Shown piece after piece: positions 1-64,000 of a stretch of DNA of 64,000 nt; the first letter of the stretch is position 1; each line of letters opens with the position of its first letter. Location: assembly GCA_003327425.1 (NCBI GenBank), contig QOQW01000022.1, forward strand, positions 1-64,000, given 5' to 3'. Made by a program: the position numbers and the translations under genes. The notes beneath the pieces are model-generated. The model ran no database searches and was not told the DNA's origin. It saw nothing but the letters and a program-made list of their open reading frames with translations. The DNA comes from Candidatus Ozemibacter sibiricus (GTDB lineage: Bacteria; Muiribacteriota; Ozemobacteria; Ozemobacterales; Ozemobacteraceae).

Positions 1-129
1 ACGACCATGGCAGCCGCCACCTTCGTCAAATTCAAGGCCCCCCAAGCCCTGCATACAACGGATCAGCCTTTGCCAGGCCAGTTCTCCACTGCCACCATAG
101 GACCACCTCAACGGATCTGCCCCCAACAT
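1..129 (-). CDS. Partial ORF at window edge, unknown product
   Basis: An open frame of 43 codons starts at ATG 129-127 on the minus strand and runs off the window. The visible N-terminus contains Trp, Tyr and acidic residues in ordinary proportion (DPLRWSYGGSGELAW) and has no stop. It lies just downstream of the integrase companion gene and reads in the same direction, where a first integron cassette gene would lie. No family is recognised and no ribosome binding site is obvious, so it may be chance; only sequence to the left would decide. Confidence 0.25.
   Translation of the reverse strand, partial: MLGADPLRWSYGGSGELAWQRLIRCMQGLGGLEFDEGGGCHGR
56..121. repeat. Two 13-bp near-identical direct repeats
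   Basis: CAACGGATCAGCC at 56-68 and CAACGGATCTGCC at 109-121 match at 12 of 13 positions and start 53 bp apart. They lie beyond the small gene that is divergent from the integrase. They could be recombination or protein-binding repeats or coincidence; no attC structure could be built around them. Confidence 0.3.
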
Positions 130-181
130 GTATTAGGCGGAATGGTTTCTAGTGTTTGATGCATTTGGAACCGAAAAAAGT

Positions 182-655
182 TTATTTTTTTATGAAAATG
201 TTTCTTTCTTTAGAAACATTTGGGGGTGAGCGGGCCGGGGAAGGTGGCGGGGGATCGAGAACGATGCGAGAGGGCATGTTCAAGGCACGGGCCAGGCGGT
301 AGGGCATGAGCCAGAGGCGGCGGTCGCGGTGCCAGACGGCCCCGCCGCGGCGGGCTTTGGCTTGCAGGTCGACCTCGTCGGGCCCGATTCGGAACCAGAC
401 CAGGGCGGTCGGGGGGGCCCAGAACGCTTCTTCTTCGATCAGCTCGACGGTGGTGTACCGCTTGCGCGCCCGGTCGTCGTAGCGATACCGCACGCACAGC
501 AGGCGATTGCCATATTTCCGAAGCAGCTTTTTCGTGCCACGGGCCCCGGGAGGCAAGGTCGCGCGGGTCTTCTTGTCCTTCAAGTGATCCGATCCTCGGA
601 AGATCTGGTTGCCTGGCAAATCGGCCGAGGGTATCCTGAAATCATGGTATACCAT
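182..655 (-). CDS. Conserved small protein divergent from the integrase
   Basis: This is a 157-residue basic protein of unknown function. The central block ([20 protein letters not shown], then [11 protein letters not shown]) looks like a genuinely conserved protein; I recall similar proteins next to tyrosine recombinases and transposons, but that is from memory and unverified. The start at 655-653 lies inside the same palindrome that holds the integrase start, so both proteins begin Met-Val-Tyr-His. No good Shine-Dalgarno precedes it. The last ~12 codons are AT-rich and encode a hairpin (196-221), unlike the GC-rich body, so the natural C-terminus may have been altered by a junction. It may be an accessory factor or a first cassette gene. 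Confidence 0.6.
196..221. repeat. 10-bp perfect inverted repeat in AT-rich tail
   Basis: AAATGTTTCT (196-205) and AGAAACATTT (212-221) form a perfect stem with a 6-nt loop. It falls in the last codons of the minus-strand companion gene and is flanked by A- and T-runs on the low-coordinate side. Read from the minus strand it is followed by an A-run, not the T-run expected of an intrinsic terminator, so it may mark a mobile-element edge or a protein-binding site. Confidence 0.4.
644..655. promoter_or_regulatory. Perfect palindrome shared by two divergent start codons
   Basis: ATGGTATACCAT is a perfect 12-bp palindrome. The plus-strand ATG (644) starts the integrase and the minus-strand ATG (655) starts the small companion gene, so both proteins begin MVYH. 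Overlapping divergent starts mean that the two transcripts must overlap at their 5' ends and that any protein bound here would block both. Seen directly; the regulatory role is inference. Confidence 0.5.
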
Positions 656-1627
656 TCCGCTTCAACCAACAAGCCCAAGCTTCTCGATCGGGTCAGGGAA
701 ACCCTGCGGATGCTCCACTACAGCTATCGAACCGAAGAGTCCTACCTGGCGTGGATCAAAAGGTACATACTCTTCCATCTGCCCAGGCATCCTCAGGAGC
801 TGGGGCCTGAACACGTTCGCGACTTTCTCAGTTCGCTGGCGACAAAGGATGGCGTCGCCGCTTCCTCCCAGAACCAGGCCTTGGCCGCCATCCTATTTCT
901 CTATCAACAGGTCCTGGGGATCGATTTCGGCGACGTGACCGGCATCGTTCGGGCCAAGCGCCCGGAAAAACTTCCCCTGGTGCTGTCTGTGGAAGAAGTG
1001 AGAAAAATTCTTGATAACATGTCTGGGGTAACCGGCTTGATGGCCAGGGTTTTGTATGGAACCGGCCTCCGACTCATGGAATGCCTGCGGTTGCGGGTAC
1101 AAGACATCGATTTCGAACGGAATCAGATCCTCGTGCGGGCTGGCAAAGGCCAGAAAGATCGAGTCACCATGCTGCCGGCCTCCCTGAAGGAGCCCCTGCG
1201 CAAGCAGATCGCCACCGCGCTGGCCCTCCATCGCCAGGATCTCGCCGAGGGATACGGCGAGACCATCCTCCCCTTCGCGCTCGATCGGAAATATCCCGCC
1301 GCCAGCAAAGAGCCTCGCTGGCAGTTCGTCTTCCCGGCGAGCCACCGTTCCATCGATCCGCGCAGCGGGAAGGAACGTCGCCACCATCTCGATCCCACCA
1401 CCTTGCAGAAAGCCGTACGCCAAGCCGTCCAAAAAGCTGGCATCACCAAGCCCGCCAGTTGCCACACCTTTCGGCACAGCTTCGCCACCCACCTCCTGGA
1501 GGCCGGCTACGATATTCGCACCATCCAGGAGCTGCTCGGACACGCGAACGTCGAGACCACCATGATCTACACCCATGTCATCCAGAAAGGCGGCGCCGGC
1601 GTGAAAAGCCCGCTGGATCGGCTGTGA
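644..1627 (+). CDS. Integron-type tyrosine recombinase (IntI family)
   Basis: Site-specific recombinase of 327 residues. The N-terminal SAM-like core-binding domain (about 15-100) is followed by the catalytic domain with Arg143 in [11 protein letters not shown], His274-x-x-Arg277 in [16 protein letters not shown], His300 in LLGHA and nucleophile Tyr309 in TTMIYTH. The stretch [16 protein letters not shown] and the following [16 protein letters not shown] is the extra patch between the catalytic blocks that distinguishes integron integrases from XerC/D, and the end [12 protein letters not shown] is also IntI-like. Start 644 is chosen because upstream in-frame codons overlap the companion gene and give a non-family extension. 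A GAGG lies 13 bases upstream, a weak ribosome site. The gene appears intact. No convincing attI or attC was found, so it could be a cassette-less integrase. Confidence 0.88.
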
Positions 1628-1682
1628 GACCAAGGCGCATCCGGTTCGCCGCCCCATTCCCGACCCCGCAGGAGGCCAGGCC

Positions 1683-2441
1683 ATGCTCGAGCAATTGATG
1701 CTGAAAATCCGCAATGTTCCGCAGAACCCCGAAACCGTCTTCGATCCGTTCGCCCAGGAAATGGCCAAATTGCTGGGCGAAGACCTCGAAACCATCGCTT
1801 GCTACGGCAGCGCCGCGTCAGGGGATTATGTCTACGGGCGATCCGACATCAACATGGTGCTGCTGTTCAAAACGGTCAGCGTGCCCCACCTCAAGGTGAT
1901 TTCTGTGCCCATGGAAAAGTGGGCCACCCGGGGTTTCGCCGCCCCCCTCATCCTGACCAGGAAGGATCTCGAGCGCGCCCTCGATGCCTTGCCCCTCCTG
2001 TTCATGGAACTCCGCGACAACCATCGCGTCATCCATGGGCCCGATCCGTTCCAGGGCCTGACCATCGAAAAAGCCCACCTGCGCCTGCAGGTCGAACAGA
2101 TGCTGCGCTCCAAGCTCACCGAAGCCCGTACCGAGTTCATCGCCTCGGGCGAATCGCTCTCGACCTTCGAGAACATGCTGGCCAAATCCTTCAACAGTCT
2201 GATCCCCTTGTTGCGGGGCATGCTGGTGCTGACCGGAGCGACCCCCTCCATCCGCAAAGACCTCGTCGTGGCCAGCGCCGAAGAGCGCTTCCGCCTCGAA
2301 CCGGGACTCCTCACCGATTGCCTCCGGCACAAGATGGGGCTGCTGCGCATCTCTGACAAGCACAACCTCCTCAAATTCTACGAGAAGTACCTGGGAACCA
2401 TCGAACACCTCGCCGACCTCGCCGACGGCCTCGCCACCTGA
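1683..2441 (+). CDS. Nucleotidyltransferase-fold protein with helical C-terminus
   Basis: A 252-residue protein with a DNA-polymerase-beta-type nucleotidyltransferase motif near its N-terminus: Gly42-Ser43 followed by Asp55-Ile56-Asn57. The family's usual pattern is GSx(9-12)DxD, so the second metal-binding Asp is Asn here and activity may be weakened or lost. Residues ~110-250 are predicted mostly helical by eye and are not recognised; a fused substrate-binding or HEPN-like helical domain is possible. A strong AGGAGG lies 8 bases before the ATG. It follows the integrase on the same strand with a 55-bp gap, but it is not in cassette orientation. Substrate unknown. Confidence 0.6.
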   Translation: MLEQLMLKIRNVPQNPETVFDPFAQEMAKLLGEDLETIACYGSAASGDYVYGRSDINMVLLFKTVSVPHLKVISVPMEKWATRGFAAPLILTRKDLERALDALPLLFMELRDNHRVIHGPDPFQGLTIEKAHLRLQVEQMLRSKLTEARTEFIASGESLSTFENMLAKSFNSLIPLLRGMLVLTGATPSIRKDLVVASAEERFRLEPGLLTDCLRHKMGLLRISDKHNLLKFYEKYLGTIEHLADLADGLAT

Positions 2442-2772
2442 GCTGTCCCGGTCGCTCCACCCTTCCGTCCGTTCGGCCAGGCCCCCTCTGCAGCAGTCGC
2501 CATCCGTGCGGCGCTGCCAGGTGGGAAGGCCAGGTTCACCGCTGAGCCTGCCATCGGGACGCACGTCGCTTCCTTCTCCATGAGCAGGTGGCGGGCCCTT
2601 CCCCTGCCATAAAGGGGCCGAGAGAGGTATCAGGCGCAAGACGGGGTTGGTGCAAAGAGGCGGCGCACCCTCGGGGTGGGGCAAAAAATTCTGGGAACCT
2701 TTTCTCTCCTCGGGAGTCAAAGGGGGCCGACGGGGGTCCTTCCCGTCACCAGATTCCCAGGAGGCACGAGAC
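2442..2772. other. Intergenic region, no gene seen
   Basis: 331 bp between the nucleotidyltransferase-like gene and the ABC exporter operon. No credible ORF, RNA gene or perfect hairpin was found; there is a short A-run (about 2684-2689). It must hold the promoter of the exporter operon, but I could not place a confident -35/-10 pair. Confidence 0.5.
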
Positions 2773-3735
2773 GTGATAGAAGTTCAAAACGTCACCAAGT
2801 ACTACGGGAACTTCCGCGCCCTCGACAATATCTCCTTTTCGGTGGCGAAAGGAGAAGTGTTGGGGCTGCTGGGTCCCAATGGTGCCGGCAAGACCACGGC
2901 CATGCGCATTCTGACCTGTTTCTTGCCGGCCACCTCGGGCACCGCCACGGTGGCAGGCTATGACGTCTTCGAAGATTCCCTCGAAGTGCGCCGCCGCCTC
3001 GGCTACCTGCCCGAGACTCCACCTCTCTATCCTGAGATGACGGTGAAATCGTACCTCAGGTTCATCGCCGACATCCGGGAGGTGCCCGCCAAGCTGCAGC
3101 GCGAGCGCATCGACAAAGTGGTGGTGCGCACCGGTCTGGGCGACCACCTCGATCGGGTCATCGGCACCCTCTCGAAGGGGTTCCGCCAGCGGGTCGGGCT
3201 GGCCCAGGCCCTGCTGCACGATCCCGAGGTGCTGATTCTCGATGAGCCGACGGTCGGGCTCGACCCCAACCAGATCATCGAGATCCGCGGCCTGATCCAG
3301 GATCTCGCCGCCGACCATACCGTCATCCTGTCGACGCACATCCTGCCCGAGGTCAGCATGACCTGCAAGCGCGTCGTCATCATCAACGAAGGTCGCATCG
3401 TAGCGGTCGACACCGTCGAGAACCTCGAAGGGAAGAGCGGCCAGGCCTCCCGCTACAAGATCTGCCTGAAGCCGGTCGGCCTCGACTGGAAGAGCACGAT
3501 CGAGAGCGTGCCGGGCGCCCGCGTCGAGCACGAACGGGTCGATGGCGAGCTGGTGCGCTTCGATCTGGCGTTGCCGCCGGAAGGCGGGTATGAAGCCGTC
3601 TTCAAGGCCGTCGTCGCCAAAGGGCATGTCTTCACCGAGATCACGCCGGCTCGGGCCTCCCTCGAGGAGGTCTTCCTGCGCCTGACCCGCACCGAGGAAG
3701 GCGCCGCCGGCGCCGAAAGGAAGGTGGCCGCATGA
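2773..3735 (+). CDS. ABC exporter ATPase, GldA-type
   Basis: 320-residue ATP-binding subunit of an ABC-2 type exporter. Walker A is GPNGAGKTT, the signature is the degenerate LSKGFRQRVGLAQAL, Walker B is VLILDEPTVGLDP and the H-loop is STHILPEV; the C-terminal ~90 residues form the extension typical of GldA/gliding and drug exporter ATPases. The start is GTG 2773, with GGAGG about 10 bases upstream; an earlier in-frame TTG would add 42 residues of low-complexity sequence with no family likeness. It overlaps the permease gene by 4 bases. With the following three genes it forms an exporter of the GldAFG kind; substrate unknown. Confidence 0.93.
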   Translation: MIEVQNVTKYYGNFRALDNISFSVAKGEVLGLLGPNGAGKTTAMRILTCFLPATSGTATVAGYDVFEDSLEVRRRLGYLPETPPLYPEMTVKSYLRFIADIREVPAKLQRERIDKVVVRTGLGDHLDRVIGTLSKGFRQRVGLAQALLHDPEVLILDEPTVGLDPNQIIEIRGLIQDLAADHTVILSTHILPEVSMTCKRVVIINEGRIVAVDTVENLEGKSGQASRYKICLKPVGLDWKSTIESVPGARVEHERVDGELVRFDLALPPEGGYEAVFKAVVAKGHVFTEITPARASLEEVFLRLTRTEEGAAGAERKVAA

Positions 3736-4442
3736 AGATCCTCGCCATTCTGCGCAAAGAACTGCAAACCTACTTCTACTCGCCCGCTGCCTACATCGTC
3801 TTCGCCTCGTTCCTGCTGGTGGTCGGGTACCTCTTCTGGGTGGTGCTCATCGCCAGCAAGGTCGCCAATCTCGAGCCCCTGCTCTACAACGCGGCCTTCA
3901 TTCTGCTGCTGGCCTCGCCGGTGCTGACCATGCGCCTCATCAGCGAAGAGCGCCGCACCAATACCATCGAGCTGCTGCTGACCTCGCCGATCTCGCCGGT
4001 CGAGATCGTCATCGGGAAGTTCCTCGCCTGCTTCCTGCTCTACCTGATCCTGATCGTGCTGACCTTCCAGTATCCGGCCATCCTGCATACCTACGCCCAG
4101 AACCTCGACTGGGGGCCGATCATCAGCGGGTACATCGGGCTGATCCTGCTGGGCGCCGCCTACATCGCCTTCGGGCTGTTCGCCTCGTCGGTCACCGAGA
4201 ACCAGGTCATCTCGGCCATGCTCACCTTCGGCGGGCTGCTGCTGTTCTGGATCGTCGGCTGGACCAAGAACGTGCTGGACAACGTCTACGGCGATGCCCT
4301 GTCGCGCCTGTCGCTGCTCGAGCGGTATTCCGAGTTCCTCAAGGGTATGGTCGACTCGGGGAATGTCGTCTTCTTCCTCATCTTCACGATCACCTGGTTG
4401 TTCGTCGCGACCAGGGTCCTGGAATCCGACCGTTGGAGATAA
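3732..4442 (+). CDS. ABC-2 permease, GldF-type
   Basis: 236-residue integral membrane protein with about six hydrophobic segments, starting with the family's MKILAILRKELQTYFYSPAA, where the EL-x-YFxSP element is typical of ABC-2 permeases in Gld/Nos-type systems. The loop RLISEERRTNTIELLLTSPI is also diagnostic of this permease class. ATG overlaps the stop of the ATPase gene (ATGA), implying translational coupling, and the next gene follows after 3 bases. It should form the membrane channel energised by the upstream ATPase. Confidence 0.92.
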   Translation: MKILAILRKELQTYFYSPAAYIVFASFLLVVGYLFWVVLIASKVANLEPLLYNAAFILLLASPVLTMRLISEERRTNTIELLLTSPISPVEIVIGKFLACFLLYLILIVLTFQYPAILHTYAQNLDWGPIISGYIGLILLGAAYIAFGLFASSVTENQVISAMLTFGGLLLFWIVGWTKNVLDNVYGDALSRLSLLERYSEFLKGMVDSGNVVFFLIFTITWLFVATRVLESDRWR

Positions 4443-4445
4443 GCC

Positions 4446-6050
4446 ATGACCACCACCACCCGCATCGATCGTTCTTCGGTTGCCCCGCTGTTCCTGTTGC
4501 TGGCGGGCCTGACCGCCCTCATCGGCTCGGCCCTCTGGTACTTGATGTTCCCCAGCAAGGTCACCATCGCCTGGTACATTCTGGGTGGGGGCGTGGTCCT
4601 CACCATCCTGGCCTTCATCCTGTCGCCGTCCCTGCTGCGTGACCTGCTGACCAGCCGCAAATCCTGGCTGTGGATCAACGACGCCCTGCTGATTCTCGGC
4701 ATCATCGGCATCGGCGTGCTGCTGACCCATATCGCCCACCGGCGCAATTTCCGCTATGACTTCACCCGCGATCAGCTCTTCTCGATCTCGGACAAGACGA
4801 TCAAGGTGCTGCGCGGGCTGAAGAACGATGTCATGATCACGGCCTTCTACCCGACCGGGGCCGTCGAGACCGGCATGATCAAAGATCTGCTCGATGAGTA
4901 CAAGCGTCAGACCGATCGGCTCCAGTACAAGATCGTCGACCCGCGGCGCGACCCGGTCACCACCAAGGCGATGAACGTCACCCAGGTCGGGACCATCATC
5001 GTCCAGTGCGATACCAGCCGCAAAGACATCTTCGAGCACGAGATCTTCATCCGGCCCAACCCCTACTTCGGCAGGCAGGAAGCCCCCAAATTCCAGGGCG
5101 AGCAGGCGCTCACCTCGGCGATCGTCAATGTGACGAGCGGCGTGCGGCGGAAGATCCAGTTCGTGAAAGGGCATGGCGAGCCCGGACTGACCGTGTTCAA
5201 CCAGCGCGGCCTGGCCGGCCTGCACCAGTACCTGATCAAGGAAAACTTCGATGCCGGCGAGGTGGCGCTGACCGATGGCATTTCGACCGACACCCAGATC
5301 GTGGCCGTGGTGGCCCCCGAACAGGCCTTCCATCCCAATGAAATCCAGGTGCTGCGCGATTTTGTCAACAACCGGAAGGGCCATCTGTTCGTCGCGCTCG
5401 ATCAGCGCACCCGGTGTCCCGAACTCCTGAAATTCCTGTCGGAAACGTATGGCGTTTCGTTCAACGACGAACTGCTGATCAATCCGCAAGGGGCCATGCA
5501 GAGCCCGACCGCGATCGTGCCCGAATACCTGCACCATCGCATCGTTCAGGAACAGATGGAACGGAACTCAGGCGTGTTGATGGATGGGGCGCGCGGACTC
5601 AACGTCGAAACGAGGGACACCTGGACGAACACGCCGTTCCTGCGTTCGCCCGAGGTCGTCTTCGGGAAACGGAACCTGCTGGCCACCGGCGGACGGGTGA
5701 GCCTGGCGTTCGATCCCGAGAACGATGTGCGCGGGCCCTTCACCCTGGGTGTGGCGCTCGAAGGGAAGGGAGTGGCCAGCGGCACCCGCGCCGTCATGTT
5801 CGGCGATGCCGACTTCGCCAGCAACGTGCTGCTGCAGGTCCAGGGCAATGGCGACCTGCTGATGAACGCCTTCAACTGGCTGGCCGGCCAGGAGGAGATG
5901 ATCTCGATCCGGCCCAAGAGCGTCGAGTTCAGTCCCGTCATCCTCGATCAGGATGCCGCCAACCGCATCCTGATCATCTGCGTCGTCGTGGCGCCGCTGC
6001 TGGTGCTGCTGATCGGCGGCGGAGTCTGGTGGTCGCGCCGGAGGGTCTAG
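4446..6050 (+). CDS. GldG-like ABC auxiliary membrane protein
   Basis: 534-residue protein of the GldG/ABC-type uncharacterised transport auxiliary family. Three hydrophobic segments lie in the first ~100 residues (around LFLLLAGLTALIGSALWY, WYILGGGVVLTILAFIL and ALLILGIIGIGVLLTHIA). A long periplasmic region follows, including the family pattern NFRYDFTRDQLFSISDKT and FYPTGAVE, and there is one C-terminal segment ending in WWSRRRV. It sits between permease and DUF4340 genes with gaps of 2-3 bases, as in Gld-type operons. In Bacteroidetes GldG is needed for gliding; elsewhere the same gene set occurs in non-gliders, so motility should not be assumed. Confidence 0.88.
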   Translation: MTTTTRIDRSSVAPLFLLLAGLTALIGSALWYLMFPSKVTIAWYILGGGVVLTILAFILSPSLLRDLLTSRKSWLWINDALLILGIIGIGVLLTHIAHRRNFRYDFTRDQLFSISDKTIKVLRGLKNDVMITAFYPTGAVETGMIKDLLDEYKRQTDRLQYKIVDPRRDPVTTKAMNVTQVGTIIVQCDTSRKDIFEHEIFIRPNPYFGRQEAPKFQGEQALTSAIVNVTSGVRRKIQFVKGHGEPGLTVFNQRGLAGLHQYLIKENFDAGEVALTDGISTDTQIVAVVAPEQAFHPNEIQVLRDFVNNRKGHLFVALDQRTRCPELLKFLSETYGVSFNDELLINPQGAMQSPTAIVPEYLHHRIVQEQMERNSGVLMDGARGLNVETRDTWTNTPFLRSPEVVFGKRNLLATGGRVSLAFDPENDVRGPFTLGVALEGKGVASGTRAVMFGDADFASNVLLQVQGNGDLLMNAFNWLAGQEEMISIRPKSVEFSPVILDQDAANRILIICVVVAPLLVLLIGGGVWWSRRRV

Positions 6051-6052
6051 CC

Positions 6053-7549
6053 ATGAAGAAACGCGCTTTTCCCACGATCGTCGTTCTGGTGGTGTTCGTT
6101 CTGTTGTTCATCTATGCCAATAAATACGAATCCGATGAGATTCCCGAGCCCGGCAAGGACAAGCCGGTGCAACTGGCCAAAGTGACGGCCAGCGAGGTCG
6201 AAGCCCTCGTCTGGAAGACCGAAGGCCAGCCGGAGATCCGCGTCGCAGGCCGTCAGGCGGGCACCGAACGGAAGTTCTCCCTGACCGCTCCCCGGGCCCT
6301 GCCGGCTGATGACGATGAAATCAACGGCATCATCCGCTCCTTCAACGACCTGAAATCGGAGTACACCATCGCCGCCCAGGCCACCGACACCGCCATGTAC
6401 GGCCTGGGACCCAAGTCGCCCACCCTCACCATCACGACCGCCTCGGGGTCGGCCACGTATCGCCTGGGCGACAACGCGCCGGTCGGCGGAGCGGTCTACT
6501 TCCAGAAAGAGGGCGACCCGGCCGTCTACTTCGTCCCGGCCTTCGTCACCTCGGCGTTCCGCAAGAACGTCGACGACCTGCGCACGAAGCGGGTCTTCCC
6601 CGAAGAGTTCGGCGATGTCGGCACCCTGACCGTCGAACTGAATGGCGAGAAGATCGCGCTGGTGCGCGGCAAGGGGCTCGAGTGGCAGATCACCGCCCCC
6701 CGCGCTCTGCCGGCCGATACCTATGAAGTGTCGGGGCTGATCACGGGGGTGCAGACCCTGAAGACCAATCGCTTCATCGAAGGCGAGCCGGCCGAGAAAG
6801 GCGATTTCGGGCTGGCGACAGGCACCTTCAAGGTGACGCTGGAAACCGCCTCGGGCCCCGTCGTCCTGCTGACCGGACGCACCGAGGGCAGCGAAACCTA
6901 CGTCAAGCGGGGCGACTCGCCGGTCATCTATGCTGTTTCCGAGTCCAGTCTCGCGCTGCTGCGGAAAGACCTGAACAAGTTGCGCAGCAAGGAGCTGCCG
7001 CGTCTCGACGAGACCCGCCTGACCGAGGTGGTGCTGCACCAGGGCACCGGTACCTGGCGGCTGACGCCGGCTTCCGATACCTGGGAATGCGGGCCGGTCA
7101 AGGTCGAGACCTCGAAGGTGCGCGGGTTGGGCCTGGCCTACCTGAGCAACCACGTCAAGACCTTCCTGCCGGCCAGCGCGCGCGCGGATGAGGGCCTGAA
7201 GAACCTGGCCGAGTGCGCCTGGATGGAGCTGAAGACCCCCGATGCCACACGGAAGGTCTACTTCGGCAAGGGGAACGGTACCGAGATTTCGATCATGCTC
7301 GAGGGGGAGGACGAGGTCTACCAGATCCCGGTGCAGACCTACGATACTTTCAAGAGCCTGGTCGATCTGGTATCGGCCCCGCCGCCTCCGCCGCCGGCGC
7401 CCGTCGCCACCGCGACGCCCGCGACCGGTTCAGCGGCGGTATCGCCGGCTCCGGCCAGTCCGAGCGCGCCGGCAGCCCCGCCGGCTCCGGCCTCGCCGCC
7501 GAGCCCAGCGCCCGCGCCGGCGGGAACCGCCACCGGCACCACGCCTTGA
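6053..7549 (+). CDS. DUF4340 protein with Pro/Ala-rich tail
   Basis: 498 residues: one N-terminal membrane anchor (FPTIVVLVVFVLLFIYANKY), then repeated beta-rich DUF4340 modules with recurring W-x-I-x-x-P-R-A-L-P-A-D elements (LTAPRALPADD and ITAPRALPADT show the internal duplication). From about residue 445 a low-complexity Pro/Ala/Ser/Thr tail begins with PPPPPPAP. The protein is probably anchored to the inner membrane and exposed to the periplasm. ATG lies two bases after the GldG-like stop. DUF4340 proteins regularly follow GldG-type genes, consistent with an accessory part of this exporter. The tail may span the cell wall or be disordered. Confidence 0.85.
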   Translation: MKKRAFPTIVVLVVFVLLFIYANKYESDEIPEPGKDKPVQLAKVTASEVEALVWKTEGQPEIRVAGRQAGTERKFSLTAPRALPADDDEINGIIRSFNDLKSEYTIAAQATDTAMYGLGPKSPTLTITTASGSATYRLGDNAPVGGAVYFQKEGDPAVYFVPAFVTSAFRKNVDDLRTKRVFPEEFGDVGTLTVELNGEKIALVRGKGLEWQITAPRALPADTYEVSGLITGVQTLKTNRFIEGEPAEKGDFGLATGTFKVTLETASGPVVLLTGRTEGSETYVKRGDSPVIYAVSESSLALLRKDLNKLRSKELPRLDETRLTEVVLHQGTGTWRLTPASDTWECGPVKVETSKVRGLGLAYLSNHVKTFLPASARADEGLKNLAECAWMELKTPDATRKVYFGKGNGTEISIMLEGEDEVYQIPVQTYDTFKSLVDLVSAPPPPPPAPVATATPATGSAAVSPAPASPSAPAAPPAPASPPSPAPAPAGTATGTTP

Positions 7550-7572
7550 TCCTGACGGGATAGCATCGTCCC

Positions 7573-7620
7573 TCCACCACCCCCTGGTCGGCCTGTGCGC
7601 AGGCCCGGCCAGGGGGTGGA
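7573..7620 (+). terminator. Strong hairpin after the exporter operon
   Basis: CCCCTGG at 7581-7587 pairs with CCAGGGG at 7609-7615, continued by GGCCTG/CAGGCC around a TGCG loop, and further extended by TCCACC/GGTGGA outside. No clear T-run follows, so intrinsic termination is likely but not certain. Confidence 0.55.
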
Positions 7621-7708
7621 TCCTTTGCAGAAGAGGCGCCAGCATTCGGTTCCTGTCCTTGGCGGGGAAGGCCGACCCCTGGGGTTCGCCGGCGATGGCG
7701 CCCAGGTC

Positions 7709-7737
7709 TTGACGCACTTATCGCACAAAGATATGTT
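7709..7737 (+). promoter_or_regulatory. Promoter of the toxin-antitoxin operon
   Basis: TTGACG (7709-7714), a 17-bp spacer and TATGTT (7732-7737) make a near-consensus sigma-70-type promoter. The -10 element lies inside a long palindrome, as expected of an autorepressed antitoxin operon. Confidence 0.7.
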
Positions 7738-7752
7738 ATATATATAACATAT
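7731..7752. promoter_or_regulatory. Perfect 22-bp operator palindrome
   Basis: The half site ATATGTTATAT (7731-7741) is followed immediately by its exact reverse complement (7742-7752). It covers the -10 box and the likely transcription start of the antitoxin-toxin operon, 11 bp before the antitoxin ATG. RHH antitoxins typically bind such palindromes to repress their own promoter, so this is the probable operator. Confidence 0.7.
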
Positions 7753-7763
7753 CGGAGGTTGTC

Positions 7764-8012
7764 ATGGGAAATACCATGCTCATTCGGCTCAACCCTGACA
7801 TCAAAACCAAGCTATCCCGTCTGGCCAGGCTCGAGGGGAAGGCGGCAAGTCAAATCATTCGAGAGTTGATTGCCGCGTACATCAAAGAAAGAGACATTTC
7901 TTCCTACATCGATTCCCTCTGGACTCGCATAGGCGAGGAAATCTCAGCCTCTGGATACGGAGAAAAAGACATTGCGAAGGCTATTAAAGAAGTCCGTTCC
8001 AAAAAGAAATGA
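7764..8012 (+). CDS. Ribbon-helix-helix antitoxin
   Basis: 82-residue protein whose N-terminus (MLIRLNPDIKTKLSRLARLE, then ASQIIRELIAAYIKER) is a typical ribbon-helix-helix DNA-binding fold; the C-terminal ~35 residues, ending in basic KEVRSKKK, should wrap and neutralise the partner toxin. GGAGG lies 5 bases before the ATG. It overlaps the PIN toxin gene by 4 bases. The DNA is visibly more AT-rich than its surroundings, suggesting horizontal acquisition. It is expected to repress its own promoter through the 22-bp palindrome. Confidence 0.85.
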   Translation: MGNTMLIRLNPDIKTKLSRLARLEGKAASQIIRELIAAYIKERDISSYIDSLWTRIGEEISASGYGEKDIAKAIKEVRSKKK

Positions 8013-8419
8013 TTGTTGTAATTGATACCAATGTCTTTGTCTCTTCGTTTTTCGGTGGAAATCCGAAAAAGGTAATTGATTTGTGGAAGACAGGTCAGGT
8101 AAAGCTGGCATTAACCAATGAGATACTTGAGGAATATATCAAGGTTCTTGAAAGGATGGGGTTGAAAGATCAAGAAACGAAACGTGAGCTATTAACCCTC
8201 TTCAGGGGCTCATATTCCATCGTTTTTTCCGCGAAGACCCAAAAAATCCGAATGGTGGAAGATCCCGACGATGACAAATTCCTCGAATGCGCCATAGCTC
8301 TGAACGCCGATTTCATTGTGTCAGGCGACCGCCATCTCCTGGAATTGGGCGATTACATGGGCATCAAGATTCTCAATCCCAGAGATTTTTTGCACGTCAT
8401 CGAATCGAGGCGGGTCTAA
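8009..8419 (+). CDS. PIN-domain ribonuclease toxin
   Basis: 136-residue PIN-fold protein of the COG1569-like toxin family. Acidic catalytic residues are visible at Asp6 (VVIDTNVF), Glu38 or nearby (LTNEILEEY), Asp87-89 (DPDDDKFLECA) and Asp107 (SGDRHLLEL), giving the metal-binding set of an RNA-cleaving toxin. ATGA overlap with the antitoxin means coupled translation. Like its partner it is AT-richer than flanking genes. The RNA target is unknown; family members act as endoribonucleases, often on tRNA or mRNA. Confidence 0.88.
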   Translation: MIVVIDTNVFVSSFFGGNPKKVIDLWKTGQVKLALTNEILEEYIKVLERMGLKDQETKRELLTLFRGSYSIVFSAKTQKIRMVEDPDDDKFLECAIALNADFIVSGDRHLLELGDYMGIKILNPRDFLHVIESRRV

Positions 8420-8611
8420 GCTGATTCCCGTGGTGCCTTGTCTGGCCGTTGGCGGTCAAGCCCCTCCTGGTCTGGCCAAGGCCGGGGACATTCCCCCAAT
8501 GGAAAAAACATGGCGGGGAGAAACAGGCTTTACGAGCCGATCTGGCGCGAATGGAAAACCTTCCGGCCAGAAAGATGGGCACCCTGGATTGAGCCTAATA
8601 GGAAGCATCTT

Positions 8612-8635
8612 CAGAGGCCCTCACGTTGGCCTCTG
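8612..8635. terminator. Hairpin between convergent genes
   Basis: CAGAGGCC (8612-8619) and GGCCTCTG (8628-8635) form a perfect 8-bp stem with an 8-nt loop between the PIN toxin (plus) and the secreted protein gene (minus), whose 3' ends converge here. No T-run, so its role as a terminator is tentative. The rest of 8420-8710 holds nothing else I can support. Confidence 0.4.
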
Positions 8636-8710
8636 CAAGAAATCGTCACCGCCAGGATGGTTCGGACCAACTGCGGCCACCCCGCCGTTGGTCTCCTATG
8701 GAGGCAGGGT

Positions 8711-9376
8711 TCAAGGCTGGGCGGAGAGGATCTCGACGTTCTTGACCACGGGCAGGCCGTTGGAATCGGTTCCGACCACGCCGCGCAGGCGCAGGATCGT
8801 GCCTTTGGGATACAGCTTGGGCAGCCGTTCGAGGGTGATGGCGCCGGTGGGGTCGGCCAGCAGATACAGGCGATTCCCGCGCGGGCCATACCCCTTGGCC
8901 AGGACGCCGAGCAAGCCGACGGTGCGGCCTTGCATGCCCAGCGGGTCGAACAGGATCTGCGACACCGAGACCATCCGTTCGATGGTGGGGTGCATCGGGG
9001 TGACCTGGGAGACCTGCAGATAGGGCTGGCCGTTGGTCGCGAGCATGACCTGGCCGAGGACGGTCACCGGGCGGCCGAGGGCGGCGGGGTCCTCGGGACG
9101 CAAGTCCTCGGGATACTGGCCGGTACAATAGATGGAAGGACCGCCGGGGGCCTGGATGACCCAATCGGAGCGAGTGACGGGCGGGCTGCCGGGAGCGTTC
9201 CGCCATCCTTGGAAGGTGGCCTGGACGGACACCAGTTTACCGACGAAGGCGCTGGGGTTGGCCACGATGTCGGCCAGCGGGGTGAAGATGCCAGCGGTCG
9301 GGTTGGCGGACCCCTCCGCCGGGACGATACACCACAGAGCCACCAGGACCGCCAGAGCCAGGACTCGAGGTTTCAT
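8711..9376 (-). CDS. Secreted protein with two OB-like modules, unknown
   Basis: 221 residues with a signal peptide (MKPRVLALAVLVALWCIVPAEGSA) and then two similar beta-rich segments: VGKLVSVQATFQGWRNA...VTVLGQVM and MQGRTVGLLGVLAKGY...TILRLRGVVG. Both have the small-residue/beta-strand spacing of OB-fold tRNA-anti-like or YdeI-type periplasmic domains; this is inference from pattern only. The start overlaps the end of the DUF1232 gene by 4 bases, so it is the third gene of a minus-strand operon headed by the DUF1844 gene. No catalytic motif is visible. Confidence 0.7.
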   Translation of the reverse strand: MKPRVLALAVLVALWCIVPAEGSANPTAGIFTPLADIVANPSAFVGKLVSVQATFQGWRNAPGSPPVTRSDWVIQAPGGPSIYCTGQYPEDLRPEDPAALGRPVTVLGQVMLATNGQPYLQVSQVTPMHPTIERMVSVSQILFDPLGMQGRTVGLLGVLAKGYGPRGNRLYLLADPTGAITLERLPKLYPKGTILRLRGVVGTDSNGLPVVKNVEILSAQP

Positions 9377-9810
9377 GGTTCTTCCCTCCCAAGATGCGAA
9401 TAGCGTTCGGAGATCTGGTGACAGAGATCGGCGAGTCGGTCGACCGCTTCGCGCCCTTTCTGTCGGATGCGATCGATCGAGGGGTCGACCCGAGTGAACA
9501 GCATGGCCTTGTGCTTCTCGACGAAGGCCAGCTCCTGCTCGAGTTCGGCGCGGCTGAGCACGGGGTTGGCCTGGCCGGCCTCGGTCAGATGCGGGGTTAC
9601 GGCCAGGAACAGCATCAGATCATCGAGGTAGCCGATGTTGGGAATCTGGTCAGGGACGAGGTCATCCTCGTCGAGGAGATAGACGAAGGTGCCGGCCAGC
9701 AGTTCTCGATGGTCGGGGCGTTGGGCGGTGGCGGCGTAGGCGGTGAAGCGATCGATCAAGCGGCGCAGCGAGGCTTCGATCTGGCGTTGCAGTCGGCTTT
9801 TGTCAGGCAT
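9373..9810 (-). CDS. DUF1232 (YkvA-like) protein
   Basis: 145 residues. The segment TFVYLLDEDDLVPDQIPNIGYLDDLMLFL is the DUF1232 signature (a short hydrophobic hairpin with D-x-x-P-D-x-I-P-x-x-G-Y-x-D-D). N- and C-terminal parts are charged and helical. ATG 9810 (MPDKSRLQRQ) is chosen; an upstream in-frame start would add 36 Pro-rich residues overlapping the preceding gene's end. Function of the family is unknown. It sits between DUF1844 and the secreted protein gene. Confidence 0.75.
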   Translation of the reverse strand: MPDKSRLQRQIEASLRRLIDRFTAYAATAQRPDHRELLAGTFVYLLDEDDLVPDQIPNIGYLDDLMLFLAVTPHLTEAGQANPVLSRAELEQELAFVEKHKAMLFTRVDPSIDRIRQKGREAVDRLADLCHQISERYSHLGREEP

Positions 9811-9830
9811 GGGGCTTCTCGGCGAAGGGC

Positions 9831-10322
9831 TCAGGGAGTCGGGGTCAGCTTGGCGAAATTCAGGCGCAGGTTGGTCAACTGGGCCTGCAGCTCCTGCTCG
9901 AGTTCGGGGTGGCCCCATTTTCCCTGCATGTGGCCGGCGATCAGGCTGACCAGGTCGATGAGGCGTCGCGCCTCGGCGGGATCGCGCTCGACGCGGCCAG
10001 TGGCCGGATTGCCGACCAGCCCCAGGGCGATCCAGGCCTTCTGGATCATCAAGCCCAGGAAGAAATTGGTGATCTCGAAGGAATTCAGCTCGAGGAGGGA
10101 CAACGGTTGCTCATCATCGGGACCGAACGGCGCGTCGCGGTCGGCTCCCATGCCGGCCGCGCCCCCGGCCCGCGAATGGGGCGGCGGGCTGGACGGCGAT
10201 GAGCCGGCGCGGGACTCGGCGGCCGGTGTCGACGGTGAACGTGGCTCGGTTGCTTCTGGGCGCTCGCCGTCGTCGTGGGTGGCCCGTTTATCGGAGATCT
10301 TGAACCCCTCGTTGGTTCCCAT
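9831..10322 (-). CDS. DUF1844 protein
   Basis: 163 residues. The first ~70 are disordered and rich in Pro, Ser, Ala and charged residues; residues ~75-160 (ITNFFLGLMIQKAWIALGLV, then AEARRLIDLVSLIAGHMQGK and LTNLRLNF) match the DUF1844 pattern of two amphipathic helices with an acidic link (P-x-T-G-x-V-E-x-D). Members occur in Thermodesulfobacteria, Planctomycetes and other diderms, function unknown. It heads a minus-strand operon and is divergent from the Ycf46-like ATPase gene, with back-to-back promoters. Confidence 0.78.
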   Translation of the reverse strand: MGTNEGFKISDKRATHDDGERPEATEPRSPSTPAAESRAGSSPSSPPPHSRAGGAAGMGADRDAPFGPDDEQPLSLLELNSFEITNFFLGLMIQKAWIALGLVGNPATGRVERDPAEARRLIDLVSLIAGHMQGKWGHPELEQELQAQLTNLRLNFAKLTPTP

Positions 10323-10353
10323 GCTGTCCCCTTTCCGGTGTGGTGGTGCCTAC

Positions 10354-10382
10354 TCTATAGCACATCCCAGGCCGAGTGACAA
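10354..10382 (-). promoter_or_regulatory. Promoter of the DUF1844 operon
   Basis: On the minus strand TTGTCA (10382-10377), 17-bp spacer, TATAGA (10359-10354), about 32 bp before the DUF1844 start codon. Close to the sigma-70 consensus. Confidence 0.6.
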
Positions 10383-10427
10383 CGGGGACTCTCCCCTGAG
10401 CGAAACGGCGCCCAGTGGCTTTGCCTT

Positions 10428-10456
10428 TTGACATCGTGGTTGGTGGTTGCTAGAAT
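10428..10456 (+). promoter_or_regulatory. Promoter of the Ycf46-like cluster
   Basis: TTGACA (10428-10433), 17-bp spacer, TAGAAT (10451-10456), ending 44 bp before the ATPase ATG at 10501. Perfect -35 element and five of six -10 bases match the consensus. Confidence 0.7.
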
Positions 10457-10500
10457 GAGCCCCGTGCGCTGTGCGCCAGTCGTGCCGAATCGAGGTGTCC

Positions 10501-12243
10501 ATGAGCGACCAGACTCCCCGTCCTCCCGGTTCCCCGTCCTTTCGCGCCCCTGTCTCCGGTCCGCCGTCGGCTCCCCGCCCCGCTTCGACCGGAGCGGCCA
10601 CCCCCGCGTCCCCGTCGACCCCGCCGGTCGCGTCGGCCGCGCCGACCGCGCCAACGGCGGGTGAGGCGAAGCCACGGCCTGGTCCGACCAGCTCATTCCT
10701 GCATGAGATCGATGTCCTGGTGCGGGCCAAATACCCCATCCTCTACCTGGTGACACACGAAGAGGAGCGGGCCGAGAAGATCATCTGCGATGTCGCTCGA
10801 CTCCAGAACAAGCGGTGCTACTCGTGGTCCTACACGCGCGGCCTGCTCGAAGCCGGCACCGACCTGCAGATGAAGAAGAAGATCGCGGAGGCGACCACCG
10901 ATCCCTTCGAGGCGATGAACGCGGTCATCGACAACGTCGAGAATGCCATCTTCATCTTCAAGGATCTCCACCCGTTCCTGAAAGATCCGCGCATCGTCCG
11001 GCGGCTGCGCGAACTGGCCGCCTTCCTGCGCGATAGCCCCCGCACGTTGTTCCTGGTGTCGCCGAGCCTGGTGATTCCGTGCGAACTCGAAAAAGAGATC
11101 ACCGTGATCGAATTCGGCTTCCCCACCGCCGACGAGATCAACCAGAAGATCGACGAGATGATCGAGCTGGTGCGGAACAACCCGCGGGTGAAGATCAACC
11201 TGCCCCAGCCCGATCGCGAGCGGCTGATCAAGGCCTGTTCCGGGCTGACCCTGCGCGAGATCGAGAATGTGCTGTCGAAGACGCTGATCTCGCAGCTCAA
11301 GCTCGATGGCGAGGATTTCCGCGCCATCCTGGAAGAGAAAGAGCAGATCATCCGCAAGAGCGGCATCCTCGAGTTCTACGCCGCCACCGAGGCGTTCAAG
11401 AATGTCGGCGGTCTCGAGAACCTCAAGGCCTGGCTCGAAAAACGTCGGCAGGCCTTCTCCGAGAAGGCCCGGGCCTTCGGCTGCACGCCGCCCAAGGGCA
11501 TCATGCTGCTGGGGGTGCAGGGATGCGGCAAGAGTCTGGTGGCCAAGGCGGTCAGCAGCCTCTGGAACGTGCCGCTGCTGCGGCTCGATATGGGGCGCAT
11601 CTTCTCGAGCCTGGTCGGATCGAGCGAAGAGAACGTGCGCCGGGCGATCCGCACGGCCGAATCGGTGGCGCCGGCCATCCTGTGGGTGGACGAAGTCGAG
11701 AAGGCGTTCGCCGGGGTGCAATCGTCGGGGGCGGCCGACAGCGGCGTCACCAGCCGCGTCTTCGGCACCTTCCTGACCTGGCTGCAGGAGAAGACGTCGC
11801 CGGTGTTCGTCATCGCCACCTCGAACAAGATCCGGGATCTGCCGCCCGAGCTGTTCCGCAAGGGACGATTCGACGACATCTTCTTCGTCGATCTGCCCTT
11901 GCCGGCCGAACGGAAGGCCATCTTCGCCATTCATCTGCAGAAGAAGGGGCGCGATCCGCAGACCTTCGATCTCGAGCGGCTGGCCAGCGCCAGCGAAGGC
12001 TATTCGGGGGCCGAGATCGAAGAGGCGATCGGGTCGGCCATCTACGAGGCGTTCGCCCTCGACCAGCCCCTGTCGACCGACCTGATCCTCAAAGCCCTGG
12101 GCGAGACCTACCCCTTGTCGAAGACGATGAAGGAAGAGATCGACGATCTGCGGCGGTGGGCTTCCGAGCGGGCCCGCCCGGCCTCGGCGCTGCCGATGGC
12201 CCAGGAACCCTTCAAGACCCACCGGGCTCTCGAAATCGGCTGA
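10501..12243 (+). CDS. Ycf46-like AAA+ ATPase
   Basis: 580 residues. A Pro/Ala-rich leader (~60 residues) precedes an N-terminal domain with [23 protein letters not shown], the opening typical of Ycf46-type proteins (a degenerate RecA/AAA-like domain). This is followed by a full AAA+ module: Walker A GVQGCGKS (Gly338-Ser345, Lys344), Walker [10 protein letters not shown], sensor IATSNK and arginine-finger region FRKGRFDD, with a C-terminal helical lid. ATG 10501 has GAGG 5 bases upstream. In cyanobacteria and plastids Ycf46 is linked to stress and carbon acquisition, with no defined biochemistry. Here it heads an operon with DUF1257, TPR and DUF2997 proteins, which are likely partners. Confidence 0.88.
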
Positions 12244-12272
12244 GCCCGGGCACCACACAACGGAGGAGCGAG

Positions 12273-12734
12273 ATGTCGGCATTCGTCGTATTGGTCCCGG
12301 CGGTCATGGGCGGGCCCGCCTTCGCGGCGGCCGTAGCGGTCGCGGGAGCGGCCATGGGACTGAAACTGATCCAGGGGGCCTCGGCGGTCGAAGAGAGCTG
12401 GCAGCAGGAGGCCGAGGCGACCTCGGTCGAGGTCGATCTGCCGAAGAACTACGCGCTGGCCGAGACGGTCGATGAAGGCGAAAGCACGGTCCTCGAGGGG
12501 AACGGGTTCCGGGTCACCTTCGCCAAGACCGGACGCGGCGATGTGCAGATGCGGGTCGAGGGGCAGGGCAAGTCGGAGCGGGAACTCGAGAAGCTGGGGC
12601 GCGACCTGTTGAACCGGGTCGCCCAGCAGTACGCCTACCAGAAGTTGACCAAAGAACTCAAGAAACGCGGGTTCAACCTGGTCCAGGAGCAGGTGGAGGC
12701 CGACCAGACCATCCGCCTGACCGTGCGGCGCTGA
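12273..12734 (+). CDS. DUF1257 (Ycf35-like) protein
   Basis: 153 residues. The N-terminus is hydrophobic and Ala-rich (AFVVLVPAVMGGPAFAAAVAVAGAAMGL), and could insert in or associate with a membrane. The C-terminal half, with AQQYAYQKLTKELKKRGFNLVQEQVEADQTIRLTVRR, is the DUF1257/Ycf35 core, where family members have the YA-x-x-x-V-x-x-x-L-x-x-x-G-F pattern. GGAGGAG precedes the ATG. DUF1257, DUF2997 and Ycf46-type ATPases are co-conserved in cyanobacteria, and the same grouping is seen here. Function unknown. Confidence 0.75.
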   Translation: MSAFVVLVPAVMGGPAFAAAVAVAGAAMGLKLIQGASAVEESWQQEAEATSVEVDLPKNYALAETVDEGESTVLEGNGFRVTFAKTGRGDVQMRVEGQGKSERELEKLGRDLLNRVAQQYAYQKLTKELKKRGFNLVQEQVEADQTIRLTVRR

Positions 12735-12753
12735 CGTTGCGCGGGAGGCGCCC

Positions 12754-13569
12754 GTGAGCCGCTTCCAGTGGCTGGAATTCGAGAACCCCACGCCCCCCGG
12801 GGGGGAAGGCGACATCCCCGGGCGGCCCCCGGGCGGGGAAGGGGACGACCCGACCGATCCGCAGTACATCTTGCGGCTGGCCGACGAGGCCTATCGCCAA
12901 ATGGACTGGGAAAAGGCGCTGCGGTTGTATTCCCGCGCCCTGGGCCTCGACCACACGCTCGAAGCGGCCTGGGTGGGGCAGTTGCGCTGCCTGCTCGACC
13001 TGCAGGAGAATCCCGAGGCGTTGACCTGGGCCATCAAAGCCCACAAGACCTTCGGCAAGAGTCCCGATGTCCAGGCGGCGCGCGCTCTGGCGCTGGCGCG
13101 CAACGGCCAGCTGCAGGAGGCGCTGGCCTTCTCCGACGGCAGCATGAAGGTGGATCGCGTGGGGTGGTTCCCCTGGGTGGTGCGGGGCGAGATCCTAGCC
13201 CGTACCGGCGCCACCAGCGCCGATTTCTGCATGGGCAAGGCGCGCGAGATCGCGCCCAACGACTGGCTCGTCGCCCTCAAGGTGGCGCAGGGGTACAAAT
13301 ATGCTGGGTTGTACGAAAAAGCGGTACCTGTCTACAAGAAGGTGCTGGCCGCCCAGTCCGATCTGGCGGAAGCCTGGTACGAACTGGGGGAGTGTCACCT
13401 GGCGATGGGGCTGACCGGCGAGGCGGTCGAGGCCTTCGCTCGCGCCGTGAAACTGGTGCCTCAGCGCAAGAAGTATTCCGAAGCCTACGCTCGCTTGCTG
13501 GGCTCGGGTCCGATCGAACACCTCCTCGGATGGCTCCGGGGACTGTGGAAAGGAGTTACCGGCCGATGA
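12754..13569 (+). CDS. TPR-repeat protein of the Ycf46 cluster
   Basis: 271 residues. A Gly/Pro-rich N-terminal stretch (PTPPGGEGDIPGRPPGGEGD) leads into about six helical TPR units (for example ADEAYRQMDWEKALRLYSRAL, KVAQGYKYAGLYEKAVPVYK and LGECHLAMGLTGEAVEAFARA). It is soluble, with no signal peptide. GTG start with GGGAGG 5 bases upstream. The stop overlaps the next ATG (ATGA), so it is translationally coupled to the DUF2997 gene. TPR units bind peptides or proteins, so it is a plausible adaptor for the ATPase. Confidence 0.8.
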   Translation: MSRFQWLEFENPTPPGGEGDIPGRPPGGEGDDPTDPQYILRLADEAYRQMDWEKALRLYSRALGLDHTLEAAWVGQLRCLLDLQENPEALTWAIKAHKTFGKSPDVQAARALALARNGQLQEALAFSDGSMKVDRVGWFPWVVRGEILARTGATSADFCMGKAREIAPNDWLVALKVAQGYKYAGLYEKAVPVYKKVLAAQSDLAEAWYELGECHLAMGLTGEAVEAFARAVKLVPQRKKYSEAYARLLGSGPIEHLLGWLRGLWKGVTGR

Positions 13570-13769
13570 CCAAGAAGGAACAGATCTCGGTGACCATCAA
13601 GCCCGACGGACAGGTGGAAGTGCATCTCGAGGGCTTTGGCAGGAAATGCGACGAGTACGTCAAGATCCTCAAGGACATTCTGAATGCCCAGATCAAAGAC
13701 CAGAAGTTCACCAGCGAGTACTACACCTCGACCGTCGAGACCGAAACCCATACCCGCCTCAAGGGTTGA
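13566..13769 (+). CDS. DUF2997 protein
   Basis: 67-residue small protein: ISVTIKPDGQVEVHLEGFGRKC, then YVKILKDILNAQIKDQKFTSEYY, is the DUF2997 pattern (a beta hairpin with I-x-x-D-G-x-V-x-V, a conserved Cys, a helix and a Y-Y ending). It is soluble and has no signal. ATGA overlap with the upstream TPR gene. DUF2997 proteins are encoded beside DUF1257 and Ycf46-like genes in cyanobacteria, supporting a common system. The reading frame stops at GGT TGA, directly before a second small open frame shifted by +1. Confidence 0.78.
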   Translation: MTKKEQISVTIKPDGQVEVHLEGFGRKCDEYVKILKDILNAQIKDQKFTSEYYTSTVETETHTRLKG

Positions 13770-14013
13770 AGCCCAGATCCTGATCGAGCCAGACGGCACG
13801 ATCGTCGTCACCGATCTGTACGAAGAGCTGGCCGAGGTGCTCGACACGGTGCGAGCCGCCGTCGCCCCGGCCGGCCAGCTGGCGGTCGAGACCCCGAGCG
13901 ATGGTCGGCGCCCGGCGATGATGGCGCACGCCGTTCCGGCCTTTCATCAACCGACCGGCCCGGGCGCCCCGGTCGTTGGCGAGATCGCCGCACGAGCGTC
14001 GAGGAAGGAGTAG
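13684..14013 (+). CDS. Small ORF after DUF2997, start uncertain
   Basis: 109 residues if started at ATG 13684, but the first ~27 codons only mirror the overlapping DUF2997 gene. Protein-like sequence begins at VEAQILIEPDGTIVVTDLYEELAEVLDTV, exactly where DUF2997 stops. No ATG, GTG or TTG lies at that junction, so either the overlap is real (an AGGA lies ~9 bases before 13684), a rare start such as CTG is used, or ribosomes shift +1 at GGTTGA. ILIEPDGTIVV resembles the first strands of DUF2997 itself. Product and function unknown. Confidence 0.42.
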   Translation: MPRSKTRSSPASTTPRPSRPKPIPASRVEAQILIEPDGTIVVTDLYEELAEVLDTVRAAVAPAGQLAVETPSDGRRPAMMAHAVPAFHQPTGPGAPVVGEIAARASRKE

Positions 14014-14017
14014 GACC

Positions 14018-15076
14018 ATGTTGGAAACCATGACCATGGATCGATTGCTGAGCATCTGCCTGGAGCGGCAAGCGTCCGATCTCCACCTGACGGTCGGCTT
14101 GCCGCCAGCCGCGCGCATCCATGGCGAGATCGTCACCCTGCCGTTCGACAATCTCGATGGCGAGACCTGCCAGCATCTGGTGTACTCCATCCTCAACGCA
14201 GATCAGATCGCCAAATTCGAGGAAGAGTGGGAACTCGATTTCTCGCTGTCGCGACCAGGTCTCGGTCGGTTCCGGGTGAACGTCTTCAAGGAGAAAGGCT
14301 TCGTCGAGGCATCGATCCGCATCGTCGCCCCTCAGATCAAAAGCCTGGCCGAACTGGGCCTGCCGGAGGCGGCGGTCGAGCTGTCGCGCCGGCCCAATGG
14401 GCTGGTGCTGGTGACGGGGCCGACCGGCGTCGGCAAGACCACCACCTTCAACTCGTTGATCGACCAGATCAACCGTGAGCGGCGCTGTCGGGTGCTGACC
14501 ATCGAAGATCCGATCGAATACATCCATAAGCACAAGAAATCGATCATTCTGCAGCGCGAGGTGCACTGCGACACCCGTTCCTTCGCCACCGCCCTGCGGC
14601 ATGTCCTGCGCCAGGATCCCGACATCATCGGCATCGGGGAGATGCGCGATCTCGAGACCATCTCGACCGCCATCACGGCGGCCGAAACCGGTCACCTCGT
14701 CATCGCCACGCTGCATACCAGCGATGCCCAGCAGACCATCGACCGCATCGTCGACGTCTTCCCGCCGCATCAGCAGGAGCAGATCCGCATCCAGCTGGCC
14801 AACTCGCTGCAGGGCATCATTTCCCAGCAGCTGCTGCCCACCGTCGAGAAGAACGGCCGGGTGCTGGCGTTCGAACTGCTGATCGCCACGCCGGCCATCC
14901 GGCGGTTGATCCGTGAGAACAAGATCACGCAGCTCGACACCTTCATCCAGACGGGCAGCGAGTTCGGCATGGTCTCGATGGACCGGTCGCTGAAGACCCT
15001 CTACCAGCAAGGCCGTATTTCCTACGATGTGGCCATGTCCAAGGTCAAGAATCCCCAGGCCTTCAAGGAATTGTGA
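14018..15076 (+). CDS. pilT: PilT twitching motility ATPase
   Basis: 352-residue secretion-type hexameric ATPase that retracts type IV pili by depolymerising pilin at the inner membrane. N-terminal PAS-like half (SDLHLTVGLPPAARIHG), then Walker A GPTGVGKTT (Lys140), Asp box ITIEDPIEYIH, Walker B with GEMRDLET, His box ATLHT, and the PilT-specific AIRRLIRE motif near residue 295 (AIRNLIRE in most homologues) needed for retraction. ATG preceded by AAGGAG. No pilB, pilC or pilin gene is nearby; instead it lies downstream of the Ycf46-like cluster and ahead of a metallo-beta-lactamase-fold gene, overlapping it. Confidence 0.93.
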   Translation: MLETMTMDRLLSICLERQASDLHLTVGLPPAARIHGEIVTLPFDNLDGETCQHLVYSILNADQIAKFEEEWELDFSLSRPGLGRFRVNVFKEKGFVEASIRIVAPQIKSLAELGLPEAAVELSRRPNGLVLVTGPTGVGKTTTFNSLIDQINRERRCRVLTIEDPIEYIHKHKKSIILQREVHCDTRSFATALRHVLRQDPDIIGIGEMRDLETISTAITAAETGHLVIATLHTSDAQQTIDRIVDVFPPHQQEQIRIQLANSLQGIISQQLLPTVEKNGRVLAFELLIATPAIRRLIRENKITQLDTFIQTGSEFGMVSMDRSLKTLYQQGRISYDVAMSKVKNPQAFKEL

Positions 15077-16050
15077 TGACCAGGACCTCCTTCCCCCTCC
15101 AGGATCAATTGCGCGGGTTCTCGCGGGCCCTCTTCTCGACATGGTTGTACCATCGCCGGTTCAACCTGCTGTTCGATGCCGGGGAAGGCATTTCGACCTC
15201 GCTCTTGAACCGGGTCTTCGGCATCCGCAAAGTCTTCCTGTCGCACGGACATGCCGACCACATCGCCGGCTTGATCAACCTGGTCAACATCCGGAACCTG
15301 GGGGCGGGCGATCAGACCACCGACCTGGAGATCTACTACCCGCAGGGCAACGCCCTGGTCGAGGTGGTGAAGAACTATCTGGCCCAGACCCAGAGCGAGC
15401 TGTCTTTCTCGCTCATCTGGCGACCCCTCGAGGCCGGGCAGATGGTGGCGCTGGACGATCGGCGCGGCAAGACCTTCCTGCGCACCTTCCGCACCCAGCA
15501 TTCCCAGAAGCAGTTGAGCCTCGGCTTCAACATTCTGGAGGCGCGCTCCCGGCTGCGCCCCGAATTCGCCACGCTCAGCCAGGCCGAAATCAACCAGGCC
15601 ATCTGGACCCACGGCAAAGAGCGGGTGGTCGAACCGTTCGAGCAGATCATCTTCACCTACGGGGGAGATTCCCGGCCGCTGCCCGTCGGGGCCATCACCG
15701 AGAGTCTGTTCCTCTGCCATGAATGCACCTACCTCAAGCGGGAAGACGACGAACGGAACTTCCACCAGCATTCCATCCTCGAGGAGGTGCTCGAGGTGGC
15801 TGCCGCCGCCAGGGTCAAGACCCTCTTGCTGTTCCACCTCTCCTTGCGGTATACGCAAGAGGAAGTCCGGTCGTTGGTGGGACAGGCCCTGCGTCGCCAG
15901 GGCTATCCCTTTCAGGTGGTCTTCCTGTTCGGTGACCGGTTCCATCCTCTGGCCGATCCCCGCGGTCGCCCGGAGACTGATGATGCGTCCGAGGGTTCGG
16001 CCTCGGAAGAAGATGATCGCCGCACCCCAGCGGGAGAGGAGAAACCCTGA
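15076..16050 (+). CDS. Metallo-beta-lactamase-fold protein, RNase Z-like
   Basis: 324 residues. Metal site SHGHADHIAG (HxHxDH) about residue 56, a distal HECTYLKRED (His-x-Cys) and FHLSLRYT (His) match the spacing seen in RNase Z/ElaC-type hydrolases, as does the late position of these last ligands. The segment between is longer and differs from tRNase Z, and no exosite arm is evident, so the substrate is uncertain. The C-terminal ~30 residues are acidic and disordered. Start ATG 15076 overlaps the pilT stop; GTG 15073 is an alternative. The 3' end overlaps the next regulator gene (TGATGG). Confidence 0.75.
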   Translation: MTRTSFPLQDQLRGFSRALFSTWLYHRRFNLLFDAGEGISTSLLNRVFGIRKVFLSHGHADHIAGLINLVNIRNLGAGDQTTDLEIYYPQGNALVEVVKNYLAQTQSELSFSLIWRPLEAGQMVALDDRRGKTFLRTFRTQHSQKQLSLGFNILEARSRLRPEFATLSQAEINQAIWTHGKERVVEPFEQIIFTYGGDSRPLPVGAITESLFLCHECTYLKREDDERNFHQHSILEEVLEVAAAARVKTLLLFHLSLRYTQEEVRSLVGQALRRQGYPFQVVFLFGDRFHPLADPRGRPETDDASEGSASEEDDRRTPAGEEKP

Positions 16051-17648
16051 TGGCTCAGGCCGCCAAGATCCTGGTCGTCGATGATGAACCCAGCGTGCGC
16101 TGGGCGTTCGAGAAAACGCTGAAGAAGGCGGGGTATGAAGTGGCCCTGGCCGAGACCGGCACCAAGGGCCTGGCCCTGTTCGAATCCTTCCAGCCGGATC
16201 TGACCCTGCTCGACATCCGGATGCCCGAGATGGATGGCCTGCAGGTCCTTGAACGGGTGCGGGGGATGCGGTCCGACGCCCAGGTCATCGTCATGACGGC
16301 CTACAGCGACATGGATACCACGGTCGCCGCCATGAAGCTCGGGGCCTACGATTTCCTGACCAAGCCGTTCAACATCGACGAGTGCCTGCTACTGATCGCG
16401 CGGGGGCTGGCCGCCCGACGGGCCGCCGCCGACCTGCCGGCCCAGACGGCGGTATCGACCACCGGCGGTCTCAAGGGCAACAGCCCGCCCATGCAGGAGG
16501 TCTACAAGCTGATCGGTCGGGTCTCGGCCGAGGATGTCACCGTGCTGGTCACCGGCGAATCCGGCTCGGGCAAGGAGCTGGTGGCCCAGGCCATCCATTA
16601 CAATTCCAATCGTTCCGCGAAACCCTTCTGGGCCATCAACTGCACGGCCATTACTGAGAGCCTGATGGAATCGGAGTTGTTCGGCTATGAAAAGGGGGCG
16701 TTCACTGGGGCGGTCGCGGCCAAGCCGGGGGTCTTCGAACTGGCGCAAGGCGGCACCCTGTTCCTGGATGAGATCGGCGACATGAGCCTGGAGATGCAGG
16801 CGCAACTGCTGCGGGTGCTCGAAGAGCGCCAGATCGTGCGGGTCGGCGGGAACAAACGGATCAAGGTCGATGTCCGCATCATCGCCGCCACCAACAAGGA
16901 TCTGCGCAAAGCCATCCAGGAAGGCCGGGTCCGGGAAGATCTCTACCACCGCATCAAGGTCATCGAGATCCGCCTGCCGCCGTTGCGCCAACGCCGGGAG
17001 GACATCCCGCTGCTGGCCCGCTATTTCATCGGGCAATACGCCAACCAGAAGAAGACGGTGCCCAAGGTGCTGTCGGAAGAAGCGATGGCCTGCCTGGTGG
17101 CCTACAACTGGCCGGGCAACGTCCGCGAGCTGAAGAACGTCATCGATCAGGTCTGCACCTTGACGCGCGACCAGATCATTCTGGTGGATCACCTCCCCCC
17201 TGAAATCCGGCGGGGGGCTCCCGCCTCGACGGGGCTTCCCGCCCGCAGCCCGGAACCTGGCGGGGAACCGCTGGCCAGGCCGACCGGACTGGCGGCCGCG
17301 GGGAGCAGCCCGGACGTCCTGCCCAAACCGGGGCCGGCGACGGGAGCGGTCCTGCCGCCAGGGGGGCCGGCCGAGCTGCCGCCGGCGACCACGCCTGTGG
17401 TGATCGGGGCCGCCGAGACGGTCGCCCCGGCGGGCGGTCTGCCTGAAGATCTGGTGGGGGCCCTGGTGGCGCGCGAGATCAAGGCGGGACGAGCCGGGGA
17501 AGTCTACGAGCACCTGATGGATCAGGTGGAGAAGGAGCTGCTGCGCCAGGCGCTCGCCCTGTTCAAGGGCAATCAGGTCCAGACCGCCAACTTCCTGGGC
17601 ATCACGCGGAACACGTTGCGGGCCAAGATCGAGAAATACGAACTCTGA
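16050..17648 (+). CDS. NtrC-type response regulator (sigma-54 activator)
   Basis: 532 residues with full three-domain layout. Receiver domain 1-125 has Asp55 in LLDIRMPEMDG as phosphoacceptor. The AAA+ domain (~145-390) has Walker A GESGSGKE (169-176), the sigma-54 contact loop GAFTGA (216-221), Walker B GGTLFLDEIGD and arginine region REDLYHRIKV. An unusually long Pro/Gly/Ala-rich linker (~390-470) leads to a C-terminal Fis-type helix-turn-helix (QVQTANFLGITRNTLRAKIEKY). It should activate sigma-54 promoters on phosphorylation, but no cognate histidine kinase is encoded here. Its ATG overlaps the preceding stop codon, so it may report on the pilT/MBL operon. Confidence 0.93.
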   Translation: MAQAAKILVVDDEPSVRWAFEKTLKKAGYEVALAETGTKGLALFESFQPDLTLLDIRMPEMDGLQVLERVRGMRSDAQVIVMTAYSDMDTTVAAMKLGAYDFLTKPFNIDECLLLIARGLAARRAAADLPAQTAVSTTGGLKGNSPPMQEVYKLIGRVSAEDVTVLVTGESGSGKELVAQAIHYNSNRSAKPFWAINCTAITESLMESELFGYEKGAFTGAVAAKPGVFELAQGGTLFLDEIGDMSLEMQAQLLRVLEERQIVRVGGNKRIKVDVRIIAATNKDLRKAIQEGRVREDLYHRIKVIEIRLPPLRQRREDIPLLARYFIGQYANQKKTVPKVLSEEAMACLVAYNWPGNVRELKNVIDQVCTLTRDQIILVDHLPPEIRRGAPASTGLPARSPEPGGEPLARPTGLAAAGSSPDVLPKPGPATGAVLPPGGPAELPPATTPVVIGAAETVAPAGGLPEDLVGALVAREIKAGRAGEVYEHLMDQVEKELLRQALALFKGNQVQTANFLGITRNTLRAKIEKYEL

Positions 17649-17667
17649 CCAACTCTGAGCAGGCGCG

Positions 17668-17702
17668 CCCGCGTGGGAGGGGATCTCCATCATCCCCGCG
17701 GG
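17668..17702. terminator. Hairpin between convergent genes
   Basis: GGGGAT (17679-17684) pairs with ATCCCC (17692-17697), extended by CCCGCG (17668-17673) with CGCGGG (17697-17702, sharing one base). It lies between the regulator gene (plus) and the HEAT gene (minus), which converge, and could end both. No T-run. Confidence 0.4.
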
Positions 17703-17762
17703 ACGGCCCAGGCCAGCGATGACCGGCGTCGCCCGCCGCGTCACCCGCGTGCTGTGGCGGGC

Positions 17763-18179
17763 TCAAGCCCCTGCCGTGGGCTTCTCCTTGAGGAAGGCGA
17801 GGAAGTTCTCGAGAATGCCGCGTTTCATGAGGAATTCCCACAGGTCGTTCTCATTGGGCGTGATGCGGGTGATGCCCTGCCGGAAGGGGTCGAAGACGAA
17901 ATAGGGGCCCAGGGAGATGCCTCGGGTGAGGTCGCGGCTGATGAGCATCGGAATGTTCATAGCCAGCTCGAAATTCTGCAGCAGCTTGGGGTCGATCGGG
18001 GCGGGGGTGGCTGGCATGAAATCGGCGACGCGCAGGGCGTTGGTGTCGGTGTGCTTGACGGCGAGGCGGTTGTCGGTCACGAAGGACAGGGCGCGCAGCA
18101 GGTCGGCCAGGTCTTTCATGGCCTGGTTGGCGAGGGGGCGCAGATCGGTCTGGGGGTCTTCGGTGACCGTCAGCGCCAT
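17763..18179 (-). CDS. C-terminal part of HEAT protein in shifted frame
   Basis: 138 codons from ATG 18179 to the stop at 17763: begins MALTVTEDPQTDLRPLANQA, continues LLRALSFVTDNRLAVKHTD and ends LENFLAFLKEKPTAGA. The composition is that of a real protein. No Shine-Dalgarno precedes the ATG, and it begins exactly where the upstream HEAT frame turns into Arg/Pro-rich nonsense. The most economical reading is that it is the C-terminus of the HEAT-repeat protein, separated by a one-base shift; an independent overlapping gene is the alternative. Confidence 0.6.
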   Translation of the reverse strand: MALTVTEDPQTDLRPLANQAMKDLADLLRALSFVTDNRLAVKHTDTNALRVADFMPATPAPIDPKLLQNFELAMNIPMLISRDLTRGISLGPYFVFDPFRQGITRITPNENDLWEFLMKRGILENFLAFLKEKPTAGA

Positions 18180-19431
18180 TCTGCAACTGGGCGTAGCGCT
18201 CCAGCGTCTGGTCGTTGAAATCGTTCTGGAGGCGATCGGCCAGCACCACCGGGAACAGGTCGTCCTTGCCGGCGGGCGGGGGAAAGGCGGGGGCCACGGT
18301 GCGCAGGAAATTGACGGGGTTGGTTTTGGCCAGCCCGAACCGCAGCACCTTGAAGCAAGCTCGGTCGAGGAAGGGATTCCGGTTGGCCACCGCGAAATAG
18401 CTGAGAATGAAGGGGAAGACCAGCAGGTCGGTGATCCGGGCATTGACTTCGCGCAGGCGTTCGAGGATCTTGCTCGGGTCGTCGAGGGGAAAATCGACGA
18501 GGAGAGGTTCGGTGAGGAAGCGGGGATAGGTGGCGAGGAACTCCTGGAAGGGTCCAGGGGGGCGGGCGCCGGGACCGGCCGCCCCCGCTTTCGCCGGATT
18601 CTCGCTCTGGATGCGGGCTACCAGGCGAGCGGCTTCCGAGTTGCCTTTCTGGGCGAGCAGGATGACCGCCCGTTTGCACAGGGCCGCGGTATCGGCATCG
18701 GCATGGGCGAGGTGGCGGTCGAGGATGGGCAGCAGATCAGGCCCGAGGAAAGAGGGCAGGAGCGTGCCGGCGAGCCGGCTCATGGCCTGGTCGCCGCAGG
18801 AGAACATGAAGTCGAGCGCTTCCAGGAGGTTGGGGCGGCTGATGTTGCTGATCAACTGGTAGGCTCGCATCTTGAGCTGAGGCGACGGGTCGAGGAGCGT
18901 CTTCAGGACGAGCGGGTAGAGGCAACCGAAGATGATGCTGAGGATGCCTTCCAGGGCGTCCTGGCGGATCTCCTCCGCCGGGTGCTCGATCAGTCGCAGC
19001 AGGACCGGGATATTGCCGGGCGAGGGATTCCGTCGCAGGATCTTGGCCACCAGGGTCAGGACCTCGGGGGAGGTCTCCTGGCCGCAGACCTGGCAGACCA
19101 GCTCGGCCAACCTGGCCGACCGGTGTTCGACCAGGCCTCGCAACGCCAAGATGCGGCTTTCGGTGGTCGAATGCTGGAGCAGGGCCAGGAGCTTCTCGGT
19201 GGGGACCTGGCTGCAGGTCGCCTGGAAATCCTGGAGTTTGCGTCGGACCTTGAGGGCCAGCCCCTGCAGGTCGGGTTCGGTTTCCCAGCCCAGGTATTCC
19301 TCGATCAGCGGAAGGGCTTCGATGCGGGCTTCATTGAAGATGATGGCGAGGGCCCGTTTGCGGATGGCGTTGTTGGGTTGCTGCAACGCCTGCCGGAGTT
19401 TGTCGAGGGAAACCTTTTCGGCGTCAGCCAT
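17851..19431 (-). CDS. HEAT-repeat protein, reading frame broken near its end
   Basis: In the frame shown, 526 residues from ATG 19431. Residues ~1-300 are helical repeats of HEAT/PBS-lyase type (PLIEEYLGWETEPDLQGLALKV, VLLRLIEHPAEEIRQDALEGI and TLLDPSPQLKMRAYQLISNI). A second part (about 300-417) contains FPFILSYFAVANRNPFLDRA and FPVVLADRLQNDFNDQ. After YAQLQN (about 18178) the frame yields Arg/Pro/His-rich sequence, while the next frame continues with protein-like sequence to 17763, so one base (an A at 18180) seems extra. Corrected, the product would be ~555 residues. Either a sequencing/assembly indel or a recent mutation. No enzymatic motif; likely a protein-interaction scaffold. Confidence 0.7.
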   Translation of the reverse strand: MADAEKVSLDKLRQALQQPNNAIRKRALAIIFNEARIEALPLIEEYLGWETEPDLQGLALKVRRKLQDFQATCSQVPTEKLLALLQHSTTESRILALRGLVEHRSARLAELVCQVCGQETSPEVLTLVAKILRRNPSPGNIPVLLRLIEHPAEEIRQDALEGILSIIFGCLYPLVLKTLLDPSPQLKMRAYQLISNISRPNLLEALDFMFSCGDQAMSRLAGTLLPSFLGPDLLPILDRHLAHADADTAALCKRAVILLAQKGNSEAARLVARIQSENPAKAGAAGPGARPPGPFQEFLATYPRFLTEPLLVDFPLDDPSKILERLREVNARITDLLVFPFILSYFAVANRNPFLDRACFKVLRFGLAKTNPVNFLRTVAPAFPPPAGKDDLFPVVLADRLQNDFNDQTLERYAQLQNGADGHRRPPDRSAPPRQPGHERPGRPAARPVLRDRQPPRRQAHRHQRPARRRFHASHPRPDRPQAAAEFRAGYEHSDAHQPRPHPRHLPGPLFRLRPLPAGHHPHHAQ

Positions 19432-19542
19432 GGCGGCAAAAGTGTAGCGTAACCCGCGCGGTCTGTAAAGACCGGCCACCGCCCAGCGGGCTGAAAAGGA
19501 GTACCTCCGGCAAAGGCGAGAGCTGGAGCCGACGCATCCGGG

Positions 19543-19571
19543 GGCATACGCTGGCATACGCGGGCATACGC
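19543..19571. repeat. Three tandem 10-bp repeats upstream of zinc-ribbon gene
   Basis: GGCATACGC occurs at 19543-19551, 19553-19561 and 19563-19571, that is three copies with a 10-bp period, one helical turn. They lie ~45 bp upstream of the -35 box of the plus-strand promoter and ~110 bp before the HEAT gene's start on the other strand. The spacing suits cooperative binding of a regulator to one face of DNA; function is inference. Confidence 0.55.
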
Positions 19572-19614
19572 GGGGAACACGTGGATTGACGGCGAATTTG
19601 GGCGATAGGCTGGT

Positions 19615-19643
19615 TTGACCGGTCGCGGGGGGTGTGCTAAGAT
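19615..19643 (+). promoter_or_regulatory. Promoter of the zinc-ribbon/GTPase pair
   Basis: TTGACC (19615-19620), 17-bp spacer, TAAGAT (19638-19643), 60 bp before the zinc-ribbon ATG. Good match to the sigma-70 consensus. Confidence 0.6.
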
Positions 19644-19703
19644 CCATCGTCCAGGATCCGTGCGCCATCCGCGGCAACGGACCCGATCATGCAGGAGAGA
19701 GCC

Positions 19704-19952
19704 ATGCCGATCTACGAGTTTATCTGTGAAGACTGCCAGAAGACCTTCGAAGTTCTGTGTTCCCTGAAAACCGACCTGTCCACCATCGTCTGCGAGCATT
19801 GTTCCGGGCGAAAGGTGGCCAAGAAGGTCAGCCGATTTGCCACGGGAGGAGGTACCAAGAGCCTCGACCTGGGCGGTGGCGGCCATGACCATGGGGGCGG
19901 CAGCTCCTGCGGGTCCTGCTCCACCCACTCGTGCGGCACCTGCGGCCATTGA
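19704..19952 (+). CDS. FmdB-type zinc-ribbon protein
   Basis: 82 residues. MPIYEFICEDCQKTFEVLCS, then VCEHCSGRKVAKKVSRF, is the FmdB/CxxC regulatory zinc-ribbon: CxxC at 11-14 region and CxxC ~19 residues later bind one zinc. The tail is Gly/His/Cys-rich (GGGGHDHGGGSSCGSCSTHS), with further CxxC pairs that could bind metal, typical of this family. AGGAGAG lies before the ATG. It precedes the GTPase gene by 66 bp on the same strand. FmdB proteins have been proposed as regulators; biochemical role unclear. Confidence 0.85.
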   Translation: MPIYEFICEDCQKTFEVLCSLKTDLSTIVCEHCSGRKVAKKVSRFATGGGTKSLDLGGGGHDHGGGSSCGSCSTHSCGTCGH

Positions 19953-20018
19953 GGTCCATGCTCCCGGTCGACGGCCGGGTGAAATCCATTCCAGGAAAGG
20001 AATAAAGGAACCACGTCT

Positions 20019-21359
20019 ATGTCAGCCATCAAGACCATCATCATGGGTGCGGCGGGTCGCGACTTCCACAATTTCAACATGGTCTATCGCGACAACCCCC
20101 AGTACGACGTGGTGGCGTTCACGGCCACCCAGATCCCCGACATCGAGGGCCGCTGCTATCCTGCCAGACTCGCCGGGAAGCAATACCCCAAAGGCATTCC
20201 CATCCATGCCGAAAGCGAATTGCTCGATCTGATCAAGAAATTCAAGGTGGACGAGGTCGTCTTCAGCTACAGCGATGTGCCGCATGAATATGTCATGCAT
20301 CACGCCTCGCGGGTGCTGGCGGCCGGCGCCTCCTTCAAGATGCTGGGCTATCATCCCACCGCCATCAAGGCCAAGGTGCCCGTCGTTTCCGTGTGCGCCG
20401 TCCGCACCGGCTCCGGAAAATCCCAGACCACGCGGCGGGTGGTCCGGCTGCTCAAGGGCATGGGCCTGAAGGTGGTCTCCATCCGCCACCCGATGCCCTA
20501 TGGCGATCTCGAGAAGCAGATCTGCCAGCGGTTCGCCGACTATGGCGATCTCGACAAGCACAACTGCACGATCGAGGAGCGCGAAGAGTACGAGCCGCAC
20601 ATCGACATGGGGGCGGTCATCTACGCCGGGGTCGACTACCAGGTGATCGTGGCCGAGGCCGAGAGGGAAGCCGATGTCATCGTCTGGGACGGCGGCAACA
20701 ACGATCTGCCCTTCCTCCAGAGCGATCTGAAGATCGTCGTGGCCGATCCCCATCGCCCCAACCACGAGTGCACCTATCACCCGGGCGAGGCGAATGTCTA
20801 TGCCGCCGACGTCATCGTCATCAATAAGATCGATTCCTGCTACCCCGATGATCTGCACACGGTCCGCGAGAACATCATGCGGATGAACCCGCACGCTCGC
20901 CTGGTCGAGGCGGCCAGCCCGATCTTCGTCGAGGGCGGGGACAAGATCCGGGGCAAGCGCGTCGTGGTGGTCGAAGACGGTCCCACCCTCACCCACGGGG
21001 AGATGACCTACGGCGCTGGGGTGGTGGCCGCGCAGCGCTACGGCGCCGCCGAAATCGTCGACCCCAAACCTTGCTTCGTCGGCACCATGGTCGAAACCCT
21101 TCAGAAATACCCCAACATCGGCGACATCATCCCCGCCATGGGCTATGGCAAGAAGCAGATGGCCGACCTCGAGAAGACCATCAATGCCGTCTCCTGCGAT
21201 CTGGTGGTGTCGGCCACGCCGATCGACCTCACCAGGGTCATCAAGATCAAGAAGCCGCACCTGCGCGTGCGCTACGAGCTGCAGGAGATCGGGGAACCCG
21301 GTCTGGACAGCATTTTGAAGGAATTCGCCGACCAGCACTTCGCCCGACGGAAGAAATAA
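20019..21359 (+). CDS. Cyclic 2,3-diphosphoglycerate synthetase-like GTPase
   Basis: 446 residues. An N-terminal NAD(P)-like Rossmann region (IIMGAAGRDFHNFNMVYRDN) is followed by a P-loop RTGSGKSQTTR (Gly131-Ser135, Lys134), a DGGNNDLPF Walker-B-like segment and VINKIDS, an NKxD base-specificity motif. This is the COG2403 family, named after archaeal enzymes that close 2,3-diphosphoglycerate into the cyclic osmolyte. Full-length compared with family. In bacteria the members' reaction is unproven. Start ATG 20019 has AGGAA upstream. Promoter-sharing with the zinc-ribbon gene suggests joint regulation. Whether cDPG is made depends on a 2-phosphoglycerate kinase elsewhere in the genome. Confidence 0.85.
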   Translation: MSAIKTIIMGAAGRDFHNFNMVYRDNPQYDVVAFTATQIPDIEGRCYPARLAGKQYPKGIPIHAESELLDLIKKFKVDEVVFSYSDVPHEYVMHHASRVLAAGASFKMLGYHPTAIKAKVPVVSVCAVRTGSGKSQTTRRVVRLLKGMGLKVVSIRHPMPYGDLEKQICQRFADYGDLDKHNCTIEEREEYEPHIDMGAVIYAGVDYQVIVAEAEREADVIVWDGGNNDLPFLQSDLKIVVADPHRPNHECTYHPGEANVYAADVIVINKIDSCYPDDLHTVRENIMRMNPHARLVEAASPIFVEGGDKIRGKRVVVVEDGPTLTHGEMTYGAGVVAAQRYGAAEIVDPKPCFVGTMVETLQKYPNIGDIIPAMGYGKKQMADLEKTINAVSCDLVVSATPIDLTRVIKIKKPHLRVRYELQEIGEPGLDSILKEFADQHFARRKK

Positions 21360-21442
21360 GGCTGGAATAGGCTGGTCGCGCTCGGCCGGAAGGGCGGTCT
21401 GGCCCTCGGGTCGGGCAGGCCGACCAATCTCTGCATCAATCG

Positions 21443-21472
21443 CACCGCCGGCGGGATCTCCCGCCGGCGGTG
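21443..21472. terminator. Perfect 13-bp hairpin
   Basis: CACCGCCGGCGGG (21443-21455), loop ATCT, CCCGCCGGCGGTG (21460-21472). It sits between the GTPase gene (plus) and iorB (minus), which converge, so it can serve both strands. A T-run is lacking on either side, but the stem is extremely stable. Confidence 0.6.
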
Positions 21473-21562
21473 CCGCGCTCTTCAGGATGTACCGATCTGG
21501 CGAGCGAGGGCCAGCCGGGTTGCGGCAGACCAGAGACGAGGCCCTGGCTCGTCAGGGGAGGG

Positions 21563-22165
21563 TCAGGGCGGGCTGTCGGGGCCAGCGCCGACGAGCCGGG
21601 AAAACAGCTCGAGGTTGCGAGCCAGGGTGGGGCCCTCCAGGAGGTCGGCGAGGGCGGCTTCGAGGTGGCGGGCGGTCAGGCCGGGCAGGACGCCGTGGCG
21701 GATCAGCCAGGCCATGACGGCCACGTTCTGCTGGCGGGGGTCGGGCAGATCTTCGACGAACACCCGGTGCAGGCGGGCCCGGCGTTCCTGGGCGGCGGTG
21801 GCCAGGATCTCGGGGGTGACGCGCGGGGCCTGGCCCAGTCGGACCGGCAGGGGCTGCCATTCGGCATCGTAGTAGACCAGCTGCCCGCCCGGGCGCAGAT
21901 GGGTCTGCAGGCCGCGCAGGGCTTCGTGGCGCTCGAGGGCGATGACGAGGTCGGCGCTGCCCTCGCGGACCAGCGGCGAGTGCGTATCGGGGCCGACCCG
22001 CAGGTGCGAGATGACCGTGCCGCCGCGCTGCGCCAGGCCATGGGTATCGACGCCGCGCACCTGGGTGCCGGCATGATCGAAGGCCCGCAGCAGCGCTTCG
22101 CTGAGTAGACCGATCCCCTGGCCGCCGACGCCGAGCATGTAGATGTCGAAGGTGGCGCTGGCCAT
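21563..22165 (-). CDS. iorB: Indolepyruvate oxidoreductase subunit beta
   Basis: 200-residue gamma/beta-type subunit of 2-oxoacid:ferredoxin oxidoreductase, whose family motifs are MLGVGGQGIGLLSEALLRAF (residues ~10-29), VDTHGLAQRGGTVISHLRVG and ADLVIALERHEALR. Together with IorA it oxidatively decarboxylates aryl pyruvates from aromatic amino-acid transamination to aryl-acetyl-CoA with ferredoxin reduction, in the cytoplasm. It lies 3 bases downstream of iorA and is co-transcribed. Length is normal for IorB. Confidence 0.92.
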   Translation of the reverse strand: MASATFDIYMLGVGGQGIGLLSEALLRAFDHAGTQVRGVDTHGLAQRGGTVISHLRVGPDTHSPLVREGSADLVIALERHEALRGLQTHLRPGGQLVYYDAEWQPLPVRLGQAPRVTPEILATAAQERRARLHRVFVEDLPDPRQQNVAVMAWLIRHGVLPGLTARHLEAALADLLEGPTLARNLELFSRLVGAGPDSPP

Positions 22166-22168
22166 GAT

Positions 22169-24043
22169 TCAGGCTTCCCCTTTCTTGCCGGGCTGGATGG
22201 CCTGCCGCGGACAGACGGGGCGGCAGGACCCGTCGCCGATGCACAGGTCGGGATGGACCCGCACCTTGCCCTCAGGCGTGAACTGGTAGCTGGGACAGGC
22301 GAAGGAGGAGATGCAAACCTTGGTCTGGTCGCAGGCCTCGGTCAGGCGCACGGGCGGCAGGCGCGGCTTGCCCTGACGCGCCTGCTCGCGAGTGAATTTC
22401 AGCATGCAGGGATGCCGCGCGATGACCGTTTTGAAGCCCGGAGTGGCCAGAGCTTGTTTGACCAGGGCGGTGAGGCGATCCTGCTGGTAGGTGTCGGTTT
22501 CGAGGATGGTCTTGACCCCGAGCCCTTCCAGGACCCGCCGAATGGGAATGGCCTCGACCGCCTCGCGGAAATTGCGCCCGGTGCCGGGATGGTTCTGATG
22601 GCCGGTCATGGCGGTGGTGCCGTTCTCCATGACGATCAGCGTGAAATCGTGGTGGTTGAACAGCGCGTTGATGATGCCGGGCAGGCCGGCATGGAAGAAG
22701 GTCGAATCGCCGAGGAAGGCCACCACCGGACGCTGGCGGTTGAAGAGGGCGAGGCCGGCGGCGGTGCCGCAGGAATGGCCCATGCAGAGCAGGACCTGCC
22801 CGATCTCGTACGGGGGAAGGAACCCGAGGGTGTGGCACCCGATGTCGGCCACGGTGATGGTGCCGGGGGGAAGCGCGGCCCGGATGGCCTGGAAGGCGGA
22901 GCGGTGGCCGCAGCCCGGGCAGAGCTGGGCCGGGCGAGGCGGGGCGGTGACGGTGGGCGGGGGCGGCGGGGGCGGCAGCAGATCCGGCCAGGCCCGCGCC
23001 AGGACGCGCGCGACCTTGTCGGGCGTGTATTCTCCCATCCAGTCGTCGGGATCGAGTTTGCCCAGGATGCGCACCGGCAGGCGGTGGTCGAAGGCCAGGG
23101 CTTTGATCTGCCCTTCGAGGAAATCGTCGAGTTCTTCGAGGATCTTGACCTCGTCGTGGGTCTGGAGGAATTCCAGGACCTTCTGGCGAGGCAGCGGGTG
23201 GACCAGGCCCAGTTTCAGGATATCGGGCCATTCCCGGGCGGCAGGGAGCACATCGAGCAGCGAAAGGTAGGGCAGGCCGGCGGTGATGATGCCGCGGCGT
23301 CGATTGCCATGGTTGGACAATTTTGTACAAATATGCGGGTCGAGCCGGCCGGGGAGGCGGCCCAGACGCTCCAGCGCCTGGCGCTTCAGGGGGAAGACCA
23401 GGCTGGTGATGGGAATATAGGGCCCGTTCTGGGGGGAGAACCGGGGCGTGTCGTCTGGCGGTGCGGGCTCCCAGGGGGCGAACGTCACTTTCTCCTTGCC
23501 GTGACAGACGTGGGTGGTCAGGCGCACGATCACGGCGGTCCGTTCGGCCCGGGCCAGGGCGGCGGCCGCCTTGAACATGGTGTAGACCTCGGTCGGCGAG
23601 GCGGGCTCGAGCACGGGAAGGTAGGCCAGGCGGGCCAGATGACGGTTGTCCTGCTCGTTCTGCGAGGAGTTGGCCCCGGGATCATCGCCCAAAACGATGA
23701 CCAGCCCGCCGGGCAGATTCATCAGGCCGAGCTGGACGAAGGTATCGGCCGCCACGTTGAGGCCGACGCTCTTGAAGAAGACGCAGGCGAGATGCCCGTT
23801 GAGGGCGGCGCCGAAGGCCACTTCGGTGGCCACCTTCTCATTGGTGGAGAACTCGAAATACAGCGGGCAGCGCTCGGCCGGCAAGGTTTGAATGGCGCTG
23901 GCGATCTCGGGGGTGGGCGACCCCGGATAGGAGGTGACCACCCGCACTCCCGATTCGATCATGGCCCGGACGATCGCGGTATTGCCCATCACGATCTCGC
24001 TGCCGCCGGCCGGGTTCAGCAGAACATCGGTCATCCGTTTCAT
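22169..24043 (-). CDS. iorA: Indolepyruvate oxidoreductase subunit alpha
   Basis: 624 residues. The N-terminal pyrimidine-binding domain has GNTAIVRAMIESGVRVVTSYPGSPTPE, the middle transketolase-like region, and the thiamine diphosphate domain contains CPGCGHR, GDSTFFHAGLPG and NGTTAMTGHQ. The C-terminal ferredoxin-like domain is altered: C571-x5-C577-x5-C583 and C601-x-x-Asp604-x-x-C607-x3-C611, where homologues have two CxxCxxC motifs. Each cluster motif has lost its second Cys (to Thr574 and Asp604), so cluster type or redox potential may differ. AGGAG lies 7 bases before ATG 24043. It functions with IorB in anaerobic aromatic amino-acid or aryl-acid metabolism. Confidence 0.92.
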   Translation of the reverse strand: MKRMTDVLLNPAGGSEIVMGNTAIVRAMIESGVRVVTSYPGSPTPEIASAIQTLPAERCPLYFEFSTNEKVATEVAFGAALNGHLACVFFKSVGLNVAADTFVQLGLMNLPGGLVIVLGDDPGANSSQNEQDNRHLARLAYLPVLEPASPTEVYTMFKAAAALARAERTAVIVRLTTHVCHGKEKVTFAPWEPAPPDDTPRFSPQNGPYIPITSLVFPLKRQALERLGRLPGRLDPHICTKLSNHGNRRRGIITAGLPYLSLLDVLPAAREWPDILKLGLVHPLPRQKVLEFLQTHDEVKILEELDDFLEGQIKALAFDHRLPVRILGKLDPDDWMGEYTPDKVARVLARAWPDLLPPPPPPPTVTAPPRPAQLCPGCGHRSAFQAIRAALPPGTITVADIGCHTLGFLPPYEIGQVLLCMGHSCGTAAGLALFNRQRPVVAFLGDSTFFHAGLPGIINALFNHHDFTLIVMENGTTAMTGHQNHPGTGRNFREAVEAIPIRRVLEGLGVKTILETDTYQQDRLTALVKQALATPGFKTVIARHPCMLKFTREQARQGKPRLPPVRLTEACDQTKVCISSFACPSYQFTPEGKVRVHPDLCIGDGSCRPVCPRQAIQPGKKGEA

Positions 24044-24094
24044 GGCATGCTCCTGCCCGGGTCAGGCCGGGCGCCGATCAGCGGGAACAAGGGC

Positions 24095-26833
24095 TCAGCG
24101 CAAGGGTTTGCCACAGGTTCCGCAATAGTATTCGCGGGGATGGTTGCTCGCTCCGCAGCTGGGATAGGGAACCCCCCCGGCCGCCGGAGGAGCGGGTGGG
24201 GTGAGCGGGGGCAAGGGGGGGAGTTCGAAGGCCTCGGTGGGTTCGGGGGGAGCCGGTTGGCTCGTGGGCTCGGGATCGGTGAGGGAGGGGAGGGACGCGA
24301 GCGGGTTGTCTACCAGAGGGGGTGGGGGAGGGAGAGGAGCTTCGTCGGGGGGAAGGGGCGGCAGCCCCGCCTGATCGGGAAGGGGAGGGAGGTCTGATTC
24401 GGGAGCGGCTCCTCCGAGGGAGACGGGGGCTCTCCGGGCGGCGAGGCGGCTCCCATGGGAAGGGGCTTCGGACCGGCGGGTGAACAGATCGCTGCCGGGC
24501 CATTTCTCTTGACCTTTCTCGAGCAGGCGGTTGGCCTCCTCGGACCGATTGGCCTGCCGCAGGCATTGGATCAGGCCGTGGAGATATTCGGGGCGTTCGG
24601 GATCGAACTTGGTCGCTCGCTCGAAGACCCGTACATGGGCGGCCTGGAAATTCTGCCGTTTGAGGAACAGGTCGGCCAGGTAGAAGACGGTCTCCTGGTC
24701 GTCGGGGCTCAGGGCGATCTGCTTCTGGAGCACTTCCATCGCCAATTTGTGATCGGCCTGGATGGAGCGGAAATGGGTGGCCAGGAAGGCCAGCAGATCA
24801 CGGCGGGATTCATCGAGTTTGAAGAGATTGTGGATCTTCTCGATGGCGTCGGGATTGGTCTCGCCCAACTGGAAGTAGGCTTCGCCGAGGATCCGGAGGG
24901 CCTGGGGATTGCGGGCATCTTTCTGGACGACCTCGTTGGCGCGCTGGGCGGCTTCCTGGAACCGGCCTTGCCGGAGGTAGGCTTCGGCGAGCGCGATCGT
25001 CAGCTGCTTGCGGTTTTCGAGGAACCCGGTATCGCTCAGCTTCTGTTCGAGGAGGGGAATGAGCTTCTCATACTGGCCCGAGGCCAGCGCCCGTTCGACG
25101 GCCGCCTCCGCATGCGCTTTGCGCAGCCGCTGGAACAGGTCGTAGCCCCACTTGCCGAGCTGGAGCGACAGGAAGAATCCGGCCAGGATCAGCCCCCATT
25201 TGTACTTGTCGAACCAGAGCTGCCAGATCATGCCGCTCAGTTCGGGGCGGAACGAGCGATCTCGTTCGTAGACCTTGTACAAGGGCTCCCGGGCCGCGGC
25301 GAAATCGCCCTGGTAGAAGGCCACCGCCCCGCGGTAGTAGGTGACGGCATCGGATTCCGGCTGGACCTCGGCCAGACGACGGGTCAGTTCCCCGGCTTCG
25401 TCGAATTTGCCCAGCTTGAGGCAGGTGTCGATCAAAAGCGGCAGCAGACGGGCCTGGGGATTCAGCGGATCGTCGGCGAGTTCCTTCAGGAGGGCGTAGG
25501 CCTGGTCATGCTGGTCTTGTTTCACCAGCTCGGCGGCTTGGTTGAACCGCTCGCCGAACCGTTCCATGCGGGCTTTCTGCTCGGCGGCGGCTTTTTCGGT
25601 GCGCTGGATGGCGGCCAGGATCTCGGGGTTGGCTTTGTCGAGGGCGAGGGCCTGCTGGTAGTTGATCAGGGCGGCATCGAAGGCCAGCTTTTTCTCGTTG
25701 TCGCGGGCGGCGTTCAGGAAGACGTCGAGGCGGGCCTTCTTGTCGGCCTGAGCCTGGCGCTTGGCCAGCTCTTCGGCTTTGCGACGCGCGGCGGCCCGCT
25801 CGCGTTTCTCGAGGAAATCGGTGATCGACGCGATCCGCTCCTGGACCTGGACATTGTTCGGATCGAAGGCCTGGGCCCGATTCAGGTGCTCGAGGGCGGC
25901 GTCGAAGTTGCCAGCCTTCTCGGCTTCATCGGCGGCCTGCGTGAAGTCGGCCAGGGTTGCTTCATGGCGAATCTTTTCCAGGAGATCATTGACCTCTTGG
26001 TTGGAGGAGTCAGCCCCCTGAGCCTTCAGTAGAGCGTCGAGCGCTGCCTTGTACTGCTTTTTCTCATACAGCGCCCGCCCCTCCTCGAGGTAGGAGTTGG
26101 CCACGTCTTTGGAATGGGCGGCCAGTTCCTGTTTGAGACGGAGCAGGGTGTCGTTGGGGTGCCGGATCATCCCGGCCAGGTTGAGAAATTCCCGGGCGCG
26201 GGCGTGGTCTTGTTGTTCCTTGTAGGCGTTGGCCACCATGACGAGCGCGGTCTGGAGGTTCTTGTCCTCGCCGACGTCGAGAGCCTCGCGATTGGCTTTC
26301 TTGAGCAGGGCGGCGCATTTGGTGATCTCGGACCATTTGCCTTCCTGCTGGTACAGCTCGAACAGGGACACCCAGTTATGGGAATTCTGGGGATAGGCAT
26401 GGCAGGCTTTCCGGAGGAACTGCACGGTCTTGTCGCGATTGCCGGCGGTTTTCTGGTCTTTGGCCATCTGGATGTAGATGGACGCCACCGCCTTCTGGCA
26501 GTCGAGATCCTCGGGGTCGAGCTCCAGAGCGCGTTCCAAAGACCGGAGAGCGGCGTCGATCTGGTTGAGTTTGCGCAGACAGAGGCCGAGGTGGAAATGG
26601 GCTTCGGCACAGCTGGAGTCGAGCTGGATCGCTTTTTCGAACTGTTCCTTGGCCTTCTCGTACTGGAAAAGCCCGTAGTAGTCGCGGCCCCGTTTCACGA
26701 AATCCTGTTCAGGGCCGGCTCGGGCCACCCCGGCCAGGAGGGAGCCCCAGAACAGCAGGAGGAGCCAGACGACCGGGACCCGCGGCGCTCGGAGGGGCCG
26801 CCGACCGGGCCGCATGGCTGGATGGGGTGACAT
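24095..26833 (-). CDS. Large TPR membrane protein with zinc ribbon
   Basis: 912 residues. An N-terminal signal or anchor (VPVVWLLLLFWGSLLAGVARA) is followed by ~500 residues of TPR helices (KRGRDYYGLFQYEKAKEQFE, AHFHLGLCLRKLNQIDAALR and others) with a charged coiled-coil-like stretch (KRERAAARRKAEELAKRQAQ). A membrane segment lies near residue 545 (YKWGLILAGFFLSLQLGKWGY), then more TPRs. The Pro-rich tail ends in a zinc ribbon (PSCGASNHPREYYCGTCGKPL). The topology suggests one TPR half outside and one inside the cytoplasm. It is divergent from secD. No enzymatic motif. A scaffold or assembly factor is plausible; the partner is unknown. Confidence 0.8.
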   Translation of the reverse strand: MSPHPAMRPGRRPLRAPRVPVVWLLLLFWGSLLAGVARAGPEQDFVKRGRDYYGLFQYEKAKEQFEKAIQLDSSCAEAHFHLGLCLRKLNQIDAALRSLERALELDPEDLDCQKAVASIYIQMAKDQKTAGNRDKTVQFLRKACHAYPQNSHNWVSLFELYQQEGKWSEITKCAALLKKANREALDVGEDKNLQTALVMVANAYKEQQDHARAREFLNLAGMIRHPNDTLLRLKQELAAHSKDVANSYLEEGRALYEKKQYKAALDALLKAQGADSSNQEVNDLLEKIRHEATLADFTQAADEAEKAGNFDAALEHLNRAQAFDPNNVQVQERIASITDFLEKRERAAARRKAEELAKRQAQADKKARLDVFLNAARDNEKKLAFDAALINYQQALALDKANPEILAAIQRTEKAAAEQKARMERFGERFNQAAELVKQDQHDQAYALLKELADDPLNPQARLLPLLIDTCLKLGKFDEAGELTRRLAEVQPESDAVTYYRGAVAFYQGDFAAAREPLYKVYERDRSFRPELSGMIWQLWFDKYKWGLILAGFFLSLQLGKWGYDLFQRLRKAHAEAAVERALASGQYEKLIPLLEQKLSDTGFLENRKQLTIALAEAYLRQGRFQEAAQRANEVVQKDARNPQALRILGEAYFQLGETNPDAIEKIHNLFKLDESRRDLLAFLATHFRSIQADHKLAMEVLQKQIALSPDDQETVFYLADLFLKRQNFQAAHVRVFERATKFDPERPEYLHGLIQCLRQANRSEEANRLLEKGQEKWPGSDLFTRRSEAPSHGSRLAARRAPVSLGGAAPESDLPPLPDQAGLPPLPPDEAPLPPPPPLVDNPLASLPSLTDPEPTSQPAPPEPTEAFELPPLPPLTPPAPPAAGGVPYPSCGASNHPREYYCGTCGKPLR

Positions 26834-26926
26834 AGGCTAGTAGTAGCATGATTCCCTTCCCGAAATCAACCGTGCACCGGTGTCCCGCCGTTCCCGGACG
26901 GCCTGTACAAGGGTCCGATGGTCTGG

Positions 26927-26956
26927 TTGACTTCCATTTTCCCGGTCAAGTATAAT
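26927..26956 (+). promoter_or_regulatory. Promoter of secD-secF
   Basis: TTGACT (26927-26932), 18-bp spacer, TATAAT (26951-26956), with a perfect -10 box. secD starts 44 bp downstream. Confidence 0.72.
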
Positions 26957-26999
26957 GGCGCCTCATTCTGGTCACCTACCTTTGGGGGAGTCTCACTCG

Positions 27000-28679
27000 A
27001 TGAAAAGCCAACACCGGTTCCAGCTTGTGATCGTGCTCCTGGTCTTTCTGCTATCCCTCTGGTTTGCCCTGCCCTCCACCCCTGTCTGGGAGAAGGTCTT
27101 CGGAGCGCTGACCATCGACGAACAGATGGCCGTGCCTCAAGCCTCCTTGCAATTCAAGGATGCCGAGGACGGCAAGTCCGGGTTGGTGGAATTCACCGTC
27201 AATCGCAACGCAGCCCTGTTCGTGAACAATCCCAAGCTGCGGCCGGAGGACGTCCTCGAAAGCGTGGCCGACACCTGCCGCCGCAAGTTCCTGGAACACG
27301 GCATCACCGCCATGGCGGTGAACCCTGATTACTCTCGGGGCGTGGCCAGTATTCGGGTGCCTGACAAGACCGGCCCCGCCCTCCAGGAAGCCTTCCATTC
27401 CCTCAACCTCTACGCGCGGCTGCCTCTCTGGCTCGGCCAGCTCTTCCCCACCTCGCGCATCACCCTTGGTCTCGACCTGAAGGGAGGCATCGATCTGGTC
27501 TACCAGGTCGACCTCAATTCCATCGAGAAGGATGACAACCCCGCCGATGCCTGCCAGCGGTCGGTGGAAATCATCCGCAACCGGGTCGACATGTTCGGGA
27601 TCGCCGAACCCAACATCAAGGCCCAGGAAGGCAACCGGATCCGCATCCAGCTCCCCGGCGTGCGCGATCCCGAAAAGGTCAAGAACCTCATCCAGTCCAC
27701 CGCCATGCTGAAGTTCCACCTGGTCATCGACCAGGCGCTTTCTGCTGCGCAGCTCGAGCCGGTCGACCAGGCCACCGAGCTGGTGCTCTTCGAACCCGGC
27801 AGCAAGCATCAGCAGGGCAAATGGTACAAGCTCAAGCGCACCCCGGAGGTGACCGGCCGTGATCTCAAATACGCCCGCGTCGCCTTCGACGAGATGGGGG
27901 CGCCCATCGTCCATCTCGAATTCAATCCCGAAGGGGCCGCCAAGTTCGCCCAGGTGACGGGCGCGCACGTCAACGAGCAACTGGCCATCGTGCTCGACAA
28001 CACCGTCCACAGCGCGCCGGTCATTCAGAGCCGCATCACCGGAGGGACCGCCCAGATCACCGGTCGCTTCACGCTCGAAGAGGCCAATACCCTGGCCGTC
28101 GTCCTGCGCGCCGGCGCCCTGCCCGCCAGCTTAATCCTGCTGGAAAGCCGAGTGGTCGGTCCCACGCTCGGGGCTGAATCGATCAAGGCTGGGGTGCGGG
28201 CCGGCATCATCGGGGCCGGGCTGGTTCTGCTCTATATGGCAGTGTTCTACAAGCTCTGCGGCGTCCTGGCTGATCTGGCTGTCATCTTCAACACCCTGAT
28301 CATCTTCGCCACGCTGATCTTCTTCCGCGGCACCCTGACCCTGCCGGGCATCGCCGGTCTGATCCTGTCGATCGGCATGGCCGTCGATGCCAACGTCATC
28401 ATCTTCGAACGTATCCGCGAGGAGCAGCGGACCGGGAAAACGGTGCGGGCCTCCATCGATGCCGGATTCGATCGGGCCCTGGCCTGTATCATCGACTCCA
28501 ACGTCACCACCCTGATCACCGTGGCCGTCCTCTACGTCTTCGGTTCGGGCCCCATCCGCGGGTTCGCCACCACGCTGGGCATCGGCCTGATCGCCAACAT
28601 CTTCACGGCCATTTTCTGTGTGAAGCTCTGGCTCGAGATGATCTACGGTCGCAGCAAAGCCACCGTCATCAGCATCTGA
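27000..28679 (+). CDS. secD: Protein translocase subunit SecD
   Basis: 559 residues. With SecF it uses proton-motive force to help pull secretory proteins across the inner membrane. One N-terminal membrane segment (FQLVIVLLVFLLSLWFAL), periplasmic P1 domain with GLDLKGGIDLVYQVD, then the RND-type membrane block (from ~400) with ESRVVGPTLGAESIKAGVRAG, SIGMAVDANVIIFERIREE and SNVTTLITVAVLY, the conserved SecD D4/D5-type motifs. Length is normal. GGGGGAG lies 9 bases before ATG 27000. secF follows after 28 bases, as usual. Confidence 0.96.
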   Translation: MKSQHRFQLVIVLLVFLLSLWFALPSTPVWEKVFGALTIDEQMAVPQASLQFKDAEDGKSGLVEFTVNRNAALFVNNPKLRPEDVLESVADTCRRKFLEHGITAMAVNPDYSRGVASIRVPDKTGPALQEAFHSLNLYARLPLWLGQLFPTSRITLGLDLKGGIDLVYQVDLNSIEKDDNPADACQRSVEIIRNRVDMFGIAEPNIKAQEGNRIRIQLPGVRDPEKVKNLIQSTAMLKFHLVIDQALSAAQLEPVDQATELVLFEPGSKHQQGKWYKLKRTPEVTGRDLKYARVAFDEMGAPIVHLEFNPEGAAKFAQVTGAHVNEQLAIVLDNTVHSAPVIQSRITGGTAQITGRFTLEEANTLAVVLRAGALPASLILLESRVVGPTLGAESIKAGVRAGIIGAGLVLLYMAVFYKLCGVLADLAVIFNTLIIFATLIFFRGTLTLPGIAGLILSIGMAVDANVIIFERIREEQRTGKTVRASIDAGFDRALACIIDSNVTTLITVAVLYVFGSGPIRGFATTLGIGLIANIFTAIFCVKLWLEMIYGRSKATVISI

Positions 28680-28707
28680 CCCCAGCACGACCACAGGAGA
28701 ACAAACA

Positions 28708-29619
28708 ATGAAATTCGATTTCATGGGTTACCGCCACACCTTCCTCATGGGGTCGGGTCTTTTGATCCTGCTCTCGCTCCTCCTCCTCCTCGGCAAGGGC
28801 CTCAACTACGGCATCGACTTCAAGGGCGGCAACATCATCCATCTGCGGTTCCTCGAAGTCATGGACGAAAACAAGATCCGACAGGTCTTCGCCCAGATCC
28901 CCAACCTGTATTTCAAGCCCGAACAGGTCGTCATTCAGGCGGTCGCCACCGGCGGCGGCAAGGAATTCATCCTGCAGTACCCCGCCCCCGCCGTGGATGA
29001 GAAAGAGACCTCCGAGCTCCACTCCACCATCATGCGGCAGCTCAAAGAAAAAGCGCCCTATGAAGATGAATCCCTGGCCATCTCCAACGTCGGCCCGACG
29101 CTGGGCGAGGAAATGAAATGGCAGGGCATCCGGGCCGCCTTCTTCTCGGTGGTCGGCATCCTGCTGTATCTGGCCTGGCGGTTCGAGTTCTACTCCGGCA
29201 CCGGCGCCGTCCTCGCCCTGGTCCATGATTTGATCATCACCCTCGGATTCATTTCCCTGTTGAATGTGGAATTCGATGTTTCCGTCCTGGCCGCCGTCTT
29301 GACCATGCTCGGGTATTCGGTCAATGACACCATCGTCGTCTTCGACCGGATCCGGGAAAACCGCCGCCTCATGCGGGAACAGAGCTTCATTGCCCTCATC
29401 AATGAATCCATCAACTCCACCCTGGGCCGCACCATCAACACCTCGTTGACCACCCTGTTCACCCTGTTCGCCCTCCTGTTGGTCGGGGGCACCTCCATCA
29501 AGGGGTTCGCCACCACCCTGACGTTCGGGATCGCCATCGGGACCTATTCGTCCATTTTCGTGGCCAGCCCCATTCTCCTCTTCCTCACCGGCGAGCGCCT
29601 CGACCGGAAACGCCGCTGA
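28708..29619 (+). CDS. secF: Protein translocase subunit SecF
   Basis: 303 residues with the SecF layout: N-terminal membrane segment (HTFLMGSGLLILLSLLLLL), periplasmic part with NYGIDFKGGNIIHLRF, then five membrane segments including the ERI-like signature YSVNDTIVVFDRIRENRR and NTSLTTLFTLFALLLVGG. Works with SecD in the Sec translocase. ACAGGAG precedes the ATG. The transcription unit probably ends at the hairpin 29665-29687 before dtd. Confidence 0.96.
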   Translation: MKFDFMGYRHTFLMGSGLLILLSLLLLLGKGLNYGIDFKGGNIIHLRFLEVMDENKIRQVFAQIPNLYFKPEQVVIQAVATGGGKEFILQYPAPAVDEKETSELHSTIMRQLKEKAPYEDESLAISNVGPTLGEEMKWQGIRAAFFSVVGILLYLAWRFEFYSGTGAVLALVHDLIITLGFISLLNVEFDVSVLAAVLTMLGYSVNDTIVVFDRIRENRRLMREQSFIALINESINSTLGRTINTSLTTLFTLFALLLVGGTSIKGFATTLTFGIAIGTYSSIFVASPILLFLTGERLDRKRR

Positions 29620-29664
29620 GGCGGCCGGGCTTCGGCTGCCTTTCCGCCTCTGACCATCGCTCTG

Positions 29665-29697
29665 CTGGGGCCCCGCTGGGGCCCCAGACGTTTCTTC
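29665..29697 (+). terminator. Terminator after secF
   Basis: CTGGGGCCCC (29665-29674), loop GCT, GGGGCCCCAG (29678-29687), followed by ACGTTTCTTC. A perfect 10-bp stem with a modest T-rich tail. dtd begins 24 bp beyond. Confidence 0.65.
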
Positions 29698-29711
29698 GGG
29701 AGGTCCGTCAC

Positions 29712-30158
29712 ATGAAAGCAGTCGTGCAACGCGTCGAATCGTGCGTCCTGTCGGTCGCCGGCCAGGAAGTGGCCCGGATCGGTACCGGCCTCGTCTGCTA
29801 CCTCGGCGTGGGCCAGGGCGACACCGAGGAGGATCTCGACTGGATGGCCAAGAAGGTCGCCCGGCTGCGCATCTTCCCGGATGCCGACGATCGGATGAAC
29901 CGGTCGGCCGCCGATGAGGGCTTCGCCATCCTGGTGGTTCCGCAATTCACCCTGTTCGGCGACATCCGGCATGGTTATCGCCCCAGCTTCTCCGGGGCCG
30001 AAGCCCCCGAGCGGGCGCGCGCCTGGTTCGAGACCTTCCTGGACCGATTGCGGGTCTATGGCATCGGCCAGGTGGCGGCGGGCGTGTTCGGGGCCGACAT
30101 GACCATCGCGCAGGTCAATCGGGGCCCGGTGACCATCCTCCTGGATTCCCGCAGCTAG
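29712..30158 (+). CDS. dtd: D-aminoacyl-tRNA deacylase
   Basis: 148 residues, the normal Dtd length. It hydrolyses D-amino acids (and glycine) from mischarged tRNA in the cytoplasm. The N-terminus MKAVVQRVESCVLSV, the Gly-cisPro element VNRGPVT (Gly138-Pro139) and the nucleophile region PQFTL (77-81) identify it. The canonical motif is SQFTL; Ser77 is Pro here, while Thr80, the catalytic/positioning residue, is kept. Whether this affects activity is unknown. GGGAGG lies upstream of the ATG. It is downstream of the secF terminator and convergent with the HEAT operon. Confidence 0.92.
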   Translation: MKAVVQRVESCVLSVAGQEVARIGTGLVCYLGVGQGDTEEDLDWMAKKVARLRIFPDADDRMNRSAADEGFAILVVPQFTLFGDIRHGYRPSFSGAEAPERARAWFETFLDRLRVYGIGQVAAGVFGADMTIAQVNRGPVTILLDSRS

Positions 30159-30191
30159 AACGGTCGAACCATGTGGCCACGGCCGGAACGA

Positions 30192-30629
30192 TCAGGCCGT
30201 GGGGGATTCAGGTTCGGCGAACAGTTTCTTTTCGAGCTGCGCCAGGTAGACGACGCTGGGCTTCTGCTGGCCGGTGGCCGCCGAATCCGGGTGGTCGCGG
30301 CGGAATCGTTCCTGCAGCATCCGGAAGGTGTCACGGTCCAGGAGCAGTTTGTAGACCGGGCGGATGTGGTAGGTCTCGGCGAGATCCAGCAAGAGGCTGC
30401 GATCGAATTCTTCCAACCCTTTCTGGAGGCTGGCCATCTGGAAGAATTCCAGTTCCTTGGCGGGAAACCGCGGGCCGGGGCGGGACGGGCCTTTCGACCA
30501 CAGCAGCCAGGCGAGGATCAGGAAGGTCGGAAGCAGCAGGCCGATCAGCACCTCGTTCTCGTAGGGGGAAGGGGCGAAATACTCGCGGATCGCGCGATAG
30601 AGCTGCTCGACCGCCTGCCGGTTGTCCAT
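30192..30629 (-). CDS. Small single-span membrane protein of HEAT operon
   Basis: 145 residues with one hydrophobic segment (NEVLIGLLLPTFLILAWLLW) near residue 25-45 and a soluble helical C-terminal domain (ELEFFQMASLQKGLEEFDRS, then RPVYKLLLDRDTFRMLQERF). No family recognised. It starts one base after the stop of the second HEAT-repeat gene and is the last gene of the three-gene minus-strand operon. Plausibly it ties the HEAT proteins to the membrane; this rests only on operon structure. Confidence 0.7.
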   Translation of the reverse strand: MDNRQAVEQLYRAIREYFAPSPYENEVLIGLLLPTFLILAWLLWSKGPSRPGPRFPAKELEFFQMASLQKGLEEFDRSLLLDLAETYHIRPVYKLLLDRDTFRMLQERFRRDHPDSAATGQQKPSVVYLAQLEKKLFAEPESPTA

Positions 30630-30630
30630 G

Positions 30631-33117
30631 TCAGATGACCTTGTAGCTGAACTCCGTCAGGAACTGGCGGATTTCCGGGGAGGGGTCGAGGCGGAGGCTG
30701 TTGAGCAAGGGTTTGAGCGCTTCGGGTTTGATCTTGGCCATGGCCTTCAAGGCGTTGAGGCGGACGAGGGCCTGGGGATCGCGCACGAAGGGGACGATCA
30801 GGGTCAGGTGGGCCTCCTGCTTGATTTCGCCCAGCACCCACAAGGCGCTGGCCTTCATCAGAGGATCAGGATGATTGAGCATCTTCTGCAGGACCGGCAG
30901 CACGTTGACCTTGCCGATCTGCCAGACGCCCAGCGCCGCGTTGGCACGGATCCGGTTGTTGGGGTCTTCCAGGAAGGGGAGGAGGATCTGGGTGGCGCGA
31001 GCGTCCCCGAACCCGGAGATGGCTTCGATGGTGTTGGCGCGTACGCGCTCGTCAGGGTCATTGAAGAATTCGATCAACTGCGTCATCAGGGTGCGGTCGC
31101 CGATGACGCCGAGGGTCTTGACCACGGCGGCGCGGACCTTGCGCGAGGGATCGCGCATGGCGGCGAGCAGGGCATCACGGCCCTTGCCGCCGACCTGCAG
31201 GTTTTCCATGATCATGGCCGCCCGCAGGCGGGAATCGGGATCGAGGGATTTCAGCTCGGCGATCAACTCGTCGATGAAGCTGGCATCCAGCTTCAGGATC
31301 GCCGAGGCCGCCAGTTTGCGGACCTCGGGCGGCAGCGTTTTGAAATTGGCGATGTAGCGCTGCTTGGTGATCTTGGCGATTTCTTTCAGGACGTACGTGC
31401 GAATCTCGTCGACCGGGCTGTTGACCAGACGGGTCAGCAGGGCGGTGAAGCGGTCGGGCGGCAGGGCTTCCCGCAGGCTGCGCACCGCCAGCAGGGCCAC
31501 TTCGGGATCGGGATCGCCGGTGGCATCTTCGAGCAGACGGGCGATTTTCGGATGCCGGATCTTGAGGGCCGTCTGCAGCGCCTTCAACCGGACCGGCGGG
31601 GAGAGATCCTTCAGCGCTTTCTCCAGGACCCCTGGCAGCATGTCGCCCCCGATATCGAGCAGGATGTCGAGGAGGGCCATGCGGATGTCGGGGTCGGGGT
31701 CTTCCAGGAACTCGACGAGCCGGATGCCCTTCAAGCGTGCTTCCAGATTCCGTTTGAAGACCTCCCGATCGCCGGCCGGGATCGCCTGCAAGAGCTTGAA
31801 CAGCAGGCGCAGGTAGTCGGGAGAGGGAGTTCGGCCGAGACCGCTGAGCAGCAGGGCGGCGACCGAGGGGTCCTGTTTGACGGCATCCTGGAGGAGGGCG
31901 AACTGGTCGTCGAACGGCCAGGTGCTGATGCCGGACATGGCCTCTCCGAACTGGTCGGTCAGCAAGCGGGTGAAGACCGGGCGGACCATGGAATGGTCGG
32001 CCTCGGCCATGGCGAAGAACAGGCGGATGAGTTCCAGGCTGCCATTTCGATAGGTGCCCTGGGCGATCAGGGTGACGATGCGTTGTCGCCAGTCCTCCAG
32101 GAGTTTGGTGAGGAGCGGTTTCTTGTCTTCGTTGGGATCGGCCAGGCGGCCGAGGGTGGAGCGGTGGATCGACAGCAGGGCGTCGAAGACGAGGGCGCGC
32201 ACCCGCGCCACCGGGTCGTCGAGGAGGTCCAGGCAGGGGAGGAACAGGAAGGGATCGAGCTTGCGGGTCAGGCGGGCCAGGAACTGGATGCGCAGCTCGG
32301 GGCGCGACAGGCCCGCCGCCAGCCGGAACAGATCCTCCTTGTATTCCATGGTGCGCGAGAACAGCACTTCATCGATCAATTGGATCACCGCCTTGCCGGG
32401 ATTGCCCTGCAGGAGTCGTTGGACGGGAGGGATCAGCTCATCGAGCGAGTATTCGAGCAGGGCTTCCCGGATGCGGGGCAGGAGCGAGGCGCCGGCGGTC
32501 TCGGCGAGTTCGAGGTAGAGCGGGATGAACTCGGGCCGGTGGAACTTCACCATGTTGTGGAAATGGAACTTGCGCACCTCGGGGTCGGGGATCGCGAAGT
32601 TCTCGACCATCCGCGCGAAGAGATCCATGTCTTCGAGGAGCGAGGAAATCTCGAAATAGAGCGGGGAGGTATGGTCGGCGGGAACGGCCCGGAGGAGGGC
32701 ACCCAGCGCCTCGTCGCCATACAGACGGATGATGGCTTCCCGGACTTCCTTGCGGATGGTGAGGTCGGCGTCGGCCAGCAGCGGCACGATGGCATCGAGG
32801 CTGCTCTGCGAGGGCAGGCGGTTGAGGGCGCGCAGGGCGGCTAGGCGGATCTCGTTGTCCTCGTCCTGGAGGAGGTTCTTGAGCAGAGGGATGGCTTCTT
32901 CGAGACCGCGCTTGCCGACCAGGTCGAGGAGGGCGAACAGGGTTTCCCGCGGGGTGTCGCCCAGGGTCCGCAGGCGCGCCAGGATCTCGGCGTCGGCCTG
33001 GGGGTCGTCGAGATCGGCCAGCGTCGCGAAGGCCTGGCGCCGAGTCTCGGGGTCTGGGCTCTCCAGGTCGGACAGCAGCTCGGCGGGGGGACGGGCGGGG
33101 CGGAACGGCCAGATCAT
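30631..33117 (-). CDS. HEAT-repeat protein 2 of operon
   Basis: 828 residues, built almost entirely of HEAT/PBS-lyase repeats, for example DLESPDPETRRQAFATLADL, LLQDEDNEIRLAALRALNRL, LEDPNNRIRANAALGVWQIG and FVRDPQALVRLNALKAMAKI. The C-terminal repeats are the most regular (D-P-x-x-x-V-R-x-x-A), forming a long superhelix. No signal peptide or membrane span, so probably cytoplasmic or peripheral. ATG overlaps the TGA of the upstream HEAT gene by 4 bases. Regular repeats next to a membrane protein suggest a scaffold; nothing more can be said from sequence. Confidence 0.82.
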   Translation of the reverse strand: MIWPFRPARPPAELLSDLESPDPETRRQAFATLADLDDPQADAEILARLRTLGDTPRETLFALLDLVGKRGLEEAIPLLKNLLQDEDNEIRLAALRALNRLPSQSSLDAIVPLLADADLTIRKEVREAIIRLYGDEALGALLRAVPADHTSPLYFEISSLLEDMDLFARMVENFAIPDPEVRKFHFHNMVKFHRPEFIPLYLELAETAGASLLPRIREALLEYSLDELIPPVQRLLQGNPGKAVIQLIDEVLFSRTMEYKEDLFRLAAGLSRPELRIQFLARLTRKLDPFLFLPCLDLLDDPVARVRALVFDALLSIHRSTLGRLADPNEDKKPLLTKLLEDWRQRIVTLIAQGTYRNGSLELIRLFFAMAEADHSMVRPVFTRLLTDQFGEAMSGISTWPFDDQFALLQDAVKQDPSVAALLLSGLGRTPSPDYLRLLFKLLQAIPAGDREVFKRNLEARLKGIRLVEFLEDPDPDIRMALLDILLDIGGDMLPGVLEKALKDLSPPVRLKALQTALKIRHPKIARLLEDATGDPDPEVALLAVRSLREALPPDRFTALLTRLVNSPVDEIRTYVLKEIAKITKQRYIANFKTLPPEVRKLAASAILKLDASFIDELIAELKSLDPDSRLRAAMIMENLQVGGKGRDALLAAMRDPSRKVRAAVVKTLGVIGDRTLMTQLIEFFNDPDERVRANTIEAISGFGDARATQILLPFLEDPNNRIRANAALGVWQIGKVNVLPVLQKMLNHPDPLMKASALWVLGEIKQEAHLTLIVPFVRDPQALVRLNALKAMAKIKPEALKPLLNSLRLDPSPEIRQFLTEFSYKVI

Positions 33118-35588
33118 GAGGCGGCCTTCGGTTTGGGCGGGGCGGTCAGGATCTCGGAGACCGCTTTGCGTACGCCCTCGTCAGGATCGAAGCGCAGCGG
33201 GCGGATGTACGGCGCCACGACGACCGGTTCGGCGAGCTTCCCCATGGCTCGCACGACGTTGCGGCGGACATCGGGATCGGGATCGCGCAGGCAACCGACC
33301 AGCACGGGAAAGAATCTGGCATCGCGCAGTTCCCCGAGGGCGTAGGCCGCCGACGCGCGCATCCATTTGTCGGGATTGCGGAGCATGTCGATGACAGCGT
33401 CGTAGATCTGGTAGTAGCCCAGGCGCCACAGGGTCATGATGGTGTTGGCCCGCACCCGATTGTTCTTGTCATACAGGCAGGGCAGGATGGCCTCGGCCAG
33501 GGTGAGATCGCCCACGTTGGCCATGGCTTCGACCGCATTGGCGCGGACCCGGTCATCCTGGTCCTTGAGGAACTCGACCAGCATGTTGGCCACCGACGGC
33601 CCGCCGATCTTGCCCAGGCCCATGATGACGACGGCACGCACGTGGGGGTCGGGGTCCTGGATGGCGACGATCAGGTTGGTCTTCAATTCCGGCGGAATGT
33701 GGTCGCACAGGACTTCCAGGATGCGGGCGGACAGGACGCGGGTGCGCTGGTCGGGGGCGGACAGGTCGCGGGTGACATCCTCCAGGAAGGTCGGATCCAT
33801 TTTGATGAGCGACGTGCCGATCGCGTATTTGGCCTCGGGGGTCAGCTTGTCGAACCCGGCGATGAACTTCCGGCGCGTCACGTAGGCGATGGCTTTGTGG
33901 GCCTCTTCCCGCAGCTTGGGATCCTTGCTGGTGAGAAGCTTGCTGAAGTTGCCCAGGAGCTTGGGGTGGTCGCGTTCCTTCAGCAGCTCGATCGCATGAA
34001 GGATGATCGACTGCTCGGTGTCTTTCAGGAACTCCATGAGGGCTTCAGTGCCTTCGGGGGTCTGGAAATGCTTCAGTTTGAGCAGGTTGAGGATGGCTTC
34101 GCGCACCGAATAGTCGGGATCGCGCATTTTGCTGACCAGGATCTGGAGCGCATTGGCCGAACCGCTCTCGCCCAGGATCTGCAAGATGCGGGTGCGGAGG
34201 GCGGGATCCTGGTGGTAGAGCACTTCCTCGACGAACCGCTTCAGGCGCGGATCCATCATCAGGTTGATGACCTCCGCCTGGATGGGGGCCGGCACCTTCA
34301 TGAAGTGCTTGAGGAGAAGGGAATTGAGGGTGTCGATGATGTAGTTCTCGGTAGGGTTCGACAGCAGGAGCAGCGCGGTCCGGCCGGTGGCCAGCTCCTT
34401 GTAGCAGACGGCATCGATCAGCAGGGTTTTGCGCCAGGCGAGTTCCTGGCCCTTCAAGAAGCTGAGCAGGTAGTTCTCGTTGTATTTGTGGATCTTGGGC
34501 AGGTTGCGCAAAATGATGTCGGGTTGATGGCGGCCCAGGCGAAGGAGGCATTCCGACAGGATCTTGCTGGCCTGCATGTAGCGGTCGTTGAGGCACTCCT
34601 CCAGGGGTTTGGTGAAGAAATTGATGCGTTCGAGGGTCTTGGGCGAATTCCGGGTGGCTTCGTCCATCGCATCCAGTTCATCGGCGACGCGTTTGATGAT
34701 GGCCTGGATGGTATTCTGGACCACCGGCGGGATCGACTTGAATTTGTCGAGCAGGTAGGGGAACAGGTAGGGGTAGGAGATCGGGTCGGAGAGCTGTTCG
34801 ATCAGCTTGAGGACCGTCAGGCGGAACCCCTCGCTCTTTCGCCCGAGGTCCTGGAAGATCTGCTTGAAGAAGGCTTCCCCGTGATACTGGCAGCACTTGA
34901 AGACCTGGTACCACATCAAGGGGTCGATGTTGGGCAGATTCTTCATGCACAGGTCGAGGAAGGCCGGATCCTTGATCTTTTCGATGTGCTTCCCGAACTC
35001 GACCTGGATGATCCGCTTTTCTTCCTTCTTGCTCTCGACCACTTCCTCTTTGAGGATATCCATGAAGATGGGGTAGGTGGCCGGGTTCTGCAGCAGCACG
35101 ATCTCTTCGAGGTAGAGGATCTTCTCCTTGGTCGTGTACTCGCTCCATTTCTTGAGCAGCCGGTCGAGAATGCCGGAATGGACGATGGCGTGCTGCAGGG
35201 TATTGCGAATGGAGGTGTCCGAGGTGGAGCAGAGGACTTCGGTGACCGGGCGCAGTCGCTCTTCGTTGAGGCTCTGCAGGATCTCCTTGAAGGTTTCGCG
35301 CAGCACCGAGTCGGGGTAGGACAGCAGTTTCAGGATGCTGCGCAGATCTTCGTTGGAGAGCGCATCGTGGCGGGCCGCGAAAATCTCGAGGATCTTCAGC
35401 CGGGTCTCCAGGGTGTTCTGGCCCAGGTTCCCGGCCTCGTCGAAATGGCGGCACAGGAACTCCACCAGATCGTGGTTGAGATTGGCGATGAACTCCTCTT
35501 TCGCCCCCGCCGCGACCTTCTTGTCGGGAGAGATCAGGCGGGCGAACGCTTCATCGGGATCGGTGATCTTGCGTGTGAACCAACCCAT
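33114..35588 (-). CDS. HEAT-repeat protein 1 of operon
   Basis: 824 residues starting MGWFTRKITDPDEAFARLISPD. The N-terminal ~480 residues are irregular helical repeats (VLRETFKEILQSLNEERLRP and ILYLEEIVLLQNPATYPIFM), while ~480-824 are regular HEAT/PBS repeats (VSKMRDPDYSVREAILNLL, FLKDQDDRVRANAVEAMANV and CLRDPDPDVRRNVVRAMGKL). It shares architecture and near-identical length with the next gene, implying duplication. First gene of the operon; no Shine-Dalgarno is visible at the ATG. No enzymatic motif or signal. Confidence 0.82.
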   Translation of the reverse strand: MGWFTRKITDPDEAFARLISPDKKVAAGAKEEFIANLNHDLVEFLCRHFDEAGNLGQNTLETRLKILEIFAARHDALSNEDLRSILKLLSYPDSVLRETFKEILQSLNEERLRPVTEVLCSTSDTSIRNTLQHAIVHSGILDRLLKKWSEYTTKEKILYLEEIVLLQNPATYPIFMDILKEEVVESKKEEKRIIQVEFGKHIEKIKDPAFLDLCMKNLPNIDPLMWYQVFKCCQYHGEAFFKQIFQDLGRKSEGFRLTVLKLIEQLSDPISYPYLFPYLLDKFKSIPPVVQNTIQAIIKRVADELDAMDEATRNSPKTLERINFFTKPLEECLNDRYMQASKILSECLLRLGRHQPDIILRNLPKIHKYNENYLLSFLKGQELAWRKTLLIDAVCYKELATGRTALLLLSNPTENYIIDTLNSLLLKHFMKVPAPIQAEVINLMMDPRLKRFVEEVLYHQDPALRTRILQILGESGSANALQILVSKMRDPDYSVREAILNLLKLKHFQTPEGTEALMEFLKDTEQSIILHAIELLKERDHPKLLGNFSKLLTSKDPKLREEAHKAIAYVTRRKFIAGFDKLTPEAKYAIGTSLIKMDPTFLEDVTRDLSAPDQRTRVLSARILEVLCDHIPPELKTNLIVAIQDPDPHVRAVVIMGLGKIGGPSVANMLVEFLKDQDDRVRANAVEAMANVGDLTLAEAILPCLYDKNNRVRANTIMTLWRLGYYQIYDAVIDMLRNPDKWMRASAAYALGELRDARFFPVLVGCLRDPDPDVRRNVVRAMGKLAEPVVVAPYIRPLRFDPDEGVRKAVSEILTAPPKPKAAS

Positions 35589-35801
35589 GGTATGCTGCCG
35601 GCTATCCTCAAACGATTATCGGCTGGAATGGTCCCTTCTTTGACCGGGAGATGAATGCAAAGACGCGAGCGCCCCCCTTCGCCAAAGGCATCAGGGATTA
35701 TACCGAAATCTTCTCTGGTTAGGAATCATTCGATGACGCCATCCTTAAGAAACATCAACCATCCCTCTCCAGGTTCGATCCCAATCCAGCCAGGATGGCG
35801 G

Positions 35802-36884
35802 TCAAGGTTGCGGGCGGAAGACAAGCTGCCAGGCTGGCGTCCCTTTCTTCGCCCATTGTCGGTAGCCTCGCATGGCCTGGACCAGGATGTTCATCCGTGT
35901 CACATCCTGCCGAAGCACGGCTTTCCCGAAAAAAGCGGCGAACTGGAGACACCCTAGGAGCCAGAACCATCCCTTCCATTTTCGATGCAGCATCAACCGG
36001 CTCAAAACCAAGTGGAAATCGGCTCGCTGTTTGCCTGGATGCCTAACGCCCCGGTTGCTTTCAGTACTGCTTCCTTCTTTGTGGAAGACCACGCTCTCAG
36101 GCACCCAGGCCAGACGGTAGCCTTGCTGACGGCCTCGTAAAGCCCAGTCAAGCTCTTCGAAATACAGGAAATGGTCGGCGTCCATCAGCCCCACCTTGTC
36201 GAGAAACGCGCGAGAGACCAGCATGGAAGCCCCGATGACGTAGTCCATTCGGGACTCGACGTCCGACAGGGGAGGGAAAGGCGAAGAAGCTGAGGAATGG
36301 TACCCGAGGGGAGTGACCAGACCTCGGACGGCATCGTAGGTGGCACCCCCGAAGGCCTGAATCTGGTCGGGGTGATCGAAGCATCGCAAGGTGGAGCCGA
36401 CCATGCCGATTCTGGGATCCCTTTCCGCTCGTTCCCTCAGGAGGCGCAAGGCCTCGGGTCGAACGATTGTGTCATTGTTGAGAATCCAGACGAAGCGCAC
36501 TGCGTGGTTGGCCAGGAGATATTGCAGTGCCGTGTTGTTGCCGGCCGCGAAGCCATGGTTATGTTCATTGCGGATCAAGATGAGACGGCCGCCACCAGGC
36601 CGAGGCAAGGGGGGGACCGTCGGTTCCTGCGGCTTGACCACGTGGTAGGGAATCGGTTTCTCAAGAGGGGGTGTCACCAATCTGGCCAGTTCGGGGTGAG
36701 CGGGGGGGGCGATCCGGATATCTCCTCGAGCCCAGGCTTGCAGTCGCTCGAACGATTCATCCTGCGATCCATTGTCGCATACGACCACCCCATAGTCGGG
36801 TTCATCGCTGCGCAGCAGACTTTCCAGGCATAGAGCTGTATCGAACCATCGTTGCCAGTTGATTACCACCACCCAGGTCTTCAT
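35802..36884 (-). CDS. Family 2 glycosyltransferase, rhamnosyltransferase-like
   Basis: 360 residues of GT-A fold: VVVINWQRWFDTALCLESLL at the N-terminus, VVVCDNGSQDES, and FVWILNNDTIVRPEALRLL, where the N-N-D-T is the DxD-equivalent metal/nucleotide site. DADHFLYFEELDWALRGRQQGY contains the ED catalytic region and C-terminal amphipathic helices follow. An insert of ~45 residues (PPLEKPIPYHVVKPQEP) before the metal site is unusual. It probably transfers a deoxyhexose or similar sugar to an undecaprenyl-linked glycan at the inner membrane's cytoplasmic face. Last gene of the minus-strand polysaccharide locus. Confidence 0.85.
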   Translation of the reverse strand: MKTWVVVINWQRWFDTALCLESLLRSDEPDYGVVVCDNGSQDESFERLQAWARGDIRIAPPAHPELARLVTPPLEKPIPYHVVKPQEPTVPPLPRPGGGRLILIRNEHNHGFAAGNNTALQYLLANHAVRFVWILNNDTIVRPEALRLLRERAERDPRIGMVGSTLRCFDHPDQIQAFGGATYDAVRGLVTPLGYHSSASSPFPPLSDVESRMDYVIGASMLVSRAFLDKVGLMDADHFLYFEELDWALRGRQQGYRLAWVPESVVFHKEGSSTESNRGVRHPGKQRADFHLVLSRLMLHRKWKGWFWLLGCLQFAAFFGKAVLRQDVTRMNILVQAMRGYRQWAKKGTPAWQLVFRPQP

Positions 36885-36924
36885 TGAGCCACCTTCTCCT
36901 GACGGAGACCCTCAGTAGCTTGTT

Positions 36925-38670
36925 CTAACGGGAGATTGCTGGGTCACAGGCGGGGCCCTGAGGCCTGCTGCGAGAAGTCGTTGTGGCGGCCGCCGGGGGA
37001 TGGTCGGATGGCAAAGATGCATTTCGATGCTGTTTCCTGGCGAAAAAGAGCATGGCTTCCCCCGTGTCGGTCCATGTCGCTATCGCGTTGAGCGCCCTGC
37101 GAATGATCTGGAGGGGCTGATAGCCTACGACCGGGAAACTATCCTGCGCCTCCCAATGCTGAACCTTGAATCCAGTCATGTGGAGCAGCCGGGTCAACGA
37201 ACCTCGCGAGAAGAACCAGATGTGCTCTCCGGGCTGCCAGGAGGCCCACCTCGACCCCTTCAAAAGGGCCATGAGGCTGGCCACGTTCGGTACCCCGATG
37301 ACCAGAAGTCCGTCATCCGACAAGAGACGATGGGCCTCCCGCAAGGCTGCCCTCGGGTCGGGAAGGTGCTCGAGGGTGTGATTGAGCACGATCACTTCGA
37401 AGGAGGCGGGAGGAAACTTCGCTTCTTCAATAGTACCAGTGCGGACATCGAGGCCGAACCGCTCTCGGGCGAAAGCTGAAGCCCACGGTGAAATCTCCAC
37501 GCCGGCCGTTTGAAACCCCCGTTGACGCGCAACAACAAGCAGGCTTCCGATCCCCGTTCCGATATCCAAGAGCCGGCCAGAAGGCTGAAAGGACGCGATC
37601 TTGTCTAGCAATCGACCGAACGTGGGCTCGAACTGGTTCGGTTCTACGGGGTAGTGGTGCCGTTCTTGGAAATACCGGTCGTCGTAAGGTATGGTCGGCT
37701 GTTCGAAGAAATTCCGAGCATAGACCAACGAACAAGTAGGACATCGAACAAATTGGAACCCCTCGATGTTCTGATAGGGAGCCCCCGGAGAAGTTCCACA
37801 GATGAAGCAGGCGGTGATGGGCAGCCCAGGACGTGGCGAGGGAAGACCCGGCGGCGAAGACCCCGGCACCCGGGAGCGTTGATAAGCATAGGGATCTTCT
37901 GCACGGTCCCTTCCGGAACGGCAGAGTTCCCAGAGTTTGATGCGGACGATCAGCCGGTACAAAGCCATCAGAAGGCACAGGATGAGCCCGGTCTGTCCGT
38001 CGGCATATCCTCGGCCGCGGACGAAGCGGGCGAAAAATTCTCGGGCCGGGGCGAGGAATAGGTGTTCCAATTTGAACCGGTGACCCTGCCGGAAGAGGTG
38101 TTCTGCCTCCAGGGTCGTGTACTGGTTCATCTTGCTCAGGAAATGACTTGCATCGCGATAACAGAAATGCTGGATGCTCAGTTCTGCCCGGCTGTCCAGG
38201 CGTAATCGCCGAGCGGCTGGATCTGGGCTCATGTAGGCGTGGATGGTGCCGGAGAAAGCCATCCTACCCTTTTTGAAAAAGCGTGGCATGGGGGTCGGCC
38301 CCCACCCCGAGTGGCGGATCCATGTCCCGAGCAGATAGTGGCAGAAGCTGATCTCGACAATATCGGTCTGATCTGCGGTGGCGATGGCGCGGAGCGTGGA
38401 GCCCAAAGCCGGCGGGATGACCTCGTCGGCATCGATGATGAGCACCCAGTCGCCCGTTGTTTGTTCAACGGCGAACTTCTTGGCGATATCGAAGGCCTGG
38501 ACCATGGGATGGGAATAGACTCGTGGGGTGAATTGTCGAGCAATCTCTTTCGTCCGATCGTGGCTGGCCATGTCGACGACCACGATCTCATCGACCCATC
38601 CCAGAGAATTCAGGCAATGGGGGAGGGCTTGTTCCTCATTCCTGGCGATGATGGCGGCAGAAATCTTCAC
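36925..38670 (-). CDS. Fusion of family 2 glycosyltransferase and methyltransferase
   Basis: 581 residues. Residues 1-250 form a GT2 domain of the WaaE-like type (ISAAIIARNEEQALPHCLNS, metal site IIDADE 78-83, then SFCHYLLGTWIRHSGW). After a Pro-rich link comes a CxxC...CxxC zinc knuckle (C288, C291, C310, C313) and a class I SAM methyltransferase with LLDIGTGIG (367-375), NHTLEHLPDP and a C-terminal WFFSRGSL. The start is GTG 38670, overlapping the preceding stop as GTGA, with GGAAGG upstream; the extended reading to 38850 overlaps the next gene heavily. The separate neighbouring methyltransferase has the same zinc-knuckle plus SAM layout. Likely adds and methylates a sugar in one glycan. 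Confidence 0.85.
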   Translation of the reverse strand: MKISAAIIARNEEQALPHCLNSLGWVDEIVVVDMASHDRTKEIARQFTPRVYSHPMVQAFDIAKKFAVEQTTGDWVLIIDADEVIPPALGSTLRAIATADQTDIVEISFCHYLLGTWIRHSGWGPTPMPRFFKKGRMAFSGTIHAYMSPDPAARRLRLDSRAELSIQHFCYRDASHFLSKMNQYTTLEAEHLFRQGHRFKLEHLFLAPAREFFARFVRGRGYADGQTGLILCLLMALYRLIVRIKLWELCRSGRDRAEDPYAYQRSRVPGSSPPGLPSPRPGLPITACFICGTSPGAPYQNIEGFQFVRCPTCSLVYARNFFEQPTIPYDDRYFQERHHYPVEPNQFEPTFGRLLDKIASFQPSGRLLDIGTGIGSLLVVARQRGFQTAGVEISPWASAFARERFGLDVRTGTIEEAKFPPASFEVIVLNHTLEHLPDPRAALREAHRLLSDDGLLVIGVPNVASLMALLKGSRWASWQPGEHIWFFSRGSLTRLLHMTGFKVQHWEAQDSFPVVGYQPLQIIRRALNAIATWTDTGEAMLFFARKQHRNASLPSDHPPAAATTTSRSRPQGPACDPAISR

Positions 38671-39587
38671 CTTGGTTGTCCTTCCGTTTTCCGTCTGGGA
38701 TTGTCGGCAAGTTCCGGGTGTTCTGGGCGACAGATCATCTCGATCAACCCCCCGCGAAGGGTGGTCCATCGCTGGTGACGATCCAGGCGGAGCTTGAACT
38801 CGACCAACCGAGAAGTCCGCAAAAGGAAACGGAAGAGACGACCGGGCCACCCCGGAGGGCCGAGGGTGGCGATGACATTGTTGGCATAGTCCTCCACTGG
38901 CTCCCAGGTTCGCCTTTTGAGGATCCGGAAGTCTGAGTTCTCCAAAAATCGAGCCAAGGAACGAGGCGTGAAATGGAGGAGATGGTCAGGCATCGCCAAC
39001 CAGTACCATTCGCTTCCGGTATGCTCGGCCATGGCGCTTTCAAGATTGGGAGCCTGGACAACCAAAAGGCCTTGCGGGCTCAGGATCCGATGGACTTCGC
39101 GCAGGAAGGCAAACCCGTCTGGAACATGTTCGAGAACGTCGAAGAGAGTGATGACCTCGAAACAATGCTGGGGAAAATGGATCTCTTCGAGCGGTTGGTC
39201 GTAAATTTCGAGCTGGAAGGTGCGGCGCCCGTACTCGGCACAAGCCTGATTGATTTCCACGCCTGTTACCGAAAACCCTTCCTGGCGGGCGACCTCCAGG
39301 AACTTGCCGATATTGCACCCGATGTCCAATAGTCTTCCTTTGCCACCCAATGCCTTGATCCGATGCAACACACGACGATACCGAGCCTCGAACATGGCGG
39401 CTCGTTCCTGGTAGGTGGCAATGCGATTGGCGAGAGGGTAATTCTCGGCATTGATGGTCGCCCGCTCTTCGGCAGTAGGCTGAGGACAGGTGAAACCGAT
39501 GCCGCAGGTGGTACAGAATCGCACGGCAAACCGCCCCTGTTTGACCAGTGTCTGTGATGCCGGCTCTTGGCACAACAGGCACTTCAT
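38667..39587 (-). CDS. SAM methyltransferase with N-terminal zinc knuckle
   Basis: 306 residues. Zinc-binding CxxC pairs at C3/C6 and C25/C28, then the SAM-binding motif LLDIGCNIG (87-95), acidic loop VTGVEIN, FDVLEHVPDG and MPDHLLHFTPRSL, typical of sugar/lipid-type class I methyltransferases in O-antigen loci. Start ATG 39587 overlaps the upstream radical SAM stop (ATGA) with GGAG six bases before; ATG 39599 is a less favoured alternative. Its end overlaps the GT-methyltransferase fusion gene. Likely acts on glycan or glycolipid. Confidence 0.85.
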   Translation of the reverse strand: MKCLLCQEPASQTLVKQGRFAVRFCTTCGIGFTCPQPTAEERATINAENYPLANRIATYQERAAMFEARYRRVLHRIKALGGKGRLLDIGCNIGKFLEVARQEGFSVTGVEINQACAEYGRRTFQLEIYDQPLEEIHFPQHCFEVITLFDVLEHVPDGFAFLREVHRILSPQGLLVVQAPNLESAMAEHTGSEWYWLAMPDHLLHFTPRSLARFLENSDFRILKRRTWEPVEDYANNVIATLGPPGWPGRLFRFLLRTSRLVEFKLRLDRHQRWTTLRGGLIEMICRPEHPELADNPRRKTEGQPR

Positions 39588-40909
39588 CGGCGGCTCCATC
39601 GTCGCAAGCGGGCCATGAGGCGTCGGATCAAGCTGCGGTACCCGACGATCTCTCGCACCTTCGCCTGGAGTTGTTCGGGGGTGAATTGTTCATAATAGAC
39701 TTTATAAGGTTCCTCGGTCAGCCAGAAATCGTCATCGATGAGGTTCTTGGCGCGGCATTCTCGAAATAATTTGGTGCCAGGGAGGATCCATAGCCCTCCA
39801 ACGCATCCGACCTCATCAGGTTGATAGGTTCGCAAGAACCTTAACGTCTGATTCAAGGTCTCTTCGGTTTCCCCTACATTCCCTATGATGAGAAGGGCTG
39901 AGACCGGCAGGCCGACCTCCCGACACCAACGGATGGCCTTCCCCGCCTGGGCGACCTGGTTGTCTTTCCCCATCAAACGAAGCAGCCGAGGGGAGGCCGT
40001 TTCGATGCCAAAGGCGATCTTGTAACATCCTGCCTGTTTGAGGAGGCGAAGCATCTCGAGATCGACACAATCGGTGCGGGTCGTGACATGGAAGGCGATA
40101 TGCAGGCGTCGTCGGAGAATTTCTTCGCAGAGGCCCATGGTCGCCTCGCGATCGACGGTCATGGCATCGTCAGCGAAGCAGAAATGGCGGATCCCGCGTG
40201 TCCGGGAAAGGAACTCCAGTTCATCTACCATATTCCGGGGAGAGCGGTGCCTCCAGCGCCTCCAGATCCACCAGGTGGAGCAAAAATCGCAACGCCCGAT
40301 GCAGCCACGGGAAAAAATGACAGATACTCTCGGCTCATGAACCAGATCGATGCCGCGGAACTTTCCATCCCCCCTCCCCGGATATTTCCGGAGATCGAGG
40401 AGATCCCAGGCGGGGAAGGGTAAACCATCGAGATCTTCGATCAATGGGCGAGGCGAGGTCTGAGTGGGGATCCCATCTTGGTTGCGATATGCCAGGCCAA
40501 GAATGGTGGACGGGGCCTTGCCTTGCGCGATTTCCAGGAACGTCTGCTCGCCTTCTCCAATGACGATCAGGTCGATTTCAGGGAAATGCTGGAGCATTTG
40601 TTTCCACATGATGGTCGGATGGGCCCCGCCGAGGACCACCTGGCAACCGGGAACCAGCGACTTGGCATGACGGGCGATATCGATGGCCTTCCAGCGTCCG
40701 GGGGTCAGACAGGTGATTCCGACCAGGTCCGGTTGCCAGGATCGCAAGGCCGAAATAACCGCATCGCGTCCTTCCTGGCATCCATCGACGAGCCGGACGG
40801 AAAACCCATGAGCGAGGAGGGTCCCTGCCAGGTACAATAAGCCCAAAGGGGGGTTGGTGAAACCGTCCTGGGCGGTGTCGTAGGGATTGATCAGAAGGAT
40901 TTTTTGCAT
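39584..40909 (-). CDS. B12-binding-domain radical SAM enzyme
   Basis: 441 residues. The N-terminal ~130 residues form a cobalamin-binding-like Rossmann domain (LLINPYDTAQDGFTNPPLGL, VGITCLTP, VVLGGAHPTIM and IVIGEGEQTF), followed by a radical SAM barrel with the cluster motif C203-x3-C207-x2-C210 (SRGCIGRCDFC) and SAM-binding GIETASPRLL. Elp3/MiaB-type substructure is typical of class B enzymes. Start ATG 40909 is used because upstream in-frame codons overlap the flippase gene and add Pro/Gly-rich sequence. It overlaps both neighbours, so it is part of the polysaccharide operon. Such enzymes often methylate or rearrange carbon centres; substrate unknown. Confidence 0.85.
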   Translation of the reverse strand: MQKILLINPYDTAQDGFTNPPLGLLYLAGTLLAHGFSVRLVDGCQEGRDAVISALRSWQPDLVGITCLTPGRWKAIDIARHAKSLVPGCQVVLGGAHPTIMWKQMLQHFPEIDLIVIGEGEQTFLEIAQGKAPSTILGLAYRNQDGIPTQTSPRPLIEDLDGLPFPAWDLLDLRKYPGRGDGKFRGIDLVHEPRVSVIFSRGCIGRCDFCSTWWIWRRWRHRSPRNMVDELEFLSRTRGIRHFCFADDAMTVDREATMGLCEEILRRRLHIAFHVTTRTDCVDLEMLRLLKQAGCYKIAFGIETASPRLLRLMGKDNQVAQAGKAIRWCREVGLPVSALLIIGNVGETEETLNQTLRFLRTYQPDEVGCVGGLWILPGTKLFRECRAKNLIDDDFWLTEEPYKVYYEQFTPEQLQAKVREIVGYRSLIRRLMARLRRWSRR

Positions 40910-42411
40910 AAGGGACGATCGCTCCGCACCCACATTCTTCGCACATTTTCCCAGAATTCCCGGATGAGGGTCGGTTGGAACAGGTAGATCAACCCATAAA
41001 CCACGGCCAAGCCAACCCCAAACAGGGGAAACACCGAGAATCCTCGTACGCCCATCCCCCGAGAGGTGGCCCAAGTCAAGGCTCCCCCACATGCCGTGGC
41101 GAGAAGAACCATACCGACGTTAGCCAGGATTCGGGGGCGGATGTCCTCCTTGGCCAAGGCTCTCTTATACACGAAATAGAAAATGGCGGCAATGATCGGT
41201 TGATTCATGGCGAGGCCCACGAATCCGTAACGGAGGATGAAGGGGACTCCTAGTCCCCATTCCAGCACAAGCAGAAGCCCTGTCATGGATAGAATGAGCC
41301 GCGAGTGCCCCAGGGCGAGAATTCCGCTGTACATGGGAAGAAAGATGCCTACGGCCAGCGGAGAAGTACAATAAAAATAGAAGGCCGGCAGTCCCGCCAT
41401 CCATGTTTCTCCGAAGAGATACGCCGTCGCGGGTTCCGCCAATGCCATCCCCATGCCAGTAAGCGGCACCATCAAGAACGTCAGCATTCGGATCGAATCC
41501 TCGATGGCTCGGGTCAACAAAGGCCGTTCGCTTTGAATGCGGGAAAGCGCGGGGAAAGCGATTCGACCATAGCTTTCGCTGAGCAGCAAAGGAGTGAACG
41601 CATAGGTGCGAGCCCAGGTCAGATACCCCACCGCTTCGGTGCCGATGTACGCTCCCACGAACAGAGGCGCAACGGCATCCTTCAAGAATCCGACGGCGAA
41701 GTTCAGTTGATAGGGGAGGCCGAAGGACACCAACGGTCGGACGAACGACGGGCGGAACATCCATTCCGGCCTCCAGGAACTGAGGAAGTAGGCCAGGGTG
41801 GCTCCGCAGAACCCTCGGCCGATAGCAGCCAGAATAAAGCTCCATTCTTCCCAGTGGTAGATGGCAAGGGTGATGGCAATGACGTGGAAGACGGCCGTTT
41901 CGAGCACTTCGATCAAGGCGATCCGCTGGAAATCAAGAGCTCGCTCCATCAAAATGACGGGAATGCTTTTGCTGGACAGAAACAGGAGGCTGAGTCCAAG
42001 GCCCCGCACGAGCCAGGGCGCATGGGGCGGCAGGGTGGGATAGAGGCGGTGGACAAACGGGGCGACCAGCCACAATCCCGCCACAGTGAGGGAGACCAGG
42101 ATGATCTGGGTCCAGAAGGCCGTCGACAGCTCTTCGCGTTGCAGTTCTCCCTTTTTTTGGATCAGAGCCGGACCGAAGCCGACATCCCCGAAGGAAGAAA
42201 AGCACTGGACGATGAAGGCGACGATCCCATAGATACCGAACTTGGAAGGCAAGAGGAGGCGAGCCAGAATGATGTTGCCAAGCAAGGTCCCGCCCTTCAC
42301 CAGGAACTGGCGTTGCAAGAGAGAACCGAGGCCGATGAGCACTTTCGATTTCAGGACCGGAACAGGTTCTGGCTCTGGCAACTCGGGGGCTTGAGGAATG
42401 GCTTCAGGCAT
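40891..42411 (-). CDS. Polysaccharide flippase (Wzx/MATE-like)
   Basis: 506-residue membrane protein with 12-14 hydrophobic segments of the RfbX/polysaccharide biosynthesis family: LQRQFLVKGGTLLGNIILARLLLPSKFGIYGIVAFIVQCFSSFGDVGFGPALIQ-type N-terminus, arginine-rich ERALDFQRIALIEVLETAVF, and a C-terminal RSDRPLCKKSF tail. It should translocate undecaprenyl-linked oligosaccharide across the inner membrane. Start ATG 42411 (MPEAIPQAPELPEPEPVPVL) is preferred. Its 3' end overlaps the radical SAM gene. Confidence 0.86.
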   Translation of the reverse strand: MPEAIPQAPELPEPEPVPVLKSKVLIGLGSLLQRQFLVKGGTLLGNIILARLLLPSKFGIYGIVAFIVQCFSSFGDVGFGPALIQKKGELQREELSTAFWTQIILVSLTVAGLWLVAPFVHRLYPTLPPHAPWLVRGLGLSLLFLSSKSIPVILMERALDFQRIALIEVLETAVFHVIAITLAIYHWEEWSFILAAIGRGFCGATLAYFLSSWRPEWMFRPSFVRPLVSFGLPYQLNFAVGFLKDAVAPLFVGAYIGTEAVGYLTWARTYAFTPLLLSESYGRIAFPALSRIQSERPLLTRAIEDSIRMLTFLMVPLTGMGMALAEPATAYLFGETWMAGLPAFYFYCTSPLAVGIFLPMYSGILALGHSRLILSMTGLLLVLEWGLGVPFILRYGFVGLAMNQPIIAAIFYFVYKRALAKEDIRPRILANVGMVLLATACGGALTWATSRGMGVRGFSVFPLFGVGLAVVYGLIYLFQPTLIREFWENVRRMWVRSDRPLCKKSF

Positions 42412-42490
42412 ACGGTGGCCCTCTCTGGACCGGGTCAGCCAGTGATGGCTCGGTGATAGGACGGGCCGCTGGTGGCCGGGAAAGGGCGCC

Positions 42491-43552
42491 TCAACAAGAA
42501 GAGATGGTAATCTCCGGATAGAGGGTGTGACGGAGGGCGCTTGGAAGGAGAAACAGCACGCCATTGGAGACAGGGAACCCGGTGCGGCAGTGGGCGCAGG
42601 AAAACCCCCCGGGCTTACGCAGAAGACTTTGATCTTGCCCGTGCAGCCGGCAATCGGGACAGGCGAGCGCCTGCTCGAGATCAATGGAGCTTATGGGTTC
42701 CTGGCAACCGGCTTTGGTGCAGACACCCGCTATGCCTCCGCCGAAAAAATATACGAGAAAATACAGGAAAGGATTGCGTCTCCCATCCAGAGGAGAACGA
42801 AGTTTCAATCCACGCAGCTCGACTTGCCGCCGGGAGAAGCGGGAAAGAGCGTTCCGCCATTCCCTGAGCGGGATGTCATGGTTCTCGATGATGCCGAATT
42901 GTCGCTCGTTACAGGGTTGAATCGAAAAGAACCCGTCCAAGACTCTGCGCAACCAGCTTCTATTCCGAGAAGAGGCGGAGTAGAGGGCGGGGCCGCGAAA
43001 GACGCGAAAACGAAAAACCTTTCGATACGGTTCTTCTTCGAAAAAGAACGTTCCGCCCGGGGTGAGGACTCTTTCGATTTCCTGAATTACCGAAGAAAGA
43101 GCGGGAAAATGATGCAGGGTTTCGTAGCAGAAGACGAAAGGAATGGACCCACTGCGAAATGGGAGAGTATTGACATCGCAACAGATGCGCCAAGGGAGAT
43201 CCGATTTGTGAAACACCCGAGCGAAATGGGAACAGCTTGCTAGCATGTCATACGAAATATCAGCCGCGAAGCCCTGAAGACCAAGGTCGTTTCGCATGAC
43301 CAACGACCTCTGTCCGCGCTCTGCCCCGATTTCGAGAAAAGGGGCCAGGCGGAGGCCGCTGTGGGAGAGCTGTTGCATGTCAGAAAGGGTTTTGGCCATG
43401 CGTTCCCGCAGAAGTTGATGCAGAGCGGCTTCATCGAATTCGTGCTCGAGGTTGCCCTGATTGGTCAGTTGCTGAGCGATCAAGCGCTTTCGGAAGAGGA
43501 TTTCCCCTCGTTTGTTGTCGAGTGTCTGGCTGATCACCTGTTTCTCCGGCAT
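42491..43552 (-). CDS. SAM methyltransferase with Trm112-like zinc tail
   Basis: 353 residues. The core SAM motif is FLEIGAERGQRS with AADISYDM and CYETLHHFPALSSVIQEIER, class I features. A C-terminal zinc domain (LACPDCRLHGQ, then FSCAHCRTGFPVSNGVLFLLP) resembles Trm112-type methyltransferase activators, here fused. Start ATG 43552 has AGGAG five bases upstream and a TTGCCG/TAGATT promoter. It lies at the head of the minus-strand polysaccharide locus, ~80 bp before the flippase gene. Substrate unknown; sugar or lipid methylation is inferred from context. Confidence 0.8.
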   Translation of the reverse strand: MPEKQVISQTLDNKRGEILFRKRLIAQQLTNQGNLEHEFDEAALHQLLRERMAKTLSDMQQLSHSGLRLAPFLEIGAERGQRSLVMRNDLGLQGFAADISYDMLASCSHFARVFHKSDLPWRICCDVNTLPFRSGSIPFVFCYETLHHFPALSSVIQEIERVLTPGGTFFFEEEPYRKVFRFRVFRGPALYSASSRNRSWLRRVLDGFFSIQPCNERQFGIIENHDIPLREWRNALSRFSRRQVELRGLKLRSPLDGRRNPFLYFLVYFFGGGIAGVCTKAGCQEPISSIDLEQALACPDCRLHGQDQSLLRKPGGFSCAHCRTGFPVSNGVLFLLPSALRHTLYPEITISSC

Positions 43553-43580
43553 TGACTTCTCCTGGTTGAATAAACAATGC

Positions 43581-43609
43581 AATCTACCAGAAAGGCCGCC
43601 TTGCGGCAA
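43581..43609 (-). promoter_or_regulatory. Putative promoter of the glycan locus
   Basis: On the minus strand, TTGCCG (43609-43604), 17-bp spacer, TAGATT (43586-43581), ending 28 bp before the methyltransferase ATG. The rest of 43553-43839 has no recognisable gene; the opposite glycosyltransferase must also be expressed from it, but no clear box was found. Confidence 0.45.
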
Positions 43610-43839
43610 ATCTGTCGAAATTTTGTCGGCATCGTGGTATCCTTTCGCCATCCATCCTACCGTCTGCCTCAGGATGTCGGACCAGGCGGAAGGGGATTGG
43701 CCGGGGGCCCATCTTGACTTGCCGCCTCAACCGCAGGGGCACAATTCCGCAGGGTGGTCGGTTGGTTCTGGTGCCGGGCGCTCGCTTCCTGTAAACTTTG
43801 GCCACCGCCCCCTCACAACGAAAAGGTTGACCGCTACGC

Positions 43840-45009
43840 ATGACATCTCCGAATGCTTTGGTTGTCGTTCCCGTTGTGCCCTATCCTGATCAAAGTGGCC
43901 AGACGGCCAGGGCTCGGAATATCATGGCCGCCTTGCAGCAGGTGGGATTCCGGGTCGATGTCCTCATTCTGGACGAACAGCCTCCCGCGCCTGAGGCGGT
44001 GGCTGCCATGGCCGATCAAGGCATTCGGCTGTTCTGGTGGCGGTTGCCTCGGTGGGGGAAGCCCCTGGCGAGCTTCTATTCCCCCGTCCCTGAGTTCTTT
44101 CGATCGTTCTTCTTTCACGGACTCGATCGCGAGTTGGCGGCATGTGGACCCTTCCAGCTGGTATGGTGCGATGGTTTGGCGGTCGCCTCAGCGATTCCTT
44201 TTTTGCCCGGAAAGTTCAGATGCATCGTCGATTTCCGTGACGCCCTCTCCCGCTTCCATGACCAATGGGCGCGAAAATCCCCCTTTCTCGCAGAAAGAAT
44301 GGCGCACCGCTTGATGACTCGAATCAGGCGGGCCGGGGAACGGAGAGGACTGAAGACCTTCCCCGACGGAGTCATCATCTCTGCGGTCGATCGGGACTGG
44401 CTCGCTTGTATCGACTCCCGGGCCAATCGGTTGAACGTCGTTCCGCTGGCTTTTCCGATCCCCTCCCAACCACCAGGACCACCGAAAGGTCTATGTTCCG
44501 AGTGGTTGTTCCTTGGCGATCTGCGATATGCCCCGAATCTTGAGTCGGTCAGATTTCTCGGAGGGCTGATGAGGCGCATCGCATCCCTCGAGCCGACCTG
44601 GCGGCTGACTGTGGTAGGAGCCAAGCCTGAGGGGATTCTTCTGCCCACGGGACCGAACATCGTCTATGTCGGCCTCGTAGACCGCATTGAACCATACTTC
44701 CAAGCGGCTCACGCCATGCTCTGCCCCGTCTTTTCGGGGACGGGCATCAAAACCAAGGTTTTGACCGCCATGGCGTTTCGGCGGCCGGTCATTGCTACGG
44801 CTGTGGCCCTCGAATGCATCCCGGCCATCGATGGGGTGCACGTCCTGCAGGCCGAAACCGAGGATGATTTCCTGGCTGCCATGCAGCGTCTCGTAGGGGA
44901 CCAAACCCTGCAAGCGAGTCTGGCCATTCGTGCCTTTGAGCTGGTGCGCGACCATTTCAGCATTCAGGCAATCAGTCGAAACATCGCTTCCCTTGTGGTC
45001 CAACGATGA
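43840..45009 (+). CDS. Family 4 glycosyltransferase (GT-B)
   Basis: 389 residues. GT-B fold with N-terminal glycan-acceptor domain (VVVPVVPYPDQSGQTARARNIM) and C-terminal donor domain containing LFLGDLRYAPNLESVRFL, LTVVGAKPEG, NIVYVGLVDRIEPYFQAAHAML, and PVFSGTGIKTKVLTAMAFRRPVI, where the G-S/T-G-x-K-x-K-x-x-E/T-like element is the nucleotide-sugar site. It is transcribed divergently from the methyltransferase gene. No membrane segment. Probably adds a hexose in the same surface glycan. Confidence 0.86.
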   Translation: MTSPNALVVVPVVPYPDQSGQTARARNIMAALQQVGFRVDVLILDEQPPAPEAVAAMADQGIRLFWWRLPRWGKPLASFYSPVPEFFRSFFFHGLDRELAACGPFQLVWCDGLAVASAIPFLPGKFRCIVDFRDALSRFHDQWARKSPFLAERMAHRLMTRIRRAGERRGLKTFPDGVIISAVDRDWLACIDSRANRLNVVPLAFPIPSQPPGPPKGLCSEWLFLGDLRYAPNLESVRFLGGLMRRIASLEPTWRLTVVGAKPEGILLPTGPNIVYVGLVDRIEPYFQAAHAMLCPVFSGTGIKTKVLTAMAFRRPVIATAVALECIPAIDGVHVLQAETEDDFLAAMQRLVGDQTLQASLAIRAFELVRDHFSIQAISRNIASLVVQR

Positions 45010-45155
45010 GGGACGCGGCTTCCTTCGGAAATGCCGACTTGGGGGGCTGGCGCGTTCAGGGGTGCCGTCGCTCTTGTGATCCATTTCGGAGTCGAGGGGC
45101 ATTGGTGGTCGCCGTACCAGCCCGGCGAGGAGGACCAGCGCGGGCAGGTTTGATC

Positions 45156-45986
45156 CTATGAACGGGCGGTCCGGGCCAGGGTCGCGAGCCACAGCCCGGC
45201 CTCGGCCAGCGCCAGCAGGGGAAGCGCGACCAGGAACTGGGAGACCACGTCGGGTGGAGACAGGACGCCGCCCACCACGAACGCGCCCACGACCAGATGC
45301 CGCCGATGCGCGCGCAGCCGCTCGGCGGGAAAGAGCCCCGTGGTATCGAGGAACAAGATCAGCAGCGGCAGCTCGAACAGCATGCCCATGACCAGCAGGA
45401 ACATCAGTTCGAACTCGACGAAGGCCGCATACGACAGCGTCAGGGCCAGGAACTCGCCGCTCTGCAGAAGGATCCGCAGCGCCACTGGCAGGACCAGGTG
45501 GTAGCAGAAGAGCACTCCGACCAGGAAGAACCCCATGGCCGGGAGCAGGACCACCTTGGTCCAGAAACGCTCCTGGGGGAGCAGGCCGGGGGCGACGAAC
45601 CGCCAGATCTGCCAGACGATGACGGGAGAGCAGGCCGCCAGGCCAGCCACGCCAGCCAGTTTGATGGTGGTCAGGAACGCCTCGGTCACGGTCAGGGCGG
45701 CGAGGCGGGCCTCGGGCATGGCGGTCTGCAAAGGCGCCAGCGCCCAGCGGATCAACCGCTCCGATTGCCACCAGGCGATGAGAAAGGCGGCCAAGAATGT
45801 GCTCAGGCAGATCAGCAGCCGGGTTCGGAGTTCGGCCAGATGCTCGGTCAGAGAGCCCGAACTGGCCTCATCCGCCTCTGGGGCAGGCGGGCGGTTGGCG
45901 GTCGGCGAGGTGGCCGCCGCACTGTCGGAAAGCCTGCCGGGAGCGTCGGGACCGGCTGGGGCGGGGGAGGGCAGGGGAGTGGTCAT
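45156..45986 (-). CDS. tatC: Sec-independent translocase TatC
   Basis: 276 residues. A Pro/Ala-rich N-terminal extension (~45 residues) precedes LTEHLAELRTRLLICL, the conserved TatC cytoplasmic start (H-L-x-E-L-R). Six membrane spans follow, including RFVAPGLLPQERFW (the P-G-L region) and MLFELPLLILFL, the family F-E-x-P. It recognises twin-arginine signal peptides in the inner membrane. tatA/tatB are not encoded next to it. The extension is longer than in E. coli TatC and probably cytoplasmic and disordered. Confidence 0.92.
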   Translation of the reverse strand: MTTPLPSPAPAGPDAPGRLSDSAAATSPTANRPPAPEADEASSGSLTEHLAELRTRLLICLSTFLAAFLIAWWQSERLIRWALAPLQTAMPEARLAALTVTEAFLTTIKLAGVAGLAACSPVIVWQIWRFVAPGLLPQERFWTKVVLLPAMGFFLVGVLFCYHLVLPVALRILLQSGEFLALTLSYAAFVEFELMFLLVMGMLFELPLLILFLDTTGLFPAERLRAHRRHLVVGAFVVGGVLSPPDVVSQFLVALPLLALAEAGLWLATLARTARS

Positions 45987-46001
45987 GGGGGCAGACCAAA
46001 G

Positions 46002-46030
46002 TTTACATTCTCAAAATCCTCTGGTAATAT
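46002..46030 (+). promoter_or_regulatory. Promoter of the small membrane protein
   Basis: TTTACA (46002-46007), 17-bp spacer, TAATAT (46025-46030), 37 bp before the GTG start. Confidence 0.6.
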
Positions 46031-46066
46031 ACACCCACCAAATCCGCGAAATCAGGGAGAAATGCC

Positions 46067-46315
46067 GTGTGGTTCATTAAGAAAGTGTTCTGGCTCTTCA
46101 CGCTGCCGTTCATTTCCCTCATGGGGGTCCTGCTGTTCGCGTTTCCCGAGGAAATGAAGGAATTCAAAAAGGACCTCGTGGACATGGTCGAGAATTCCTG
46201 GCTGCGCTGGCTGGGCTTTTGCGCATTCGTCTTCGCGATGGTCCATCTGGTGAAATTCTTCGACGGCCACCACACCCTGGTTCGCTGGTCGGATCCCAAC
46301 TGCGGGGAGAACTGA
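46067..46315 (+). CDS. Small two-span membrane protein, unknown
   Basis: 82 residues starting at GTG (AGGGAG seven bases upstream). Two hydrophobic spans (VFWLFTLPFISLMGVLLFAF and WLRWLGFCAFVFAMVHLVKF) separated by an acidic/basic helix (EEMKEFKKDLVDMVE). It lies between tatC (minus) and a secreted TPR protein (minus) with its own promoter. It lacks the TatA hinge pattern (FG/P), so it is not a TatA. No family recognised. Confidence 0.65.
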   Translation: MWFIKKVFWLFTLPFISLMGVLLFAFPEEMKEFKKDLVDMVENSWLRWLGFCAFVFAMVHLVKFFDGHHTLVRWSDPNCGEN

Positions 46316-46318
46316 CGC

Positions 46319-47014
46319 TCAGTCGAACCCGGCCACCCGCACCCGGTACGATTTCACGCCGGGCGGCGGATTCCGGAAAGGGATCTCGAACAAGGAACTC
46401 TCGTTGGGGAACAGGCCCCGGTCTTTCAAGGGAAGGACCCCGGTCTCCCGGCGGAGTTCCTGTTTGTTTTCGTCGAGCAACACGCCCTGCACCAGGATGT
46501 TCTGGCGGAGCCCTCCCGACACATTGCGGATCTCCCCCACCAGATAGAGGGTCCCGAATTCTTCATAGGATTCGACCCGTTCGATGGAAAACAGGGGCTG
46601 CAGGTCGCGCTCGATGACCGGGTTGCGCTTCTCGTCACGGGCGCGCTCGATGTAGGCCAGCTCCGTGGCATAATCGTAGAGGTTCCAGGCCTCGAGGTTC
46701 ATCGGTTCGAGGCGCAGGGCGGTACGCAGCGCTTCGCGGGCCTCGGCCAGGCGGCCGCTGCCGATCAACGATTGGGCTTGATTGAGGAAGGTGCGGGCGT
46801 CGGGGCTCGCCAGCCCGGTCCCGGTGGCCGCGCCGGCCCCACCTTCGTCAGGCGTGCGGGCGAGCGGGGGCGGTCGCAGCAGGGAGCCCGGCGAGGGGGG
46901 CGTGGGCCCGGCGGCCGCCCGCCCGCCCGGACGGGGGAGTCCCTGGCCGATGACCTGCGCCGTGATGGTCCCGGTCAGCAGCCCCAGGAAGAGGATGACG
47001 CGCCAATGACTCAT
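46319..47014 (-). CDS. Secreted TPR/FxLYD-like protein
   Basis: 231 residues. An N-terminal signal (HWRVILFLGLLTGTITAQVIG) and a Pro/Gly-rich stretch lead to a single TPR-like pair (ARTFLNQAQSLIGSGRLAEA, REALRTALRLEPMNLEAW). A C-terminal beta domain then has YEEFGTLYLVGEIRNVSGGLRQNILVQGVLLDENKQ-type FxLYD features (GxVxNxS and VxVxxxLxDxxG). It should be periplasmic or on the cell surface. Convergent with the small membrane protein gene. Function unknown. Confidence 0.72.
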   Translation of the reverse strand: MSHWRVILFLGLLTGTITAQVIGQGLPRPGGRAAAGPTPPSPGSLLRPPPLARTPDEGGAGAATGTGLASPDARTFLNQAQSLIGSGRLAEAREALRTALRLEPMNLEAWNLYDYATELAYIERARDEKRNPVIERDLQPLFSIERVESYEEFGTLYLVGEIRNVSGGLRQNILVQGVLLDENKQELRRETGVLPLKDRGLFPNESSLFEIPFRNPPPGVKSYRVRVAGFD

Positions 47015-47092
47015 ACGCCTCCCCCATCGGCAGAATTCGCCTTCTCTTGAAGAGGATCAGTCGGTTGGGGGAGGGCGAGCCGTAGCGGCCCC

Positions 47093-47839
47093 TCAGAGCA
47101 ATCGAGGTGGGAAGGCTCTCAGGATCAGGGTGAAGAACCGCTCGAACCCCTGTAGGAGCAGGGCCCGTCGCAGCATGTGATAGGCGGCCAGGCCGGCTTC
47201 GTTCTCCTTCTCTCGCAACATGCCCAGAAGCGTGGCGTCACTGACGGTCATGGTGGTCACGCGAGGATGGAGGTGGGGCGGAAAAATGGCATGAATGCCC
47301 AGTTCGAGCTGAGGATCGAGCGGGGATTCATCAGACATGACCAGGAACAGGTCGAGGGCGAGCGGTTCGATGCCCTCGTCGGTCGCCGGGGCGGGCGGCT
47401 CGCCCGCGGCGGTGGCCGTGGCCGCGGCCGAGGCAAGTTCCGCATGCTCGTTGACTGTGAGGGCCTGACCGGCCCCCTGGAAGGCTTCGAAATTCAGCAG
47501 CAGAGCGGCGTGGAGGCGTTCGCCCAGCCGAGCTTCGATCAGGGTGCGCAGCTTGGCCGTGAGCGGGGCCAGAGGAGAGGCCGAGGTCAGGAACCGGTGG
47601 GTGGTCTGCGAGGCCCCCAGCGCCAGGAGGTTGGCGGTCATCGGGTTGGCTGGATTGAGCGCGCAGAGCTTGGCCTTGCCCTGGGGGACGATCTGCACGC
47701 AGCCCAGCTCTCCCATCTCGTGGATGCGGTTGTACGCGGTGCCATACGGGATGCCCAACCGCTTGGAGATCTGATGGATCGACAGGACGCCTCCCGGCGT
47801 GTCGAGGAAAACTTCCGCGAGACGGATGGTCAGTTGCAT
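47093..47839 (-). CDS. Winged-helix regulator, degenerate nucleotidyltransferase-like
   Basis: 248 residues. The N-terminal winged helix (IHQISKRLGIPYGTAYNRIH, EMGELGCVQIVPQGKAKLCA) is the DNA-binding part. The rest, with LGERLHAALLLNF, LALDLFLVMSDES and GLAAYHMLRRALLLQGFERFF, has the strand/helix rhythm of nucleotidyltransferase-fold proteins but no GS...DxD catalytic set, so it may be a ligand-sensing relic; this is inference. ATG 47839 lies only 10 bases after a TATAAT box, with no Shine-Dalgarno, implying a leaderless mRNA. Transcribed divergently from rpoB. Confidence 0.6.
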   Translation of the reverse strand: MQLTIRLAEVFLDTPGGVLSIHQISKRLGIPYGTAYNRIHEMGELGCVQIVPQGKAKLCALNPANPMTANLLALGASQTTHRFLTSASPLAPLTAKLRTLIEARLGERLHAALLLNFEAFQGAGQALTVNEHAELASAAATATAAGEPPAPATDEGIEPLALDLFLVMSDESPLDPQLELGIHAIFPPHLHPRVTTMTVSDATLLGMLREKENEAGLAAYHMLRRALLLQGFERFFTLILRAFPPRLL

Positions 47840-47849
47840 AGGGGAGGGT

Positions 47850-47877
47850 ATTATACCAGACCTGATCGTGATGCAAC
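47850..47877 (-). promoter_or_regulatory. Promoter and palindrome of the winged-helix gene
   Basis: On the minus strand, TTGCAT (47877-47872), 16-bp spacer, TATAAT (47855-47850). The -10 box lies at the centre of the near-perfect palindrome GGTATAATACC, a likely autoregulatory operator. ATG follows after 10 bases, so the 5' UTR would be about 0-5 nt. Confidence 0.55.
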
Positions 47878-47975
47878 CACGCCTTGGCCGAATTTTTCCC
47901 GGCGAGGCTGCTTGACCCGGGAAACCCGCTTCCGTGGCGAGATGGCGGGGTTGGCATGAAACCTGCATAAAACCA

Positions 47976-48004
47976 TTGACACCTTCGATGTTGCGTGTTA
48001 TAAT
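47976..48004 (+). promoter_or_regulatory. Consensus promoter of rpoB-rpoC
   Basis: TTGACA (47976-47981), exactly 17 bp, TATAAT (47999-48004): a perfect sigma-70 consensus. The leader 48005-48261 is ~257 nt with short stems (for example CCCC/GGGG near 48103-48114) and no ORF, and could host autoregulation by RNA polymerase subunits. Confidence 0.85.
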
Positions 48005-48261
48005 CCAAAACCATTTTCACGCTTGGGTAGGAAGGTAGACCACGAACGCAGGTGTGGAGCCCCGCAGGCATTGACTAGCCGACCCGACATCGCACCGAAC
48101 CCCATCCGGGGAAAGGGGGAGGTCTGTCCTCTTTCTGCGGTGGCTTGCTGCTTTCCAGGAACCCTCCCACCCGCATTCCCCCGCGGCACCACTTCTGGAT
48201 GACCCTCGTCGCTCTGGCGAGGAGCCATCGGCTATTCGATCGTTAAGGAGCAAGGCAGAAC

Positions 48262-51200
48262 ATGGCGACCACGCAACAGCCCCAACCCGAACGGGTCCTG
48301 ATGGCGGACAAGCGAGTTTTTCGCGACATCCCCAACCTCATCGACATTCAGCTGAAGTCCTTCGAATGGTTCTTGCAGCCGTCGAAGAGCGCTTCCGAGC
48401 GGAAGCGGCAGGGCCTGCAGGAGGTCTTCCTCGAGATCTTCCCGATCCAGGACTACGTGGGCAACCTCTGTCTGGAATACATCGATTATTCGCTCGGTCT
48501 GCCCATGTGCAAGAACTGCCCTCAGATCAAGCTCAACAAGAAATGTCTGTTCGACGATTGCAGCTTCCCCGAGAAAGACTGCGAGATCGCCTTCATCGGC
48601 GAGACGCCCTTCCGGGTCAAGTTCACGCCTGACCAGTGCCGCAAGCGCGATTTCACCTATTCCATCCCCCTCAACATCAAGGTGCAGCTGATCATGCAGC
48701 AGACCGGCGAGGTTAAGGAGCAGGAGATCTTCCTGGTCAACCTGCCCTGCATGACCGAGCGCGGCACGTTCATCATCAACGGCGCCGAGCGGGTCGTGGT
48801 CAGCCAGTTGCATCGCTCCCCGGGCGTCTACTTCAGCTTCAACCGCGCCAAGAAACTGCATTCCGCCAAGATCGTCCCCTACCGCGGCGCCTGGATGGAA
48901 TTCGAGCTCGACCTGATGAAGGACGCCATCTTCGTCCGTCTCGACCGCAAGCGCAAGATCCCCATCACCACCTTCCTGCGCGCCCTGGGCTATGCCACCG
49001 ACGAAGAGATCGTCGACCTGTTCGACAAGAACGAGACGATCATCAGCTCGCTCAAATACGACAAGCAGTCGGTCCACGCCAGCGACAGCCCCGAGAAGAT
49101 CTCCAAGATGGTCACCGAGTCGCTCAAGGTCATCTTCTCCAAGCTGCGCCAGGGCGACCTCTTCGTCGAAGAGAACGCCCGCACTCTGCTCCGGGGGCTG
49201 TTCTTCGATCCCAAGAAATACGACCTCGGCGATGTCGGACGCTACAAAATGGACAAGAAGCTCCGGCTGGCCGATCGGCTCTCCGATCAGATCCTGTTCA
49301 AAGATCTGGTCGACCCGGCGACCAAGGAAGTCCTGGCCAAGATGGGCGACAAGGTCTCCAAGCGCGTTGCCTCCCGCGCCGAAGCCCTCATGCTGCCGGC
49401 CTACATCAAGCTCGGCGAAGAGAAGACCGGCTACCGCATCATGTACAACCCGCCCTGCGCCTATGTTCCTCTCAAGGCCGCCGAGAAGGGGCTCGTCACC
49501 CTGGCCGGGCGCCTCGCCTACAAGACCGTGGTCAATGAGAAAACCGGCGAGATCGTGGTCGAGCGCGGCTGCGAAATCACCGAGGACGCCTGCAAGCAGC
49601 TCGCCGAAATGGGCCACACCACCGTCGAGGTCATCAAGGATCGCATCCTGTGCTTCGAGGACATCATCGGCGTGGTCCGCTATCTGATCGATCTGTCCAA
49701 CGGCATCGGGCGCCAGGATGACATCGACCACCTCTCCAACCGGCGCATCCGGCGCTGCGGAGAACTGCTGCAGAACCAGTTCCGCATCTCCCTCTCCCGC
49801 ATGGAGCGGGTCATCAAAGAACGCATGACCATCCACGACCTCGACAGCTACACGCCCCAGCTGCTCATCAACACGCGGCCGGTGTCGGCGGTCGTCGATG
49901 AATTCTTCGGCAGTTCGCAGCTCTCCCAGTTCATGGATCAGACCAACCCCCTCGCCGAGCTGACCCACAAGCGCCGCCTCTCGGCCCTCGGCCCGGGCGG
50001 TCTGAAACGCGAGCGGGCCGGTTACGAGGTCCGCGACGTCCATCCCACCCACGACGGTCGCATCTGCCCCATCGAGACGCCGGAAGGCCCCAACGCCGGT
50101 CTGATCGCCAGCCTGGCGGTCTATGCCAAGGTCGATGAGTTCGGCTTCATCACCACCCCGCTCTGTCGGGTCGAGGAGGAGACCGGCAAGGTCAACTTCA
50201 AGGAACTCGAGTACAAAGATGCCTACGAAGAAGACCGGTTCAAGGTCGCCCAGCCCGACATCCACCTGAAGGAAGACGGTACCATCACGCAGGAGATCGT
50301 CCCGGTCAAGTACTTCCGGGAAGACTACGAATTCGAATACGTCGACAAGAGCGAGGTCGAATACGTCAAGTTCTCGCCCCTGCAGATGGTCAGCGTGGCG
50401 TCCGCCCTCATCCCCTTCCTCGAACATGACGATGCCAACCGCGCCCTGATGGGTACCAACATGCAGCGGCAGGCCGTGCCGCTCATCATGACCGAGCCCG
50501 CCATCGTCGGCACCGGTCTCGAACCGCGCGCCGCCCACGATTCCGGGGCCATGCTGCTCTGCCGCAGCGCCGGCACGGTCGATTACGTCGATGCCAACAT
50601 CATCCGGATCAAGCGCGCCAGCCGCCGCAAGGACGACGAGAAGATCCCGCTCACCGAGCAGGCCTTCCGCAAGAATCAGGGCCGCAAGATCATGGACACC
50701 GTCATCGATCCGCTCACCGGCGAGATCATCATCGAGGCCGGCCAGCCGCTCGACATCACCTACCTGCACCGCCTCGCCTCCCTCTGCCAGGAGGTCCGTC
50801 TGCAGCAGGAATCGGTGGATACCTACACGCTGCAGAAATTCATGCGGTCGAACCAGGGCACCTGCATCAACCAGAAGCCCATCGTCAAGAAAGGCGACAA
50901 GGTCCGCCCGGGCAGCGTCCTCGCCGACGGACCGGCCACCTCGCAGGGCGAGCTGGCCCTCGGTCGCAACATCCTGGTCGCCTTCATGCCCTGGGAAGGC
51001 TACAACTTCGAAGATGCCATCATCCTCTCCGAGCGCATGGTGAAAGATGACATCTTCACCTCGATCCACATCGAAGAGTACGAGATCGACGCGCGCGACA
51101 CCAAGCTCGGCCCCGAAGAGATCACGCGCGATATCCCCAACGTCGGCGAGGATGCCCTCAAGAACCTCAATGACGACGGCATCATCCGCATCGGCGCCGA

Positions 51201-52362
51201 GGTCGAGGCCGGCGACATCCTGGTCGGCAAGGTCACCCCCAAGGGCGAGACCGAACTGACCGCCGAAGACAAGCTGCTGCGGGCCATCTTCGGCGAGAAG
51301 GCCCGCGAGGTGCGCAACACCTCGCTCACCGTCCCCCACGGCGAGAAGGGCAAGGTCGTCGATGTCATGGTCTTCTCCCGCGACAACGGCGATGAGCTCC
51401 AGTACGGCGTCAACAAGCTGGTGCGCGTCTTCGTCGCTCAGAAGCGCAAGATCACGGTCGGCGACAAGATGGCCGGCCGTCATGGCAACAAGGGCGTCAT
51501 CTCCAAGATCGTCCCCGTCGAAGACATGCCCTACCTGGCCGATGGCCGCCCCATCGACATCATCCTCAATCCGCTGGGCGTCCCCTCGCGCATGAACGTC
51601 GGGCAGGTCCTCGAAACCCACCTGGGCTGGGCCGGCGAGGTGCTGAACAAGCGGTACTCGACCTCGATCTTCAACAACGGTCGCGACATCCCCAACGAGA
51701 AGTTCGTCACCGAGCAGTTGAAGGCCGCCTACGAGAAAGATCCCATGAAGCTGGTCGATGCCGAGGGGAAGGCCTGGCTCTACGATGGCCGCACCGGCGA
51801 TCGTTTCCACAAGAAAATCATGGTCGGCGTCATCTATATGCTGAAGCTGGCCCACCTGGTCGACGACAAGATGCACGCCCGCTCGACCGGCCCCTACAGC
51901 CTCGTCACCCAGCAGCCGCTCGGCGGCAAGGCCCAGTTCGGCGGCCAGCGCTTCGGAGAGATGGAAGTGTGGGCCCTCGAAGCCTATGGCGCGGCCCACG
52001 TCCTGCAGGAGCTGCTGACCGTGAAGTCCGATGATGTCGAAGGCCGCGTCCAGGTCTACGAGACGATCATCAAGGGCAAGAACATCATGAAGCCCGGCAT
52101 TCCCGAGTCCTTCAAGGTGGTCATCTCCGAACTGCAGAGCCTCGGCCTGCAGGTCGACCTGAAGAAGGATTCCCGCGAGGTCGCCTTGCTCGATGGCACC
52201 GAGCGGCTGCTGGCCCCTGTCGAGACCGAAACCGACAACGACACCGACGACTGGGATGAAGACAGCGGCGCCGACGAGGCCGAGGACGACGACGACCTGG
52301 GCGACGGCGGCGATGATGATGATGACGACGACGAGGGCGGCGACGAGGAGGACGGCGAGTAA
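48262..52362 (+). CDS. rpoB: RNA polymerase subunit beta
   Basis: 1366 residues. All family landmarks are present: rifampicin region [20 protein letters not shown] (554-573), [36 protein letters not shown] and [20 protein letters not shown]. An unusual insertion lies after YSLGLP at residue ~82: C83, C86, C95, C100 and C107 (CKNC, then three spaced Cys), absent from E. coli and likely a zinc-binding element. The C-terminus carries ~40 acidic residues (Asp/Glu-rich, from ~1325). AAGGAG lies 11 bases before ATG 48262. It is transcribed from a consensus promoter rather than after rplJ/rplL, which are not nearby; rpoC follows after 38 bp. Confidence 0.97.
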
Positions 52363-52400
52363 GCCGTCGGCGACGCGAAGCTAGCAAGGAGAACCGATCA

Positions 52401-58508
<6,108 letters not shown>

Positions 58509-58557
58509 TCCCTCTGCCCGGGGCGGGTTCGCGCCGCTCCGGCTTTCGTTGTCGCCA

Positions 58558-58583
58558 AGGGCCCGGGAGCCATCCCGGGCCCT
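58558..58583 (+). terminator. Terminator hairpin after rpoC
   Basis: AGGGCCCGGGA (58558-58568), loop GCCA, TCCCGGGCCCT (58573-58583): perfect 11-bp stem 50 bp after the rpoC stop. No T-run, like most hairpins in this genome. Confidence 0.65.
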
Positions 58584-58831
58584 CATGCCACCTGGCGGAT
58601 CGGCCCGCGCGAGGTGGCTCGCGCGCGGGCAGGCGAGGGCCCCGGGGCGGACGCGAGGTGGGGGCCCAGGATCAGGACCGGCCGCGTGGCGGGCGATGGC
58701 CCTCTTCCTGACCGATTCTGCCCCGGCCACGGCGCCGTGTACCCCCGCGCCGACCCGCTTCCTGAGCGGGAACAAGGCGGGGGGCGACGGGCCGTCCCGA
58801 CGGGTCGCCAGAATTTTCCTGCGATGGGCCG

Positions 58832-58860
58832 TTGACAGAGGTCGTCACGTGTGCTACCAT
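58832..58860 (+). promoter_or_regulatory. Promoter of the rpsL operon
   Basis: TTGACA (58832-58837), 17-bp spacer, TACCAT (58855-58860), 76 bp before rpsL. Perfect -35; weaker -10. Confidence 0.7.
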
Positions 58861-58936
58861 CAACTCTTACCTCCCCTGCTCGGGGGTACTCGTTTTTCGT
58901 CGACGAGTCGGAAACTACGGAAGGAAGGTGTTACCA

Positions 58937-59314
58937 GTGCCGACCATCAATCAACTCATCAGGAAGGCGAGGGAAGCGGTCCGCTACAAGTCCAGCTCTC
59001 CCGCCTTGACGGAATGCCCGCAGCGCCGGGGAGTGTGCACCGTCGTCAAGACCACGACGCCGAAGAAGCCGAACTCGGCCTTGCGGAAGATCGCCCGCGT
59101 CCGGCTGACCAACAAGATCGAGGTCACCGCCTACATCCCGGGCATCGGGCACAACCTGCAGGAACACTCGGTCGTCCTCATCCGCGGCGGCCGCGTGAAG
59201 GATCTGCCGGGCGTGCGCTACCACATCATCCGCGGGGCTCTTGATTGCGCCGGCGTCGCCAACCGCAAGCAGGGCCGCTCCAAGTACGGCGCCAAGCGGC
59301 CCAAGAAAGCGTAA
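58937..59314 (+). CDS. rpsL: Ribosomal protein S12
   Basis: 125-residue 30S decoding-centre protein. [12 protein letters not shown] opens the protein, [20 protein letters not shown] is the streptomycin-site loop, and [19 protein letters not shown] with GAKRPKK end it. It starts at GTG 58937 (GGAAGG eight bases upstream). First gene of a str-type cluster with rpsG and fusA. Confidence 0.97.
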
Positions 59315-59329
59315 GGAGGGTTCCAGTCC

Positions 59330-59803
59330 ATGCCTCGCCGTGGTCATGTCACCAAGCGGGAGATCACCCCCGATTCCGTCTACAACTCCAAGCTCGTCAC
59401 CCGGTTCATCAACAACCTGATGAGCCGCGGCAAGCGCAGCATCGCGACCAACATCTTCTATGATGCGCTCGAGAAGCTGTCCAAGGCCAACGGCAACGAG
59501 AATCCGCTCGAGCTGTTCAAGAAGTCGATCGATGCCGCCAAGCCCATCGTCGAAGTCCGCAGCAAGCGCATCGGCGGCGCCAACTACCAGGTGCCCGTCG
59601 AGGTCAAGCCTGACCGCGCCATCGCCCTCGCCTTCCGCTGGATCCTCAACTTCTCGCGGCAACGGAAGGAGAAATCGATGGCCGATCGGTTGGCCGCCGA
59701 GTTCGGCGATATCCTGAAGAACACCGGCGCCACCATGAAGAAGCGCGACGAAGTGCACCGCATGGCCGAAGCCAACAAGGCCTTTGCGCACTATCGCGTC
59801 TGA
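59330..59803 (+). CDS. rpsG: Ribosomal protein S7
   Basis: 157 residues, normal length: [34 protein letters not shown] and [19 protein letters not shown] are typical. It binds the 3' domain of 16S rRNA to start 30S assembly and may autoregulate the operon as in E. coli. AAGGAGG lies before the ATG. Between rpsL and fusA in standard order. Confidence 0.97.
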
Positions 59804-59846
59804 GGTCGCCGCCGGAACCAGAGCCAGCCACGCACGAGGCCACGCC

Positions 59847-61964
59847 ATGAACGCCCGCGACGCCATGAAGAAGATCCGCAACATCGGCATCATCGCCCAC
59901 ATCGATGCCGGCAAGACCACGACCACCGAGCGGATCCTCTTCTACACCGGTCGCAACTACAAGATGGGCGAGGTCCATGAAGGTACCGCCACCATGGACT
60001 GGATGATCCAGGAGCAGGAGCGGGGCATCACCATCACCAGCGCCGCCACCAAGTGCCACTGGCTCGATTGCGACATCAACATCATAGACACGCCCGGGCA
60101 CGTGGACTTCACCGCCGAAGTCGAGCGGTCCCTGCGCGTGCTCGACGGGGCGGTCGTGGTGTTCTGCGGGGTGGCCGGCGTGCAGCCCCAGTCCGAGACC
60201 GTCTGGCGGCAGGCCGACAAGTACGGCGTTCCTCGGCTGGCCTTCATCAACAAGATGGATCGGGTGGGCGCCTGCTTCAAGCGGTCCGTCCAGCAGATCA
60301 AGGAACGCCTGCGGGCGCGGCCCGTGCCGGTCAACATCCCGATCGGGGCCGAAGACCGCTTCCGCGGCCACATCGACCTCGTGGAAATGCAGGCCTGTCT
60401 GTGGCCGGCCGATGGCGACGATGATCTGGGCGCCACCTTCGAGCGCGGTCCCATCCCGGCCGAGCTGCAGGCCGAAGCCCAGGAGGCCCGCGATTTCCTG
60501 CTCGAGACCCTGTCGGCCTACAACGACGAAATCCTCGAGAAATACCTCGAGGACCAGCCGATCGAGGCGGCGGTCATTCGGCAGACCCTGCGCGACGCCA
60601 CCATCAAAGGCAAGATCGTGCCGGTGCTGGCCGGGGCGGCGTTCAAGAACAAGGGCGTGCAAGCCCTGCTCGATGCGATCGCCTGGTACCTGCCCAGTCC
60701 GCTCGATGTGCCGCCCGTGCAGGGGCACCACCCCAAGACCCAGGCCTTGATCGAACGGACGCCCGATCCGCAGGGCCCCTTCACCGCGCTCGTCTTCAAG
60801 ATCGCCACCGATCCCCACGTCGGCAAGCTGGTCTACATCCGGGTCTATTCGGGCACCATGAAGACGGGAGGCCAGATCTTCAATGTCGGTCGCGGCAGCA
60901 AGGAACGGCTGGGCCGCCTGTTGCAGATGCATGCCAATCAGCGGCAGGAGATCGACAAGATCCAGGCCGGCGACATCGTCGCCGTGGTCGGCTTGAAGAA
61001 GGTCGCCACCGGCGACACCCTCACCGACGAAGACCACCCCATTCTTCTCGAAGCCATCCGGTTCCCTGACACCGTCATTTCTGTGGCCATCGAGGCTGCC
61101 AACCAGGCCGAGCTGGCCAAGCTCTCCCAGGTATTGAACGCCCTCATGGAGGAAGATCCGACCTTCCGGGCGACCATCGATGAAGAGACCGGCCAGACCA
61201 TCATCTCCGGCATGGGCGAACTCCACCTCGAGGTCATCGTCGATCGGATCACCCGCGACTTCGGTGTGAAGGCCACCGTCGGTCGGCCCCAGGTCGCCTA
61301 CAAAGAAGGGATCCGCGCCGCGGCCCGCGGCGAAGCCCGGCATGTCAAGCAGACCGGCGGTCATGGCCAGTATGGCCACGTCATCGTCCAGGTCGAGCCG
61401 CTGCCGCGGGGCAAGGGGTTCGAATTCGTCGATGCCACCAAGGGCAACGACATTCCCCGGCCGTTCATCAAGGCGATCGAGCAGGGCGCGCGCGATGCGC
61501 TCAACGACGGCGTGCTGGCCGGCTACCCGGTGGTCGATGTCAAGGTCACCCTGCTCGGCGGGTCCTCCCATGAGGTCGACAGTTCCGACCTCGCCTTCCG
61601 CATCGCCGCCTTCGAGGCGGTCAAAGATGCTCTTCTCAAAGCGTCTCCCGTGCTGCTCGAGCCCTATATGAAGGTCGAGATCGAGACCCCCGAGCAGTAC
61701 ATGGGCGACATCATCGGCAACATGCAGGCCCGGCGGGGCAAGGTGGTGCAGGTCGAGATGCGCAACGACATCCGCATCATCGACTGCCAGGCCCCCCTGT
61801 CCGACATGTTCGGCTACTCCACCCAGTTGCGCTCTCTCTCGCAGGGCCGTGCCTGCTTCACCATGGAGGTCCTGCATTACGACGAAGTGCCCGACAGCGT
61901 CTCGGAAAAGATCCTGGGCGGGTTCGGGTTCCGGAAGCCCACGCCACAGGCGGCCGCCGGCTGA
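59847..61964 (+). CDS. fusA: Elongation factor G
   Basis: 705-residue translocation GTPase. G1 [16 protein letters not shown]2 region [12 protein letters not shown]3 [17 protein letters not shown]4 NKMDR, and domain IV/V sequence [21 protein letters not shown] and [20 protein letters not shown]. Start ATG 59847 ([14 protein letters not shown]) has GAGG eight bases upstream; ATG 59865 is possible. Catalyses ribosomal translocation. Unlike the usual order, tuf is not between it and rpsJ, 59 bp downstream. Confidence 0.96.
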
Positions 61965-62023
61965 GGCGGGCGCGGGCGGGGTCCATCCACGCGGCAAAAC
62001 ATCCCAAGGAGGATTTCGAATAC

Positions 62024-62335
62024 ATGGCCAAGCAAAAGATGCGGTTGTCTCTGAAGGCCTTCGACCACCGGCTGCTCGACCAGTCCGTGGCCCGGATCTG
62101 CGACACGGTCAAGCGGACCGGCACCCGGATTTCCGGGCCGATCCCCATGCCCACGGAGATCCGCAAGTACACGGTGCTGCGGTCGCCCTTCGTCAACAAG
62201 GACTCCCGCGAGCAGTTCGAAATGCGCATCCACAAGCGGAACATCGATCTGTACAGCCCTTCCTCCCAGACTGTCGACTCCCTGATGAACATGGACCTGC
62301 CCTCGGGCGTGAACATCGAGATCAAGATGCTGTGA
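62024..62335 (+). CDS. rpsJ: Ribosomal protein S10
   Basis: 103 residues: [40 protein letters not shown] and [12 protein letters not shown] are the S10 signatures. AAGGAGG is upstream of ATG. First gene of the S10 ribosomal protein operon here, directly behind fusA. Confidence 0.97.
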
Positions 62336-62361
62336 GCGAGGGATAACGAAGGAGGAAACGT

Positions 62362-62985
62362 ATGGGCGTGAATGCAATCCTGGGAACCAAGATCGGCATG
62401 ACCCAGATCTTCACCGACACCGGCGATGTGATTCCGGTCACGGTGATCAGCTGCGGTCCCTGCACCGTCATCCGCAAGAGCGAGAAGGCCGTCCAGGTCG
62501 GGTATCGGGAGATCCCCAAGGACGCGGTGGCCCGACGCCTGAACAAGCCCCTGCGCATGATGTTCGAGAAGGCCGGGGTCAAACCCTTCCGGTTCGTGCG
62601 GAATCTGCCGGCCAGCGAAACCGACAGCATCGCCCCCAACACCGAGATCACCGTCTCGATGTTCAAGCCCGGCGAAGTCGTCCACGTCACCGGCACCACC
62701 AAAGGCAAGGGCTTTTCCGGCGCTATGGAGCGCCACCACTTCAACGGCGCCCAGCAGACCCACGGGCAGTCGGACCGCACCCGCGCCACCGGCTCCACCG
62801 GGTCGGGCCAGAACGCCAGCCGCACCTGGAAGGGCAAGCGGCTCCCTGGCCACCTCGGCGATGTGCGCCGCACCATCAAGAACCTGAAGGTCGTCCGGGT
62901 CGATGAGCAGAAGAATCTGCTGCTGGTCAAGGGGGCCATCCCCGGTGCCAGCAACGGGCTGGTCATCGTCCGCCGGGCCCAGTAA
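62362..62985 (+). CDS. rplC: Ribosomal protein L3
   Basis: 207 residues: [20 protein letters not shown] at the start, [20 protein letters not shown] containing the peptidyl-transferase-reaching loop, and [20 protein letters not shown]. Assembles early into the 50S subunit. AAGGAGG before ATG; 26 bp after rpsJ. Confidence 0.97.
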
Positions 62986-62996
62986 CGGAGGGAGCC

Positions 62997-63617
62997 ATGG
63001 AAGCCAAGAAATTCCAGATGAACGGCCAGGAAGCCGGTTCCATCACCCTGAAAGACGAGGTGTTCGCGGTCCGGTCCCATCCCCAGACCATCACCGATGT
63101 GGTCAAGGCCCAGCTCAACAACGAGCGGCAAGGCACCGTGAATACCAAGACCCGCGGCGAAGTGCGCGGCGGCGGTCGCAAGCCCTGGCGCCAGAAGGGC
63201 ACCGGGCGGGCCCGGCAGGGTTCGATCGTGTCGCCGCTGTGGCCCGGGGGTGGCTGCACCTTCGGTCCGCGGCCCCGCACCTATGACCACCGCCCGCCGC
63301 GGCGCATGGTCGATGTCGCCCTGCGCGGCGTGCTGTCCGAGCTGGCCGCCAACCAGCGCGTGCGGGTGATCGAGAACCTGACCTTCGATTCGGGCAAGAC
63401 GGCCGATGTGGTCAAGTTCCTCGCCGAGCACAAGCTCGACAAAGCGCTGCTGGTGATGCCGGAAGTCACGGCCAAGAGCCGGCTGGCCACCCGCAACCTG
63501 AAGTGCGTGAAGGTGGTCACCCCGCACCAGGTCAATGTGGTCGACCTGCTGAAATACGGACACCTGGCGATCAGCGACAAGGCCGTCCGAACCCTGGAGG
63601 AGGTGTTGGTCAAATGA
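62997..63617 (+). CDS. rplD: Ribosomal protein L4
   Basis: 206 residues with the conserved tunnel loop [20 protein letters not shown] and [20 protein letters not shown]. In E. coli L4 represses its own operon at the S10 leader; no such leader is evident here because the operon is fused to fusA. Overlaps rplW by 4 bases. Confidence 0.97.
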
Positions 63618-63904
63618 GCCATCCGCAGGACATCATTCTGCAGCCCATCGTCTCTGAGAAGAGCTATGGCCGCATGAGCGAGAAGATCTACCAGTTCAAG
63701 GTCGCCAAGTCGGCCAACAAGCACCAGATCAAAGAAGCGGTCGAGGCGTTGTTCAAGGTCCGCGTCACGGCAGTCCGGACCCTCAACGTGCGGCCCAAGG
63801 CCAAGCGGCGGGGCGTCTTCAAAGGGTTCACCCCCGCCTGGAAGAAAGCCGTGGTCTGCCTGCACAAGGATGACTCGATCGCCTTCTTCGAGGGAATCGC
63901 GTAA
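63614..63904 (+). CDS. rplW: Ribosomal protein L23
   Basis: 96 residues: ILQPIVSEKSYGRMSEKIYQ and the RVTAVRTLNVRPKAKRRGVF region are typical. It is the tunnel-exit docking site for trigger factor and SRP. Start ATG 63614 overlaps the rplD stop. Confidence 0.96.
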   Translation: MSHPQDIILQPIVSEKSYGRMSEKIYQFKVAKSANKHQIKEAVEALFKVRVTAVRTLNVRPKAKRRGVFKGFTPAWKKAVVCLHKDDSIAFFEGIA

Positions 63905-63924
63905 GGCGCGGGAAGGAACACAGC

Positions 63925-64000
63925 ATGAGCATCAAGAAATACAATCCTACCACCCCCTCCCGGCGGTTCATGGAAGGGAGCACCTTCGAGGAGATCACCA
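63925..64000 (+). CDS. rplB: Ribosomal protein L2, N-terminal fragment
   Basis: Only 25 codons are in the window: MSIKKYNPTTPSRRFMEGS, a match to the L2 N-terminus (I-K-K-Y-x-P-T-x-x-x-R). GGAAGGA precedes ATG. Continues past the window end. Confidence 0.92.
   Translation, partial: MSIKKYNPTTPSRRFMEGSTFEEIT

Follow-up and report, generated by a model that had tools for sequence, protein, structure and literature searches.

A candidate tag-addressed AAA+ remodelling operon with a DUF1257-DUF2997 pair in "Candidatus Ozemibacter sibiricus"

The operon described here may encode a protein-remodelling machine, in which a Ycf46-type AAA+ ATPase is directed to its partners by a short N-terminal tag and is served by a DUF1257-DUF2997 cofactor unit. 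We give this reading about an even chance. Its basis is conserved gene linkage, co-occurrence across genomes, a gene fusion, enrichment of the tag, and intact ATPase motifs. The operon lies in the window, the 64,000-nucleotide stretch of contig QOQW01000022.1 that was analysed. An earlier note, made from the sequence alone, had proposed an undescribed ATP-driven remodelling module, and this is still the best reading: the linkage is conserved beyond the source genome and the ATPase motifs are intact.

Organization of the locus

The features of the locus are as follows.

9376 to 9810, minus strand: DUF1232 protein, divergent neighbour (PF06803, E=1.3e-6)
9831 to 10322, minus strand: DUF1844 protein, divergent neighbour (PF08899, E=1.2e-9)
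10428 to 10456, plus strand: sigma-70-like promoter, TTGACA-17-TAGAAT with extended TG (consensus scan, 11/12 matches)
10501 to 12243, plus strand: Ycf46-type AAA+ ATPase, 580 aa (Pfam PF00004, E=3.5e-27)
12273 to 12734, plus strand: DUF1257 protein (C-terminal half of Ycf35) with a hydrophobic N-terminal segment (PF06868, E=2.8e-9)
12754 to 13569, plus strand: TPR protein (Pfam) with the N-terminal tag VSRFQWLEF
12760 to 12780, plus strand: codons of the RFQWLEF tag within the TPR gene
13566 to 13769, plus strand: DUF2997 protein, 67 aa (PF11211, E=3.8e-11)
13765 to 14013, plus strand: small ORF with a block conserved in three congeneric genomes
14018 to 15076, plus strand: PilT/PilU-family ATPase, sixth member of the conserved operon (TIGR01420, 455.7 bits, cut-off 319.1)

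Pfam searches place all the families named in the earlier note (AAA, DUF1257, TPR, DUF2997, DUF1844, and DUF1232) where it had put them. The gaps between the AAA, DUF1257, TPR, and DUF2997 genes are operon-like (29, 19, and -4 nt) and Shine-Dalgarno sequences are present, in agreement with the single operon that it had assigned. Of the two consensus promoters that it listed, the plus-strand one stands as the sole pass of the consensus scan (1 found versus 0.5 expected), whereas the divergent one, TTGTCA-17-TATAGA, was read by eye, is weaker, and does not pass. The cluster extends past the end at 14013 that had been proposed, the PilT-family ATPase being part of the conserved set as well. Downstream of the PilT gene, closely spaced on the same strand, are genes for an RNase Z-like hydrolase and an NtrC-type regulator.

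The flanking genes that had been named alongside the set are local additions. DUF1844 and DUF1232 genes adjoin the module only in the source genus and in one further Ozemobacteraceae genome, and they are not conserved with it outside this family. The small ORF, for which no clear start codon was found after the DUF2997 stop, is common to only three congeneric genomes, which share the block VEAQILIEPDGTIVVTDLYEEL; it occupies the place of an S26-like gene that is missing from the operon in the window. Given this narrow distribution, neither the divergent pair nor the genus-restricted ORF belongs to the system.

Rfam, tRNA, and tandem-repeat scans found nothing. Elsewhere in the window, an 82-aa protein and, after it, one with a PIN_3 domain (E=1e-21) are likely a VapBC-type toxin-antitoxin pair adjoining the module (7764 to 8419, plus strand). 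An RNA polymerase beta-prime gene (52401 to 58508, plus strand) encodes 2,035 aa, far above the usual length; weak lipoyl/M23-like matches at residues ~1510 to 1690 suggest a large barrel-type insertion. On the minus strand, the stretch from 30634 to 35588 encodes two neighbouring HEAT-repeat proteins (828 and 824 aa).

Conservation and co-occurrence

The survey covered 382 genomes, along with homologue loci from many phyla in which genes were called by script. AAA, DUF1257, and DUF2997 are found together in loci from Riflebacteria, Planctomycetota, Omnitrophota, Bdellovibrionota, Desulfobacterota, and Brocadia. DUF2997 is present in 29 genomes, DUF1257 in 23, and the AAA in 87. DUF2997 occurs in 22 of the 23 genomes with DUF1257 (Fisher p=1.7e-20 outside the organism's own phylum), and the AAA occurs in 27 of the 29 genomes with DUF2997 versus 60 of the 353 others (p=3.6e-17; p=8e-12 outside the phylum); these p values treat genomes as independent, and most of the genomes are from different families. 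The two small genes are adjacent in 18 of 20 loci found by searching with DUF2997 only. A full-length AAA is encoded in 14 of the 16 genomes checked, often apart from the DUF pair, and members that bear the whole trio are widely scattered in a 190-row AAA tree. Among Desulfobacterales and Brocadia, one locus each has a DUF3150-type protein after DUF2997.

Neighbourhood analysis of DUF1257 and DUF2997 in non-cyanobacteria, as the earlier note had suggested, thus shows the grouping to recur across phyla, plasmids, and phages. A module peculiar to the source genome was therefore rejected, the three-gene core being found in all of these settings. Because the module is widespread in non-photosynthetic bacteria, plasmids, and phages, the non-photosynthetic setting that had been singled out is not odd.

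The Ycf46-type ATPase

The ATPase consists of a disordered N-terminus, a degenerate first domain that has no P-loop, and a CDC48-D2-like AAA domain with intact motifs. It matches the phage family PHROG 8638 (of unknown function) over its full length (E=8.7e-157), and homology to this Ycf46/phage family is confirmed over both halves of the protein. Comparison of 17 diverse members shows no variation in the Walker A residues, the sensor-1 Asn, or the Arg finger and very little in the Walker B Asp-Glu.

Sequence searches give p97/Cdc48/VAT as the closest solved structures, and the type II AAA+ proteins CDC48/p97/VAT and NVL are the best structural relatives by this measure. In contrast to CDC48/p97 proper, which has two ATP-binding AAA domains, the Ycf46-type protein has a single P-loop, its first domain is only weakly AAA-like (hhalign probability 11%), the p97 N-domain is absent, and the cofactors are unrelated. 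Pore-loop 1 reads SLVG in most members, its Leu replacing the aromatic residue of AAA proteins that thread their substrates. This replacement makes full unfolding uncertain, and judging by the SLVG loop, the enzyme may act by remodelling or disassembly instead of threading.

A second Ycf46 AAA paralogue, 40% identical, is encoded in the source genome (G000:C50:51829-53361) and has homologues in most Ozemobacteraceae. These proteins come without DUF1257 or DUF2997, and several adjoin a 66- to 68-aa protein.

The DUF1257-DUF2997 pair

The DUF1257 protein of the window matches PF06868 at 37.6 bits (cut-off 22.2), but by its C-terminal 41 residues only (profile positions 63 to 103). The canonical N-terminal half, which starts with MSHF, is replaced by a hydrophobic segment. 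The DUF2997 protein passes the PF11211 gathering score and has the near-invariant Gly and Cys. The predicted models reach only modest pLDDT values (69.6 for DUF1257 and 76.5 for DUF2997); neither has a fold match in Foldseek at E<0.001, a PDB sequence search with either protein found nothing, and profile comparison detects no homology between the two. Scanning viral sequences with the DUF2997 alignment led nowhere, the conservation being too low. In one viral ORF (L184:4179-4757), DUF1257 and DUF2997 are fused (E=6e-12 and 1.5e-15, respectively), which is direct evidence that the pair works as a unit.

DUF2997 is predicted to fold as beta-beta-alpha, with Cys28 at the N-terminus of the helix. 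The retention of this cysteine in nearly all DUF2997 sequences is also what a redox or radical module would lead one to expect: DUF2997 would serve as a small carrier or substrate, an iron-sulfur partner would reduce or modify its cysteine, DUF1257 would dock DUF2997, and the AAA would remodel the complex for turnover. Radical SAM proteins of the NrdG/PflA type are indeed encoded close to the AAA in Treponema, Bacillus, Paenibacillus, and Paenarthrobacter plasmids, in planctomycetes they immediately precede it, and cyanobacterial loci encode a ferredoxin-type protein 3' of DUF1257, as in cluster g (PMC4284462). However, NrdG on those plasmids could merely serve an anaerobic reductase, and no iron-sulfur protein adjoins the module in the window, on the IncC plasmid, or in the inspected phage loci, so that we regard this scheme as unlikely. 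In the preferred reading, an AAA+ remodelling machine, DUF1257 and DUF2997 would form one cofactor unit on the ATPase ring, with DUF2997 presenting a functional cysteine.

The six-gene operon and its membrane proteins

The conserved operon consists of six genes, which encode the AAA, DUF1257, TPR, DUF2997, an S26-like membrane protein, and PilT. Riflebacteria share it with two planctomycete orders and no fewer than five other families, and its gene order varies, with TPR, DUF2997, S26, and PilT swapping places. In the S26-like member, a membrane protein with a zinc ribbon, Pfam recognizes a domain resembling signal peptidase S26. As the catalytic SMxPT motif of S26 is not conserved in its sequence, this protein probably lacks peptidase activity.

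PilT is retained with the module across several phyla despite the shuffled order, and together with the membrane-bound S26-like protein and the hydrophobic N-terminus of DUF1257, this would fit an accessory of type IV pili, in which the operon of this lineage tunes a membrane PilT motor and the AAA remodels the pilus machinery. Yet cyanobacteria, plasmids, and phages have the core but no PilT beside it, and the source genome encodes ten PilT-family genes above the cut-off. The PilT linkage suggests a pilus role for the source lineage only, and as an account of the module we find it distinctly improbable. In the preferred reading, the remodelling machine of this lineage would be wired to a membrane system, through the hydrophobic N-terminus of DUF1257 and, in the conserved operon, the S26-like protein and the PilT motor.

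Plasmids and phages

The AAA is found on 744 plasmid records, of which 598 are conjugative, and on 94 phage records. Annotated DUF1257 and DUF2997 genes adjoin it on the inspected plasmids of Paenibacillus, Bacillus, Planktothrix, and Pseudanabaena, as well as in Rhizobium phage RHph_I4. On the IncC plasmid, profile searches assign to DUF1257 the unnamed gene that separates AAA from DUF2997, and they find the DUF1257-DUF2997 pair in elements of Vibrio, Aeromonas, Rhodobacter, and Agrobacterium. An AAA gene was called on 76 viral contigs, 26 of which have both small genes near it, and the two proteins also match PHROGs 20456 and 23133. Most of the plasmid and phage versions have no tagged partner; the inspected phage loci, unlike the window, encode neither an N-terminally tagged partner nor PilT. 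With its core on plasmids and in phages, the module looks like a general remodelling machine and not like a part of photosynthesis.

In L211 and similar jumbo-phage contigs, the AAA gene immediately precedes helicase and primase genes. In a large viral clade (L214, L225, L238, L252, L258, and similar contigs), it is followed by proteins of ~265 and ~113 aa, the former with RF[AS]FL[DE]-like motifs near its C terminus.

The large number of conjugative plasmids and the proximity of phage copies to DnaB-like helicase and primase genes might suggest a protein that helps to replicate or maintain mobile elements (a remodeller of helicases or partition complexes) and that was captured by chromosomes. 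This is very unlikely, as the chromosomal operons have no replication genes and are kept vertically within Riflebacteria. A role in defence against phages or as a toxin-antitoxin system, as in IetAS/SgiAT, is hardly credible and was rejected: the weak PADLOC matches to IetA are limited to the AAA domain (E=3e-23), the remaining matches are generic AAA ones, no subtilisin-like protease partner is found among the neighbours scanned, and phages themselves carry the module.

The N-terminal tag on partner proteins

The TPR proteins of the operon start with R-F-x-[WR]-L-E-[FVILM]. The broader class, R-F-x-W/F/Y/R-L-E, is common to unrelated proteins encoded next to the AAA, namely TPR proteins, NHL propellers (in Armatimonadota, directly 3' of the AAA), SNF2-like helicases (L150 and L303), and a zinc-ribbon protein (L042). 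It is found in 26 of 3,045 distinct N-termini versus a mean of 0.8 for permuted motifs, in a control that counts related TPR proteins more than once; the permuted motif with the next highest count (18) is probably picking up those very strings again. A wide DNA-pattern search of the 382 genomes, made without reference to the AAA, led to a tagged TPR protein directly 3' of a Ycf46 AAA (genome G178), although its raw counts were no higher than the control. Among the plausible matches in the source genome, only the TPR protein carries the tag. In the 190-row tree, adjacent tagged partners are confined to one AAA subclade of 46 rows, apart from a single distant row whose long branch is unreliable.

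C-terminal forms of the tag are seen in some phages, and we leave them as a hint: over 56 whole phage and plasmid records, they show no excess (22 matches versus ~24 in the control). The viral contigs L207 and L223 encode several proteins with a C-terminal RF-x-x-[LI]E. In L150, L160, and L303, an SNF2-like helicase and a Cys-rich protein of ~560 aa lie beside DUF1257-DUF2997 or directly after the AAA.

These observations allow a bolder proposal, which we make tentatively and at somewhat less than an even chance. RFx[W/F/Y/R]LE would be a portable N-terminal address by which one clade of Ycf46 AAA+ proteins engages TPR, NHL, SNF2, and zinc-ribbon partners, with DUF1257-DUF2997, and its reactive cysteine, as the cofactor. 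The result would be a new tag-addressed system whose core is common to bacteria, plasmids, phages, and algal plastids.

Proposed mechanism and relation to known systems

We infer a mechanism in which the Ycf46-type ATPase assembles into a CDC48-like ring, with a first AAA-like domain that is degenerate and a second that hydrolyses ATP. The TPR protein would be an adaptor or a client, which would dock through its N-terminal RFQWLEF tag.

AAA+ proteases and unfoldases, such as ClpXP with SspB, combine an ATPase, an adaptor, and a short terminal recognition tag (degron). The proposed machine would follow the same logic, provided that the tag does dock; in contrast to ClpXP-SspB, no protease partner was found here, and the tag is carried by proteins of the adjacent genes in the operon.

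Ycf46 and Ycf35 (DUF1257) of cyanobacteria and plastids, including the cyanobacterial cluster g, duf2997-ycf35-fed7 (PMC4284462), belong to the same protein families as the operon in the window. There, too, DUF2997 is beside DUF1257, and three genomes (L311, L314, and L317, judged cyanobacterial by their ferredoxin locus) have a second DUF1257 gene immediately 3' of the Ycf46 AAA. Compared with these sets, the window unites all the genes, along with those for a tagged TPR protein and PilT, in a single operon that has no ferredoxin, and its DUF1257 has no counterpart of the usual N-terminal half of Ycf35. In the open-access (as opposed to subscription) literature on DUF2997 and DUF1257, no description of the module outside cyanobacteria and plastids was found.

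Ycf46 and Ycf35 have been plastid and cyanobacterial genes of unknown role. Together with DUF2997, they form a conserved set that is common on plasmids and in phages and whose bacterial partners carry the shared tag. What was an orphan gene set becomes a system that can be tested directly.
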